The notes under the pieces: model-generated
The model's input: the letters and a program-made list of their open reading frames with translations, nothing else
Told to the model about the DNA's origin: nothing
The model's database searches: none
Program-made: the position numbers and the translations under genes
Assembly: GCA_009392275.1 (NCBI GenBank)
Contig: VFGV01000008.1
Span: forward strand, 34,501 to 98,500
Direction: 5' to 3'
Origin: SAR202 cluster bacterium
GTDB lineage: Bacteria > Chloroflexota > Dehalococcoidia > Lucifugimonadales > UBA2962
Length of the DNA stretch: 64,000 nt
Shown here: one piece after another, positions 1 through 64,000 of the stretch
Numbering within the stretch: position 1 is the first letter of the stretch
Layout of the letters: each line of letters opens with the position of its first letter

Positions 1-176
1 TATACTATGGTAGGCAATACTAAATCTATTTTGCAACCCTTATATGGTGAGATAATAAGTGTTTAGTGAAAATATGCACAATTCAATACTATAAAAATAG
101 AAACTAATAGTGTAGCGAGGGCATTAACAGATCTGTTTACTAGAAATACTTTAGACAGTCACGTAGTAAGAAAGAG

Positions 177-1037
177 TTATGACTTTGGAAAATTACCACT
201 CTCTGCTTGAGATCTCCAAAAGGCAGCCCCATCCTCATCTCCACCACCACTACGACTAAATATATCGGTACCAGCAGTAAATCCGCCATCCACTGGCAGG
301 AGAGCTCCGTTAATAAATGAAGCTTCATCAGATGCTAAAAATAAAATAGCATTCGCCAAGTCAATAGGATTGCCAATACGCCTCATTGGATTAATATCAG
401 CAAGACGAGGTGCCAAATCTGGATCTGCATCAAACGTAGGTTTCCAAAAATCTGTCCTGGTTGTGTAAGGCGCAACTATATTAGACCGAACACCTTTTTT
501 ACCATATTGTATAGCTATGTTCTTGGTAAACATTTCTACGCCAGCTTTGGCTGCAGCATATGCCGGCAAGCCCATTCCGGTCATGCCATTAACTGAAGAA
601 AGATTTACTATAGACGCGCCAGGCCTCGCCTCGGCACTCTCAAGCAACTTAGGCATCGCAGCACGGCAACAATAGTAAGTCGGCTTCAGAGCAAAATCAA
701 AATTGAAATTCCATGTTTCCTCATCAAGTTCATTGATTAGGTCATCACCCTTTCCACCACCAACATTATTAACCAAGGTATCTAAACTTCCAAAACATTC
801 TATTGCTTTAGCCACCATCGAGCTAGCATCATCTGGTACGCGTACATCTAACTTACTATACTCGGCGTGACCACCAAAGCCTCTAATCTTTTCTATAATA
901 TTTGCAGATCGCTCCGGATCAAGATCTGCAATCAAAACTGATGCACCCTCTTGTGCAAACCTAATGGCAGTTTCTCCTCCAATACCCGATCCTCCTCCAG
1001 TAACAATTGCAACCCTGTTTTCCATCCTACCAGCCAT
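177..1037 (-). CDS. SDR-family NAD(P)-dependent oxidoreductase
   Basis: GRMENRVAIVTGGGSGIGGE Rossmann motif, YAAAKAG active site. Start moved to ATG at 1037 because AAGGAG lies 6 nt upstream; the ORF track runs to 1091. Confidence 0.9.
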   Translation of the reverse strand: MAGRMENRVAIVTGGGSGIGGETAIRFAQEGASVLIADLDPERSANIIEKIRGFGGHAEYSKLDVRVPDDASSMVAKAIECFGSLDTLVNNVGGGKGDDLINELDEETWNFNFDFALKPTYYCCRAAMPKLLESAEARPGASIVNLSSVNGMTGMGLPAYAAAKAGVEMFTKNIAIQYGKKGVRSNIVAPYTTRTDFWKPTFDADPDLAPRLADINPMRRIGNPIDLANAILFLASDEASFINGALLPVDGGFTAGTDIFSRSGGGDEDGAAFWRSQAESGNFPKS

Positions 1038-1125
1038 GCATTTCTCCTTAATATCAAGAGAGCTAGAAAACAATGATTCCAGCTCTCTCAAAAACTATCT
1101 ATTTTTACTTATTCATTAGGCATTG

Positions 1126-2307
1126 CTAATTTTTTTTATCATATTCTGCTTGTGAAATATCCATAGACCTGGCACGTTCATCCATAAAAAATTGTCTTTT
1201 ATCCGCATACCATTTCTGTGAAAACTCAACGCCATCCAACTGACCTTTAAATTTCGGCATCACATACCTTGCTATAAGCTCATAACTACGAAGGACTTCT
1301 TCTCGTGTTCCCCACTCTGTAGCCTGAATCATATATCCTCCGAAACCTCCAGAAACCTCATCGATCCTTTTGATAGCTTCAACAACATCGTCAGGTGTTC
1401 CCACGACCCAATTGCCTCCTTCAACCATCATTTCGACTAATTGATCTCGAGACGCATTTGGATACGGAGAAGGAGTACCCAGAGTATCCTCAAAGTAATC
1501 GCGTTGATACCATAGAGCTCTCTCTTTAATCTGTTTCATGGCTTCTTTTTTACTATCAGCCACATGAGTATGTAGCACGATCCTCCAATCCTCTCGATTC
1601 ATCGTGTTACCATGCTTTTCAGCTTCCGCCTCCGCAATCTTCCAAAAGTCTTTTAGAGTCACCTTTGCAGTATCTGCGCCTTTACCTCGATCGGCTACAG
1701 CATTAAGAGACAAAACACCAGCGCCCAATCTACCGGCAGTCAACATACCTGATGGAGATTGAACAGCTGCAATTGCTATATGTGGATGAGGATGCGTATA
1801 TGGCCTTAAATGAACATGAGCTTCTTCTAAGGTAAACCATTTAGATTTATGTGTAATTGGTTCGGTCTCCGTCATCAACCGCTTAATCAACCAAGCTGCT
1901 TCTTGCATCATTGGCCTTTGCTCAGTTGGAACAATACCCATCATGTGAGCATCTCCTGTTAAAGCACCTGGACCTACTCCAAGCATAACTCTCCCTCTAC
2001 TATGATGGTCCAGCTGTATATACCTATTTGCAGTCATTAAAGGATGATGATATGGAAGACTGCTGACCCCACTTCCCAGTTTGAGTGTCTTTGTACGCTC
2101 AACAGCAGCAGCTATAAATAATTCTGGAGAGGAAATAGTTTCCCAGCCAGCACTATGGTGTTCCCCTATCCATGCTTCATCATAGCCAAGATGATCTAAC
2201 CATTCCATAAGTTCCAAGTCTCTATGATAAGCTAAGTTTGGGTTTTCACCCAACGCATGGAATGGAGCCATAAATATACCGAACTTCAACCTAGGTGGCA
2301 GTGCCAT
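1126..2307 (-). CDS. LLM class (luciferase-like) flavin-dependent oxidoreductase
   Basis: Bacterial luciferase-like features: EAWIGEHHSAGWE, RVMLGVGPGALTGD. Confidence 0.9.
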   Translation of the reverse strand: MALPPRLKFGIFMAPFHALGENPNLAYHRDLELMEWLDHLGYDEAWIGEHHSAGWETISSPELFIAAAVERTKTLKLGSGVSSLPYHHPLMTANRYIQLDHHSRGRVMLGVGPGALTGDAHMMGIVPTEQRPMMQEAAWLIKRLMTETEPITHKSKWFTLEEAHVHLRPYTHPHPHIAIAAVQSPSGMLTAGRLGAGVLSLNAVADRGKGADTAKVTLKDFWKIAEAEAEKHGNTMNREDWRIVLHTHVADSKKEAMKQIKERALWYQRDYFEDTLGTPSPYPNASRDQLVEMMVEGGNWVVGTPDDVVEAIKRIDEVSGGFGGYMIQATEWGTREEVLRSYELIARYVMPKFKGQLDGVEFSQKWYADKRQFFMDERARSMDISQAEYDKKN

Positions 2308-2380
2308 TTAGAACTCCTCTGTTTTTAATTATTGCGAGAATTCTAGCATAGGGCAGAGCTCATTTCCAACAGCAAATATA

Positions 2381-4105
2381 CTAGCCATGCGGATCGTAAA
2401 AACCACGCTCATCAAGTAACGATTTAACCTTGTCAACGAATGATCCATATGGCACCTTGTCAATTTGGTCAGAATCCCTTGCTTTGACCTCTAGAACATT
2501 ATCTTTAAGGTTTCTTAAACTGACAACAATACGAATTGGCATGCCCATCAAATCAGCGTCCTTAAACTTAACCCCCACAGATTCATTTCTATCATCATAT
2601 AAAACCTCCAATCCGACTTCATGAAGATCTGATTGTACTTGTTCAGCAATTTTAGAGATCTCAGGTTTCTCCGCATCAATTGCAATTAAGTGGACTTGGT
2701 AAGGAGCGATTGCTACTGGAAATTTTATTCCATTGTCATCATTGTGCTGTTCAATCGCTGCGGCAAGCAATCTCCCTAATCCAATCCCGTAGCAACCCAT
2801 AACAATCGGCTTCAATTGACCTGATTCATCGGCAAATGTAGCACCAATACTTTTACTAAAACTGTCCCCTAATTTAAAAACATGACCGACCTCAATACCC
2901 CTCTTTATCGCAAGTTTTTCACCAGTACAGTTTACACATGCCTGACCCTCGGTCGCTTGTGCCAGGTCTGATACCACATCCGCCTTAAAATCTCGTGGAT
3001 AATTAACATTAATTAAATGAACCTCTTGCTTATTGCCACCTGCGACAAAATTGCTTCCGAGCATTAAAGATTCATCGGCTATTATCCTAAATCCATTTAT
3101 ACCTACTGGAGAAATATAACCTTTACTTAAGCCATGTTTCTCAATATCTTTTGCAGCAGCCAACCTTATTTCAGAAACCCCTAAAACAGATTTCAATTTA
3201 ACTTCATTAACTTCTAAATCACCTCTTATAACGACCAATATCAATTCGGCGCCGGACATATAACATAAAGTTTTTATGGTTTTATGCGTTGGAATACTCA
3301 AGAAATCAGTCAATCCAGCTATACTGGTGACTTTCGGCGTACTAACTTCGGACAGATCGGACTGATTATCTTCAGAATAATCTACGGGATCAAACACTGC
3401 CTTCTCAACATTGGCATAATAACCACAAGCTTCACAAATCACAATTGTATCTTCACCAGAATCAGCTAGAAGAACAAACTCATGAGAATCCTTACCGCCG
3501 ATTGCCCCGCTATCAGCTTCTACTTGAATCACATTTAAACCACATCTTTTATAAATTGCCTTATATGCTTTTACCATTTTTTGATAACTCAAATCTAATT
3601 CTTCATTAGAAATATCTAGCGAATAAGCATCTTTCATGTCAAATTCCCTAACTCGCATCAAGCCTCCTCTAGGCCTAGGCTCATCTCTGAATTTGGTATG
3701 TATTTGATAAAGTATTTTAGGCAAATCGCGATATGATGACACGTGAGCTTTTACAATTGCAGTAAGCTCTTCTTCGTGAGTTGGCGCTACGACAAGTTTC
3801 CTGCCTTTTCGATCAATTAAAGTGAAAAGATCATCACCAAATGCATCAGTTCTACCAGTGGTATCCCACAATTCCTTAGGCTGAAGAATTGATAATCTTA
3901 ATTCTTGGGAACCAGCTGAATTCATCTCTTGGCGTATTATTTCCTCTATCTTTCGAAGCGATTTCCACGCCAACGGGAGATACCCATAAATCCCCGCGCC
4001 TACCTGATAAATCATAGCTGATCGCAACATTAGCTTATGGCTAATTAATTCGACTTCAGCCGGATTATCACGATGAGTTTTTCCTAATAATTCACTTATT
4101 TTCAA
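2381..4105 (-). CDS. proS: Proline--tRNA ligase, bacterial type with YbaK-like insertion
   Basis: MRSAMIYQVGAGIYGYLPLAWKSLRKIEEIIRQEM, VMGCYGIGLGRLLAAAIEQ class II aaRS motifs. Confidence 0.97.
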   Translation of the reverse strand: MKISELLGKTHRDNPAEVELISHKLMLRSAMIYQVGAGIYGYLPLAWKSLRKIEEIIRQEMNSAGSQELRLSILQPKELWDTTGRTDAFGDDLFTLIDRKGRKLVVAPTHEEELTAIVKAHVSSYRDLPKILYQIHTKFRDEPRPRGGLMRVREFDMKDAYSLDISNEELDLSYQKMVKAYKAIYKRCGLNVIQVEADSGAIGGKDSHEFVLLADSGEDTIVICEACGYYANVEKAVFDPVDYSEDNQSDLSEVSTPKVTSIAGLTDFLSIPTHKTIKTLCYMSGAELILVVIRGDLEVNEVKLKSVLGVSEIRLAAAKDIEKHGLSKGYISPVGINGFRIIADESLMLGSNFVAGGNKQEVHLINVNYPRDFKADVVSDLAQATEGQACVNCTGEKLAIKRGIEVGHVFKLGDSFSKSIGATFADESGQLKPIVMGCYGIGLGRLLAAAIEQHNDDNGIKFPVAIAPYQVHLIAIDAEKPEISKIAEQVQSDLHEVGLEVLYDDRNESVGVKFKDADLMGMPIRIVVSLRNLKDNVLEVKARDSDQIDKVPYGSFVDKVKSLLDERGFYDPHG

Positions 4106-4243
4106 AACAACACACTTTTAAATTAATATCCTGTCTATTTACATAGGGGAGCCAAGTCATCAGTTCATATCAATTTATATGCTTATCAAAACGAATTAAC
4201 AAAAGCTTGAAATGAAATTATTCAGTTTCTATAATTGACCAGC

Positions 4244-5383
4244 CTAAGCCTTAATAAGTTCTTTCTCAACTTCAGTGATTTCATCCATTAGAGCGCTTAG
4301 CATATCTTCCTCTTGAACAATTTTCGACTTTTTACCTTTTCGGAAAATTATCGCTCTTCCAACTCCTGCCGCTATTCCTACATCAGCATCTTTTGCTTCT
4401 CCTGGCCCATTCACTTCACACCCCATAACCGCAACTTTTACCGGCGTCTTTGTTTTCCTTAAAAGGTCCTCTACTGTGTTGGCGAGCTTTCTTATATCAA
4501 CATCTGCACGTCCGCAACTGGGACATGCAACTAATGTAGCACCTTCTTTCCTTAACCCCAAAGACTTCAAGATCTCTAGGCCAGTAATGATCTCTTCGTT
4601 TGGTTCATCAGACAAGGAGACTCGTATAGTATCCCCAATGCCGTCGTATAAAAGTATTCCTAATCCAATTGAGCTACGTATACTGCCACCTTTTGCGGTT
4701 CCAGCCTCCGTGATTCCTAAATGCAATGGGTATGGAACCAAGTTAGCCATCCTTCGATACGCTTCGACGGTAGTGTCAATATCGAATGCCTTCAAAGAAA
4801 TTTTTATTAAGTCAAAATCTAAATTCTCTAGAATACCTATCTCCCATAAACCAGTTTCAACCATGTGGTCGACGATAGTAAATTGTCCTTCTACAACGTC
4901 ACCGGCTTTTGGAAGTTCATTAACTCCATCAGTGTGTCTTGAAATCCCTCCAGTTAAACCAATTTTTCCAACTGGGGGAAGGCTGCCAAAATTAACTCCT
5001 ATCCTAATAGGTACTGACCTTTCTTTGGAAGCCTTTACTATTTCCTCAACTTTAGTTCGATCTCTAATATTGCCTGGATTCAACCTTAAGCAATCTACGC
5101 CACTTTCCAATGACTTAAGTGCTAATTGATGGTGAAAATGGATGTCAGCTACTATTGGTATTTTTACTTGTTTCTTTATTTCAGCCAAAGCTTCTGCTGC
5201 CTCCATATCCGGAACAGCACATCTAACAATTTGACAGCCCACTTCTTCCAAACCTTTAATCTGTGATACTGTGGCCTTTACATCTCTGGTATCAGTTTTG
5301 GTCATAGACTGAACACTTATTTGCGCGTCACCACCAATTTTGACGCCACCGACGTTAATAGATTTAGTAATTCTTCTTTTCAT
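4244..5383 (-). CDS. ispG: 4-hydroxy-3-methylbut-2-en-1-yl diphosphate synthase (flavodoxin)
   Basis: GGDAQISVQSMTKTDT, VACPSCGRADVD, VMGCEVNGPGEAKDADVGIA. Start placed at the internal ATG at 5383. Confidence 0.97.
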   Translation of the reverse strand: MKRRITKSINVGGVKIGGDAQISVQSMTKTDTRDVKATVSQIKGLEEVGCQIVRCAVPDMEAAEALAEIKKQVKIPIVADIHFHHQLALKSLESGVDCLRLNPGNIRDRTKVEEIVKASKERSVPIRIGVNFGSLPPVGKIGLTGGISRHTDGVNELPKAGDVVEGQFTIVDHMVETGLWEIGILENLDFDLIKISLKAFDIDTTVEAYRRMANLVPYPLHLGITEAGTAKGGSIRSSIGLGILLYDGIGDTIRVSLSDEPNEEIITGLEILKSLGLRKEGATLVACPSCGRADVDIRKLANTVEDLLRKTKTPVKVAVMGCEVNGPGEAKDADVGIAAGVGRAIIFRKGKKSKIVQEEDMLSALMDEITEVEKELIKA

Positions 5384-5449
5384 ATGCAAAGCTTTTTATT
5401 TAATCTTTAATCCCAGTTATGCATTTTAATTATTTTACCTAAGGACAGA

Positions 5450-6649
5450 TTAATTCAGTATACTGTCTCCACTCAATATTTTTAATACATCTCTGTAACT
5501 TATTACTAATATAAGCGCTAAGAGTAATACAAAGCCTATGAGATGTGTTTTGCCTTCTAAAGTAGGAGGCAACTTTTTTCCCCCTCTAGCAATTTCGATT
5601 AAAACAAATAAAAGCCTACCTCCATCCAACGCAGGTATAGGAAGAAGGTTCAATATGCCGAGACTAACGCTGAGTAAACCCGCTATCTGAAATACCGAAG
5701 CAAATCCAAACTCGTCCACTACCTGACCTGTTATTTGGGCTATTCCAATCGGACCTGCAAACCCAGGATCACTGCGTTGTTTAATTCCTTGGGTAACTCC
5801 GTCTTTAGTAGATACAAAAATATTTTTAATCATGTCAAGAGATAAAGGTATGCTTGTGAAAAATGATTCTGATTCTTTGCGTATTATAGGGTTTACAATC
5901 CCAATAGTTACACCTATAGCACCTTGAATCAAAGTGTCGCCAATTTCTAAATCTGGATTATATTTGATAGCATCATCTATAGAAATTTCGGTTTTAGGGT
6001 CAACAACAATTGCTACAACTTTTAATTCGGGTGGCTCATCTCGTGGTACTAATTCAATTATTTCAGTAACTGCTAACTCAGGAGTTGAATTAAACCCGGT
6101 AATCAAATTACTGCGCCTAACCATTAATCTAATCGCATTACCCTTGCTGTCGCCAATTGATTTTACAAGATCATCGGGTACGTCTATCTGTTCATCATTT
6201 ATTGCTAATATAGTATCTCCATACTTCAAACCAGCTTGTTGGGCAGGCGAATTAGGTGCGACAGAATTAACCATCACCTCACTATGTACTAATTTGTCAT
6301 GAGGCAACATAAAAAGTATGGAAAATATAATCACTGGCAATATGAGATTCATTATGGGTCCAGCGACTAATATCGTCACCCGTTTCCAACTAGCCTGTGT
6401 TGCAAAGCTATCAGGACCATCAGGGTCTTCCTCACCTAGTAGTTTAACGAAACCACCCAAAGGAATAAGATTAATCGAATAAATGGTTCCCTTGTAATTG
6501 ACACCAAATATCCTTGGAGGGAACCCAAACCCAAATTCTTTTACAGTGACTCCAAACCACTTTGCGGTCACAAAATGGCCTAACTCATGAATAAAAATTA
6601 ATATCCCTAGAACGGGAAATATCAGTAACCAACTTGGTAAATCTATCAA
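5450..6649 (-). CDS. rseP: RIP metalloprotease RseP (site-2 protease, PDZ domain)
   Basis: HELGHFVTAKWFGV zinc site, PDZ-like segment, LLPIPALDGGRLLF. Confidence 0.95.
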   Translation of the reverse strand: MIDLPSWLLIFPVLGILIFIHELGHFVTAKWFGVTVKEFGFGFPPRIFGVNYKGTIYSINLIPLGGFVKLLGEEDPDGPDSFATQASWKRVTILVAGPIMNLILPVIIFSILFMLPHDKLVHSEVMVNSVAPNSPAQQAGLKYGDTILAINDEQIDVPDDLVKSIGDSKGNAIRLMVRRSNLITGFNSTPELAVTEIIELVPRDEPPELKVVAIVVDPKTEISIDDAIKYNPDLEIGDTLIQGAIGVTIGIVNPIIRKESESFFTSIPLSLDMIKNIFVSTKDGVTQGIKQRSDPGFAGPIGIAQITGQVVDEFGFASVFQIAGLLSVSLGILNLLPIPALDGGRLLFVLIEIARGGKKLPPTLEGKTHLIGFVLLLALILVISYRDVLKILSGDSILN

Positions 6650-6681
6650 TAGCAGTCCTTTAGGATTTTAGAATTCATTAT

Positions 6682-7827
6682 TCACTTATGGTTGATTATT
6701 TCTTTAACCTTACTTCTACCCCATTCAGCCGCGTTTAAGTACTCTTGTGGGGTTTTTGCATCTTCATTGCTAGACGCTTGCAATGCTTCTTTTATGACTG
6801 TGGGAATATCATAAAAACTTATAGTACCCTTTAGAAAGCTCTCAACTGCCGCCTCATCAGCACCACACAACACGGCTGGAAAAGTGCCAAATTTACTCCC
6901 ATATTGTAAACCTAGTGAAAAACATGGATATTGATCCACATCTACAGATTCGAAATTTAAAGATCCTAATTTAACAGGATCAAATCGCATCAAATCTGGA
7001 TTATCAAGCCGATCTGGATACAATAACGCATATTGTATAGGCAACTTCATATCCGGTGGACTTATCTGTGCCTTTACAGACCCATCCTGAAATTCAACCA
7101 TCGAATGTATCATGCTTTCAGGATGAATGACTACTTCAATTTGATCCCATTCAACACCAAACAACCATTTTGCCTCGATAACCTCAAAAGCTTTATTCAT
7201 CAGAGTTGCTGAATCTATAGTAATTTTAGGTCCCATGCTCCACGTAGGGTGCTTTAATGCAAGTTGAGGGGTTATTTTCTTTTTTTGAACGTCAGTCATA
7301 CCTCTCATCGCTCCACCTGACGCGGTTATAAAGAGCCTAGATATAGACTGTTCCTCACCCCGAAGACATTGCCAAATCGCGTTAGGCTCACTATCTACTG
7401 GAAATATCATGCAGTTATTTTCAGTTGCAATTTTCATCAACATTTCACCAGCCATTACAACCGATTCTTTGTTGGCTAAGGCTACATTCTTGCCAGCTTG
7501 TAGAGCCTGTATAGTTGGGATTAAAGCAACATCTCCGACTGTAGCAGTTACCACCAAATCAACATCCTCATCTGTAACCATATCTTCATATGAACAATTT
7601 TTAGTTTCACCTATCATTTCAGTTTTCATTTGCTCAGATAGCTGAGAACAATTAAAAAGTTTTGGCTTAAACTCATCTATTTGGGATTTCAAAAGCTCTG
7701 TAGAGTTATGGGCTGAAAGAGCCACAATTTTAATTCGATCAGGAAATCTCCTGGCAATGTCCAATGTTTGCGTACCGATAGATCCAGTAGATCCTAGTAA
7801 AGCTACGCCTATCATACTATCGTCCAT
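6682..7827 (-). CDS. dxr: 1-deoxy-D-xylulose-5-phosphate reductoisomerase
   Basis: LLGSTGSIGTQTLDI, NKESVVMAGE, PVDSEPNAIWQCL, SATLMNKAFEVIEA. Confidence 0.97.
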   Translation of the reverse strand: MDDSMIGVALLGSTGSIGTQTLDIARRFPDRIKIVALSAHNSTELLKSQIDEFKPKLFNCSQLSEQMKTEMIGETKNCSYEDMVTDEDVDLVVTATVGDVALIPTIQALQAGKNVALANKESVVMAGEMLMKIATENNCMIFPVDSEPNAIWQCLRGEEQSISRLFITASGGAMRGMTDVQKKKITPQLALKHPTWSMGPKITIDSATLMNKAFEVIEAKWLFGVEWDQIEVVIHPESMIHSMVEFQDGSVKAQISPPDMKLPIQYALLYPDRLDNPDLMRFDPVKLGSLNFESVDVDQYPCFSLGLQYGSKFGTFPAVLCGADEAAVESFLKGTISFYDIPTVIKEALQASSNEDAKTPQEYLNAAEWGRSKVKEIINHK

Positions 7828-8753
7828 AAAACAAAAAAATACCCCACAAACAAACTAATTAAAATAGAATCCATTCTATCCAATATGCCTCCGTGACCAG
7901 GAATTAAAGATCCAGAATCTTTTACACCTACTATTCGCTTTAAACTTGACTCTAATAAATCTCCAAATAACGCTGAGAAATAAATGACCACGCCAAATCC
8001 AATCGACTTACCTAAATTAGCATGCAAATCGAATAAGTAATAGAGTGCGATAGATGCAATGATTGCAAATGTAAGACCAGCCACACCGCCTTCCCATGTT
8101 TTTGAAGGAGAGATTTTTGGAGCAAGCTTACGTTTCCCAAACAATGAACCAAAAATGTAACTAGCCACGTCTGTTGCAGCCACAAGAATAATTATAGAGT
8201 AGATCCAGTCTCTTCCACCTTGCAAATCATTCAATAATAATCCGAAAGAAAGCAATCCTCCAATGATTAACGGCACCACAGAATACTTTGTAATTCCGAT
8301 AAAAATGTGTGATAACTTTCTTGCTAAGTTCGATTTTATTGCCCACTCACCCAAAAAGGTAAACGGATTTATAATACAAGGGATAGAAGCTAAAACTGGA
8401 AAGACTGTAAACATAAAATCATAATCTTCAAGGTATAAGTGTACTGAAACGACTAGAGCCCCTGACCAAATCGAACAAATATATTGGATTGGTTTTTGCT
8501 TTTTCCTAGTAACTAAGTTAGCTAACTCCCACCCTCCCAGAACTGCACAAACTGTTAGCAGTGCAGTTAACCACCAATCGCCAGCCCAAATTATTAAAAA
8601 AGTCACCGGGACAAGAAAAGCAGTAACAGCAGTCCGAATAAAAAAATTCCGTACCTTAGGGTTCTTTGCCTGCAAACTTATGCAAAACCTCCAGAGTCCT
8701 TCCAACGACAAACCTGCCTTTTTATTCAAACCTTTCAGTAAATCAGCGGTCAA
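7812..8753 (-). CDS. cdsA: Phosphatidate cytidylyltransferase
   Basis: Multi-TM; C-terminal signature SSLKRIVGVKDSGSLIPGHGGILDRMDSILI. Confidence 0.95.
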   Translation of the reverse strand: MTADLLKGLNKKAGLSLEGLWRFCISLQAKNPKVRNFFIRTAVTAFLVPVTFLIIWAGDWWLTALLTVCAVLGGWELANLVTRKKQKPIQYICSIWSGALVVSVHLYLEDYDFMFTVFPVLASIPCIINPFTFLGEWAIKSNLARKLSHIFIGITKYSVVPLIIGGLLSFGLLLNDLQGGRDWIYSIIILVAATDVASYIFGSLFGKRKLAPKISPSKTWEGGVAGLTFAIIASIALYYLFDLHANLGKSIGFGVVIYFSALFGDLLESSLKRIVGVKDSGSLIPGHGGILDRMDSILISLFVGYFFVLWTIV

Positions 8754-8768
8754 AAAAATATAATTCCG

Positions 8769-9470
8769 CTATGTTACAGTCTTATTAAGCGCACCAAATT
8801 TTCGTTTTCTACGACTATACTCAGTAAACGCATTTTTTAATTCAATTTCATCAAAATCAGGCCAACAAACTGGACTTGAATAATATTCGCTATAGCTTGC
8901 CTGCCATATCATGAAGTTACTTATTCTCATTTCACCTGCAGTCCTTATTATCAAATCCGGATCAGGCATTCCTGCAGTGTAGAGCTCACTTGATAAAGTT
9001 TCTTCAGTTATCTCTTCAGGTTTGATCTTTGATTCTACAAGACTTCGTACAGCATTAACTATTTCGTCTCTTCCGCCATAGTCGAAAGCAACATTTAAAT
9101 TAATCACACTATTACTACTAGTTAAATTAACGCTATCTTTAATAGCTTTCTGCAATCTTACTGGTAGCCTGTCAATCCGACCCAAATGCCGTATCCTAAC
9201 ACCTTCTTTATGCATTTCTGCAGTTTCATTAACAATCGAATCTGACAAAATCTGCAACAAGCTGTCAACCTCGTCTACAGGCCTATCCCAATTTTCAGTT
9301 GAAAATGCGTATAGGCTTACATATTCGACATTTTCCATTATAAGTTGACGGACAACTCGACGAATGTTCTGTGTGCCTGCTATATGACCTTCCGCACGAC
9401 TTAATCCCTTGTTTTGGGCCCATCTGCCATTACCGTCCATAATTATAGCTACATGCTTTAAACTACTCAT
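8769..9470 (-). CDS. uppS: Isoprenyl transferase (undecaprenyl diphosphate synthase family)
   Basis: HVAIIMDGNGRWAQNKGL, SLYAFSTENWDRP, DLIIRTAGEMRISNF. Confidence 0.96.
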   Translation of the reverse strand: MSSLKHVAIIMDGNGRWAQNKGLSRAEGHIAGTQNIRRVVRQLIMENVEYVSLYAFSTENWDRPVDEVDSLLQILSDSIVNETAEMHKEGVRIRHLGRIDRLPVRLQKAIKDSVNLTSSNSVINLNVAFDYGGRDEIVNAVRSLVESKIKPEEITEETLSSELYTAGMPDPDLIIRTAGEMRISNFMIWQASYSEYYSSPVCWPDFDEIELKNAFTEYSRRKRKFGALNKTVT

Positions 9471-9525
9471 AGTTTTGTAACCTGATGTAGCATCAGTTGA
9501 TTTGAGCTACAATAATTTGTGCTCA

Positions 9526-10086
9526 TTAAACTTCTAAAACTTCCGATTCTTTTGCAGATTTACAATCGTTCATTTTAGCAACGTATTCATCTGTAATTGC
9601 TTGGATATCATTTTGAGCCCTAAAACTTTCATCTTTCCCTATTTCGCCATCGTTAACAGACTGTTTCAAAGCATCTACAGCATTACGCCTGATATTGCGA
9701 ATTGCTATGTGTCCTTCTTCGGTCTTTTTACCTACTGTCTTAACTAACTCTAAACGCCTTTCCTCCGACAGTGCGGGCAATACAATTCTGATTAATTCAC
9801 CATCATTATTGGGAGTCAAGCCTATATCCGAAGCCATTATTGCTTTCTCTACATCCTGTAAAACAGTAGGATCCCAAACTTGGATTTGTAAAACTCTTGC
9901 TTCCGGAACGGTTATGGTAGCAAGTTGGTTTAATGGAGTTTCAACATCGTAATAATTAACATTTATAGCTTCGATCAAAGCTGGGTTGGCACGACCAGTC
10001 CTGACAACGGTCAATTCTCTTTTTAGAGCATCTAAGGACTTACTCATCCTGTCTCTGCATTCACTTAAAACACTATCAATGGTCAT
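9526..10086 (-). CDS. frr: Ribosome recycling factor
   Basis: VRTGRANPALIEAINVNYYDVETPLNQLATITVPEARVL. Confidence 0.97.
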   Translation of the reverse strand: MTIDSVLSECRDRMSKSLDALKRELTVVRTGRANPALIEAINVNYYDVETPLNQLATITVPEARVLQIQVWDPTVLQDVEKAIMASDIGLTPNNDGELIRIVLPALSEERRLELVKTVGKKTEEGHIAIRNIRRNAVDALKQSVNDGEIGKDESFRAQNDIQAITDEYVAKMNDCKSAKESEVLEV

Positions 10087-10147
10087 ATCGCTCTCCTATG
10101 ACTTAAAAATTTATTCTATTAAATTATTCATCGATAAAATTAATAGT

Positions 10148-10882
10148 TTAATATGATTCTGAAACAAGTGACCCAATAGATTCTCCGTTTATTATACGGA
10201 CTAAATTTTCCGGATTATTAATATCGAAAACTCTTATAGGTAAATCATTCTCCATACATATAGACAAAGCTGTAGTATCCATTACACCTAGTCTTTTCTC
10301 TATTGCATCTTGATAGGAAATGAAATCGTATTTAGTTGAGTCGGTGTCAATATTTGGATCGGTATCGTATATGCCATCAACGGAGTATTTAGCCATCAAT
10401 AAAACATCTGCTTCAATCTCAACTGCTCTTAATGCTGCTGCTGTATCTGTAGTCATATAAGGATTACCTATACCCGCAGCAAAGATAACTACTCTCCCCT
10501 TTTCTAAATGACGAACCGCCCGTCTCCGAATATAAGGTTCTGCTACTTCTTGAACGTTAATACCTGTCTGTGTTCTTGTGTCAACTCCATGTATGCGCTC
10601 AAGACGATCTTGTAGTGACAAGCCATTTATAACTGTTGCCAGCATGCCTGCGTAATCAGCTGCCACCCTATCCATTCCTTCAGTTTCTGCCGCAGATCCA
10701 CGCCATATGTTACCTCCACCGACCACTACCCCTACTTCCACATCACAATCGCGCATTACTTTAATTTGAGCAGCTATAGAATCCACTGCGTCTGGATCTA
10801 TTCCATAGCCTCGATTGCCTTTAAATGATTCACCGCTTAATTTAAGTAAAATGCGTTTTAGGGTGGCTTTACTTGCGGCCAT
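10148..10882 (-). CDS. pyrH: UMP kinase
   Basis: [37 protein letters not shown]-like region, [20 protein letters not shown]. Confidence 0.97.
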
Positions 10883-10888
10883 AAACCT

Positions 10889-11392
10889 TTATTCTCCTAA
10901 TGCGAATCGAGAAAATCGTTTTATTTTTACATTTTCCCCCAATTTGCCCGCCACTTCTAGAATAAGATCAGAAACAGATATACCTGGATCGCGAATGTAT
11001 GCTTGCGCCGTTAATGCAACTTCTTCTGGGCTTCTTTTCTCATCATCAGGAATTTCGTCTGAATTTATATATATTGGCGACATAGCAGCAATCTGCATAG
11101 CCAAGTTATGACAGAGATCTTTAAAATCATCTGTACGAGCAACGAAATCCGTCTCGCAATTCACTTCTAACATCACACCTACCCTGCCGCCTCCGTGTAC
11201 ATATGTTTCGATCAAACCTTCTTCCGTTTTCCGGCCACCCTTCTTAATAGCAGCTGCCATGCCTTTATCTCGCAAAGAGTCCAAGGCTTTATCTATATCG
11301 CCTCCAGACTCTTCTAAGGCTTTTTTGGCATCCATGACACCTGCTCCTGCCTGCTCACGAACCGCTTTTATTTTGTCTAAACTTATTTCCAC
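10889..11392 (-). CDS. tsf: Elongation factor Ts (short form, 167 aa)
   Basis: IKAVREQAGAGVMDAKKALEESGGD, GVMLEVNCETDFVARTDDF. Confidence 0.96.
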   Translation of the reverse strand: MEISLDKIKAVREQAGAGVMDAKKALEESGGDIDKALDSLRDKGMAAAIKKGGRKTEEGLIETYVHGGGRVGVMLEVNCETDFVARTDDFKDLCHNLAMQIAAMSPIYINSDEIPDDEKRSPEEVALTAQAYIRDPGISVSDLILEVAGKLGENVKIKRFSRFALGE

Positions 11393-11440
11393 TCAATCCC
11401 CCGTTTTCTATAATGTAATTAAATCTACACTGAAAATCAT

Positions 11441-12349
11441 TTATGATTTATCTTCTTCTGAAGACAGATCTTGTTGCTCTAAGTCTCCTTCAAGTACTTC
11501 TACTTCAGCAACAACCTGTTGCTCTGATTCCGGAGCAGATACTGGAACTGTAGTTTTGTCACCCCCAGATTCCTCCGCCATCTCAGCCTGCATAGATTCT
11601 CTGCGATGTTGACCTTCAATTACAGAATCAGCTATATGACTAGCTACGAGTCGAATCGACCGAATAGCATCGTCATTTCCAGGCACAACTTGATCAACCA
11701 AAGTAGGATCACAGTCTGAGTCAACTAACGCCACGACAGGAACTCCGACTCTTTTTGCTTCAGCTACAGCCAAATTCTCTTTACCTATATCAACTATGAA
11801 CAAAGCTCCAGGCATCTCGGTCATCTCCTTAATGCCGCCAAGGTAACGATTTAAGCGCCTAATTGAATCTTCTTTTTTCTGGGCTTCTTTTTTTGTTAAG
11901 CTTTTAAATTCACCTAAATCCCTAGATTGTTCGAGTTTAACCAGATGATCCATCCTAGATTGTATGGTCTTAAAATTGGTAAGAGTGCCACCCAGCCATC
12001 TAGTAGAAACATAAAATGAGTCGCTTCTTTGTGCTTCTTCGGTAATTACATCACTAGCTTGACGCTTGGTTCCGACAAATATGACTTTTTTACCTGATGC
12101 AGCAACATCTGAAATGAATTCTTTTGCCTTTTGAAGGAGTGGTAAAGTTTGAGACAGATCCATTATGTGGATTCCATTTCTAGCAGAAAATATATAGGGG
12201 CGCATTTGAGGATTCCATCTTCGCTTTTGATGTCCAAAATGAACACCTGCTTCCAGCAAAGACTTCATTGACAGTTCGTTTTTTTCGCTTTCTTTTACCT
12301 CTTCTTTTTCTTTAACAGCCGTCTCTTCTTTATCTAGTTCTTCCACCAT
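11441..12349 (-). CDS. rpsB: 30S ribosomal protein S2 with acidic N- and C-terminal extensions
   Basis: LLEAGVHFGHQKRRWNPQMRPYIF, RWLGGTLTNFKTI, PGNDDAIRSIRL. Confidence 0.97.
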   Translation of the reverse strand: MVEELDKEETAVKEKEEVKESEKNELSMKSLLEAGVHFGHQKRRWNPQMRPYIFSARNGIHIMDLSQTLPLLQKAKEFISDVAASGKKVIFVGTKRQASDVITEEAQRSDSFYVSTRWLGGTLTNFKTIQSRMDHLVKLEQSRDLGEFKSLTKKEAQKKEDSIRRLNRYLGGIKEMTEMPGALFIVDIGKENLAVAEAKRVGVPVVALVDSDCDPTLVDQVVPGNDDAIRSIRLVASHIADSVIEGQHRRESMQAEMAEESGGDKTTVPVSAPESEQQVVAEVEVLEGDLEQQDLSSEEDKS

Positions 12350-12532
12350 TGTTTAACTAACCTTTTTGTATTTAGATGATCTGTTCTTTAGCAAAGTACG
12401 AGAATTTTGTCCTATGTAAAAATACATGACAACCCTGCGAGATCAATCTCACTCGTCAGTGAAGTATAGCATAGAGACTTAGTTCATTACCTGCATTAAC
12501 CGCTACATATCCAGATGGAAGGGTTGCAAATT

Positions 12533-12561
12533 TTGATTGCCTAAGCAATATTTATTATGCT
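12533..12561 (+). promoter_or_regulatory. Putative sigma70-type promoter for rpsO-pnp
   Basis: TTGATT (12533-12538), 17-nt spacer, TATGCT (12556-12561), upstream of rpsO. Confidence 0.45.
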
Positions 12562-12690
12562 AGACTAAAGTCAGTTACCCAAAGACATTTGTCCAAATGG
12601 GTTAACGTGAATGTGAAGGAAGTATATGCAAGTCAACTGTACTGGTTGGCATTTCAATAGCAAACAAAAACACTTCACGCTCCAAAAATT

Positions 12691-12939
12691 ATGCAAGAAA
12701 CAGTTAAAGAATTACAATTACACGAAAATGACACTGGGTCCACAGAAGTTCAGGTGGCAAGCCTCTCTCAGAGGATTGATCATTTAACAAAACATCTCAG
12801 GATCCATAATCATGATGAGTCTACGCGACGTGGACTACTTAAATTAGTAGGTCAGCGCAGGAGATTACTACGATATCTGAACAGCAAAGATGTTAATAGA
12901 TATCGCTCATTAATTGAAAAACTAGGCCTCAGAAAGTAG
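12691..12939 (+). CDS. rpsO: 30S ribosomal protein S15
   Basis: [53 protein letters not shown]. Confidence 0.97.
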
Positions 12940-13085
12940 TTAAAAACCAAAAAACACTACTTCATTCAATGATTCTAAGAAATGAATTCCACTCTTAGAA
13001 ATACAATTTCGCTATATCGCCACACTAAGATAAACAGAAACTATATTACCGTAGCAAGAGAAACAGAAAGAGGAAATAAAACTAA

Positions 13086-15323
13086 ATGTCATCAAAATAT
13101 GAATTACCCATCGCAAATAAAACTTTATCGGTGGAAATAGGAAAATTAGCAAAAAAAGCAAATGGATCAGCCACATTAAGATACGGAGATTCGATAATAC
13201 TAGTCACTGCGACTACATCAGATGCCAGGCCAGGCACAGACTTCTTCCCTTTAACAATAGATTTTGAAGAAAGAATGTATGCGCGAGGGAAAATACCCGG
13301 AAGCTTCTTTAAAAGAGAGGGTAGGCCAAGCACGGATGCAATACTAATATGCCGCCTGACAGACAGACCTCTCAGGCCACTTTTCCCAAAGGGCTTTCGT
13401 AATGAAGTTCAAATAATAACCACTCCATTATCTGCAGACCTTGAAAACCCTTTGGATATTTTATCCATCAATGGCGCATCTCTGGCATTATCAATTTCTG
13501 ACATACCATTTGATGGACCTTTAGGGGCAACTAGAATCGGTTATATTGATGGAGAGTTCATAATTAACCCTACCTTCGAGCAAATATCCGAGAGCAGTTT
13601 AGACTTAATAGTCGCTGGCACTCGTGATGGTGTAATGATGATGGAATCGGGAGCAAATCAATTAGATGAAGATTTGGTTTACGATGCAATTGTTAAAGCT
13701 CAAGAAGAAAATATAAAACTTGTTGAATTCCAAGAAAAAATTGTAGCTGAGATCGGAAAAGGGAAAACAGAATTTGTTCCTCCTGCCCCAACCGAAGGAG
13801 TAGAAGAAGAAGTATTAGCGATCATTAGCGATAGGCTTAAAAAAGCAGTGGAGCATTCTATATCACCAGAAAAAGACACTTCACAAATTGAGTTGCTGAA
13901 AAACGAGGCATTAGAGAAGTTAGAAGATAAATTCGAACCTAATGAAATCTCCAACGTAATAGAAAGTCTATCTGATGAAGTATATAGGTTAAAAATGATG
14001 GAGGGTGTACGACCTGATGGCAGAGGTCCTTTAGACCTACGGCCGCTATCAGCGGAAGTCGGAATCGTGCCAAGAGCACATGGAACCGGCCTGTTCGAGC
14101 GAGGCGAAACACAAGCCTTAGGAGTCGTAACCCTAGGATCACTAGGTGATGTGCAAAAAATTGATAACATCAACCCTGACACCACAAAACGCTTTCTTTT
14201 ACATTACAATTTTCCACCTTATTCAGTTGGGGAAGTTGGAAGAGTTGGTTCACCCAAGAGACGCGAGATTGGACATGGTGCCCTAGCGGAACGGGCCTTA
14301 ACATCAGTATTACCAGGAGAAGAAGACTGCCCTTATACGATCAGAGTTGTAACGGAAATTATGTCTAGTAACGGTAGTACCTCAATGGCAACGGTATGTG
14401 CTAGTTCATTGGCATTAATGGATGCAGGAGTGGCTATCGAGTCGCCCGTAGCTGGAATATCTATAGGTTTGATAACAGACGGGGCAGACAAATGGTTAAC
14501 TCTTACTGACATTCAGGGCAAAGAAGACCATATTGGAGATATGGATTTCAAGGTTGCGGGAACTAAGCGTGGAGTGACTGCCATACAATTAGACATGAAA
14601 GTTAAGGGCATTAGTTTTGATGTTGTTAGATCGGCTTTAGACCAAGCCAAGGATGCTCGAATGCAAATACTTGAAGTTATGGAGGGAGCAATTGCAGAGC
14701 CTCGTGGAGAGGTAAGTGACTTCGCACCGAGAATTATCAAGATAACGATACCAGTTGATAAAATAGGAGCAGTAATTGGATCAGGCGGAAAAACCATAAG
14801 AGGTATTCAAGAAACAACTGGGGCAACTGTCGATATTCAAGATAATGGCGAAATCCTTATTGGCGCAGTTGATGGAGATTCATCAGCCAAAGCTGTTCAA
14901 ATGATTGAAGATCTAACCAAAGAGGCTGAGGTAGGGCAAATTTATACAGGTAAAGTGGTAAAAATCCTGGATTTCGGAGCCTTCGTTGAAATATTACCTG
15001 GCAAAGATGGCATGGTGCATATCAGCGAACTAGCTAACTACAGAGTACCTTCGGTGGAAGACGTAGTGTCACTTGGTGATGAAATTACCGTAATCGTTAA
15101 AGACGTTGATCCAGGGGGCCGAATAAGTCTGTCAAGAAAAGCTCTACTGACCGATGACGATAATTCATCAGAACATCAATCACAAGAAAAACCTGGTGGT
15201 AATGATGAAGGATTTTCAGAACCAGACCGGAGTCGAGGTCGAAGAGACCAAGGATATAACCGGTCTCGCGGTAGAAACCCTCGAGGTGGTAATAGAGGGC
15301 AAAGTCGCCGAAGGCACGATTAA
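13086..15323 (+). CDS. pnp: Polyribonucleotide nucleotidyltransferase (PNPase)
   Basis: Two RNase PH domains, KH (IGAVIGSGGKTIRGIQETTGATVDI), S1 domain, Arg/Gly-rich C-terminal tail. Confidence 0.98.
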   Translation: MSSKYELPIANKTLSVEIGKLAKKANGSATLRYGDSIILVTATTSDARPGTDFFPLTIDFEERMYARGKIPGSFFKREGRPSTDAILICRLTDRPLRPLFPKGFRNEVQIITTPLSADLENPLDILSINGASLALSISDIPFDGPLGATRIGYIDGEFIINPTFEQISESSLDLIVAGTRDGVMMMESGANQLDEDLVYDAIVKAQEENIKLVEFQEKIVAEIGKGKTEFVPPAPTEGVEEEVLAIISDRLKKAVEHSISPEKDTSQIELLKNEALEKLEDKFEPNEISNVIESLSDEVYRLKMMEGVRPDGRGPLDLRPLSAEVGIVPRAHGTGLFERGETQALGVVTLGSLGDVQKIDNINPDTTKRFLLHYNFPPYSVGEVGRVGSPKRREIGHGALAERALTSVLPGEEDCPYTIRVVTEIMSSNGSTSMATVCASSLALMDAGVAIESPVAGISIGLITDGADKWLTLTDIQGKEDHIGDMDFKVAGTKRGVTAIQLDMKVKGISFDVVRSALDQAKDARMQILEVMEGAIAEPRGEVSDFAPRIIKITIPVDKIGAVIGSGGKTIRGIQETTGATVDIQDNGEILIGAVDGDSSAKAVQMIEDLTKEAEVGQIYTGKVVKILDFGAFVEILPGKDGMVHISELANYRVPSVEDVVSLGDEITVIVKDVDPGGRISLSRKALLTDDDNSSEHQSQEKPGGNDEGFSEPDRSRGRRDQGYNRSRGRNPRGGNRGQSRRRHD

Positions 15324-15349
15324 TCTGCACCTCTATGGAGAGAGTGAAA

Positions 15350-16147
15350 ATGTCAAACGAAAAATTGATAAATGTAGTTCTACAGGGTGCATTAGGAAGA
15401 ATGGGCTCTGAAATCCTTGCAACTCTATGCCAGGAAACTGACTTAAACCCACTAGCGGCTATAGATAAAATGGCAAAAGTCGAGTCGTTGGAGTTACCTA
15501 ATGGTAGCTCTATCCCGATATCCACAGAGATTGATGATGTACCAGACACGACTGATGTTTTAGTTGATGTCACTAACTCGGAAGGTGCTCAGAAAGCCAT
15601 TAGCAAGCTAGCTCCTAGAGGGGTCAATATTGTAGTTGGTTCATCTGGAATTCCAGAATCAACTTATATGGAAGCTGAGTATCTATCTAAAAAACATAAT
15701 GTTGGAATTGTGATTGTTCCAAACTTTGCTCTTGGTGGCGTATTAATGTCGCATATTGCCAGATTAATTTCTAAATATTATGATTACGCGGACCTAACAG
15801 AAACCCATCATGAAAAAAAAATAGATGCTCCGTCAGGTACCGCAATCGCTATAGCAAAAGCTATTAGTGAAGGAAAAGGTGTGAGTATGAATTATGCCCC
15901 TACCGAAAATGAAACGATTGCTCATACAAGAGGAGGCCAATATAGTGGTGTCAATATCCACAGTGTACGGCTTCCCGGAAGAGTTGCACATCATGAACTT
16001 GTATTTGCGGGTCCTGGTGAGACTTTAACTATACGTCACGACTCTATTGATCGTTCCGGTTTTATGCCAGGCGTAGTCAGTGCAATTCATGCAGCTGTGA
16101 ACAGGCCTGGGTTGACCGTTGGCTTAGAACAAATCCTGGATATTTGA
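15350..16147 (+). CDS. dapB: 4-hydroxy-tetrahydrodipicolinate reductase
   Basis: VVLQGALGRMGSEI, ETHHEKKIDAPSGTA. Start at 15350 downstream of GGAGAG. Confidence 0.96.
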   Translation: MSNEKLINVVLQGALGRMGSEILATLCQETDLNPLAAIDKMAKVESLELPNGSSIPISTEIDDVPDTTDVLVDVTNSEGAQKAISKLAPRGVNIVVGSSGIPESTYMEAEYLSKKHNVGIVIVPNFALGGVLMSHIARLISKYYDYADLTETHHEKKIDAPSGTAIAIAKAISEGKGVSMNYAPTENETIAHTRGGQYSGVNIHSVRLPGRVAHHELVFAGPGETLTIRHDSIDRSGFMPGVVSAIHAAVNRPGLTVGLEQILDI

Positions 16148-16163
16148 GTAACAGAATCGAATT

Positions 16164-17195
16164 ATGGATCGTTTTAATTTAGCAGTAATCGGGGCGACCG
16201 GAGCAGTCGGAAAAATATTTCTTTCGATATTGGAAGAACGAAATTTCCCCTTAAATAAATTACGGGTTTGTGCTTCACAAAAGTCTTTAGGCAAAAAAAT
16301 TACATTTGGTAAAAAAGACCTTATAGTTGAGCCAATAACAGATGAATTATTAATTGATTCTGATTTCGTATTTATTTCTGCTAGTAGTGAAGTAAGCTTG
16401 GACATTGCTCCAAAGGCAGCCAAATTAGGATCAATAGCAATTGATGACAGCTCTGCTTTTAGGATGGATGAAACTGTGCCACTCGTAGTCCCTGAAGTAA
16501 ATTCGCAAGATCTAGCTGAACATAAAGGTATTATCTCAATACCTAACTGTTCAACAACTCCCCTAACAATGGTTTTACATGAATTGGGGAAATTAGCTAA
16601 AATCAACCGCGTAATCGTAGACACATTCCAATCCGTTTCAGGAGCTGGTGCAGGAGCTGTTGTTGAGCTGGATTCTCAGAATCATGCCATGTATGACAAT
16701 TCTGAAATTCAAACATCTATACATCCTCATAGAATAGCATTTAATGTGATACCTCAAATCGATAAATTCACGAAATCCGGATACACAAACGAGGAAATGA
16801 AGATGGTGAATGAAACCAAAAAGATACTTCATCAACCTGACCTCAAAATATCGGCTACATGCGTTAGAGTGCCCGTTAAGATTGGGCATTCAGAAGCAAT
16901 TCATATTGAATTTGATCAGAATATCGAACTAGACAAAGCTTATTCAGCTCTGGCTAACTCGCCAGGAATCACATTACTAGATGACCCCAAAAATAATCAT
17001 TACCCTATGCCTATTAACAGCGAGTATAAAGATGATGTTATGGTTGGGCGATTAAGAAAAGATGTTTCCTTACCTAATGGTTTAGTTTTATGGTTATCCT
17101 GTGATAACTTGCGAAAAGGTGCTGCCTTGAATGCAATCCAAATTGCTGAATCAATGATTGAAAAACGTTTAATCCAAAAACAGAGGAATAAATAA
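16164..17195 (+). CDS. asd: Aspartate-semialdehyde dehydrogenase
   Basis: LAVIGATGAVGKIFLSILEER, IPNCSTTPLTMVL, TFQSVSGAGAGA. Confidence 0.96.
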   Translation: MDRFNLAVIGATGAVGKIFLSILEERNFPLNKLRVCASQKSLGKKITFGKKDLIVEPITDELLIDSDFVFISASSEVSLDIAPKAAKLGSIAIDDSSAFRMDETVPLVVPEVNSQDLAEHKGIISIPNCSTTPLTMVLHELGKLAKINRVIVDTFQSVSGAGAGAVVELDSQNHAMYDNSEIQTSIHPHRIAFNVIPQIDKFTKSGYTNEEMKMVNETKKILHQPDLKISATCVRVPVKIGHSEAIHIEFDQNIELDKAYSALANSPGITLLDDPKNNHYPMPINSEYKDDVMVGRLRKDVSLPNGLVLWLSCDNLRKGAALNAIQIAESMIEKRLIQKQRNK

Positions 17196-18095
17196 ATGAA
17201 TGAAGTTGGCAGAGTAATCACAGCAATGATTACTCCATTTAATGAAAATGGGCAGGTTGATTATGATGAGGCTGCCATATTAGCTGATGCCTTAGTTAAT
17301 GCAGGCAATGATGGATTGGTAATCACAGGAACTACTGGAGAATCGCCTACCCTCACAGAAAAAGAACGACTGAGTCTGTATTCAAGCATTAAAGAATCTG
17401 TCGGCGACAGAGCTTCAATAATTGCTGGCACCGGAACCAACAATACCGCTGAGAGTATAGAGAACAGTATCACCGCTGAAAAGGCTGGGGCTGATGCTGT
17501 GCTTCTTGTTGCACCATCTTATAATAAACCTCCTCAACGTGGGTTATCCTTACATTTCAAATCGATAGCAGACCAAGTGTCTATACCTTGTATTCTCTAC
17601 AATGTACCTGGCAGAACAGCTGTAAACATTGATGCAGAAACTACGATTGAACTTAGTAATGTAAGCAATATTATCGGCGTAAAAGAAGCTAGCAGTAATA
17701 TGGATCAAATCAGTAATATCATAAAAAATACTGATCCTGATTTTAAGGTTTGGAGTGGAAATGATGATGAGACATTCGAAATAATTTCGTTAGGTGGATT
17801 TGGAGTGGTATCTGTTTCTGGACATTTGATAGCTAATCAAATTAAAAAAATGATCAGTCTAATATTAAGTGGAGATCGGGAATCTGCATCCAAGCTCGAC
17901 AAAAACCTTCTTGATATCAACAAGATTCTATTTATCGTATCTAATCCAATTCCTGTAAAATATGCTGTTAAACAACTAGGCTATAAAGTGGGTGAACCTA
18001 GATTGCCATTAATCAAACTTGATGATGTGTCCGCAAGCAAGGTAGATGAAATTGTTTCTAAACACATCATCGATCTAGCACCTCGATTTAAATAG
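17196..18095 (+). CDS. dapA: 4-hydroxy-tetrahydrodipicolinate synthase
   Basis: GRVITAMITPFNENGQVDY, LVITGTTGESPTL, ILYNVPGRTAVNI, IGVKEASSNMDQI. Confidence 0.97.
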   Translation: MNEVGRVITAMITPFNENGQVDYDEAAILADALVNAGNDGLVITGTTGESPTLTEKERLSLYSSIKESVGDRASIIAGTGTNNTAESIENSITAEKAGADAVLLVAPSYNKPPQRGLSLHFKSIADQVSIPCILYNVPGRTAVNIDAETTIELSNVSNIIGVKEASSNMDQISNIIKNTDPDFKVWSGNDDETFEIISLGGFGVVSVSGHLIANQIKKMISLILSGDRESASKLDKNLLDINKILFIVSNPIPVKYAVKQLGYKVGEPRLPLIKLDDVSASKVDEIVSKHIIDLAPRFK

Positions 18096-18115
18096 ACCTT
18101 ATAAAACGATAATTT

Positions 18116-19402
18116 TTATAGTATCGATCTTCTTGTAATAGCCTCTTGCCGTTTAGGTCCGGTAGATATTACATCGATTGGGCATCCTATAAGACTTTCA
18201 AGTCTCATGACATAATCGACCGCCTGTTTAGGCAGTTCCGCAAAACTGGTAGCTCCCGCGGTTGGTTTATCCCAACCAGAATATTCTTCAAAAATGGGCT
18301 CGCAGTGCTGTAACACTCCCTGTCCTCCTGGTAGCCTATTAATTCTCTTTCCATCAAATTCATAACCTACACAAACTTTTATGGAATCAAAACCATCCAG
18401 AACATCTAGCCGCGTCAAAACAACTGATGAATATCCATTTATCTTACTACTATAATTAGCCATTACCGAATCGAACCAACCCACCCTTCTCGGCCTACCT
18501 GTTGTAGTACCAAATTCCTGAGCTAAATCCCGAATGCGGTCTCCAGTTTTGCCTGTTAATTCAGTTGGGAAAGGCCCGCCTCCTACTCGCGTGCAATATG
18601 CTTTAAATACACCTATAACACCTGCAATTTGACTAGGATGCAAGCCCAACCCAACACTTGCGCCACCAATTGTTGGATTCGATGATGTTACAAACGGATA
18701 GGTACCATGATCGAGATCAAGTAACGCTCCTTGAGCTCCTTCAAGAACAATTATTTGATTGCCTTCCAATCTTTCGTGAAGAATATCTTCAGCAGCACCT
18801 ATATATGGGGATAGCAGGAGGGACCATTCTTTACATTTATTGAATACAGTTTCTAATTCCATTGGCTTTCCAGAATAAACCTTTGTAATCAATGCATTAG
18901 CATGTTCGAGAGTTTCCTTCAAACGAGGTTTAAGGGCATCTAAGTCCAATAACTCTGACACTCTTAACCCATTTCTTGAAGCTTTATCCGCGTATGCAGG
19001 CCCAATTCCTCTTCCAGTTGTTCCAATTGCATTGTCACCTTTAGCTGACTCGGAAAGTTGATCCAATTCAATATGATAAGGCATTATTAAATGTGCCCTT
19101 TCACTAATCAACAATCGTCCTTCGACATCAATGCCTCTATTTTTGAGAGAACTTATTTCATCCAATAGGCTTGGCGGATCAACAACTACACCGCTACCCA
19201 TAACACTTAGTGTTTGTGGCCAGAATATTCCTGAGGGTACTTGATGCAGGCTAAAATGACCTTGATCATTTATAACAGTATGCCCAGCATTATTGCCTCC
19301 CGCAAAGCGTGCGACTACATCGGCCTTTTCTGACAAAAAGTCGACGATTTTACCCTTACCTTCATCTCCCCACTGTGCTCCTAATATAGCGTATGCTGGC
19401 AA
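18116..19402 (-). CDS. purA: Adenylosuccinate synthetase
   Basis: AILGAQWGDEGKGKIVDFL, FAGGNNAGHTV, TTGRGIGPAYADKASR, TTTGRPRRVGWFD. Confidence 0.98.
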   Translation of the reverse strand: MPAYAILGAQWGDEGKGKIVDFLSEKADVVARFAGGNNAGHTVINDQGHFSLHQVPSGIFWPQTLSVMGSGVVVDPPSLLDEISSLKNRGIDVEGRLLISERAHLIMPYHIELDQLSESAKGDNAIGTTGRGIGPAYADKASRNGLRVSELLDLDALKPRLKETLEHANALITKVYSGKPMELETVFNKCKEWSLLLSPYIGAAEDILHERLEGNQIIVLEGAQGALLDLDHGTYPFVTSSNPTIGGASVGLGLHPSQIAGVIGVFKAYCTRVGGGPFPTELTGKTGDRIRDLAQEFGTTTGRPRRVGWFDSVMANYSSKINGYSSVVLTRLDVLDGFDSIKVCVGYEFDGKRINRLPGGQGVLQHCEPIFEEYSGWDKPTAGATSFAELPKQAVDYVMRLESLIGCPIDVISTGPKRQEAITRRSIL

Positions 19403-19498
19403 ATTATTTCTCCAAATATTCCATAGACATATTAATAAAAAAACTTAATATAAGTAACGAAAATAATGCATCAATTACATCCTAATTTTTTAAAAGCG

Positions 19499-20851
19499 TC
19501 AGACCTTAGATATATGCGATGATAATTTTGTCAAAGTAGCATCAAGCCCATCTATGATAAAGTCGATTTCAGTTTCAGTAACACACAAAGGAGGCGACAT
19601 TTGTATTACCCTACTACTCAATGTCCTTAACAATAATCCATTTTTCTTAAATGTATTAACCAACCAAACCCCTAGATCTTCATCATCAATTGTAAATTCA
19701 CCAACAAGCTCTATCGCTACCAAAAGACCAATACCTCTAACATCCCCTATTACAGAATGCTTGTCGGAAAGACCATTTAATTTTTCAATGAAATACCTCC
19801 CCTTAACTGCAGAGGCTTCAACCAGATCTTCTTGCTCTATTATATTTATGTTTTCTAGTGCCGAAGCAGTTGAAACAGGGTGTCCTCCAGCAGTAAGAGC
19901 AGCATAAAAAATATTTTCTTTTCCAGCAAATGCATCTGCTACTTTTGTAGAGACTATTGTTGCCCCTATTGGTACATAACTACTGCCTAGACCTTTTGCA
20001 AGTGTCATTATATCGGGCGTAACACCAAAGTGTTCAATTCCAAACATGCGTCCAGTTCTTCCAAACCCGCACACCACTTCATCATCAATCAGCAAAATAC
20101 CGTATCGATCACAAATCTCTCTAACTATGGGCCAATATTCTTGTCCAGGAACAACAGCTCCAAGAGACGAAGTTATTGGTTCACCTATAATTGCCGCAAT
20201 CGTATCCGGATCGTTTTGAATAATTAAATTTTCAATATCTTGAGCGCACAATACAGCACACTCTGAAGGGGATTTGCCTCCCCATGAGCAGCTGAAGGGA
20301 TTAGGTTGGGAAGCATAAATCATACCTAAGGGGCCAGGTTCGTACTGATTTAAGCCTAAAGAAGATGGCCTACCAAGCCAGGCCACTCCAGATGTAGCTC
20401 CATGGTAGCTTCCGTATCTACTAATTATTTTATACCGACCTTTATCACCTCTCCTTACATGGTAAGCTCGGGCCATTCTGACGGCTATCTCATTTGCCTC
20501 CGACCCGCCAGAAACTGGCCATACTCGACTCAAATCTCCAGGAGTAATTTCTGCTAATTTTTCGGCAAGTAAAGCATTTGGGAAAGTGGTGGTTTGCTCC
20601 GGGTAATATGATAGCTCAAGCATTTGATTCTTAACTACATCAGCCATTTGCTTCCTACCATATCCGATATTTATGGAAGAATATCCGCCATTGACATCCA
20701 ACCATGTATTACCCTCAATATCAGTGACAGAAACACCGTTTGCATGGTCAATAATCATTGGCTCACCAGATGCGGCCATATCATCCCAGCCTTTAGCCTG
20801 CATCCAAAGATACCTATTTGCTTTTCCCTGTAATTCAGTTGTAATTGTCAC
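19499..20851 (-). CDS. Class-III (PLP) aminotransferase
   Basis: LLIDDEVVCGFGRTGRMFGIEHFGVTPDIMTLAKGLGSSYVPIGA PLP-lysine region. Confidence 0.92.
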   Translation of the reverse strand: MTITTELQGKANRYLWMQAKGWDDMAASGEPMIIDHANGVSVTDIEGNTWLDVNGGYSSINIGYGRKQMADVVKNQMLELSYYPEQTTTFPNALLAEKLAEITPGDLSRVWPVSGGSEANEIAVRMARAYHVRRGDKGRYKIISRYGSYHGATSGVAWLGRPSSLGLNQYEPGPLGMIYASQPNPFSCSWGGKSPSECAVLCAQDIENLIIQNDPDTIAAIIGEPITSSLGAVVPGQEYWPIVREICDRYGILLIDDEVVCGFGRTGRMFGIEHFGVTPDIMTLAKGLGSSYVPIGATIVSTKVADAFAGKENIFYAALTAGGHPVSTASALENINIIEQEDLVEASAVKGRYFIEKLNGLSDKHSVIGDVRGIGLLVAIELVGEFTIDDEDLGVWLVNTFKKNGLLLRTLSSRVIQMSPPLCVTETEIDFIIDGLDATLTKLSSHISKV

Positions 20852-22230
20852 GCAAATCTCCCTACGCCAGATTCACCTTCAAACTCCCACAATCCAAGAT
20901 CAACAGCATGAACTATTTCATCAACCTCTTGGCGAGTTATACATAATGGAGGGCCAAAATGCAGTATGTTTTCACGAGCTCTAAAAATTAATCCTTTGGA
21001 TTTGAACTTCTCAGTCAACCTAACGCCGATTTGAACATCCGGATCAAATCCAGCTTTGGTTTGTCTGTCACTTACAAGTTCCATAGCCAAAAACAATCCA
21101 ATACCTCTAACATCGCCAACAAAAGGGTGATCCTGAATCATATTTTCAAGCTGATCTTTGAAATACTCACCAACTTCTTTGGCATTATCAACCATATTTT
21201 CTTCTTCAATTATCGATATGTTTTTAAGCGCTGCAGCAGCTGATACTGGATGTCCACTATTGGTTAAGACATGTTTCAGCGAAGAATCTCCACCTGAAAA
21301 ACTATCAGCAATACGATCGCTCACAATCGTTCCAGCCATAGGCAAGTATGCACTAATAATCCCTTTAGCCACAGTCATAATATCTGGAGATACATTGAAG
21401 TGTTCCATGGCAAACATTTTTCCTGTTCTACCAAAACCGCATACGACTTCATCAGCAATCATTATTACGCCATATCGATCACATATTTCCCGCACCATAG
21501 GCCAATATTCTTTAGACGGCACCGGAGCTCCTTGAGGGATAGCAATTGGCTCTCCGATAAATGCTGATATTGTTTCAGGTCCGTAAAACAAAATCGTATC
21601 CTCAATAGCCTGAGCACAAAGTGTTGCACACTCAGATTCAGTTTTTCCGCCAAACTCACATCTATATGGATTTGGTTGAGGCACATGAAGCATACCAGGA
21701 TAAGCAGGCCCATAATCAGCCTTTTGAACTGCCGGGCCATCACCGGTCCAAAGAACCCCACCTGTCATTCCATGATACGAGCCTTTTCTGCTTATGACTC
21801 GATAACGTCCTGGTTCTCCACGATGGTTATGATATGCCTTTGCAATCTTTAATGCAGTTTCATTGGCCTCCGAACCACCTGTGGAAAAAAACACTCGATT
21901 GAGATCACCTGGTGCTAATTCAGCAAGTTTTTCGGCTAATTTGATTACTATCTCTGTGGTAGTACCAATTGGGCAAAAGGGAGTTTTATTGATTTGCTCG
22001 TATACAGCTTGGGCAATTTCAGGCCTTCCGTAGCCAATATTTACACAACTATAACCAGCATTGACATCTATCCAGTTATTTCCCTGGCTATCAGTAACCC
22101 TTACTCCCTTTCCAGAAGTAATAACATGAGGACCGCCGGACTCAGCCATTTCCGTCCAATCTCGATTATGAATCCATAAATTATTTAAAGCCTTTAAACG
22201 AACATGTTCTATTTCGGCTGGCGTATTCAT
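20848..22230 (-). CDS. Class-III (PLP) aminotransferase, paralog of the 19499-20851 gene
   Basis: IMIADEVVCGFGRTGKMFAMEHFNVSPDIMTVAKGIISAYLPMAG; stop/start overlap with downstream paralog. Confidence 0.92.
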   Translation of the reverse strand: MNTPAEIEHVRLKALNNLWIHNRDWTEMAESGGPHVITSGKGVRVTDSQGNNWIDVNAGYSCVNIGYGRPEIAQAVYEQINKTPFCPIGTTTEIVIKLAEKLAELAPGDLNRVFFSTGGSEANETALKIAKAYHNHRGEPGRYRVISRKGSYHGMTGGVLWTGDGPAVQKADYGPAYPGMLHVPQPNPYRCEFGGKTESECATLCAQAIEDTILFYGPETISAFIGEPIAIPQGAPVPSKEYWPMVREICDRYGVIMIADEVVCGFGRTGKMFAMEHFNVSPDIMTVAKGIISAYLPMAGTIVSDRIADSFSGGDSSLKHVLTNSGHPVSAAAALKNISIIEEENMVDNAKEVGEYFKDQLENMIQDHPFVGDVRGIGLFLAMELVSDRQTKAGFDPDVQIGVRLTEKFKSKGLIFRARENILHFGPPLCITRQEVDEIVHAVDLGLWEFEGESGVGRFA

Positions 22231-22395
22231 AAAAATATCCTATCTATAAGATGATCAAGATCTGTCTCCAAAAGTATATGTCTGGGTATTACACACTTAC
22301 AAGCTTTTAGAGTAAAAACCAACTAACTAAAGGGCTCATTTTCACTTTGACTCAGTTAGACTGACTGTAATAATATTTTTAGTGTAACTTAATTC

Positions 22396-22470
22396 GGCTA
22401 CGTAGCTCAGAGGCAGAGCGGGCGCTTCATAAGCGCTAGGTCACAGGTTCGAGCCCTGTCGTAGCCACCA
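22396..22470 (+). tRNA. tRNA-Met (CAT), elongator-like, CCA encoded
   Basis: GGCTACG/CGTAGCC acceptor; anticodon stem GGCGC-TTCATAA-GCGCT; TTCGAGC T-loop; encoded CCA. Confidence 0.93.
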
Positions 22471-22479
22471 AAATAAGAT

Positions 22480-23295
22480 TTAAGCTCGGTAAACACTATA
22501 TGCTGTTTTAAGTTGACTTTCCTGAAACTCTAGAGGTTTCTCACCGGAAGCAAATTCGTATAAAGCAGCTTTGTAGATTCCTTCTAGAGTGTATATTATT
22601 GTTACAGACGCAGCCGCGAGTAATACTCCGATTACTAGACCAAAAGTCTGATCAAGCAATCCAAAGAACCATCCAATAACAGCGCTGATAATCAAGGCTA
22701 AGATTTGAAAAATCCCAAATCCAAAATTAGCTGTTATTTGGTTACCCCAGGTACTTTTAAACAAACTGGTTGACTTCTTTATTGCAGCAAAAGGGCTTAA
22801 GTTTTCAGAAACAATAATTGGAACCACAAAGAAGGTCATCATAGTCCAACCTGCCTGTAGCAAACTGCCTAGAATTTGACCAACTATCCCTCTTCTATTC
22901 CCCTTTATAGCGGCTATTAAAATCGCCACAATAGTTACAATTATCGACCATATCAAAATGTGGTGAATATGCTTTATTGCGTGCGAAAAACCCGAGTAAA
23001 CATTTGGATCACCACCGCGTAATCTTTCCAAAGCAGCAGAAACTAAAGCTGAATTGAAAAACACAATTATGAAATTAGAAACAAAAACAATGACAACATA
23101 CACCTCTATTGGCTGGCCTTCTTCCTCTACATTATCCAAGCCAATTGCGCCAAAAGACCACATTAGAGCTAAAAATATTGCTATGCATGCCGCAGCCATT
23201 AACGGAAATAAAACTAATTCCTTATCTTTCTGAAGCACATTAGCTGATGCCTTCATCATTGCCATTGTTCTCGATATGTTTCCAAAAAATCCCAT
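22480..23295 (-). CDS. Integral membrane protein, DUF6159-like
   Basis: Multi-TM; SGFSHAIKHIHHILIWSIIVT, CKSTSLFKSTWGNQITANFGFG-type region. Confidence 0.65.
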   Translation of the reverse strand: MGFFGNISRTMAMMKASANVLQKDKELVLFPLMAAACIAIFLALMWSFGAIGLDNVEEEGQPIEVYVVIVFVSNFIIVFFNSALVSAALERLRGGDPNVYSGFSHAIKHIHHILIWSIIVTIVAILIAAIKGNRRGIVGQILGSLLQAGWTMMTFFVVPIIVSENLSPFAAIKKSTSLFKSTWGNQITANFGFGIFQILALIISAVIGWFFGLLDQTFGLVIGVLLAAASVTIIYTLEGIYKAALYEFASGEKPLEFQESQLKTAYSVYRA

Positions 23296-23414
23296 ATGTC
23301 TTTCTACCTTTTTATATTAATTAGCAACTAAGATTTTACCAGACAATAGACTGACTGATTTTACTTATAAAACTATTTGTCTTTTTGTTTCAACTCCACA
23401 GAATCTATTTTTGC

Positions 23415-24767
23415 TCAACAACCTATATCAAATCTTAAAGAGTGTTCCGGGAAATTATCTCCTCGACGAGAAACATCGCCTCCTCCAACTATTAGAACCG
23501 AGCAGGGTTCCATAAATGTTGCCGTCAATAAAGTCCTACCTTCGGGCAATTGAGTGATTCTTGACCATTCATTTTCTTGCACATTATATTCTTCAACGAC
23601 TTTTATTCCTGAGCCGAGTTGATTAGCGCCTCCAAACAAAATGACTTTATCTTTTAACACCGAATTTCCTTGGATTTCCGAAATTAATATTGCTACATGG
23701 TCTTGTCTCGGAAAGTCCATATTGCTAACCTCTGTCCAAGTATCAGAACTAGGATCATATATCTCAGCAGATATTCCAGGATACTGGTCTTTAGATTCAG
23801 GCTCTAGGGCAGTAGCACCTCCAGTAATAAGTACCCTGCCATCAGATAAAAGTGTCGATTGATGTCCCAATCTGGGATAGTGCATATTACTAGCAACGGT
23901 CCATATTTTTGTATAAGGGTCATATATTTCTGCAGAAGAAAGTGTTTCACCCGGAACTACTGACTCCAGGCCTCCCGTTACCAAAACACGGCCATCAATC
24001 AACTCTACGGCTGAATGAGACATCCTGTGGTGATTCATAACAGCTGACTCCTCCCACAACCTAGTTTTCACCCTATAGATTTCAGTAGTAGCCGTTATGT
24101 CTACGCCAGAACGTCCACCAATAATCATTACATCTCCGTCTGCTAAACTAATCGCTTGAGCGCGACTCCTTTTATAATTCATTTCCGAAGTCTCAACCCA
24201 TTTATTGGTATTGGGTTCATATATTTCCGATGAGAACAAATCTTTAATACCCCTAAAGACTTTATCTTCACCATCATCTTGAAACATAGCTCTGCCAGAT
24301 CCTCCAACCACTAATACTCTTCCGTCTGGTAATAAAGTTGCTGTGTGATAAGTCCTCTCCCAATTAGGAGTACCAGCTGTAAACCACTGATCATGACCAA
24401 AAGGCATTAGTTTAGCTTGGTTTTCCGCTGACGCGCGATAACTTAACCTCTTGCTACCACCTACAACTAACACAGATCCATTATCCAAAATAGTGGCAGT
24501 ATGGCCCCATCTTCCAAAGCCTAAATCTCCGGCCAATTCCCACGAGTCTTCTAATATTATCCCAAGGTTTTCTGCACTAGATATGCCTATATCCGGAGTG
24601 GGTGTAGGACTTGCCTCGGGCGTTTCTCCAGGCACAACTAAAAATTTCATGTCCTGCTCATCTGAGATTCGCATACTTTCAACTGGAGCGTTGCAGTTTA
24701 TTAAAATTATCATTAATAGTATGGAGAATAAAAACTTCGGAGTTTGAAGTATACGCAAAACCGTCAT
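23415..24767 (-). CDS. Kelch-repeat lipoprotein (about 7 repeats)
   Basis: Lipobox LINC; repeated HTATLLPDGRVLVVGG motifs. Confidence 0.85.
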   Translation of the reverse strand: MTVLRILQTPKFLFSILLMIILINCNAPVESMRISDEQDMKFLVVPGETPEASPTPTPDIGISSAENLGIILEDSWELAGDLGFGRWGHTATILDNGSVLVVGGSKRLSYRASAENQAKLMPFGHDQWFTAGTPNWERTYHTATLLPDGRVLVVGGSGRAMFQDDGEDKVFRGIKDLFSSEIYEPNTNKWVETSEMNYKRSRAQAISLADGDVMIIGGRSGVDITATTEIYRVKTRLWEESAVMNHHRMSHSAVELIDGRVLVTGGLESVVPGETLSSAEIYDPYTKIWTVASNMHYPRLGHQSTLLSDGRVLITGGATALEPESKDQYPGISAEIYDPSSDTWTEVSNMDFPRQDHVAILISEIQGNSVLKDKVILFGGANQLGSGIKVVEEYNVQENEWSRITQLPEGRTLLTATFMEPCSVLIVGGGDVSRRGDNFPEHSLRFDIGC

Positions 24768-24776
24768 TGGTGCATT

Positions 24777-25277
24777 CTATAGATTTTTACTAATAGCAGC
24801 TTGTAAGGCATCAACGTACCCAGATCCAATCAAAACTCGTGAACCATTTTTCAAAGTCAGTAAAACTCCTTTATTGCCGCTAACATTGTATGCTTTGCCC
24901 TTGGGGCCATATTTGATACCCCATCCTCCATAATCCTTTAACGGGCTATACTTGATCGACTCAGCCACTTTAATTTCATTGAATTCTAATTTTACCCAGT
25001 TGATATGGAACGGACGAAATTTTAAAAACACTCCCTCAGAATTAACCTTCGTTTCAAGTCGAATCATATAAAACAGTAAAGGGAAAACTAAGCCTAAAAC
25101 CAACGTTAAAGTCAATAAAACAAAATCTTCTTGTTGATTGATACCTATTGGTTTCTCAAAAATAGTATGTTTGATACACAAAGCCAAACATACTATCGGG
25201 GAAATTGAAATTAGAGTCCATATCCACCATGCCCTAAACGACTGTTTTTCATTAAAATGTATCTTAGACTTGTCCAT
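24777..25277 (-). CDS. Small membrane protein with two TM helices and PH-like C-terminus (DUF6141-like)
   Basis: Two hydrophobic helices followed by a beta-rich region (GGWGIKYGPKGKAYNVSGNKGVLLTLKNGSRVLIGS). Confidence 0.55.
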   Translation of the reverse strand: MDKSKIHFNEKQSFRAWWIWTLISISPIVCLALCIKHTIFEKPIGINQQEDFVLLTLTLVLGLVFPLLFYMIRLETKVNSEGVFLKFRPFHINWVKLEFNEIKVAESIKYSPLKDYGGWGIKYGPKGKAYNVSGNKGVLLTLKNGSRVLIGSGYVDALQAAISKNL

Positions 25278-25376
25278 AACTTATCTAATACTAATAAAAA
25301 TATATAAAATATGTGCTGAATATTAATTATGCATTTGTTTTAGACTTATTCCAACTTAGTTTAGGTTTTATTCTTA

Positions 25377-26147
25377 CTATATGTCTCGTTTACCTGCGGA
25401 TATTTTCGCGGGTAAACGAGACTCTCCTGAATTCCTAGACTTTAATAATTCAAGATGAAGATGTTTTTGTGGGGGCAAATAACTGATGCCTCTAAGCATT
25501 TTCCATTCATAAGGATTAATTGCTATTAAGTTCATACGGTATTGTCCTCTTACCTGAACTCTACGTTCTCTAGGCTGTTGCTCGATAAAACCCTTATTTA
25601 CTAAAGCTGATATACGGTCATCAACAGTTCTAGAAAGGCTCTGTTTTTCATAATCATTTAATGCAAACCATTTAGGGAAAAGTTTAGCCCATGTATTTTC
25701 TTCCGGGTCTAAATGAAAGTTCATATTCTCCTGTTTTTCCTCATGAGAATAACCTGTTTTCATCTTTTGCCTTACAGCCCCTATCAACTCAACTCGTTCC
25801 TTTGTTACCCATTTATCCGGAAGCTTATTCGCAGCGTACTTAGAACTCTTAGATGCTTTATAGTGTCGCCAATGTGTTAAAGAATCAGTTTCCCAGCATA
25901 ACAAAATTTCAGTATCAATTAATGCAAATGGCGGCTTTTCAAGTTTTTGATATGACCCACTAATTAAATTGCTCTCATTGTCCTTAGAAAGTCTTGGTTG
26001 ATTGAAATAATGGATATCAAGCAATTTACCCAAAATATCATCCATCACGGAGATATTATTGGCATCACCATACGATTTTAAAGCATCTCGATTAGATCGA
26101 CTGAGCCTCACAGTTGTCATATTGGTTTTTTTATTTTTCCCAAGCAT
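25377..26147 (-). CDS. Protein of unknown family with RHH-like N-terminus; paralog of the 54074-54580 gene
   Basis: Shares EILLCW..SL..W, WAKL[FY]P.WF, T[VI]D.RI.AL[VI]N.GFIE..PR and EW..L..IS with the second copy. Confidence 0.7.
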   Translation of the reverse strand: MLGKNKKTNMTTVRLSRSNRDALKSYGDANNISVMDDILGKLLDIHYFNQPRLSKDNESNLISGSYQKLEKPPFALIDTEILLCWETDSLTHWRHYKASKSSKYAANKLPDKWVTKERVELIGAVRQKMKTGYSHEEKQENMNFHLDPEENTWAKLFPKWFALNDYEKQSLSRTVDDRISALVNKGFIEQQPRERRVQVRGQYRMNLIAINPYEWKMLRGISYLPPQKHLHLELLKSRNSGESRLPAKISAGKRDI

Positions 26148-26286
26148 ACTCTATAAATGTCATTGTTTTATTATCTAAAAATACCTTTAATGCCAATTTA
26201 AAATGTGTAGTCACACTTAAATGCAAATATATCAAGAATTTCTCTTTCTCTACTTTTTTAAAGGAAAGCTACTCTTGTTACGAAAA

Positions 26287-26874
26287 CTATCTTAATTTAC
26301 GAGCTTTATTGTAAGCCTGAATTGACCTGTCACGCCAACCATCTCTTTCACCTTGGATTGATTTTTGCGAGTAGGTTTCATAAACGATACCTAGTGTTTG
26401 ATAGACTTGCCAGCTACCAGGCGATATGCGCGATGCTTGCACCAAATCATCTACCGCCATTTGACAGCTTTTTATATCTCCAAACGCTTCACAATTCTGG
26501 TGGTAAGTTATCGCTCGCCCGATGTAAGCCCTATCAAGAGATATTCCAATATTCAAATCTTTTATTTCTCTTAATTCAGCATCTTCATAATGCTCAATAT
26601 ATGAAGTAAAATCATTTCGCGCAAGCTCAATATCCTCCATGGTTGCGGCTGACTCATAGTACGAATAAGCTCTCAAAAAGTAGGCGTCGTTATTCTCAGA
26701 ATTTTCTTGTATAGCAGCACTGAAATCATCAATTGCCAATTTGTACGCTTTAATTACCAAATGTTCAATTCCGCTATCAATATATTTAGTGTCAGAAGAT
26801 CCACAACCAACAAGAATTAAAGCATTTAAAGCTATAATTACTACGATATAATCTCTTAATTTTCTCACAAGCAT
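26287..26874 (-). CDS. TPR-type lipoprotein
   Basis: Lipobox ILVGC; TPR-like helices (AYKLAIDDFSAAIQENSENNDAYFLRAYSYY). Confidence 0.65.
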   Translation of the reverse strand: MLVRKLRDYIVVIIALNALILVGCGSSDTKYIDSGIEHLVIKAYKLAIDDFSAAIQENSENNDAYFLRAYSYYESAATMEDIELARNDFTSYIEHYEDAELREIKDLNIGISLDRAYIGRAITYHQNCEAFGDIKSCQMAVDDLVQASRISPGSWQVYQTLGIVYETYSQKSIQGERDGWRDRSIQAYNKARKLR

Positions 26875-26987
26875 ATTGCACTCATATCTATTATTACAAA
26901 ACGGTACTAATAAGTTTTAACATATATTGCTCAACCTAGCGGTATTTATAGCCTCAAATTTTTAAGATATACTTACATTTCAAATTA

Positions 26988-27064
26988 GGGCGATTAGCTC
27001 AGTTGGCTAGAGCACCTCGTTTACACCGAGGGGGTCGGGGGTTCGAGTCCCTCATCGCCCACCA
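26988..27064 (+). tRNA. tRNA-Val (TAC), CCA encoded
   Basis: GGGCGAT/ATCGCCC acceptor; CTCGT-TTACACC-type anticodon region with TAC; GTTCGAGTC T-loop. Confidence 0.93.
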
Positions 27065-27095
27065 TATCTAAATTTCATTTGTTACACAGGTCAAT

Positions 27096-27181
27096 GCCGA
27101 AGTGGCGGAACGGCAGACGCGCTGCGTTCAGGTCGCAGTGCCCGCAAGGGCGTGTGGGTTCAAATCCCTCCTTCGGCACCA
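27096..27181 (+). tRNA. tRNA-Leu (CAG), CCA encoded
   Basis: GCCGAAG/CTTCGGC acceptor; CTGCG-TTCAGGT-CGCAG anticodon arm; long variable arm; encoded CCA. Confidence 0.93.
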
Positions 27182-27251
27182 AAAGTGATAACAACTTATC
27201 AAGTTGGATTTAATGAGGCATGACAACTAAGTATAATATGCCAAACATGAT

Positions 27252-27327
27252 GCGCTTGTAGCTCAGTGGATAGAGCGCAGCCCTGCGGAGGCTGAGGTCG
27301 TGGGTTCGAATCCCACCAAGCGCGCCA
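27252..27327 (+). tRNA. tRNA-Arg (GCG), CCA encoded
   Basis: GCGCTTG/CAAGCGC acceptor; CAGCC-CTGCGGA-GGCTG anticodon arm; encoded CCA. Confidence 0.9.
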
Positions 27328-27383
27328 TCATCTTTTGAACTTAAATTCAATCCGCAATCCGAGCTCTTAATTAACGCCTACCT

Positions 27384-28604
27384 TTAAGGAGTAAAACTCT
27401 CTACTTGCGCTGTCACGCCTTCCCTACCTTGTCCACCTATTATTAATATTAAGTTACTGTTAAGGCGAATCATTTCATGTCTATATCTATCGTTATTCAT
27501 ATCCTCTAATTCTTCCCATACACCAGTAGATACATCATATAAAGCAGCAGCACGTAAGCCATACCCGATACCGCCTGTAAGCAATATTTTACCTGTGCTT
27601 AAACGGATGATTGCTCCCTCAGCGTGAGGTTGTATTGTATTTCCGGTTTTTTCCCATGTGTTTGTCTCGGGATTGTAGATTTCACTAGTTAATTTTTTCC
27701 CTCTGCCGCCTACCACTAACACCCGTCCATCATCAAGCAAAACTGCATGGTGATCCGCTCTACCAGTAGACATTTCGGCTACGACAGTCCAAGTATTTGT
27801 ATTTGGATCAAAAATTTCAGCACTTTTTTCATATGGAGGGTCTAATTTACCGCCACCGGTAATTAACACCCTGCCATCATCTAATAAAGTCGCCGTATGC
27901 CTTGCTCTAGTCACTGACATGTCTGGAACAGCTTCCCATTGACCAGTTACAGGATCATAAACTTCAGATGAACTTAAGTCTTGATAGTCTCTTCCCTCGC
28001 CTCCAGTAATTAACACTCTTCCATCATTCAAGGATGTACATGGCATATAATCTCGTTCAGTGACTAACTCACCCGTAGATGACCAAGTGTTCGCATCAGC
28101 GTCATAGATTTCAGAGGTAGGAATAGCCATATTTAAATTCCCCCTGCCTCCAGCTACCAACACTCTCCCATCTGGTAGCAACGCGACACACAGATCATGA
28201 CGATTATCTTTCATATCTCCGGCCATTTCCCAAACTCCAGTGACCGGATCGAATACTTCAGCAGAAGTATAAATGATTCCTCTCTGACTGCCTGAACCTT
28301 GCCCACCAACGACAAACACTCTTCCATCATTAAGTAATACCGCGCCATGAGAGCCTCTTTTATTCCTCATAACGCTAGCTGCTTCGAACCCTCTCGCCTC
28401 TCCTGCAACGACAGGTTTTGCCTCTCCCGTATATTCTTCATCTCCGGATTGTCCGGTAAAAAATGTTACGTCAGTAGAGAAATCATCTACTGCTTCCTCT
28501 TCAGATGTAGTCCCAGAACAAGCAACTACCCCCAACGATAAAAGTACAATAATAAAAATCGATGATAAAACCTTGAAACCAGTTGTACTGTGAAGACTAT
28601 TCAT
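27384..28604 (-). CDS. Kelch-repeat lipoprotein (about 7 repeats), paralog of the 23415-24767 gene
   Basis: Lipobox VVAC; HTATLLDDGRVLITGGG repeats. Start at ATG 28604 after GGAG. Confidence 0.87.
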   Translation of the reverse strand: MNSLHSTTGFKVLSSIFIIVLLSLGVVACSGTTSEEEAVDDFSTDVTFFTGQSGDEEYTGEAKPVVAGEARGFEAASVMRNKRGSHGAVLLNDGRVFVVGGQGSGSQRGIIYTSAEVFDPVTGVWEMAGDMKDNRHDLCVALLPDGRVLVAGGRGNLNMAIPTSEIYDADANTWSSTGELVTERDYMPCTSLNDGRVLITGGEGRDYQDLSSSEVYDPVTGQWEAVPDMSVTRARHTATLLDDGRVLITGGGKLDPPYEKSAEIFDPNTNTWTVVAEMSTGRADHHAVLLDDGRVLVVGGRGKKLTSEIYNPETNTWEKTGNTIQPHAEGAIIRLSTGKILLTGGIGYGLRAAALYDVSTGVWEELEDMNNDRYRHEMIRLNSNLILIIGGQGREGVTAQVESFTP

Positions 28605-28629
28605 TACTAAATTCACTCCATTAATTAAT

Positions 28630-29052
28630 TTAGTTTTTAACCAATTGAAATTTTGGCAAGCTTAATTCCTCGGTAATCTTATCAAACGTAACCACAACTT
28701 CCATACCTATTCTAATTTTTTCCGGTGTAGGATCCTCAATCCCCACAATATTAGTAGCCATCCGCGGGCCCTCGTACAATTCCACTATAGCAATAATAAA
28801 AGGCGCTTCATCCTGGAAACCTTGATTAGGAGATCGATGAATAATTGAGAATGCATAAACCACCCCTCGTCCACTCGATATAACCCATTCGGTATCGCGA
28901 GAAAAACAACAGGGAGAAATATCCCTTGGATAAAAATATGATTCTGAACATTGATTGCATTTTTGGATCCAAAGCTCCCCTTCAGAGGCTTTATTCCAAT
29001 AAAATTCAGACTCTCCTTGTGGAATTGGTAGTATTTTTTTATAGTTGTTCAT
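28630..29052 (-). CDS. Zn-ribbon / OB-fold (DUF35-type) acyl-CoA-associated protein
   Basis: C..C...YFYPR...CC rubredoxin-like ribbon; OB-fold domain (VVYAFSIIHRSPNQGF); adjacent to thiolase. Confidence 0.85.
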   Translation of the reverse strand: MNNYKKILPIPQGESEFYWNKASEGELWIQKCNQCSESYFYPRDISPCCFSRDTEWVISSGRGVVYAFSIIHRSPNQGFQDEAPFIIAIVELYEGPRMATNIVGIEDPTPEKIRIGMEVVVTFDKITEELSLPKFQLVKN

Positions 29053-29057
29053 AGATC

Positions 29058-30191
29058 TTATTCAAGGCCCAAAATAGCGGTACCTGCTGATGAAAGGTAT
29101 CCACCTGTCCCATTAATTAGAGCAATTTCTGGTGATGCAAGTTGACGTTCGCCAGTCTCCCCTCTTAACTGTCTCACAGCCTCTAATACTAAAAACATCC
29201 CATACATGCCGGAGTGCGTGTAAGACAAACCTCCGCCAGACGTGTTCATAGCAAAATCCCCTCCTGGTGCTGTTCTTTGGTTGGCCACGAATTCTGGACC
29301 TTCCCCAGGTTTGCAAAAACCTAATGCTTCCAGAGTAACCAAAACAGTATACGTAAATGAATCGTAGATCATGGCCAAGTCAATATCTGAATGAACCACA
29401 CCCGCCATGCCAAAAGCTCTAGCTCCAGTATCTTTAGAAATAGGCGATGTTAAATCAGGCATTTGACTAATAATGGCATGATCATGACTTTCAGTAGCTC
29501 CTAAAACCCAGACTGGCTGCTTTTTCAAATCTTTTGCCACGTCAGCCGAGGTTATAACATAAGCCCCCCCAGCATCGGTAACAATGCAACAATCCAGTAA
29601 GTGGAAAGGCCATGCCACCCATCTGGAATTATGGTAATCATCCTTTGTCATAGGATCACGCATATATGCCTTTGGGTTTAACTGAGCCCACTTTCTAGTA
29701 GAAACAGCAATTTCAGCCATAGCATCTCTAGTTCTATCTTCTCCGTAAATATGCATATACCTAGAAGCTGCCAGACTATATGCAGCTGGTGCATTTATGA
29801 TTCCATATGGCGCTTCAAACTGTGATCCCGGCTCTGCAGCGTCAGCAACGGCTCTAGTTCGTGCACTACGTCCTGCCTGTCCATGAGTTACAAGAACCAC
29901 GTTGCAATATCCCGCTCTAATTGCAGCCATAGCATGAGCTATATGTATTATGAAAGATGATCCGCCGACATTCGTGCCATCAGTAAAAGTTGGCGTTATT
30001 CCTAAATACTCTGCAACCACCATTGATGAATAACCGGCAGTCAAAAGACCGTCAACTTGATCAATCGAAATTCCGGCATCTTCCAAAGCGTTATATGCTG
30101 CCTCAGCATGATGCTGAAGAGATGACTTTCCTGGAACTTTCCCTATTTCGTCTGATTCGCCAACACCGACGATAGCTATTTTGTTACTCAT
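29058..30191 (-). CDS. Thiolase-family protein (acetyl-CoA acetyltransferase / lipid-transfer-like)
   Basis: IAIVGVGESDEIGKVPGKSSLQHHAEAAYNALEDAGI, GGLSYTHSGMYGMFLVLEAVRQLRGE. Confidence 0.88.
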   Translation of the reverse strand: MSNKIAIVGVGESDEIGKVPGKSSLQHHAEAAYNALEDAGISIDQVDGLLTAGYSSMVVAEYLGITPTFTDGTNVGGSSFIIHIAHAMAAIRAGYCNVVLVTHGQAGRSARTRAVADAAEPGSQFEAPYGIINAPAAYSLAASRYMHIYGEDRTRDAMAEIAVSTRKWAQLNPKAYMRDPMTKDDYHNSRWVAWPFHLLDCCIVTDAGGAYVITSADVAKDLKKQPVWVLGATESHDHAIISQMPDLTSPISKDTGARAFGMAGVVHSDIDLAMIYDSFTYTVLVTLEALGFCKPGEGPEFVANQRTAPGGDFAMNTSGGGLSYTHSGMYGMFLVLEAVRQLRGETGERQLASPEIALINGTGGYLSSAGTAILGLE

Positions 30192-30213
30192 TAAATTCAA
30201 CTAAGCTAGTTCA

Positions 30214-31383
30214 TTAATCATATGTAAATTCAGCAATCGCATACTTTTTGATACCTTTCCAATTGTATTCCACACCTAAACCAGGCCCTTCTGGAACATC
30301 TACACACCCATCTTTGCCAATCGCTTCTAATTGATCGGAGTATTCCCCTAAATATATCTCTGAAGGAGAGGCTGGATTTGGAACTTTTGGATGTACTAAT
30401 CCCATTTCATAGAAATTAGAGTTCCTCATTGCCGCCATACAATGTCTCTGGGCAGGACCAGCTATATGTAATTCAACGTCCATGCCAAAACCTTCAGCTG
30501 CATGAGCAATTTTCATAGTTCCGGTGATACCACCATCATATTCAGGATCCGCTCTAAAAAAATCTGTTGCCTCAGCAATAGCCATATCAACATGGGGTTC
30601 TACTAAATGCAAATGTTCCCCTTGCAAAATCGGTGTTTTGATTGCCTGCCTTAGTTTTCTATAAATAAAGAAAGATACTCCTCCATCTTTCATTGGATCT
30701 TCATACCAAAAGAAGTTTTGATCATCACAAGCACGCCCGACTTTCAGTGCATCAGCGTAAGTATTGAAAATACAGCAAGGATCAGTCATAAGAGCCATCT
30801 TGTCTCCAACTCGGGAACCAACCTCATTTATTATGCTAATCTCTCTTTCTACATCACCATCGTCCCAACCATGGATCTTAAACCCTTTATAACCTAACTC
30901 CATACATTGTTCGGCAAAATCTGCAAACTCCTCTGGTGAAGATAATCCTCCTTTACTTTTGTCCCCATGAAGCGTACTAGCATATGCGGGTAGTTTTTTT
31001 CTATGTCCACCTAAAAGTCTGTAGATAGGTTCTTGGTAGTACTTTCCTGCAAAATCCCACAAAGCTATATCCACTGGACCAATACCCATCTTGTCTTGCT
31101 TTCTCAGAACTACTTTAGCGGTATCATAAAACCACTCCCTTTCAAGTGGGTTTTTTCCAATAAGGGCAGGGGCAATCGCCTCAACCTGTGGCAAAGTTCC
31201 GGGAGCAATTGAAATGTATTCACCAACTATCCCTTCGTTAGTCATAATTCGAACACCAAGAATTTTACGACCACCTGTACTAGCTCCAGGTTCATAATAA
31301 ATATTCATCCCAGTACTAACAGTATCTTTGTATGGAAGTCTATATTGTGTAATTTCTATTTTTGTTATTACCGGGCTAGACAT
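30214..31383 (-). CDS. Mandelate racemase / muconate lactonizing enzyme family (enolase superfamily)
   Basis: DIALWDFAGKYYQEPIYRLLGG, GYKGFKIHGW, DPCCIF, WYEDPM. Start at ATG 31383 after GAGG. Confidence 0.9.
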   Translation of the reverse strand: MSSPVITKIEITQYRLPYKDTVSTGMNIYYEPGASTGGRKILGVRIMTNEGIVGEYISIAPGTLPQVEAIAPALIGKNPLEREWFYDTAKVVLRKQDKMGIGPVDIALWDFAGKYYQEPIYRLLGGHRKKLPAYASTLHGDKSKGGLSSPEEFADFAEQCMELGYKGFKIHGWDDGDVEREISIINEVGSRVGDKMALMTDPCCIFNTYADALKVGRACDDQNFFWYEDPMKDGGVSFFIYRKLRQAIKTPILQGEHLHLVEPHVDMAIAEATDFFRADPEYDGGITGTMKIAHAAEGFGMDVELHIAGPAQRHCMAAMRNSNFYEMGLVHPKVPNPASPSEIYLGEYSDQLEAIGKDGCVDVPEGPGLGVEYNWKGIKKYAIAEFTYD

Positions 31384-31478
31384 ATAGAGCCTCATTTTAT
31401 TGATAGATTTTCTTATACCTTACAGATATCTGAATTAAATTGTAATATCTTTAGGTAAACCAAACGTGTCTTACAAAA

Positions 31479-31494
31479 TTGTCTATATAGACAA
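31479..31494. promoter_or_regulatory. 16-bp perfect palindrome, putative operator in divergent intergenic region
   Basis: TTGTCTATATAGACAA, just upstream of the SDR start. Confidence 0.45.
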
Positions 31495-31502
31495 CTAAAT
31501 AA

Positions 31503-32330
31503 ATGGAGTTCAAATTGTTAAAAGAAATGGATCTCACCGGTCGAGTAGCCGTTATAACTGGTGGCGGCAGAGGAATTGGAAGAGAAATCGCACTTGCGAT
31601 GGCTGAATGTGGAGCAGATATCGCTTTAGCCGCGAGAACTGAAGAAGAACTTGAGTCGGTAAAACAAGAGGTAATTGAAAAAGGAAAGCGCTGCATCGCT
31701 TTACGAACTGACGTATCGGACTCAAAACAAGTAGATAATCTTGTTGAAAATACAATCTCCGAATTTGGGAAAATCGACATTATGGTAAATAATGCCGGTG
31801 CTTTGCACTTCCTACCGCTAGTACCTATACCAGATCAAGTGCCTAATCCTGCAAGACTTTCAAGGACGCCGGATTCTCGAATAAGCGACGATGAATGGCA
31901 AAAGATAATGGATGTTAATGTAAACGGCGTAATGTATGGATGCAGGGCAGTTGCACCTCATATGATAGATAGAGGTTATGGCAAAATTATAAATATTTCT
32001 TCCAGTAATGGCGCGCAGGGCGTTCCATACTGTGCCCCATATAATGTGTCAAAAGCAGCAATCAATATGCTTACTAGAGTTCTGGCTTTAGAATGGGCTT
32101 CATATGGAGTAACAGTAAATGGTTTAGCTCCTGGGTCTTTCCACACTGAAATGACTAATGCTGTGTGGTCAGATGCTAAATCTGTTGAAAAACATATAGA
32201 CGCAATTCCTGTTAAACGTGGAGGTAAATTGCGAGATCTTGGCATATTTGCGGCGTATTTAGCAAGTGAAGCCAGTGATTATATGACCGGACAAGTTGTA
32301 TATATAGATGGAGGCAGAACTGCTGTTTGA
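31503..32330 (+). CDS. SDR-family oxidoreductase
   Basis: GRVAVITGGGRGIGREIALA, NNAG, YNVSKAA. Confidence 0.92.
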   Translation: MEFKLLKEMDLTGRVAVITGGGRGIGREIALAMAECGADIALAARTEEELESVKQEVIEKGKRCIALRTDVSDSKQVDNLVENTISEFGKIDIMVNNAGALHFLPLVPIPDQVPNPARLSRTPDSRISDDEWQKIMDVNVNGVMYGCRAVAPHMIDRGYGKIINISSSNGAQGVPYCAPYNVSKAAINMLTRVLALEWASYGVTVNGLAPGSFHTEMTNAVWSDAKSVEKHIDAIPVKRGGKLRDLGIFAAYLASEASDYMTGQVVYIDGGRTAV

Positions 32331-32360
32331 ATTAATATCTAAATCAATAGTGAGGTACGA

Positions 32361-32690
32361 ATGTTTCGGATAAGAAGAATATGCAAACCTAAAACTCGCC
32401 CTGACACATGGAAAGTTGCAGGCATTTTAAAAAATGTTTGCACTGAATACGAGAAAAAAGGCAGGCGTCCGGCAACCATAGTAATAGGCGGATTCGGCAC
32501 TCCAGGTGCTGAAATAACTGTAACTGCCGAATGGGACCAGGAATCTATCGAATCGAACCAGAGAAAAGATGTACCTGAGTTAATAATGAGTAAATATAGT
32601 GGTGAACTCGCAAAGCTTATTCAATCAAACGAAATCGAATTCTATGAAATTGCGACTGACGATAAATTGAATCAATGGGGAGTATCCTAG
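32361..32690 (+). CDS. Hypothetical small protein
   Basis: 109-aa ORF with GAGG upstream, co-oriented behind the SDR; no family recognised. Confidence 0.55.
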   Translation: MFRIRRICKPKTRPDTWKVAGILKNVCTEYEKKGRRPATIVIGGFGTPGAEITVTAEWDQESIESNQRKDVPELIMSKYSGELAKLIQSNEIEFYEIATDDKLNQWGVS

Positions 32691-32718
32691 AAACAGTTCA
32701 ATTTAACATCGTAGCTTA

Positions 32719-35700
32719 TTAGTGCCCTACTAGAGCTACATATCCAGAATCTCCCAACATTTCTGCAACATATTCAGCTAATTCGGTTGTCGCTTCGACT
32801 TTAATTAATGGCCAAGCTAACTTAACAACACTATTTGGAGTCTTTACTTCCATCTCAAGGTCATCATGTCCTGTATGTTCTAGTAATTCACGAATCAAAT
32901 TATTAAGTAATACTCTATCGGCTTCTATTTTCTTTGATTCAATAATTGTTATCAGCAATCTCTTCGGCAAAGAATTTGAAGGTTGTTCAGATTTAGTTTC
33001 AATCTTTTTACCAATGCTAACATCAGATCCATTAGTCGATACGATTGCAGGTTTTAAACTATCAATGCTCTCAGTTTCTGGCACTACAGCTAAAGGTTTT
33101 TCATTCGAAAATAGACTGGATTCAACTTGCGGTGCTAAATTATCCGCAGGTTTCACAGGTAAATCACTAAGCATGAATTCATTGATTTCTGCTGCAGATA
33201 TACTAACCTGATCTTCCCCTCTATCTTTTACAATTCCACTTATCAAAATGGATTTACCATCTCTAAGCAATTCACGTGTTGTGGCCAACAGTTCTTCCCA
33301 TACAAAAACTTCTACAGAGCCGTTAAGCATGCCAACATTCACGATCGCAAATGCTTTACCGTTACGCGTGTTTCTAAACGAGACAGATTGAATCTGTCCT
33401 GCAATTTTAATTTTTTCCCTATTCATATCTTGTCGAATTAAATCACGTGAAACCACTGTAGTAGAATCAGCACTTGCTGCTATAAATGCTAATACATCTT
33501 TACTGGATAAATTTACTCCTAACAACTCTAATTCCCACTCTCCTTTTTGATTATCAGTTGTATATCCCTCCTCTATTTCGATCTCAGTCAAAGGAGCTTG
33601 AACTGATTCACCAAACATATCAAACATTGAGGTCTGATCAGAATTCCTAAGCTGCGCCTCACTTTGTGCCAAAGCAACCACCCTATCCGCTACACTTAAA
33701 ATTGAGGTTCTATCTCCAAAACAATCAAAAGCTCCTACTTTAATTAAGCTATCCAAAGCTTTACGATTTAATCCTGTCATATCGGCAAGTCTGCACATCT
33801 CCTCTATAGAACTAAATTTACCATGCTGTTTTCTAACATCAATCAATTTTTCTAAAGTGGAAACACCTACATTTTTTATCGAAGACATTCCAAATCTTAT
33901 AGATAATTCGGAATCCACTTCGTCATATAAAGAAAACTCGACCTCTCCTGAATTAATATCTGGTCCTTTAACTTTAATGCCCAACCTCAGACACTCTCCC
34001 ACCGCTATGGAAACCCTATCTGCATTACCAGAATATGCATTTAGTAATGATGTCATGTATTCGCCCGTATAGTTAGCTTTGAAATACGCTGTCCAATATG
34101 AAATAAGTCCGTAGCTAATACTGTGAGCTTTATTAAAGGCATATCCCGCAAAAGGCTCAACTAATTCAAACACTCTATCTGCAACATCCTGCGAATATCC
34201 TTGCTTCAAGGCACCATCCATAAATCTTTCACGTTCCTCAGCCATAATCTCAGGAATTTTCTTTCCCATTGCCTTTCTCACTACATCAGCTTCCCCTAGA
34301 GAATACCCCGCAAACCTTCTTGCTATATATAAAACCTGATCCTGAAACACGATTACCCCATATGTTTCCTTAAGTATTTCTTCCAAATCCTCATGGGGGT
34401 AGTACGCCTCGCTCCTACCATGTTTAGCGTCAATAAAAGTATCGATATGTTCCATCGGGCCCGGCCTATAAAGAGCGATCATGGCTGCTACGTCTCCCAA
34501 GGATGTAGGCTTCAAATCTTGAATGTACCTTGTCATTCCGGTACTTTCCAATTGGAAGACACCAACTGTTTCACCATTTGAAAGTAAATCAAAGGTTTTC
34601 GAATCATTTAAAGGTATATCTGTTAATGCTAGATGTTGACCTGTACGCTCTTCTATAAGATCCCTAGTCCTTGCCAAAATTGTGAGGTTTGCAAGCCCTA
34701 AAAAGTCCATCTTAAGTAAACCTAAATCAGCAAGAGGTTTCATCGCATATTGAGTTGTATTAACTCCATTCTCAAATCCTTTAACCGGTCTCTGAAGAGG
34801 AATATAATCTTCTAATGGCTCTTTGGAGATAACCACACCAGCAGCATGAGTACTTGAATGCCTAGTCAATCCCTCTACACCCTTAGCCGTATCTAAAAGT
34901 TTGTTCACAGCTTGATCATTTTGATAAAGACCAGCCAATTCCCCACTTGACTGAACAGCTTCATCTAAAGTTATATGCAACTTTTGAGGTACTAATTTGG
35001 CTACTCTATCGACCTCTGGGTAAGGCATGGCTAATGCTCTACCTGAATCTCTAATAGCGGCCCTTGCTCCTAGTGTGCCAAATGTAATTATTTGAGCAAC
35101 ATGATCTTCTCCATATTTTTCCACTACGTAATTAATTACTTCATCGCGCCTATCATCCTGGAAATCCATATCAATATCAGGCATTTCTTTACGTTCCAGG
35201 TTTAAGAACCTCTCGAAAACTAAATCAAAATCTAACGGATTTATGTCCGTAACGCCTAAACAAAAAAGCACTAAACTTGCCGCCGCGCTACCCCTAACTG
35301 CAAAGAAGATATCGTGATGCCTAACAAATCGTGCGATATCCCATACCACCAAAAAATAGTTGGGGAAATGAGTGTCTTCAATGACACTCAATTCATACTT
35401 CAATCTATCTAGTTCCTTCTCCCCTGGATTAGAAACACGACTTTTGAGACCTTCCTGGCAAAGCTCAGTTAGAAATTCGATGGATGTTTTACCATCGGTA
35501 TCCTTATATTCTGGCAACCTTAAAGTTTCGAAATCGAGCTCTAAATTACATTTATCTGCAATGACATTAGTATTAGATATGGCCTCAGGTAAATCTTGAT
35601 ATGTTTCCACCATTTCAGTTGGACTTTTCAGATAATATGAATCTTCCTCCATTCGTAGTCTTTTTGAATCTTGAACATTTGTATTAGTATGAATACAAAT

Positions 35701-36366
35701 TAATATATCCTGAAAAGGCGCATGTTCCCTTAGCACATAATGAGCATCGTTAGTGGCCACTATTCCTATATCAAGCTCTTCTTTAAGTTTTAAAAGCCCG
35801 TCATTTATTGTTGGCAATTCAGGAACGTCACCATGACGCATTATTTCGAAATAGTAATCTTCAAATGTGTTTCTATACCATTCTGCAGATGATTTCGCAT
35901 CATCTAAACGCCCATCGATGAGCGCCCGTGGCACTTCTCCGCTGGGACATCCCGACATTACTATCAGGCCCTCTCTGTATTTCTCTAAAGACTCCCGGTC
36001 TACCCTAGGCCTATAATAAAAACCCTCTAAATGCGCTAATGTCACTAATTTAACGAGGTTTTTATATCCAGTATTATTTTTGGCTAAAACAGTTAAGTGA
36101 TATGGCCTTTTATCAGATGGATTCCTTTCTAACCTACTAGAAGGGCTCACATATAATTCACATCCAATGATTGGCTTAACTCCATGGCGCTTGGCTATTT
36201 GATAAAAATCAACTGCTCCATATAATCCACCATGGTCGGTGATCGCTAAAGCCTCCATCCCTAACTCGGAAGCTCTTTTTACTAATTGCTCAAGACGGCT
36301 AAGCCCATCAAGCAAACTATACTCGGTGTGTACATGTAAGTGTGAAAATTTATGATTGTCTGTCAA
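32719..36366 (-). CDS. dnaE: DNA polymerase III subunit alpha
   Basis: PHP N-terminus FSHLHVHTEYSLLDG; PDIDMDFQDDRRDEVINYV; GYAFNKAHSISYGLISYWTAYFKANY. Confidence 0.97.
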   Translation of the reverse strand: MTDNHKFSHLHVHTEYSLLDGLSRLEQLVKRASELGMEALAITDHGGLYGAVDFYQIAKRHGVKPIIGCELYVSPSSRLERNPSDKRPYHLTVLAKNNTGYKNLVKLVTLAHLEGFYYRPRVDRESLEKYREGLIVMSGCPSGEVPRALIDGRLDDAKSSAEWYRNTFEDYYFEIMRHGDVPELPTINDGLLKLKEELDIGIVATNDAHYVLREHAPFQDILICIHTNTNVQDSKRLRMEEDSYYLKSPTEMVETYQDLPEAISNTNVIADKCNLELDFETLRLPEYKDTDGKTSIEFLTELCQEGLKSRVSNPGEKELDRLKYELSVIEDTHFPNYFLVVWDIARFVRHHDIFFAVRGSAAASLVLFCLGVTDINPLDFDLVFERFLNLERKEMPDIDMDFQDDRRDEVINYVVEKYGEDHVAQIITFGTLGARAAIRDSGRALAMPYPEVDRVAKLVPQKLHITLDEAVQSSGELAGLYQNDQAVNKLLDTAKGVEGLTRHSSTHAAGVVISKEPLEDYIPLQRPVKGFENGVNTTQYAMKPLADLGLLKMDFLGLANLTILARTRDLIEERTGQHLALTDIPLNDSKTFDLLSNGETVGVFQLESTGMTRYIQDLKPTSLGDVAAMIALYRPGPMEHIDTFIDAKHGRSEAYYPHEDLEEILKETYGVIVFQDQVLYIARRFAGYSLGEADVVRKAMGKKIPEIMAEERERFMDGALKQGYSQDVADRVFELVEPFAGYAFNKAHSISYGLISYWTAYFKANYTGEYMTSLLNAYSGNADRVSIAVGECLRLGIKVKGPDINSGEVEFSLYDEVDSELSIRFGMSSIKNVGVSTLEKLIDVRKQHGKFSSIEEMCRLADMTGLNRKALDSLIKVGAFDCFGDRTSILSVADRVVALAQSEAQLRNSDQTSMFDMFGESVQAPLTEIEIEEGYTTDNQKGEWELELLGVNLSSKDVLAFIAASADSTTVVSRDLIRQDMNREKIKIAGQIQSVSFRNTRNGKAFAIVNVGMLNGSVEVFVWEELLATTRELLRDGKSILISGIVKDRGEDQVSISAAEINEFMLSDLPVKPADNLAPQVESSLFSNEKPLAVVPETESIDSLKPAIVSTNGSDVSIGKKIETKSEQPSNSLPKRLLITIIESKKIEADRVLLNNLIRELLEHTGHDDLEMEVKTPNSVVKLAWPLIKVEATTELAEYVAEMLGDSGYVALVGH

Positions 36367-36474
36367 ATTAGTAGTTCAATTTATAGGGTTTTTTACAACG
36401 CTATATTATAGGTATGAGCACACACTTTTCCAGTCAAAATACAGTGTTTTCAACACTTATGCAATCACATTATT

Positions 36475-36504
36475 AAAAGGCCTCCAAATTCATGGAGGCC
36501 TTTT
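36475..36504 (-). terminator. Rho-independent terminator downstream of groL
   Basis: AAAAGGCCTCC-AAATTCAT-GGAGGCCTTTT: 11-bp perfect stem with T-run on both strands. Confidence 0.85.
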
Positions 36505-36527
36505 AATTGACTGATTATTACTATCGC

Positions 36528-38159
<1,632 letters not shown>

Positions 38160-38198
38160 TTACCGTACTATAATTTTGTGTCGGTAACATTATTAATC

Positions 38199-38489
38199 TT
38201 ATTTTTTGAAAAGAATATCGTCTTCTCTGACAATTAGATATTCTGTCTCACCATGCTTATACTCGGTACCGGCATATTTTGAATACACAACAATGTCTCC
38301 AACCGACACCTCTAACTCAGTTCGTGAACCATCTTCGTTAAGCTTGCCTGGCCCCACAGCTACTACTTTACCTTCTTGTGGTTTTTCTTTAGCTGTGTCT
38401 GGGATATAAATTCCTCCAGCTGAAATCTGTTCATCAGACTCCATTGGTTCAATTACAACCCGATTACCAAGCGGTTTGAAATCTGCCAT
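38199..38489 (-). CDS. groS: Co-chaperonin GroES
   Basis: [43 protein letters not shown]. Confidence 0.98.
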
Positions 38490-38527
38490 TATTCACTATC
38501 CTCCTAGTGTTTTAATGATATTTGAAT

Positions 38528-38552
38528 AGGTCATTATATTTTAATATGACCT
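38528..38552. promoter_or_regulatory. Inverted repeat upstream of groS-groL
   Basis: AGGTCAT-N11-ATGACCT; no canonical CIRCE seen. Confidence 0.35.
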
Positions 38553-38697
38553 TTCAATAGCCTTAAGATAAATTAATATTTGACGTCTTTTTTGACACTA
38601 CCTATCCAATAAGACAACAAAAAATTGTAAAAAGACGACAGTGTATATGTCAATAGAAATGTAAAATTAATGCTCTATACTGAACAATTATCAAGCA

Positions 38698-39642
38698 ATG
38701 AGTAAACAAAAACAATACAAAAACAGTTTAAACGGTCAAATAACCGAGTTAGTAACCGCGATATTTGTAACAATGAGACCAAAGCAATGGAGTAAGAACC
38801 TTCTGGTTTTCTTCGCTTTGCTATTTAGTGTTCAAGAATCCTGGGATATAACACAATGGTCAACTGTCGATTCCATGCTCGCTAACTCGATCATTGCGTT
38901 TATTATATTTTCTGTTATATCGGGCGCTGTTTATTTGATCAACGATGTACTCGATTACGAAAAAGATAATATACATCCAGTAAAATCTATGCGTCCAATT
39001 GCTTCAGGCAAGTTATCAAAGAAAATAGCCACAATTACAGGAACATCGCTGCTATTTATAGGAATTGCCTTATCCTTTGTTTTACACCTAAATTTCGGCT
39101 GGATATCAATTGGATATGTAATTTTAATGACTTCATATTCGATAGTTTTGAAAAATATTGTGCTTATTGATTGCTTTGCTATCAGCGCAGGTTTTGTCTT
39201 AAGAGCAATCGCTGGTGCTGCAGTTTTAGACGTACCTATCTCATTATGGCTTTATTTGTGCACCGGGTTAGGTGCACTAGTCATTGCATTAGGTAAAAGG
39301 AGATGCGAATTAATACGTTCCGGCGAAAAAGCATCATTGCAAAGAACCAGCCTAAAATCTTACTCGATAAAGTTGATTGATGCTGTTTCTATTATGGCTA
39401 TAATAGCCACTGTCATTGTATACACAACCTATATTTTTGCAGCAACTAATTTACCAGATAATTACCTAATGACATTGACAATACCAATGGTAATATATGG
39501 TTTGCTTAGATACATATATTTGGTACATTTTAAAAATCTGGGGGAATCACCAGAAGATTTGTTACTGTCAGATAAACACTTATTCGGTACAGTTACAATT
39601 TGGATTGCTATTACAGCTATAGTACTAGTTATATTCCGATAA
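38698..39642 (+). CDS. Decaprenyl-phosphate phosphoribosyltransferase-like UbiA-family prenyltransferase
   Basis: MRPKQWSKNLLVFFALLFS; NDVLDYEKDNIHPVKSMRPIASG. Confidence 0.88.
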   Translation: MSKQKQYKNSLNGQITELVTAIFVTMRPKQWSKNLLVFFALLFSVQESWDITQWSTVDSMLANSIIAFIIFSVISGAVYLINDVLDYEKDNIHPVKSMRPIASGKLSKKIATITGTSLLFIGIALSFVLHLNFGWISIGYVILMTSYSIVLKNIVLIDCFAISAGFVLRAIAGAAVLDVPISLWLYLCTGLGALVIALGKRRCELIRSGEKASLQRTSLKSYSIKLIDAVSIMAIIATVIVYTTYIFAATNLPDNYLMTLTIPMVIYGLLRYIYLVHFKNLGESPEDLLLSDKHLFGTVTIWIAITAIVLVIFR

Positions 39643-39678
39643 CCCTAGAAACTTTAATAAAAAAATTAAGAGATATAA

Positions 39679-41724
39679 GTGAGTCCTCCAGAAATACTAT
39701 TTAACGTTATCCCTATTTGGGTTGGTGTTTACACATTAACAGCAATCTTTTTTGGTGTTGCAACTTTCATCCTATACAAAGATGCTATACGGCTTATATT
39801 ACTGGGGCAGCAATCTGATCTTACGAAGAATAAATTGCAACGATTTACAGGCATCCTAAAACCCGTTTTTGGCCAAAGCAAAGTCCTACAAAGTTTTTCA
39901 TTAAAAACAGATTTAGCAGGCCTCGCACACATGTTTATATTTTGGGGGTTCTTATCTTTTGCATTAAGTTATGTGTTGTTTATTTTTGGCGATTCGATAT
40001 CCGATAGATTTTCCGAAATTATATTGACTCCTAAGGGAGTACAGGTGTTTGCATCATATCTTGATATTTTAGCCATAATATTTTTATTTGTTATATTCCT
40101 TGGAATTGTACGGAGATGGTTGAAAACTCCGAGACGCCTCTCATTCGATTTAACACAAAAACTTGATGCTGCAATCATACTGGGCTTTATTACACTTTTG
40201 ATGTGTTTAACAATTATGACAGAAGCTTTTTATGTTTCTGGAAACGGAACTGGCTCACACGCTGAGGCATTGATAGGTAAGGCTATTGGGAAGGCTCTAA
40301 TATCAGCTAATATTTCACAGAGCTTAGGATTACTCCTTCATGAGATTTGTTGGTGGCTACATGTACTTTTGATACTTTCATTTTCCATAGTAATTCCATT
40401 ATCAAAACATACACATTTGCTTGGTGCTCCGGTTAACTTCTTCTTTAGATCTCTGGAAAGTCCCGGAACTCTTACCACCCCAAACCTAGCGGAGTCTGAC
40501 GCTTTTGGTGCTCTTAATGTTAAGGATTTCACCTGGAAACAGTTGCTTGATGGGTATGCATGCGCCGTATGCGGAAGGTGCAGTGATGTATGCCCTGCAA
40601 ATTTCAGCGGAAAGAGTCTATCTCCAATGCATATCGTAGCCAGCCTTAAGGACCATACTCAAAAAGTAGGCCCTTCCATCATAAAAGGCAGCAGTATTGA
40701 ACAAGCAAATCCTTTAGTTCCTAATGAAATACCTCAAGAAGCAATTTGGGATTGCTTAACATGTGGCGCATGTGTATATGAATGTCCTGTCGGAGTGGAA
40801 CACGTGCAAACGATTGTTGATGTCCGCAGACATCTTGTTATGGAAAAAGCAGAAATACCTGAAACTGGTCAAACAGCATTAATTAGCTTAGAGCAGCGAG
40901 GTCACCCATGGAGAGGAACAACATACGGTAGAACTGACTGGATGGCCGACATGAAGATACCTACCATTGATGAAAACCCCGATGCCGATTATCTTCTATG
41001 GATAGGATGCACATCAGCTTTAGATAAAAGAGGACATGCAGTAGCACGATCATTAGCAAGAGTACTTCAAAGAGCGAATGTTGATTTTGCTGTTCTAGGC
41101 CAAAAAGAAACCTGCACAGGAGATCCGGCTAGAAGATTAGGTAATGAGTATTTGTATCAGAATATGGCCAACCAAACAATAGACAATTTAAAAGCTCATA
41201 AAGTAACAAAAATAATCACATTGTGCCCGCATTGCTTCAACGTGATGAAAAACGAATATCCCCATTTACAAGGAGAGTTCGAAGTCACACATTATAGTAA
41301 GTTCGTCGACGAACTTATATCAACTGGAAAACTAAATACCATCGGAGAAATAAAAGAAACGGTTTCGTATCACGATTCTTGCTACCTAGGCAGACAAAAT
41401 AATATTTATGAAGAGCCTAGAAGCGTCGCTTCATCAATACCTGGATTAAATCTATTGGAAATGAATAAAAATAGAGAAAAAGGATTTTGCTGTGGCGCCG
41501 GCGGAGGACATGCTTGGCTAGAGGAAAATCGAGGCACAAGAACTAACCATATGCGAACGGATCAATTCCTAGAAACTGGCGCAGACACTGTCGCAGTTTC
41601 TTGTCCATTCTGCCTGCAAATGTTTGACGAAGGTTTGAGCTCCAGAGACGGATCTAAAAAAAGAAAGGCTGTCGACTTAATTGAACTTGTTGACGAAAGC
41701 ACAACAAAAACAAATGAGAAATAG
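39679..41724 (+). CDS. HdrD/GlpC-like membrane (Fe-S) oxidoreductase
   Basis: N-terminal TM region; CAVCGRCSDVCP and CLTCGACVYECP clusters; CCG domain HDSCYLGR...GFCCGAGGG. GTG start. Confidence 0.88.
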   Translation: MSPPEILFNVIPIWVGVYTLTAIFFGVATFILYKDAIRLILLGQQSDLTKNKLQRFTGILKPVFGQSKVLQSFSLKTDLAGLAHMFIFWGFLSFALSYVLFIFGDSISDRFSEIILTPKGVQVFASYLDILAIIFLFVIFLGIVRRWLKTPRRLSFDLTQKLDAAIILGFITLLMCLTIMTEAFYVSGNGTGSHAEALIGKAIGKALISANISQSLGLLLHEICWWLHVLLILSFSIVIPLSKHTHLLGAPVNFFFRSLESPGTLTTPNLAESDAFGALNVKDFTWKQLLDGYACAVCGRCSDVCPANFSGKSLSPMHIVASLKDHTQKVGPSIIKGSSIEQANPLVPNEIPQEAIWDCLTCGACVYECPVGVEHVQTIVDVRRHLVMEKAEIPETGQTALISLEQRGHPWRGTTYGRTDWMADMKIPTIDENPDADYLLWIGCTSALDKRGHAVARSLARVLQRANVDFAVLGQKETCTGDPARRLGNEYLYQNMANQTIDNLKAHKVTKIITLCPHCFNVMKNEYPHLQGEFEVTHYSKFVDELISTGKLNTIGEIKETVSYHDSCYLGRQNNIYEEPRSVASSIPGLNLLEMNKNREKGFCCGAGGGHAWLEENRGTRTNHMRTDQFLETGADTVAVSCPFCLQMFDEGLSSRDGSKKRKAVDLIELVDESTTKTNEK

Positions 41725-41730
41725 AATTAT

Positions 41731-43227
41731 ATGAGTAAGCTGAGCTCAGCAGACCTAGATCGCATATTTTCTTTACATACTGAGAAAAACAAATCCCCAC
41801 TAATAAAAGCTCATATAATACAGATTTTTGCCGAATCTCCTATAAATGTATGGTGTGACTACCATGCAGACGCAAACAATAAAGATCCAATGACGGACTT
41901 CCAGCAATTAATGTTTTCAGAGGGCAAAAGACATCATAAATTTGTTAATGAAACACTGTTTTCCAGTGCGGCTAATTTGCCATTTGCCACGGAAACGGAG
42001 GGGTTTGCTCAAGTACTCGAACTTATGAACGATGAAGCAGTTGGGATTCTAGACATGCCTCTAATTTGTAAAAACTTAAAAATTAGTGGTCGACCTGACA
42101 TAATGCGAAAAGTTAGTGATCAACCTTCAATTTTTGGCAGCCATTCCTATGAAATAATTGAAATTAAATCTGCTAAAAATATAAAAACCTCTCACGTATT
42201 ACAAGCTGCGATATACAATCGAATGATAGGTAAAATACAAGAATTCACACCACCCGTTTTTTATCTAATTAATGGCGATTTAGAGGAGTTCCCATATTAT
42301 GCAGAAGAGTACGATGAGCAATTAGACGAAATAATCCAACAACTCATAAATGTTATAAATGGAGAATCAATAGCACCTACATTGAGAGGAGCTCGATGGC
42401 CTTGGGAATCCTATGTAAATGACCTCGCTATAGCTGCTAATGACGCATCTCTAATACCCGGCATCAAATCAAGAAGACGTGAATATCTTGCTGATGCAGG
42501 TTTTACAACTGTAAACGAAATTGCTGAAGCTTCCAAAGAAGACTTGGAAGATATACAAGGGATTGGTAATAAAACCGCAGAAAAAATGATCGCTTGTGCC
42601 AAGGCTTTGGATAGTCAATCAATATTTTTTAAACAACCACTACCAGAATTACCTAAACATGGTACTGAAGTATTCATAGATCTAGAAGGAAGTAATCTAT
42701 ATCCGAGTAAGTCAGGGTCTGCAATGGTGAACTACCTGATTGGAGCTGTTGTTAGAACAAATAATTCTGCCGAGGAATTTATTTCCTTTTTTGCTGATAC
42801 TCCTGATCAAGAGCCAGATAACACTAAAGAGTTTTTTAAATGGGCTTCATCTTTAGAAGATCCTGTTTTCTATCATTGGCACAATTATGAAAAAACTCAG
42901 CTTCAATTGATGGGCGAGAGTTTTGAAATTAATGATATTAGTCTACAGTTTGTTATAGAACGCCTAATCGATTTAAGCCCCATTGTTTTGAAATCCTATG
43001 CCTTCCCAATTTACAAGGAAGGTTTAAAAGAAATAGCTCAATATCTTGGTTTCAGCTGGACTCTCGATGATGTAGATGCAATGGGTTCAATAGCATTATT
43101 TACTAATTTTGTTGAGTCTGAAGGCAAAGACCTAGAAAGCAAAAACAAAATTTTGACTTACAATGAAGATGATTGTCAGGCTACAAAATTTATTTTCGAC
43201 TGGTTAAATTCAGAACTTGTTACTTAG
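41731..43227 (+). CDS. TM0106-family RecB-like nuclease (nuclease, HhH, RNase H-like)
   Basis: RPDIMRK...EIIEIKSAK nuclease motif; DLEDIQGIGNKTAEKMI HhH; EVFIDLEGS and YNEDDCQAT RNase H-like motifs. Confidence 0.85.
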   Translation: MSKLSSADLDRIFSLHTEKNKSPLIKAHIIQIFAESPINVWCDYHADANNKDPMTDFQQLMFSEGKRHHKFVNETLFSSAANLPFATETEGFAQVLELMNDEAVGILDMPLICKNLKISGRPDIMRKVSDQPSIFGSHSYEIIEIKSAKNIKTSHVLQAAIYNRMIGKIQEFTPPVFYLINGDLEEFPYYAEEYDEQLDEIIQQLINVINGESIAPTLRGARWPWESYVNDLAIAANDASLIPGIKSRRREYLADAGFTTVNEIAEASKEDLEDIQGIGNKTAEKMIACAKALDSQSIFFKQPLPELPKHGTEVFIDLEGSNLYPSKSGSAMVNYLIGAVVRTNNSAEEFISFFADTPDQEPDNTKEFFKWASSLEDPVFYHWHNYEKTQLQLMGESFEINDISLQFVIERLIDLSPIVLKSYAFPIYKEGLKEIAQYLGFSWTLDDVDAMGSIALFTNFVESEGKDLESKNKILTYNEDDCQATKFIFDWLNSELVT

Positions 43228-43951
43228 ACTCTGTTTCACCTGAAAAAATCAATTGGTATAAAGTGCCTCCTACCAAGCCACCAAGTATTGGAGCTACCCA
43301 ATATATCCAATGATCAGTCCAAAAACCAGACGCAATTGCAGGACCTAAACTTCGTGCAGGGTTTATACCAGCACCTGTTAATGGCACTGCAACAAGATGA
43401 ACAACGGCAACTGTAATACCGATTGCTACCGGTGCCATAACCCCTGGTCCTCTTTTATCCATAGCAGTAGCAAACACAACAAATGATAATAGGAAAGTAA
43501 ATATTACCTCGATACCAAATCCCATGCCAACTGACACACCTTCTCCTAGACCATGAGCACCTAAATTCCCTTCATTAACATCTGGGATAACAGACATTAA
43601 TATCAGCGCAGCAACAATACCACCGGCAATCTGGCCAACTATGTATAAATTGCCTCTTACCCAGCTAATTTTCCCATTAATAATTGCTGCGATAGTAATC
43701 GCTGGATTTAGGTGGCCACCGGATATATGACCTACAGAATATGCGAGCAAGCAAATAGCCAACCCATGTGCTAGAGCTATAACAACTAGCCTTCCGGTGT
43801 CCAGTCCTCCTGAGCTAGCGATTCCACTAGCTGCCACAGCACCTGCGCCTATGAACACAAATAGTCCTGTTGCGAAAAATTCAGCGAGGCATTGCCGCCA
43901 GGCATTAACATCTTTAATTTCCGTTATCATGCTTTCAAATATTTTGCTCAA
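43220..43951 (-). CDS. MIP-family aquaporin / aquaglyceroporin
   Basis: GGHLNPAITIA and GAGINPARSLGPA NPA motifs. Confidence 0.93.
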   Translation of the reverse strand: MSKIFESMITEIKDVNAWRQCLAEFFATGLFVFIGAGAVAASGIASSGGLDTGRLVVIALAHGLAICLLAYSVGHISGGHLNPAITIAAIINGKISWVRGNLYIVGQIAGGIVAALILMSVIPDVNEGNLGAHGLGEGVSVGMGFGIEVIFTFLLSFVVFATAMDKRGPGVMAPVAIGITVAVVHLVAVPLTGAGINPARSLGPAIASGFWTDHWIYWVAPILGGLVGGTLYQLIFSGETESK

Positions 43952-44035
43952 TTTACGTCTCCAAAAAGTGACTACCGCAGATTAAGAAATCCTAATAGTG
44001 TGGAATACATATGTCAAAGGATTTATTGACAATGT

Positions 44036-44836
44036 TTAGAGATTTAAAGATTTTATAAATCTTATAAGACCTGGCGCCTTCTCAGGGTGTTTAAGAGCAT
44101 AACCTATCGATGCTTCCAATAATCCGGAAGGATTACCTGTATCAAAATGCTCCTCTGGAAACTGATATCCATAAACATCCTTTTCCGTAGCCTGCGCATT
44201 AATTGCATCGGTTATTTGTATCTCGCCTAGTGCACCTTTCGTCGTTTGCTTAATATATTTAAAAATGTCATTTGTGAATATATATCTGCCAATTATTGCT
44301 AAGTTTGATGGAGCATCCTCTAGTTTTGGCTTTTCTACACATTTAATTATCCGATGTGTCGAAATATCAATTTGTTGAGATTCCACTATACCCAAAAACG
44401 GCACCCTTTCATCTTCAACCGATTTTAATGCCAAAACCGCGGTGTTGTTGCTAGAATGAATTGAAATCATTTGTTCGATTGTAGATGTTTCACCAATAAT
44501 CAAATCATCGGGCAATATTACACAAAAAGATTCCCCATCAACCCATTTTTCAGACTGAAGAATTGCATCTCCTAGCCCATTGGGCTCTTTCTGTAATATA
44601 AATTCAATTTGCATGTCAGATGCACTTTCAAAGTATTTTTGAATATCATAATTGAGAGTGGATACAACAATAGCTACGCTATTGATACCACTTTTTTTCA
44701 ATTCAGCAACTGCAAAATCAATCGTTGGTATATTAAAAACTGGCAACATGACTTTGGAAACTGATCGCGTTACAGGCAAAAACCTTGTTCCAAGCCCGGC
44801 TGCAGGTATAACTGCTTTTTTAATACTAGACCCCAT
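44036..44836 (-). CDS. galU: UTP--glucose-1-phosphate uridylyltransferase
   Basis: KAVIPAAGLGTRFLPVTRSVSKVMLPVFN; CVILPDDLI. Confidence 0.92.
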   Translation of the reverse strand: MGSSIKKAVIPAAGLGTRFLPVTRSVSKVMLPVFNIPTIDFAVAELKKSGINSVAIVVSTLNYDIQKYFESASDMQIEFILQKEPNGLGDAILQSEKWVDGESFCVILPDDLIIGETSTIEQMISIHSSNNTAVLALKSVEDERVPFLGIVESQQIDISTHRIIKCVEKPKLEDAPSNLAIIGRYIFTNDIFKYIKQTTKGALGEIQITDAINAQATEKDVYGYQFPEEHFDTGNPSGLLEASIGYALKHPEKAPGLIRFIKSLNL

Positions 44837-46230
44837 TAAACTGTAGTTTCTCCAGTCCTATAAATGGTTCTTAATTTAGGTAGTGATGTCGATATAGCCA
44901 TTAAAAATACCACAAATATTACTCCTGTAATTATAAATATGACGCTAGCATTAAATAAATCAGCTAGGAATCCATAACCCAAATTGGCAAATGCCATGAT
45001 GCCTCCAGCATGCAACACATACAGACTAGACACACGCCCTCTCAACCTATCTGGACACACAGTCAAAACGTATACATTAGTAATTGCCATAAAACTTGCT
45101 TGTGTTGCGCCCATTAAGCCTGCAAACACCATTGCTAAACCCGGGTCTTGCATTAACGCCATTAAGATAGGTGTGATGCCACTTCCTATGCCTGACCACA
45201 ATAAAACCCATCCTTTATGCTTTTCGCTGGTTAGCCCCGCTACCAGTAAAACACCTATAATTGACCCTGCCCCGAATGCCATTACCAAATATCCAAGAAT
45301 AGATCCATCGGTTGCGTTTAAGGTCTCGCGGGAAAAAATAGGCATTATAGACTCAAATGACATAACTAATGCGCAGTGGAAAGCAACTAATATAATAAAA
45401 ATCGAAATTATTTTATGTGTATATATATATTTAAATCCTTCTGTCATTCCTGAGACAACATAATTAATACCACTTAATATATCCATAACTCTGCTGTTGA
45501 TACCAAACAATGAACGCTTAGCTTCTTTAGTAATATAACTTTTTTGAATCTTGGAAGTTATTTTTCCATATGAAACTGTATTACAAAACATAGCGGACAA
45601 AGCACTTATGGCTGTAAAAACTGCACTAAGAATTAGTACAGTTTTTACTCCTCCAGGGACAATAGTAAAACCGGATATTGATATAGCTACCCCGCTAGCC
45701 AATAAAGGTGAAGCAATTAATAACCCGAAAAAACGTGAACCATGATGAGTTAATGCATTTAGAGTTATAGCATTTAACATATGCTTTTTATCTACCTGGT
45801 TCGGAATTAAAGCCTGTATTGCCGGTTCCATTACAGCTCTAAGTCCACCTGCCAAAAACGCTCCAACAGCTAAATGCCACAGGTCTAAAGACTCTGTCGC
45901 AGCACCCACAGCAATCAGTACAGCCAGAATTGTATTGCCGATAGATGTGACAAGAACTACATTTTTGCGATTATATCTATCTGCAAAAAATCCTCCTAGA
46001 GCAGAAAAAAGTAAAAATGGCAAAAGGCTTGAAAAAGCGATTATTCCAGGCCATCTCGAACTTCCAGACTCTTCGACAGCTATCCATGTGGCGGTGACTG
46101 TAAAAATCCACATACCACCAAATGAAAATATACCTGTAAGCCAAATATAGCGAAAATCAGGATACCTAACTAAAGATACCAAGTGGTCTCTTACAGGGAG
46201 AGTAACAAATTTATTTAACAGTTTTTGCAT
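44836..46230 (-). CDS. MFS transporter
   Basis: 12-TM pattern; GGFFADRYNRKNVVL; N-terminal YPDFRYIWLTG. Confidence 0.88.
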   Translation of the reverse strand: MQKLLNKFVTLPVRDHLVSLVRYPDFRYIWLTGIFSFGGMWIFTVTATWIAVEESGSSRWPGIIAFSSLLPFLLFSALGGFFADRYNRKNVVLVTSIGNTILAVLIAVGAATESLDLWHLAVGAFLAGGLRAVMEPAIQALIPNQVDKKHMLNAITLNALTHHGSRFFGLLIASPLLASGVAISISGFTIVPGGVKTVLILSAVFTAISALSAMFCNTVSYGKITSKIQKSYITKEAKRSLFGINSRVMDILSGINYVVSGMTEGFKYIYTHKIISIFIILVAFHCALVMSFESIMPIFSRETLNATDGSILGYLVMAFGAGSIIGVLLVAGLTSEKHKGWVLLWSGIGSGITPILMALMQDPGLAMVFAGLMGATQASFMAITNVYVLTVCPDRLRGRVSSLYVLHAGGIMAFANLGYGFLADLFNASVIFIITGVIFVVFLMAISTSLPKLRTIYRTGETTV

Positions 46231-46334
46231 TTGATAAACTCCATTATTACAGATTTAAGCAGCAATGGAATTATTACATCCATTTCAAAAACCCTCGCAC
46301 GGTATTTTTTGAAGCGCCAGTTAAAGGAGGAAAA

Positions 46335-46670
46335 ATGTCATTAAGAAACAAAGATTGCGTAAAAACTAAAGCTGACACCCCAAAATTACAAAACTCTGAT
46401 ATAAAAAAATTACTGAAGGAAACACCAAAATGGATAATCTGTAATGACACTGAAACTCCTCGTCTAATCAGGGAGTTTTCTTTTCCTGATTATTCATCAG
46501 CATTAAAATTCGTAAATAAAGTTGGAATTGAATCAGATAAACAAGACCACCATCCTAAAATTGTTTTGGAGTGGGGATTAGTCAGAGTCGAGTGGTGGAC
46601 CCATTCGATCGGAGGCCTTCACACAAATGACTTTATAATGGCTTATCGTTGCGACCATATGAATGACTAA
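46335..46670 (+). CDS. Pterin-4a-carbinolamine dehydratase (4a-hydroxytetrahydrobiopterin dehydratase)
   Basis: REFSFPDYSSALKFVNKVG...DHHPKI...VRVEWWTHSIGGLHTNDF. Confidence 0.88.
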   Translation: MSLRNKDCVKTKADTPKLQNSDIKKLLKETPKWIICNDTETPRLIREFSFPDYSSALKFVNKVGIESDKQDHHPKIVLEWGLVRVEWWTHSIGGLHTNDFIMAYRCDHMND

Positions 46671-46750
46671 TTCAATAAAAAAATTGTTGGCAACAAAGGT
46701 CCCATTAAGGTAGCATTACAACTCGTGTTAAACATGTTAATGAGCTTAGA

Positions 46751-47968
46751 TTGCTCGACGTAATCATCATAGGCGCAGGCCCTGCAGGCAACCTAGCAGC
46801 CCTAAATATTGCTAAGGCTGGTTTTTCGGTCGAAGTATATGATTGGAGAACCAAAATCGGGGACAAACTATGCACAGGGATAATAGGTCACTCATGTTTC
46901 AAGGAGTTCCCACCAGCCGAAAATGATATCTATCGATCCAGTTCAAGTGCCAATATTGTTTCCCCTTCTGGTAAAACCTACTTAATCAATCATCGAAATC
47001 CTCAAGCTTATGTAATAAATCGCATCTCATATGTGAAATCATTTGCAGACAAGGCGATCCAACTAGGAGCTATTTATCGCCTTAATGAAAAAGTTATATC
47101 TATCGATATAAGTGATTCTAAGGTTTCTGTTATAAGCGAAACGAAAGCAGGAAATCATACAGCCAATTGTAAGGCAGTAATAATTGCGACAGGATTCGGA
47201 TCTCCTCTATTAAAAATGGCTGGACTCGGTAATGGAGGGCATAAAAACTTTTTGACTGGCTGCCAAACGACTGTATCCACAGACGGGCTATCTAGGCCAA
47301 CTGTTTTTCTTGGCTCAAACATTGGCCGTGGTTCATTTGGTTGGTTGGTACCAACTCAAAATAATGAAGCATTACTTGGTTTAGCAACCTCTCGTAAATT
47401 GAACGGAGATATGGATAATTTAACAAAACTATTAAAGTCAAAGGGATATTACAACAAGATCGAAAGCCCTCAACGAAAATGGGGTATACCTGTCAAACCA
47501 TCAACACCAACATATAGCCAAAGAGCGCTATCGATAGGTGATGCCGCAGGTCTAACTAAACCAACCACTGGTGGAGGAATTTATTATTCTCTACTCTCCG
47601 GTCAACTAGCTGCTAAAACTTTAATACAAGCATTAAATCAAGGCGACTTATCATCAAAACAATTGAAGCCATATGAGTCAGAATGGAAGAAAATTCTCAA
47701 CAACGAGATTAAACTCGGTAACATCGCAAGAGGAATATTTGAGTCCCTTAGAGATTCTCAAATTGACTTCTTGATTTCCAAACTAATGACTGATGACGTT
47801 AGAAAAGATGTATTGGAAGCTACAGGAGTATCTTTCGATTGGCATGGAAGGATAATTAATAGTGCGTTTATGCACTCAGTTTTCGGAAAATATTTGAGTC
47901 TGGTCACTCCCGAACTTGAAGAAAAATCGGCAGATATTAAATCAAAGGGACCAATTGAGGTGGCTTAA
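46751..47968 (+). CDS. FAD-dependent geranylgeranyl reductase-family oxidoreductase
   Basis: TTG start; DVIIIGAGPAGNLAALNIAKAG; SIGDAAGLTKPTTGGGIYYSLLSG. Confidence 0.88.
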   Translation: MLDVIIIGAGPAGNLAALNIAKAGFSVEVYDWRTKIGDKLCTGIIGHSCFKEFPPAENDIYRSSSSANIVSPSGKTYLINHRNPQAYVINRISYVKSFADKAIQLGAIYRLNEKVISIDISDSKVSVISETKAGNHTANCKAVIIATGFGSPLLKMAGLGNGGHKNFLTGCQTTVSTDGLSRPTVFLGSNIGRGSFGWLVPTQNNEALLGLATSRKLNGDMDNLTKLLKSKGYYNKIESPQRKWGIPVKPSTPTYSQRALSIGDAAGLTKPTTGGGIYYSLLSGQLAAKTLIQALNQGDLSSKQLKPYESEWKKILNNEIKLGNIARGIFESLRDSQIDFLISKLMTDDVRKDVLEATGVSFDWHGRIINSAFMHSVFGKYLSLVTPELEEKSADIKSKGPIEVA

Positions 47969-48858
47969 GATAAGATACCCATCAAAACTGCCATTCTCAC
48001 TATCAAAGCATTTTCTGATTGCCTATAAAATGCCAGTCTTTTATCAACAACCTCTATAGAGAAATCACCACTTCGCTGAATTGGATTCATAACTATTGCT
48101 TTGTCATCCAAGGAATCCATAAATTCTTGATTTATGTTTATGGTTGGTATTCCTCTCGACCTCAGGAGATTAGCGTGAGCTTCTGTTCTAGGCGCATTGA
48201 GATAGATTACATCAGCATTTTTTAGTTCATTCATAGAATTTACTTCTCGAAACTTTATTCCTCGGTCTGAACCTAGAGAATATATCTCTGGATTGATTGC
48301 ACCACTCAGCGAAAACACGCTAACGGTTATGTCTTTAAAAAGTGACAAACCTAGGATCAAAGCATTTATATTTCGATGCTCAACCCGACCTACAATCGCT
48401 ACATGTGACCCATCTATAGATCCTCTTTCTAGCTGCAAGGTATAAAGATCAGCCAAGCATTGGGTTGGGTGATCGTAGATACCACCCCCACTAATAACTG
48501 GTATAAGGTCAGCACTGGCTGCCTCACTCATCACATTAGGCTCGTTACTCCTTATAACTACTGCATCCATTCTGAGGCTATCCAATATTGCTACTACATT
48601 ATCAATATGATTAGTCTCCGTTACTGGAAATGATTGGGAAGCATTTTCAGTTTGATAAAACTGTCCTCCTAACAAATGCATAGCACGCTGGAATGATGCC
48701 CTTGTTATAAAACTAGGATCATAAAATAAACAATAAAGGGATTTACCTTGTAATTCTCGTCCGGTGCCTTTTTTCAAACGAAAGAAATCACATTGAGGAA
48801 ATAAGGTGCTTTCTATCCATTCACGTTTTAGCGTGGTAGTTTCAATTAGATTTTTCAT
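47965..48858 (-). CDS. Aspartate/ornithine carbamoyltransferase-family protein, motif-divergent
   Basis: DHPTQCLADLYTL, FYDPSFITRASFQRAMHLLGG, SENALIVRMAVLMG. Confidence 0.85.
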   Translation of the reverse strand: MKNLIETTTLKREWIESTLFPQCDFFRLKKGTGRELQGKSLYCLFYDPSFITRASFQRAMHLLGGQFYQTENASQSFPVTETNHIDNVVAILDSLRMDAVVIRSNEPNVMSEAASADLIPVISGGGIYDHPTQCLADLYTLQLERGSIDGSHVAIVGRVEHRNINALILGLSLFKDITVSVFSLSGAINPEIYSLGSDRGIKFREVNSMNELKNADVIYLNAPRTEAHANLLRSRGIPTININQEFMDSLDDKAIVMNPIQRSGDFSIEVVDKRLAFYRQSENALIVRMAVLMGILS

Positions 48859-48975
48859 GCTTTGCCAATTGAAAGTTTATACCAAAAAGCAAACTTCAAC
48901 AAAGCATATTAAATCCTACGTTTTACGACATAATAAGTGACCTAATTTAAGTTTGAGCAACAAAATTAACTGGTA

Positions 48976-49003
48976 TTTGGCGAATGATGTTATACTCGCC
49001 AAA
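48976..49003. promoter_or_regulatory. Palindromic operator candidate overlapping an extended -10 promoter
   Basis: TTTGGCGA-N12-TCGCCAAA (8-bp arms) with TATACT at 48991-48996 inside, upstream of the LLM gene. Confidence 0.5.
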
Positions 49004-49057
49004 ACTTTTTAAATGTATGGATTTCTAAATATTACAATTTCTTAAAGGGGCTACAAC

Positions 49058-50293
49058 ATGAAAATATCAATGTTCCATCTCATGCCACACCGAGAATTAC
49101 CCGATGACTTTGAAAAAAAATATAGTTCTGTATGGGTAACACCGCCTTGGTCAGAATTAGCTGATCCATCGCGTGTGGGGCAATATTATAATTGGACTTT
49201 AGATGAACTGGAATTTGGAGCCAAGATGGGCTTTGACGGGGTTTGTGTAAATGAACATCATCAAAACGCTTACGGTTTTATGCCGTCCCCAAACATTATG
49301 GCATCAGCCTTAGCTCGGAACACAAAAGACACCGCTATTGTGGTCATGGGAGCTACCCTTCCAACCAACCCGCCTCAAAGAGTCGCAGAGGAATATGCCA
49401 TGCTAGATGGAATTAGTGGCGGCCGACTTGTCGCCGGTATGCCTCTAGGCAGTTCTTGTGATGTTAATTGGTGTTACGGTATCCCTCCGATGGAACAACG
49501 CGAAAGGTTTCGGGAAGCTCATGACCTTATAATCGAAGCATGGACCAGAAAAGATGTATTTTCTTTCAACGGAAAATACAACCAACTTAGATACGTAAAT
49601 ACCTGGCCGAAACCTATACAGCAACCCCACCCGCCAGTTTGGGTGCCAGGAACTGGTAGTAAATCAACCGTCGATTGGGTGGCGGAGCGTGATTACTGTT
49701 ATTGCTTCCTGAGTTATTTTGGAAGTAAATTTGCAAAAAAAAATGTAGATAAATACTGGGAACGTTTAGATGAGCTCGGGAAAGATCCTAATCCTTACAG
49801 GCTTGGCTTCTTACAGTTGGTGCTTGTAGCCGAAACTGATGCTAAAGCTGAGGAACAGTATTTTGAACATGTTAAGTACTTCTACGAGAAATCTCTTCAC
49901 ACTCCGTTGCATTTCTTTATGGCTCCCGGTCATGTGGATCATAGTAGTCTAGTTAAAGCCACAAGAGCAGGAGGATATGGAATACCAGCAGACCTTGCTA
50001 CTCAGAGAAAGGATTGGAAATTCCAAGATTATATTGATAACCGATTTATTGTTGCAGGGAGCCCAGAATCTGTAAAACAACAACTTGAGGAAGTTATAAA
50101 AGACCTAAACTGCGGTAATCTAATGGCACTAATGCATCTTGGATCAATGCCACATGAATTAACTAAGAAAAATATTCAGTTATTTGGAGAGGAAGTTTTA
50201 CCTAAGCTCCGGAATATTTGGGATGACCAAGGCTGGGAAAATCACTGGTGGCCAAAAGGCGCAAAAAGATCACAAGAAGTGGTGACAGTATGA
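49058..50293 (+). CDS. LLM class (luciferase-like) flavin-dependent oxidoreductase
   Basis: FDGVCVNEHHQNAYGFMPSPN; SGGRLVAGMPLGSSCD; SPESVKQQLEEVI. Confidence 0.92.
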   Translation: MKISMFHLMPHRELPDDFEKKYSSVWVTPPWSELADPSRVGQYYNWTLDELEFGAKMGFDGVCVNEHHQNAYGFMPSPNIMASALARNTKDTAIVVMGATLPTNPPQRVAEEYAMLDGISGGRLVAGMPLGSSCDVNWCYGIPPMEQRERFREAHDLIIEAWTRKDVFSFNGKYNQLRYVNTWPKPIQQPHPPVWVPGTGSKSTVDWVAERDYCYCFLSYFGSKFAKKNVDKYWERLDELGKDPNPYRLGFLQLVLVAETDAKAEEQYFEHVKYFYEKSLHTPLHFFMAPGHVDHSSLVKATRAGGYGIPADLATQRKDWKFQDYIDNRFIVAGSPESVKQQLEEVIKDLNCGNLMALMHLGSMPHELTKKNIQLFGEEVLPKLRNIWDDQGWENHWWPKGAKRSQEVVTV

Positions 50294-51078
50294 ACAGGAC
50301 AACAAACGTACTTAAAACTATGAATGGCAGAGTCGAATCTGTAGTTCATCAAGCTGGCAGTGGACCTCCTGTCGTATTTCTTCATGGTGCAGGTGGCCCT
50401 GCTTGGGATCCATTTTTAGATGATTTAGCAAATCACTTCACAGTTTATGCCCCGTCTTTACCTGGTACAGAGGGTGATCCAGACGCGGTGCGAGAAATAC
50501 GTGGTCTTTGGGAATTAATGCTTCACTACTACGAAGTATTTGATCAACTGGGCCTAGATTCACCAGCAGTAATCGGGCATTCATTTGGTGGAATGCTAGC
50601 AGCTGAATTGGCATCTACTAATCCAGACCGAGTAAGTAAACTAGTGCTTATATCAGCAATAGGGTTATGGAGAGAAGATCAACCTGTAGGAGACTGGATG
50701 AAATTAACCCCGGATGAATTAATTCCTTTATGTTTTTATGAGCCTGAAGGCAAAATTGCGACCGAAATGTTTTCAATGCCTGAAGATGAGATAGAAAGGC
50801 AAGATGAAGAAATTAAGAGGTCATGGTCTCTCGCATGTTCTGCAGCATTCATTTGGCCAATACCGGAAAAAGGCCTGACTCGGCGCATCCATCGAGCAAA
50901 GGCTCCAAGTTTTATAGTCTGGGGTAAACAAGATGGTTTAGTCCCTCCAGTATATGCAGATGACTTCAAAAGTCTTTTGACAAATGCGGAGGTTTTCGTT
51001 GTTGATAAGGCAGCACATGTGCCTCAACTCGAAAGACAGGATGTTGTATCACCTGCAGTTGTAAAATTTCTTTCTTAG
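50290..51078 (+). CDS. Alpha/beta hydrolase
   Basis: PPVVFLHGAGGPAWD; VIGHSFGGMLAAELA nucleophile elbow; AAHVPQLE. ATGA overlap start at 50290. Confidence 0.92.
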   Translation: MNRTTNVLKTMNGRVESVVHQAGSGPPVVFLHGAGGPAWDPFLDDLANHFTVYAPSLPGTEGDPDAVREIRGLWELMLHYYEVFDQLGLDSPAVIGHSFGGMLAAELASTNPDRVSKLVLISAIGLWREDQPVGDWMKLTPDELIPLCFYEPEGKIATEMFSMPEDEIERQDEEIKRSWSLACSAAFIWPIPEKGLTRRIHRAKAPSFIVWGKQDGLVPPVYADDFKSLLTNAEVFVVDKAAHVPQLERQDVVSPAVVKFLS

Positions 51079-51082
51079 TGGG

Positions 51083-51460
51083 TTAGGCGATGGTTGCCAG
51101 TTTGTAACCAATCCAAACAGCGCATAATCCTAAAACTATCTGCGCGGCAATATTTACAATTGCTGCTGAAATGTTACCGTCTCGTAATAAATTAATTGTT
51201 TCATAACCAAATGCAGAATAAGTTGTGAATCCTCCCAGAATACCTACCACAACAAACGCACGCAATTCCACTCCTCCTATGTGCTTACCATCTATCAAGC
51301 CAGCAACCATCCCTATTATCAAACAGCCTATAACATTGACCGTCAGTGTTCCATACGGTAACCATTGGTCGTGTATTAGCCTGCCAAAACCAGAATTTAT
51401 GCCATATCTTGCAATGGCACCAATAAAACCACCAGCTCCAACAATTAACGCTATTACCAT
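51083..51460 (-). CDS. crcB: Fluoride efflux transporter CrcB/FEX
   Basis: GAGGFIGAIARYGIN; GTLTVNVIGCLIIGM; GILGGFTTYSAFGYET. Confidence 0.94.
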   Translation of the reverse strand: MVIALIVGAGGFIGAIARYGINSGFGRLIHDQWLPYGTLTVNVIGCLIIGMVAGLIDGKHIGGVELRAFVVVGILGGFTTYSAFGYETINLLRDGNISAAIVNIAAQIVLGLCAVWIGYKLATIA

Positions 51461-51588
51461 TGTTCGATCCTTATAAAAAATTAACTGATTTTAAATATTT
51501 ATGTAGTCCAGCACACATATAATAGATTAAATAGGTATTTCAGGATTTGTAAAACCTAAATCTTATGCCCTTTTTGAATTTATATTAA

Positions 51589-52518
51589 ATGTTGCTGTCA
51601 TTTCTACCAACTGAATCATGGGTTGCATTAGCAATTCTGGCCGCGTCACTAATCGGATTAGGTGGCACCGGCGAAAAAATCCTGTCAATTCGATATCTAC
51701 CAGATGCGACAACTCTAATGCTATGGTTAGCTGTAAGTCTTATCGTTTACAGCATAATCTTTGGAATACTATATCCCTTTGACGCAAGTGTACCGGGAAC
51801 ACATATAGCAGCAATCTTTGGTAGTGGCGCAGTTTACGGAATTGCCATCACAACTTTTTATCGAATACTTAGAAATACCGAGGCGTCGGTTAGTTTCGCT
51901 ATATTTAATACCAGCCCACTTTTCGTCGCTATTTTCGCTTTGCTTTTACTAGATCAATCTCTAGCTTTGTTACAGTGGGGATCAATAATACTAGCAATCG
52001 TTGGAATAATAATTCTATCTTCAGAATCTTCTGAAAATCCAAATAATAAAACTAAAATATATGCAATTGTTGGTTTAATTTTTTGTGCTGCTTTGTCTGG
52101 AATGTCACAGGTACTAGGCGGATACGCTCTCAATGAAGTTACCGCAGAAAATGCTTTTTGGGCGCAAAGAATCGGAGCCCTGTTACCCATTCTGCTCAAC
52201 TTGAGACGAGACTCTATTGGTAAATTTATTTCAACGGTCAAACAGCCTAGAACTATGGTGTTTGTTTTAGTAGTTGAGGCGGTAATACTGCCTTTAGCTC
52301 ACTTATCATTTTTAAGCTCATTGAAAATTGGCAACTCGGTAGCATTGGTATCAACATTGTTTGCAACAGCTCCAGTATGGGTATTCGTTTTTAGCAGCGT
52401 GCTAAGCATTGGAATATTTAAAATACTTAACGAACACACTAACCCGAAACGATTATTCATCAAAAGTGTTGCAATAAGTATTACAGTACTGGCCATTGTT
52501 GGAATAATCCTCTTATAA
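51589..52518 (+). CDS. EamA/DMT-family transporter
   Basis: 10-TM pattern; two EamA halves (NTEASVSFAIFNTSPLFVAIFALLLLDQ; KIGNSVALVSTLFATAPVWVF). Confidence 0.85.
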   Translation: MLLSFLPTESWVALAILAASLIGLGGTGEKILSIRYLPDATTLMLWLAVSLIVYSIIFGILYPFDASVPGTHIAAIFGSGAVYGIAITTFYRILRNTEASVSFAIFNTSPLFVAIFALLLLDQSLALLQWGSIILAIVGIIILSSESSENPNNKTKIYAIVGLIFCAALSGMSQVLGGYALNEVTAENAFWAQRIGALLPILLNLRRDSIGKFISTVKQPRTMVFVLVVEAVILPLAHLSFLSSLKIGNSVALVSTLFATAPVWVFVFSSVLSIGIFKILNEHTNPKRLFIKSVAISITVLAIVGIILL

Positions 52519-52557
52519 TGCACTATATTGCACAATCTATGTATAAGGAAATCAAAA

Positions 52558-53262
52558 ATGTCTGAACAAAATGGCTACGTAAATGTTGGAGACATAGCAC
52601 CTGACTTCTGCTTGCCGTCAGTTACTGGAGAAAATGTAGAACTTTCAGATTATTACGGGCAAAAAGTTGCCTTGTTCTTTTGGGCATCTTGGTGAGCATG
52701 TAGAGTTCAATTGCCTGTATGGCAAGAGGTTTCTGACAATATCTCAACTGATGTAAAAGTAATTACGGTAGCAATGGATGTTCAGGGAATTGCAAAACCA
52801 AAATTTTACCTGGAAAAAGCTCGCGCAAACCTTACTACAGTTGTCGACCAAAGCAATAAGCTTGGTAAGTTATATGGCTTTAAAGCTGTACCAAATGTTT
52901 ATTTAATAGGCTCTAATGGCAAAGTAGACTTTATCGAATTAGGCACATTTAACATAAGGGAATCAACTAAACGTTCCTTGGTCGAAAATTGGGCGTATGG
53001 AAATCATTTCCAAAGCTCACAACCTGAAGAATTTGAACACGACACTCACCAAAAAGCAAATGAACTCTTTGAATCTGGCCAAAAATTATTTGACTTAGAT
53101 AAAAGAAGTGAAGCAATAAAGCTATGGCGTAAAGCTATAGAGATTGACCCAAACAACTACATCATAAGAAAACAGATATGGGCAATTGAAAATCCAGATC
53201 GTTTTTATAAAGACAAAGTAGATTACACGTGGCAAAATACTCAGCTTGAAAAAGGAAGGTAA
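52558..53262 (+). CDS. Redoxin/TlpA-like thioredoxin-fold protein with putative selenocysteine (in-frame TGA 52693-52695) and C-terminal TPR-like region
   Basis: ATG at 52558 with AAGGA upstream; [45 protein letters not shown]-(TGA)[12 protein letters not shown]; the frame continues intact to 53262. Confidence 0.75.
52711..52725 (+). promoter_or_regulatory. Candidate bacterial SECIS hairpin
   Basis: TTGCC-TGTAT-GGCAA; loop begins 21 nt after the TGA, with G as the second loop nucleotide. Confidence 0.5.
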
Positions 53263-53270
53263 ATAATCTT

Positions 53271-54062
53271 TTGCCGACAATAAAACAATTATTTGATATG
53301 TCAGATTCAATTGCAGTTGTAACCGGTGGTGGAACTCATTTAGGATCAGCTATTTCAGAATCATTATGTGAACTTGGGGCCACCGTAATAATTGCAAGTA
53401 GAAACTTAAACAATTGTAAAAAAGTGGCTGCTAAACTTTCAGAATCAGGGCTTAAAGCACATGCCCTGCAATGTGACGCAACCATTGAAAGCGAAATTAA
53501 TTCATTGATTGAATCTGTAATACAAACACATGGTAAATTGGACGTGTTTGTTTGTAATGCAGGAGGTTCAACTCCAGATAATGATTTCCCTTCTGCATCG
53601 ACAGAGGCATTTCGAGAAACTATAACCATGAATATTGAAACTACTTTTATGTGCGCTCAAGCTGCTGCCAACGTAATGATTAAGCAAAGATATGGAAAGA
53701 TAATTACAATCGGTTCAGTACACGGTGTGATGGGAACGGATAAAAGATTATATGCAGGCCTGAATCACAAAAGGTCTTCAATAGGTTACTTTGCCGCTAA
53801 AGGAGGCGTTATTAATTTAACAAAAGCTTTGGCAGCTGAGCTAGGAGAGTACGGGATAACTGTTAACTGCATTAGCCCTGGCCAAATACCAAAACCCACG
53901 GTAAAAAAAGAAATGATAAGACGAATGGTAGCGCGGCAGCCAATTAATAAAATGGGTAACCCATACGACCTAAAAGGAGCTGCAGCTTTGTTCGCATCGC
54001 CTGCAGGTAATTGGATTACAGGCCAAAATCTAGTTGTCGATGGTGGTTGGACAGTTTTTTGA
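53271..54062 (+). CDS. SDR-family oxidoreductase
   Basis: SIAVVTGGGTHLGSAISESL; NAGGSTPD; YFAAKGGVINLTKAL. Confidence 0.9.
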   Translation: MPTIKQLFDMSDSIAVVTGGGTHLGSAISESLCELGATVIIASRNLNNCKKVAAKLSESGLKAHALQCDATIESEINSLIESVIQTHGKLDVFVCNAGGSTPDNDFPSASTEAFRETITMNIETTFMCAQAAANVMIKQRYGKIITIGSVHGVMGTDKRLYAGLNHKRSSIGYFAAKGGVINLTKALAAELGEYGITVNCISPGQIPKPTVKKEMIRRMVARQPINKMGNPYDLKGAAALFASPAGNWITGQNLVVDGGWTVF

Positions 54063-54073
54063 TACCTGGCTTT

Positions 54074-54580
54074 TTAATTATTAACCCTGAGCACTTCCTT
54101 AAATTGAGTGAGCTTAGGAACTACAACATCAATTTTAGGCTCAAGATTGCTTATATCCTTCAATAATTCCCATTCAGAAATTGTGATTTCTAATAAATCC
54201 ATCTGGAACATATCCCTGCTATGTCCCATCATTACTCTTGGCACTTTCTCAATAAAACCTCTATTTATCAATGCTTGAATCCGATGATCTATAGTTTTAC
54301 GTACACCAAGTGCATCCCAATCAGGCCGGTCAAACCATTCTGGATATAATTTTGCCCATGTGATAAACCCATCATCCAAACTAATATTTTCTAAGTTAGC
54401 GTCAAATTTAGTTGATCCAAATTCAATTTTATTCTTAACTAATGTGAAAATATTGGATCTGTGTCTTTTCCCATAACGCATCTCTTGTAACGAATGGTCA
54501 TCAATTAACCAATATTCTAAAGACTCATCATGCCAACAAAGCAATATCTCAACATCAATAATTTCAAATAAAGGCGCCAT
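54074..54580 (-). CDS. Protein of unknown family, paralog of the 25377-26147 gene
   Basis: Shared motifs EILLCW, ITWAKLYPEWF, KTIDHRIQALINRGFIEKVPR. Start at ATG 54580 preceded by GGAGAGG. Confidence 0.7.
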   Translation of the reverse strand: MAPLFEIIDVEILLCWHDESLEYWLIDDHSLQEMRYGKRHRSNIFTLVKNKIEFGSTKFDANLENISLDDGFITWAKLYPEWFDRPDWDALGVRKTIDHRIQALINRGFIEKVPRVMMGHSRDMFQMDLLEITISEWELLKDISNLEPKIDVVVPKLTQFKEVLRVNN

Positions 54581-54603
54581 ACACCTCTCCAAATAACCGG
54601 ACC

Positions 54604-55662
54604 TTATTTAAAGGTTAATAGCCGTTTTGGATTTTCAACCATCATTTTATCGATATTGTCATTTGAGAACCCGCGCTTACGCATTCTTGGAATGATACTA
54701 TCCAAAATATGAGTGTATCCCCCACCCCCATATGAACTTAAATCCGTCTTTAAGCAAACATCTTGAGCAATAACAATTTGACTCTCATAACCCCATTCTA
54801 TTAATTGTTCTATACGCTCTATACGCTGCACGTCAGAAGGAAATGCAATTTCAAGGCCGGCCTCTGCAAAGTTTGTGTTTTCACTACCGAAACGATCAAA
54901 CTCAAGAGTCGCGCCAGTTTCTGCAATTTCCTTAACTACTTCTGGAGAATATGGAAACACGTCTAGATGTCCCATAATGATCCTAGTTGGATCAGCTCCA
55001 GCTTCAATTAAATCATTTAAATGTTGTAAAAGCGCGTCTGGGTGTCCGCCCGGATGAATAGAAATGGCTGCACCAGTTTCAACAGATGCATGAGCTGAAG
55101 CTCTGAGAATTTTTCGAGAAGTCTCATTTGTTGGCCAGAAATTACCAACCTCTCCTATTATGCCCGACTTAACTCCAGTATCTTTAACTCCGACTGTTAT
55201 ATCTTTAACTATTGCGTCAGTAATTTCTTGTTCTGTTTGATCATAAATTTCTTCAGAATATGAAGCTGGAACATAATATGATGCTCCCATAATTATGTTA
55301 AGGCCAGTAGCGCGAGATATCCTAGTTAGTGCCAATGGATCCCTGGCTATGCCTATCGAGGTAGTATCTACTAACGAATTGCCTCCGGACAAGTAATATT
55401 TGTATACTTCCTCTGTTTGATGTTTTTCATCACACAAATCACCAACATCTCTATTATGAAATAGACGTGGCATAAGACTACTAAGAATCTCAATTGTTAC
55501 CGGCTGATCCACATACCAGCGCTCAGTAGCCTCTTCAGGCATACTAAAATAGCAAGATAAATCAATTAATGAGTGTTCATGAGTTAATGTAACTCCAAGA
55601 TCATCTGGCTCAATTAATCCCAGTACGGTCTGTATTTTCCCCGTCCTTTCTGATTTAGACAC
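54604..55662 (-). CDS. Phosphotriesterase-family (PTE/PHP-like) metal-dependent hydrolase
   Basis: LGVTLTHEHSLIDLS (HxH); GIIGEVGNFWP; SIHPGGH; IIMGHLD; VIAQDVCLK; NPKRLLTF. Confidence 0.92.
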   Translation of the reverse strand: MSKSERTGKIQTVLGLIEPDDLGVTLTHEHSLIDLSCYFSMPEEATERWYVDQPVTIEILSSLMPRLFHNRDVGDLCDEKHQTEEVYKYYLSGGNSLVDTTSIGIARDPLALTRISRATGLNIIMGASYYVPASYSEEIYDQTEQEITDAIVKDITVGVKDTGVKSGIIGEVGNFWPTNETSRKILRASAHASVETGAAISIHPGGHPDALLQHLNDLIEAGADPTRIIMGHLDVFPYSPEVVKEIAETGATLEFDRFGSENTNFAEAGLEIAFPSDVQRIERIEQLIEWGYESQIVIAQDVCLKTDLSSYGGGGYTHILDSIIPRMRKRGFSNDNIDKMMVENPKRLLTFK

Positions 55663-55704
55663 ATTTAGCTCCTTTTAATCGATTTCAAGTTTCTAATAGC
55701 AATT

Positions 55705-55782
55705 TCAACATTCACATGGATCGCATTCACATGGATCACACGTGCAATTTGGATTATCACATTTTGGATTTTCTGATGACAC
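55705..55782 (-). CDS. 25-aa cysteine-rich metallothionein-like peptide (not in ORF track)
   Basis: GTG start preceded by GAGG; translation MSSENPKCDNPNCTCDPCECDPCEC*; 7 Cys in 25 residues; 42 nt upstream of the co-oriented phosphotriesterase-family gene. Confidence 0.65.
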   Translation of the reverse strand: MSSENPKCDNPNCTCDPCECDPCEC

Positions 55783-56012
55783 GAATAACCTCACTCTTTA
55801 CTGTCCATGAGCGCAGTATATACAAAGCTAATGGTTTGAGCCATTTATTCTTATTTTTAAAAAGGGCATCAACCAGCTAAAAATCCTTTTATTAGGATTG
55901 TTAATTGTTTCACAATAGACTAAATTAGTATTAACAAAAGTCCTTTATGACTTATTGTTAAGCACATGAAATCAAATGTCCTCTTTAACTTTGGATTTTG
56001 TAATTGGGCTAA

Positions 56013-56038
56013 GAAGTAATGAATATATTTATTACTTC
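56013..56038. promoter_or_regulatory. 26-bp palindrome upstream of ABC importer operon
   Basis: GAAGTAAT-GAATATATTT-ATTACTTC. Confidence 0.4.
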
Positions 56039-56085
56039 CAAAAATAGCTGGCTGGAAAAAATTTAATTGACTCAAGGAGTTAAAG

Positions 56086-57177
56086 TTGATGTCGCGTATA
56101 AATTCAAAACTGTTAGGTTTTTTCGGTTTTTCTATTATTTCCGTTCTATTATTCAGTATTGCTTGTTCCTCTGAACCAGAAGTAATTATTGAAGAAAAAA
56201 TAGTAGAAGTTGCTAAAGAAGTAATAAAGGAGGTGGAGGTAGAGGTTGAAAAAGTTGTTGAGAAAGAAGTAATTGTAGAAGTTGAAAAGATAGTCGAAGT
56301 AGAGACGGAAAAAATCGTAGTCATAACTCCGACACATGAACCAGCACCTGAAAAAATTGTTGTGATTGATGCCCTAGGCAGAGAGCTTACTTTTGAATCT
56401 ATTCCAACAAAGGTAGCAACTATTAGTCCCACAGCAACAGAAATGGTATATGCCTCTGGCGGAAAGTCTGCTTTAAGAGATCGTGCATCAACCCACCCCG
56501 AGGCAGCATTATCACTACCTGATGTGGGAAGCGCGTACAACCCCTCTGTAGAAACCATAATCGGCAGTCGCCCTGACCTAGTGGTAATTGAGGCAATAAC
56601 ACAGGCTCGTTTTGTAGAAATTTTAGGCGCCGTTGGACTTAATGTATTTGCTGTCAAAGCTGAGAGTGTAGAGGACGTAATGGGTGGCATTACGAATCTC
56701 GGCATCATATTCGGCACAAAAGAAATTGCAAATAAAGCTACTACGGATATCAAGGACAGGCTAACAGCAGCTGGAACTGATGACGGTCGTAGCGTTTTGA
56801 TCTTAATATCTGACCCAGACCAAAACTTATATGCCGCACTACCATCCTCATACACAGGTCTGGTTGCTGCAGTTATAGGAATGGAAAACAAGGCTTCAGA
56901 CCTTTCAAACTCAGGGCCATACCCTGGATTTGCACTGATGAGTCCAGAGGCAGTTTTGATGGCTAACCCAGATGTCATCATAACTATCACCCCGGCTCCC
57001 GAACCTGCGCCTAGATTATCGTCATTGATAACTATGATTCCTCCATTTGCTGGACTTAAGGCCATACAAACTGGCAGCATAATAGAAGCAGATTTAGATC
57101 TATTCCTGCAAGCTCCAGGGCCGCGTATAGTCGAAGCCGTTGAATTTCTAAAGTCGGCTTTGGATTCCATGAAATAA
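56086..57177 (+). CDS. ABC transporter substrate-binding lipoprotein (BtuF/FecB-like)
   Basis: Lipobox FSIAC; KVATISPTATEMVYASGG; SVETIIGSRPDLVV; charged repetitive E/V/K linker. Confidence 0.88.
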   Translation: MMSRINSKLLGFFGFSIISVLLFSIACSSEPEVIIEEKIVEVAKEVIKEVEVEVEKVVEKEVIVEVEKIVEVETEKIVVITPTHEPAPEKIVVIDALGRELTFESIPTKVATISPTATEMVYASGGKSALRDRASTHPEAALSLPDVGSAYNPSVETIIGSRPDLVVIEAITQARFVEILGAVGLNVFAVKAESVEDVMGGITNLGIIFGTKEIANKATTDIKDRLTAAGTDDGRSVLILISDPDQNLYAALPSSYTGLVAAVIGMENKASDLSNSGPYPGFALMSPEAVLMANPDVIITITPAPEPAPRLSSLITMIPPFAGLKAIQTGSIIEADLDLFLQAPGPRIVEAVEFLKSALDSMK

Positions 57178-57178
57178 C

Positions 57179-58150
57179 ATGACCTATGCCCTAAGATATT
57201 CAACCTTAGGCGTAATTATTTTTGCTTTAATATTAGCGGGGCTCTTTATGGGCCCCTCTAATTACGGGTTCAAAGATGCTATAAATGGTATTTTTGGATC
57301 CGAAGATACTGTAGTTAACACTATTATGTGGAACATTCGGATTCCACGTATAGCTGTTAGCTTTGTAGTTGGTGCATGCTTAGGATTAGCTGGGGCACTT
57401 ATTCAACTATCCTCTAGAAGCCCGTTAGGAGACCCTAATCTTTTCGGAATCGGAGGCGCAGCAGCTATTTTTCTCGCGTGCAGTGCTGCAGGCCTTATAA
57501 CAACTCAAGAACCTCTTATTTTCATAGGTGCAATTGGTTTCTCAATCGTTGTTTCTATTATTTTGGTAAGGCTAATTTCTGAACGTAACTTAACCCCAAC
57601 TAGGCTTGCTATCATGGGTATAGCATTAGGAGCTCTAACAATAGCTATAAGCACGGCTGTAATTTCTCATGGCAGTATTTTCTCAATACAGGTACTTGGA
57701 TTAGTAGCAGGCTCTTTTGCTTACAGTAACTGGACAATTTTTTATTACGTTTTAATAACCTTTGTCATCTGCTCAACTATTGCCCTAGTACTATCGAGGC
57801 AATTCCAACCTATTATTCTTGGAGACACACTGTCCAAATCTTTGGGAGTTAACCCTAACAGACTGAGGTTATTCAGTATGATACTGGCTGGAATACTGAC
57901 CGCAGCTTCAGTGTATGGGGGAGGAATAATTGGATTTGTTGGCTTGATTTCTCCGCATATTAGCCGTCGCTTATTTGGAAATGTTCCCGTGCAATTATTT
58001 ATCGGGTCGATAATAACAGGCGGAATACTGACAATGCTGTCTGACCAATTCGCAAGGTTACTGTTTTCACCTACAGAATTACCAGTTGGAATGGCAACTA
58101 CTGTAATTGGCGCACCACTAATGATGTATTTAGCTTTGAGAATACGATGA
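57179..58150 (+). CDS. FecCD/BtuC-type ABC transporter permease
   Basis: RIPRIAVSFVVGACLGLAGALIQLSSRSPLGDPNLFGIGGAAA; GFVGLISPHISRRL. Confidence 0.93.
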   Translation: MTYALRYSTLGVIIFALILAGLFMGPSNYGFKDAINGIFGSEDTVVNTIMWNIRIPRIAVSFVVGACLGLAGALIQLSSRSPLGDPNLFGIGGAAAIFLACSAAGLITTQEPLIFIGAIGFSIVVSIILVRLISERNLTPTRLAIMGIALGALTIAISTAVISHGSIFSIQVLGLVAGSFAYSNWTIFYYVLITFVICSTIALVLSRQFQPIILGDTLSKSLGVNPNRLRLFSMILAGILTAASVYGGGIIGFVGLISPHISRRLFGNVPVQLFIGSIITGGILTMLSDQFARLLFSPTELPVGMATTVIGAPLMMYLALRIR

Positions 58151-58806
58151 ATATAGAAATAAAAGAGATATCTATACAGATAAATGAAACTATGATTTTG
58201 GACAAAGTGTCTTGTAATATTAGCAATGATGAGTTTACCTGCTTAGTTGGACCAAATGGATCCGGTAAATCGACTTTAGTTAAATCTATAGTTGGCGAAA
58301 TCACAGATTACCAAGGAACTATTTCAAATGTAGATGTCACTGAAATCTGTTATTTGCCCCAAGATATAGAAGATCCTCCATTCCTGACTGTTGAAGAAAT
58401 ATGCAAACTCGGTTTTTACAAAAATAGCAATGAAGTTGATAAAGATGTAGTTTTAGAAAGCTTGCTTGACACTTGCGGAATTTCATCAATTTCAAAATCA
58501 TCTTTCACTGATATCTCAACCGGCGAAAAACAAAGGGCCTGGTTGGTTTTTGCTCTAGCTCAAGGTAAAGACGTAATTATCATGGACGAACCATTATCAT
58601 CCATAGATTCAGATTCTAGAGAAACATTTTATTCTTTGCTCAAAGATATATGTGATATGGGCAAAACCTTATTAGTCATAACTCATGATATTGATATGGC
58701 TAGGAAATATAGCGATAGTTTGATCGTTTTAAGTAAAGGGCGTGTTTCTTTTTCTGGCCCAACAACGGAATTAACTAAAAATAAGATGAACAAACTTGTA
58801 GATTAA
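58147..58806 (+). CDS. ABC transporter ATP-binding protein
   Basis: Walker A GPNGSGKST; signature ISTGEKQRA; Walker B DVIIMDEPLS. Confidence 0.95.
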   Translation: MNIEIKEISIQINETMILDKVSCNISNDEFTCLVGPNGSGKSTLVKSIVGEITDYQGTISNVDVTEICYLPQDIEDPPFLTVEEICKLGFYKNSNEVDKDVVLESLLDTCGISSISKSSFTDISTGEKQRAWLVFALAQGKDVIIMDEPLSSIDSDSRETFYSLLKDICDMGKTLLVITHDIDMARKYSDSLIVLSKGRVSFSGPTTELTKNKMNKLVD

Positions 58807-58842
58807 TTGCACCCTTTACATAAACACGGTTATGGTATCCAG

Positions 58843-59154
58843 ATGTCACAAAAACCAACTGGTATTTTCAAGAAAATATACCAAATAGTTAATTCGATAC
58901 CTTATGGGCAAGTAGCAACATATGGACAAGTAGCACAACTGGTGCCTATATCTAGCGCAAGAGTGGTCGGATTTGCTCTTGCAAGCCTGACAGAAGCTGA
59001 TCAAAATACACCATGGCATCGAGTGATTAATCGCGATGGGAAAATCAGTAGCAGACAACCAAACGATGTGATTCTACAAAGAAAATTACTTATGGCTGAA
59101 GGAGTAGAATTTGATAATAGCGGAAGGGTCGATTTGAAAACTTTTGGGTGGTAA
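58843..59154 (+). CDS. Alkyltransferase-like (ATL) protein, MGMT-family DNA-binding domain
   Basis: IPYGQVATYGQVAQLV; ARVVGFALASL; PWHRVINRDGKIS with Trp in place of the catalytic Cys. ORF may start at TTG 58807. Confidence 0.9.
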   Translation: MSQKPTGIFKKIYQIVNSIPYGQVATYGQVAQLVPISSARVVGFALASLTEADQNTPWHRVINRDGKISSRQPNDVILQRKLLMAEGVEFDNSGRVDLKTFGW

Positions 59155-59254
59155 GCAAGATGACTGTTTTCATGATTCGGTGCGAGCCTTTCATAATTAA
59201 ACTGATAAACGACTATGAATGGCTACCAATTTGTTTCGGTGATAATATCTCGGA

Positions 59255-62200
59255 GTGAAAAATCTCTTAATTAAACTCTTAATAATATTGTCAATTCTCG
59301 CATTAAGTTGTGCAGAATCTAAACCGATTGCAATCGAAACACAACCAAAAGAACAAATAGAGTCAATTACAGAGCCCACTGCAACAGCACAGCAGTCTGC
59401 AGATCCAACTCCAAGACCGACAAACACAGCATCTCCTGTTTCCAATGAAATAGATCCTACAGACACAGTTGATCAAAGTGAAGTGACTGAAGAAATTAGT
59501 GAGAGTACATATGATCCCAACTGTATGATTAAAGTTTTAGGTAGACCGAGAACAGACGATATTGTCTATTTTGATGCGAAAATAGATCAAGCAGAACTCA
59601 TGAGTATCCAGCACTGCAAGCTCGGAAAGCCTGAAATAGAAAATGATTTTGAAGAGGACAGAGGTCGCGATGATGATAGAACGCGTAATGAAGATAGACC
59701 TGAAGAAGATGATGACAGACGCCGCAATGAAGATAGATCTGAAGATGATGACAGACGCCGCAATGAAGATAGACCTGAAGATGATGATAAACGCAGATAC
59801 GACGATGAAGAATGGGAATGCAGCGGAGATCAGAAAGATGAAAGTGGTTTACCTAAAACACCAGACTGCAACGTACCTCCAGTAGAACTTCCAAACGGCG
59901 TTGTCGCTGCTGACCTAACTAATGTAACCCTACCAGTCGCTAAATATGAGCAACCTTTTGATAGTTGCCAGATTTATGAAGGAGAACAATGTTCTGAATT
60001 AAAGTGGGAGAAGGTGTCAGACGTACAGGCAGGCGAATTCGTGGAAATCAAAATCTCACCTGTTGATTCAAATATCATGTATGCAGGTGTCGATTCTAAT
60101 GATATGACTATGTACCGGAGCACGGATGCTGGTGCCAGTTGGGACCTAGTTCATGTAACAGGCCACGTTGGTTCATTAGCACTAAGTCCAGTTGATAAAG
60201 ATATTGCTATTTATACAAATTTGGAATGGTCCGTCCAAGCCACCTTTGATGGCGGAGAATCATGGGAATCAGTAGTTGGTTTTACTGCCGATCAAGGCAA
60301 TGTTATACCTTTCACAGCAATACAATTTTCTTCCCAGCAGCCTAATATCGTATATGCTGCCGCTCTTCAGTCTGGCGATACGCGAGGAGATATATGGCCA
60401 GCTGAACCTTCTGATCTATATAAAAGCATAGATTCTGGCAAAACTTGGACCAAGACAGGCACCTGTTCAACATGCTCTGCTATCGATGCAATTGTTGTGA
60501 TGCCAGATAACCCTGAAGTGATATGGGTTGCAGGGGATGGAGGTGTCCAATACACACGTGATGATGGAGTGACATGGAGCGGCAACGTGATTTCGTATCT
60601 TGAAGAAGTCGCTAACAGCAAGAAAAACCTCAATGAAAACAACCCTCCAAAAGTGATGGGTCTGGATATTCACCAGAACAACCCAAACATCATATTGGCT
60701 GCTTCAACAAACGAAGGATTGTTCCGTAGTTCTGACAGTGGATTAACCTGGGAAAGAATTAACAACGGACTAAATTCTCTCAAGTTACACCACGTTCATT
60801 TCGCACCTAGCAATGGCAATGTTGCTTATGTAACTAGTCATGATGGAATTTTTAGAAGTAATGATTCAGGCAAATCCTGGACCGATATAAGTGAAGGATT
60901 GGCATACAAATTCCTAACGCCTGTAGCAATTGATCCAACTGATGAAAATATCGTTTTCATTGGCACTGCCACTGAAGTATATACAACACATCCCAAACAC
61001 AAGAATAGAGGAATGCATAAAGGGGAAGGCTTATACAAAAGTATAGACGGTGGAAAAACTTGGTATAGAAGTGACAAGGGTATATACGAAGCGAAGATAG
61101 CACAAATGGGAAATCATCCAATTGTCCCATTCAATCTCTGGGTCGGAGGTGAGTCTGGACGAGGCAATTTCTTTTCCCCTGATGCTGGAGATAGTTGGTG
61201 GTTTTCTCCATCAATAACGTCTCATTATCCAATGGTATATGCCTTCTCATATGATTTTCCATATGTGATCTATACCACAGGATGGTTAAGAACAGGAGAG
61301 TTAACTGCCAGTACCGATTTCGGTGCAAGCTGGTATGTATTGACTCACGAAATTGAATCTGGATTAAGTGAGGAAACTTACAACTTAGGATTGCGCCTGG
61401 AAGGAGCCGCTGATTTCCACTTGCACGGAGTAGCTGTAGCACCAAGTAATTCAGACGTTATATATGTAGGTTCAGTACACGATTCGGTATATCCCGACTT
61501 GACTTTCAATCTTGACGGAGCACACATATTTAAATCATCAGATGGAGGTAAATCCTTTCAAGAAAAGTCTAATGGATTTCCTATTGAAACAAAGACATCA
61601 ATTAACTCCATAATTGTACATCCAACAAACCCTGATATTGCCTATGCGATGACAAGCCTTCATGAAACCACAACCGCTATAGGTATATATAAAACAACTA
61701 ATGGCGCAGAGTCTTGGTTTGAAATTAATGACGGCCTAGATGAATTTACAAACGATCTGCAAATGGACCCAATCGACCCTGAAATACTGTATGCGGCCAC
61801 AGAAAGTGGTATATATAAATCGACTAATGGAGGTCAAAAATGGGATAAGTCCTCAACAGGTATACCCAAGGGCGCAGTAATTGACATGGCTATTGATCCG
61901 ATTAACCCAAATGTTCTTTATGCAATAACCGCAGACGATATATATAGAACACAAAATGCTGGTAAAAATTGGTACTCTGTAAACTTAGGATTACCTTTAC
62001 TTGAGCCTTCATCCAAGCCACTTTCCGCTCAAGAAAAATTGTTCGGAAAATTACTTTTGGATCGTACGCAAACGGGACATTCCGAGTACGGAGGCACATT
62101 TGCACAAGACCGAACTCTTGAAATTGATTCAACTGGAAAGGTAATTTTTGTTGCGGTTAAAACTTCCAGAAATGACAGGGATAAAAACTCGGAGCGCCTA

Positions 62201-62530
62201 CTGTACAGAGCAATTTTAACTCCTCTAATTAGTCTAGTTTATGAATTTGCGATAAAAGTTGACGGCAGAGTGGAGAGCATAGAAGTGACTTCACAGTCCC
62301 ATATATTTGAAATGACATTTAACACAAATTCCAAAGAACTCAGCTTTATGGCCGGTGGCCCTAAGGGAACTAACTCATCCACCACGGTATCAATACCAAA
62401 CACTCTCCTTTCTGGACAGTTGGAAGTATTAGTAGACGGGATACGGGTACCAAGTTCTAATGGCAATGATGGAGTCACATTTGATCTTATTCATGCGGGC
62501 AGTAGCCAAGTAACAATTAAGGCCAAATAA
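59255..62530 (+). CDS. Asp-box (BNR/sortilin-like) repeat lipoprotein with acidic Asp/Arg/Glu repeat linker
   Basis: Lipobox LALSC; about 13 S.D.G.[TS]W-type motifs; DDDRRRNEDRPE tandem repeats near the N-terminus. Confidence 0.87.
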   Translation: MKNLLIKLLIILSILALSCAESKPIAIETQPKEQIESITEPTATAQQSADPTPRPTNTASPVSNEIDPTDTVDQSEVTEEISESTYDPNCMIKVLGRPRTDDIVYFDAKIDQAELMSIQHCKLGKPEIENDFEEDRGRDDDRTRNEDRPEEDDDRRRNEDRSEDDDRRRNEDRPEDDDKRRYDDEEWECSGDQKDESGLPKTPDCNVPPVELPNGVVAADLTNVTLPVAKYEQPFDSCQIYEGEQCSELKWEKVSDVQAGEFVEIKISPVDSNIMYAGVDSNDMTMYRSTDAGASWDLVHVTGHVGSLALSPVDKDIAIYTNLEWSVQATFDGGESWESVVGFTADQGNVIPFTAIQFSSQQPNIVYAAALQSGDTRGDIWPAEPSDLYKSIDSGKTWTKTGTCSTCSAIDAIVVMPDNPEVIWVAGDGGVQYTRDDGVTWSGNVISYLEEVANSKKNLNENNPPKVMGLDIHQNNPNIILAASTNEGLFRSSDSGLTWERINNGLNSLKLHHVHFAPSNGNVAYVTSHDGIFRSNDSGKSWTDISEGLAYKFLTPVAIDPTDENIVFIGTATEVYTTHPKHKNRGMHKGEGLYKSIDGGKTWYRSDKGIYEAKIAQMGNHPIVPFNLWVGGESGRGNFFSPDAGDSWWFSPSITSHYPMVYAFSYDFPYVIYTTGWLRTGELTASTDFGASWYVLTHEIESGLSEETYNLGLRLEGAADFHLHGVAVAPSNSDVIYVGSVHDSVYPDLTFNLDGAHIFKSSDGGKSFQEKSNGFPIETKTSINSIIVHPTNPDIAYAMTSLHETTTAIGIYKTTNGAESWFEINDGLDEFTNDLQMDPIDPEILYAATESGIYKSTNGGQKWDKSSTGIPKGAVIDMAIDPINPNVLYAITADDIYRTQNAGKNWYSVNLGLPLLEPSSKPLSAQEKLFGKLLLDRTQTGHSEYGGTFAQDRTLEIDSTGKVIFVAVKTSRNDRDKNSERLLYRAILTPLISLVYEFAIKVDGRVESIEVTSQSHIFEMTFNTNSKELSFMAGGPKGTNSSTTVSIPNTLLSGQLEVLVDGIRVPSSNGNDGVTFDLIHAGSSQVTIKAK
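59669..59812 (+). repeat. Coding 36-nt tandem repeat, about 4 units
   Basis: Units 59669-59704, 59708-59743, 59744-59779, 59780-59812 encode DDDRTRNEDRPE / DDDRRRNEDRSE / DDDRRRNEDRPE / DDDKRRYDDEE. Confidence 0.9.
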
Positions 62531-62536
62531 CAATCA

Positions 62537-62560
62537 CGGATAAATCTTAATTGTTATCCG
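62537..62560 (+). terminator. Possible terminator hairpin after the Asp-box gene
   Basis: CGGATAA-N10-TTATCCG 7 nt after the stop; no strong U-tract. Confidence 0.35.
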
Positions 62561-62591
62561 GAAATATCAAATGGGGTTTTTAACTTAAAGA

Positions 62592-64000
62592 ATGTTTGCT
62601 CCAGATATCAATTCAATATCCAGTTCAATAAATGCTAACCCGCACTATATGGTTGAACCATTTACGCCGCCCTTACCTTTAGTTTTATGTTTAGTTGCTG
62701 CTGCAGGAGCAGTAATTGCATCATTTATAGTTCTTATCTTCTTTTATAAAAACACACACGCATACAGTACATATCCAAAATTTGATCTTATGAAGCTTAG
62801 CGTCTTCGGATATATTGAACGAGCTCATATTAAATTTATAATCCAATTATTCAGCGTTTTCTTATTCATAATCGTAGTGCTATCTGGTTTCATTGGAAGC
62901 TCTGATCCGGTCTACAATATTGCTCCAACATTTGTATGGGTAATATGGTGGGTTGGACTTGCCTATGTATCTGCTTTCGTGGGCAATCTTTGGTCATTGA
63001 TTAATCCATGGAAAATAATTTTTGAGTGGTGTGAACAAGTATCCGGTTTATTTGTTAGAAACAGCTCAATTTCTGTGCAGCTAAGTTACCCATCCAATTT
63101 GAAAGCCTGGCCAGCCGTTTTGTTATTTGTGGTTTTTGCATGGATAGAAAATGTTTACCCTGGAGCTATTGTTCCATCAAAAATTAGCTTAATCATATTG
63201 GTTTATTCCATTATTACATGGGTAGGGATGTTCTTATTTGGCAAGGATACCTGGCTGCGTAATGGAGAGGTTTTTACATTGGTTTTTGGCTACTTATCCA
63301 GATTTGCACCAATACACGGTGAATCAATTAAGACAGCATCTGGGAAAACTGGTACTTCGAGCAACATAAAGACGCATTTGTATGTAAGACCAATCTCATC
63401 CGGCTTGCTTGATATAAAGCGTGCTTCTATTTCAGAGACATTGCTGATTTTACTTCTATTGGCCACAGTCACGTTTGATGGATTTACAGGCACCAAAAGA
63501 TGGATGGATATACAAATCTATTTAGAACCATATAGTAACAATATAACGTTAATTAACACGTGCGGACTTATCTTTACCATTTTTATATTCTTTGTCGTTT
63601 ATTTTGCTTTCGCTAAATTGATGAAACTTGCTAGTGGCAGCTCATTTAGTGCACAGCATTTAGCAACAACATTTGTGCATACATTAATACCAATAGCCCT
63701 TGCGTATCATGTAGCTCATTTTCTTATGTTTTTGCTTATACAAGGTCAAACCATAATTCCGCTAGCTTCTGACCCTTTCGGGTTTGATTGGAATATTTTC
63801 AACACGACACTGTATCGAGTGAATTTTATGATCGCTAGCTCAAACTTTTATTGGAGCATCTCGATAATATCTATATTAGTCGGTCATATCATTGCAGTAT
63901 TCTTATCCCATAGCATTGCAATGCGATTATTTGAATCGCAGTCTTCAGCAATACGAAGTCAGTATCCTATGCTGTTATTGATGGTTGGATATACGGTAGC
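62592..64000 (+). CDS. Large integral membrane protein, truncated by window end
   Basis: Open frame from ATG 62592 to the window end (MFAPDINSISSSINANPHYMVEPFTPPLPLVLCLVAAAG...); many TM helices; NLWSLINPWKIIFEW motif resembles proteins annotated 'fenitrothion hydrolase'-like. Confidence 0.8.
   Translation, partial: MFAPDINSISSSINANPHYMVEPFTPPLPLVLCLVAAAGAVIASFIVLIFFYKNTHAYSTYPKFDLMKLSVFGYIERAHIKFIIQLFSVFLFIIVVLSGFIGSSDPVYNIAPTFVWVIWWVGLAYVSAFVGNLWSLINPWKIIFEWCEQVSGLFVRNSSISVQLSYPSNLKAWPAVLLFVVFAWIENVYPGAIVPSKISLIILVYSIITWVGMFLFGKDTWLRNGEVFTLVFGYLSRFAPIHGESIKTASGKTGTSSNIKTHLYVRPISSGLLDIKRASISETLLILLLLATVTFDGFTGTKRWMDIQIYLEPYSNNITLINTCGLIFTIFIFFVVYFAFAKLMKLASGSSFSAQHLATTFVHTLIPIALAYHVAHFLMFLLIQGQTIIPLASDPFGFDWNIFNTTLYRVNFMIASSNFYWSISIISILVGHIIAVFLSHSIAMRLFESQSSAIRSQYPMLLLMVGYTV

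Follow-up and report, generated by a model that had tools for sequence, protein, structure and literature searches.

The window, 64,000 nucleotides of contig VFGV01000008.1 from a SAR202 cluster bacterium whose genome assembly is 1.53 Mb and 89% complete, carries a short Cys-rich coding sequence on its minus strand at positions 55705-55782. The frame opens with GTG (55782-55780), closes with TGA (55707-55705) directly after the last residue, and is translated as VSSENPKCDNPNCTCDPCECDPCEC, a peptide of 25 residues of which seven are Cys, spaced C-x4-C-x-C-x2-C-x-C-x2-C-x-C. A Shine-Dalgarno sequence, GAGG (55789-55792, minus strand), lies 6 nt ahead of the GTG, and the aligned site in congeners reads AGGAGTT. 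A putative -10 box, TATACT (55815-55820, minus strand), was located further upstream by alignment of five congeners; ATATACT is invariant in all five, including the one that has no peptide gene, and the box is presumed to function in a promoter. The dyad GCT-N8/9-AGC, present upstream of this box in three congeners, was rejected as a candidate operator, its half-sites being too short for such a claim. On re-translation, the frame, strand, coordinates and GTG start with GAGG about 6 nt upstream reported in the first-pass annotation were all exact, as was its Cys spacing string (CxxxxCxCxxCxCxxCxC, 7 Cys in 25 residues). The alternative start offered in the same annotation, an in-frame GTG at 55794-55792, exists as a codon and was rejected because the homologues speak against its use: in the three other gene-bearing congeners an ATG aligns exactly with the 55782 GTG, AGGAGTT precedes each ATG, and no conserved coding sequence lies before it.

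The peptide gene is followed after 42 nt by a gene of the phosphotriesterase (PTE) family (PF02126, E 5e-70; 54604-55662, minus strand) with its own AGGAG. The gap between the two is 36-44 nt in the four gene-bearing congeners, no terminator-like site was found between peptide and PTE gene in the window (55663-55704), and the two genes are probably carried on the same transcript. Divergent from the peptide, on the opposite strand, are genes for a substrate-binding protein (PF01497), a FecCD permease and an ABC ATPase; a FecCD-type importer of this kind stands beside the peptide in three of the four own-genus loci and is not common to other genera. The congeneric genomes (G000-G004, approximately 1.4-1.9 Mb) each contain 13-16 PTE-family matches at E<=1e-40; given how small the genomes are, this is a striking expansion. 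Elsewhere in the window, the proteins encoded at 54074-54592, which has no Pfam match, and at 25377-26147 have in common an ILLCW-(D/E)-(S/T)-(L)-(E/T)-W-like motif and resemble each other in their C-terminal halves. A secreted-looking protein of 1091 aa with (D/E)DRRRNEDR(S/P)ED repeats and sialidase-like repeats is encoded at 59255-62530; in genus g240 (L160) a homologue of it is found 0.66 kb upstream of the peptide gene.

In Markov simulations of the window, at least seven Cys within 18 residues occurred approximately 0.00-0.03 times per 64 kb, and chance origin of the frame is ruled out by its conservation in relatives. The first-pass annotation had held that its proposal would fall if neither frame nor Cys were conserved in close relatives; the frame was found in four of five congeneric genomes, each time upstream of the same PTE gene, with mostly synonymous changes and a product of 25-26 aa with seven Cys, and six genera of the order share the Cys scaffold without variation. 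Pooled pN/pS within the genus was 0.083 for the whole peptide (pS 0.61, pN 0.05) and 0.033 for the Cys core (pS 0.67, pN 0.02). Twelve of the 16 variable codons differ purely synonymously, Cys 13, 15 and 18 alternate between TGT and TGC, and the non-Cys residues D, P, N and E are likewise retained with synonymous change. The ORF is a real protein-coding gene, and its reading frame, start, seven Cys and their spacing are under purifying selection. The fifth congener, G001 (79% complete), lacks the gene outright, with no frame-shifted copy in its place; the PTE orthologue there is 89% identical, is itself followed by similar genes, and stands directly behind the same -10-like box and AAGGAGTTA. 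The peptide gene is thus a separable cistron that was lost, or never gained, as a unit, and absence from one congener of this completeness indicates that the peptide is dispensable. The two AGGAG repeats that flank the gene may have provided a simple route to deletion.

A profile built from the first seven sequences was searched against 250 genomes of the order and recovered 16 further members of 21-36 aa from five other genera in families f2, f107 and f108, all verified by translation; one lies on PBDR01000018.1 (Chloroflexi bacterium isolate SP342). A 37-aa paralogue was additionally found in congener G002. Most members are 21-26 aa long, MTKCNNPNCKCDPCNCDPCNC being an example of 21 residues, and one genus has a conserved tail of 13 residues (36 aa). 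Only the seven Cys are invariant in an alignment of 22 rows, and Asn at the second residue after the first Cys is nearly so, as expected for a set of metal ligands and not for an enzyme. Within the other genera purifying selection is seen too (pN/pS 0.14-0.22), and every Cys is retained. Outside the order, a member was found in family f42 of the same class (MAKNELKKCANKNCKCTNCTCNPCKC). A second f42 copy (L198, G287:C16) has lost one base after the ATG and carries Tyr in place of one Cys, reflecting either decay or an assembly error; it was the only frame-shifted copy seen, belongs to a distant family, and suggests that the gene can also decay. When the bare seven-Cys spacing was scanned against the DNA of GTDB genomes, the matches listed were mostly low-complexity CCCC or CXC runs, and among them only L070 and L124 were convincing new records. 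At phylum level the tailed profile A3 performed less well than the plain core, giving no sound new member; its one other match, L185, sits inside a 218-aa frame. The low-scoring candidates L006-L008, L010, L011, L144, L145 and L147-L150 were discarded, as they have no scaffold and most are out of frame with, or inside, larger ORFs. Candidate L146 (MNMSCSKQNCKCDPCGCEFFSN) is possibly a truncated relative.

Gene neighbourhoods differ between genera. In genus g2 the peptide immediately precedes a DapA-like gene in five of six species (gap 9-44 nt), followed by a thrS-like gene. In three species of genus g239 (L166, L169, L170) it is the last cistron of an Alternative Complex III operon and begins 1-2 nt past the stop codon of the cytochrome c in the ActE position (ActD, PF11821, and the cytochrome, PF00034, were identified); a metal regulator of the DtxR-FeoA fusion type encoded approximately 1.3 kb from the g239 peptide is not common to other genera. 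Some members stand alone, with no close downstream gene on the same strand. Across the genera examined, no metal transporter or sensor was found as a consistently adjoining gene. As there is no fixed partner, the peptide has a role of its own.

Similar peptides were found outside the Chloroflexota. The core profile matched 9 of 248 Pelagibacterales genomes at E<=0.01, and a Pelagibacterales-specific profile matched 11 of 158 genomes at E<=1e-4. The Pelagibacterales peptide (L124, L187-L195; for example MACNNSHCKCKNCSCDRCVCKNCDCKPSSENCCCNK) is conserved in approximately 7% of sampled genomes, has 36-39 aa with 11-12 Cys and a pN/pS of 0.17, and gave no match in Pfam or NCBIfam; in the example the first seven Cys are spaced as in the Chloroflexota family and five more follow. 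At all nine loci examined it lies between a metallo-beta-lactamase-like gene, which is presumably persulfide-dioxygenase-like, and cysE-cysK, these neighbours having been named by sequence recognition. A profile-profile comparison of the Chloroflexota and Pelagibacterales peptides gave 95% probability, in an hhalign register one unit off the proposed one. Since the CXCxx array is periodic and the register shifted, this does not establish common descent, and the link between phyla could reflect convergence, because short Cys-rich profiles score with compositional bias. In congener G002 a relative of 37 aa, MCNNPECKCSNCTCDPCECSSENPCGCEFDDEQVAPV, is encoded on a phage-like contig (L165, G002:C40:2000-18000) after three Fe-S genes, two HesB-like and one IscU-like; the ThyX-, RNR-, RuvC-, HesB- and IscU-like genes of this contig were likewise named by sequence recognition and are taken as such. 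This relative is possibly a viral metallothionein. A tblastn search against plasmids and phages gave no match, and 0 of 136 Poseidoniales genomes matched in a search run without a positive control.

The ORF probably encodes an ultra-short metallothionein-like peptide, which most likely binds metals as metallothioneins do. The term "metallothionein-like" in the first-pass annotation has gained support from the conservation of the Cys scaffold; metal binding itself stays a predicted property, as the models of metallothionein families give no match. Peptides of this sort should fold only when metal is present. The apo-peptide would be unfolded and would wrap around a small cluster of a thiophilic d10 metal, with the three CXC pairs and the one leading Cys as ligands; Cu(I), at 4-6 ions, or Zn(II)/Cd(II), at approximately 2 ions, would be the most likely metal. 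In the cytosol the peptide may buffer the bound metal, scavenge it or exchange it with partners. Its place in ordinary operons lacking a dedicated metal-responsive unit suggests constitutive, housekeeping buffering rather than emergency detoxification.

The conserved spacing of 36-44 nt by which the peptide precedes PTE as first cistron, together with its position directly ahead of the DapA-like gene in g2, would suit a leader peptide whose translating ribosomes sense cysteine through charged tRNA-Cys and so control PTE, the peptide itself being functionless. A functionless leader would not be expected to keep D, P, N and E as well, under synonymous change; PTE is not a cysteine-pathway gene, the interval 55663-55704 holds no terminator-like hairpin, and the G001 PTE gene follows the same promoter-like box with no peptide between. 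The g239 copy, 1-2 nt behind ActE, and the copies with no close same-strand gene downstream are further against it, and a leader function is considered very improbable. Partner-free occurrence also counts against a metal donor or chaperone dedicated to metallating the binuclear site of the neighbouring PTE enzyme, which would explain why, in four species, the peptide gene adjoins a PTE-family metallohydrolase gene and probably shares its transcript. In other genera the homologues do not stand beside PTE, G001 has a PTE that is 89% identical and no peptide, and none of the paralogues checked, from among the 13-16 PTE-family matches in each genome, is preceded by a peptide of this kind; a dedicated donor is therefore regarded as improbable.

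A role in thiol or Fe-S chemistry, as a Cys-rich redox buffer, persulfide carrier or Fe-S scaffold, draws on loci at a distance from the window: the Pelagibacterales peptide between the persulfide-dioxygenase-like gene and cysE-cysK, and the longer relative after IscU/HesB-like genes on the phage-like contig. No such gene lies near the window copy, and its spacing is rich in CXC with no CxxCxxC, an arrangement typical of metal-thiolate clusters and not of ferredoxins; this role is rated as unlikely.

The best reading of the sequences is a new family of ultra-short metal-thiolate buffer peptides. With members of 21-37 residues in several marine bacterial genera and in none of the profile libraries searched, the family is apparently undescribed. 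A wider proposal, tentative and somewhat doubtful as a whole, is that a single old and mobile metallothionein family of 21-39 aa with the scaffold C-x-N-x2-C-x-C-x2-C-x-C-x2-C-x-C is spread among streamlined bacteria of the ocean, namely marine Chloroflexota and a minority within the Pelagibacterales, and is present on one or more phage-like contigs; it would act as a cytosolic soft-metal buffer unseen by profile-based surveys. Surveys of this kind have reported few detoxification genes in abundant streamlined marine bacteria (PMC4161860). They could not have seen the family, because 21-26 codons fall below usual gene-caller limits and no Pfam, NCBIfam or PHROG model matches. In literature searches whose coverage leaves out most subscription journals, no work combining metallothionein with SAR202 was found, and for metallothionein with Pelagibacter no such gene was described in the portions of the texts available. 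If metal-binding, the peptide would represent an unrecorded metal buffer in these lineages and be among the smallest gene-encoded metallothioneins.

The window peptide has the traits of the metallothionein class (25 aa, 28% Cys, three CXC and two CXXC) and contains no aromatic residue; g2 members have one or two Tyr/Phe. Searches of Pfam and NCBIfam with the window peptide returned no family match at E<=10, no metallothionein model among them, and PHROG held no fitting family. The SmtA/BmtA metallothioneins, presumably covered in Pfam by Metallothio_Pro (PF02069), are about twice as long as the family described here, and resemble it in being small, bacterial and rich in Cys, with CXC motifs; a metal-binding role in the cytosol would be common to both. 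SmtA-type proteins use His ligands and adopt a GATA-type zinc-finger fold (PMC10612145). In contrast, the window peptide has no His, is too short for a zinc-finger fold and has no Pfam match, most of its family having 21-26 aa; judged by sequence, it is not of the bacterial SmtA/BmtA family, no relation having appeared by any test applied. The mycobacterial MymT, of approximately 53 aa, is by description likewise a short bacterial Cys-rich metallothionein (Cu) outside the SmtA type. A metallothionein of M. tuberculosis is noted in the same source (PMC10612145). The sole match of the profile to a solved structure was metallothionein PDB 1m0j (MT_nc) at E 0.52, which is not significant; the likeness to this vertebrate domain is a CTCxxCxCxxC run aligned over 12 residues. 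The 1m0j entry is taken to be one domain of a longer, two-domain vertebrate metallothionein, and fungal family-8 metallothioneins are Gly/Ser-rich, whereas the window peptide is Asp/Pro-rich. The family-8 Cu-metallothioneins of Neurospora crassa and Agaricus bisporus have 26 residues and seven Cys, as three CXC and a single Cys, in the pattern X2-[CXC]-X5-[CXC]-X3-[CXC]-X2-C-X3 (PMC4755600). Size and Cys count are matched by the own-genus peptides (25-26 aa, seven Cys, three CXC plus one), but the pattern is not, being C-x4-[CXC]-x2-[CXC]-x2-[CXC] with the order of units reversed and the single Cys leading; the fungal proteins belong to a different kingdom and have no detectable homology to the window peptide. 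If the metallothionein reading is true, the 21-residue members would be shorter than these fungal metallothioneins of 26 residues, which were formerly regarded as the shortest.
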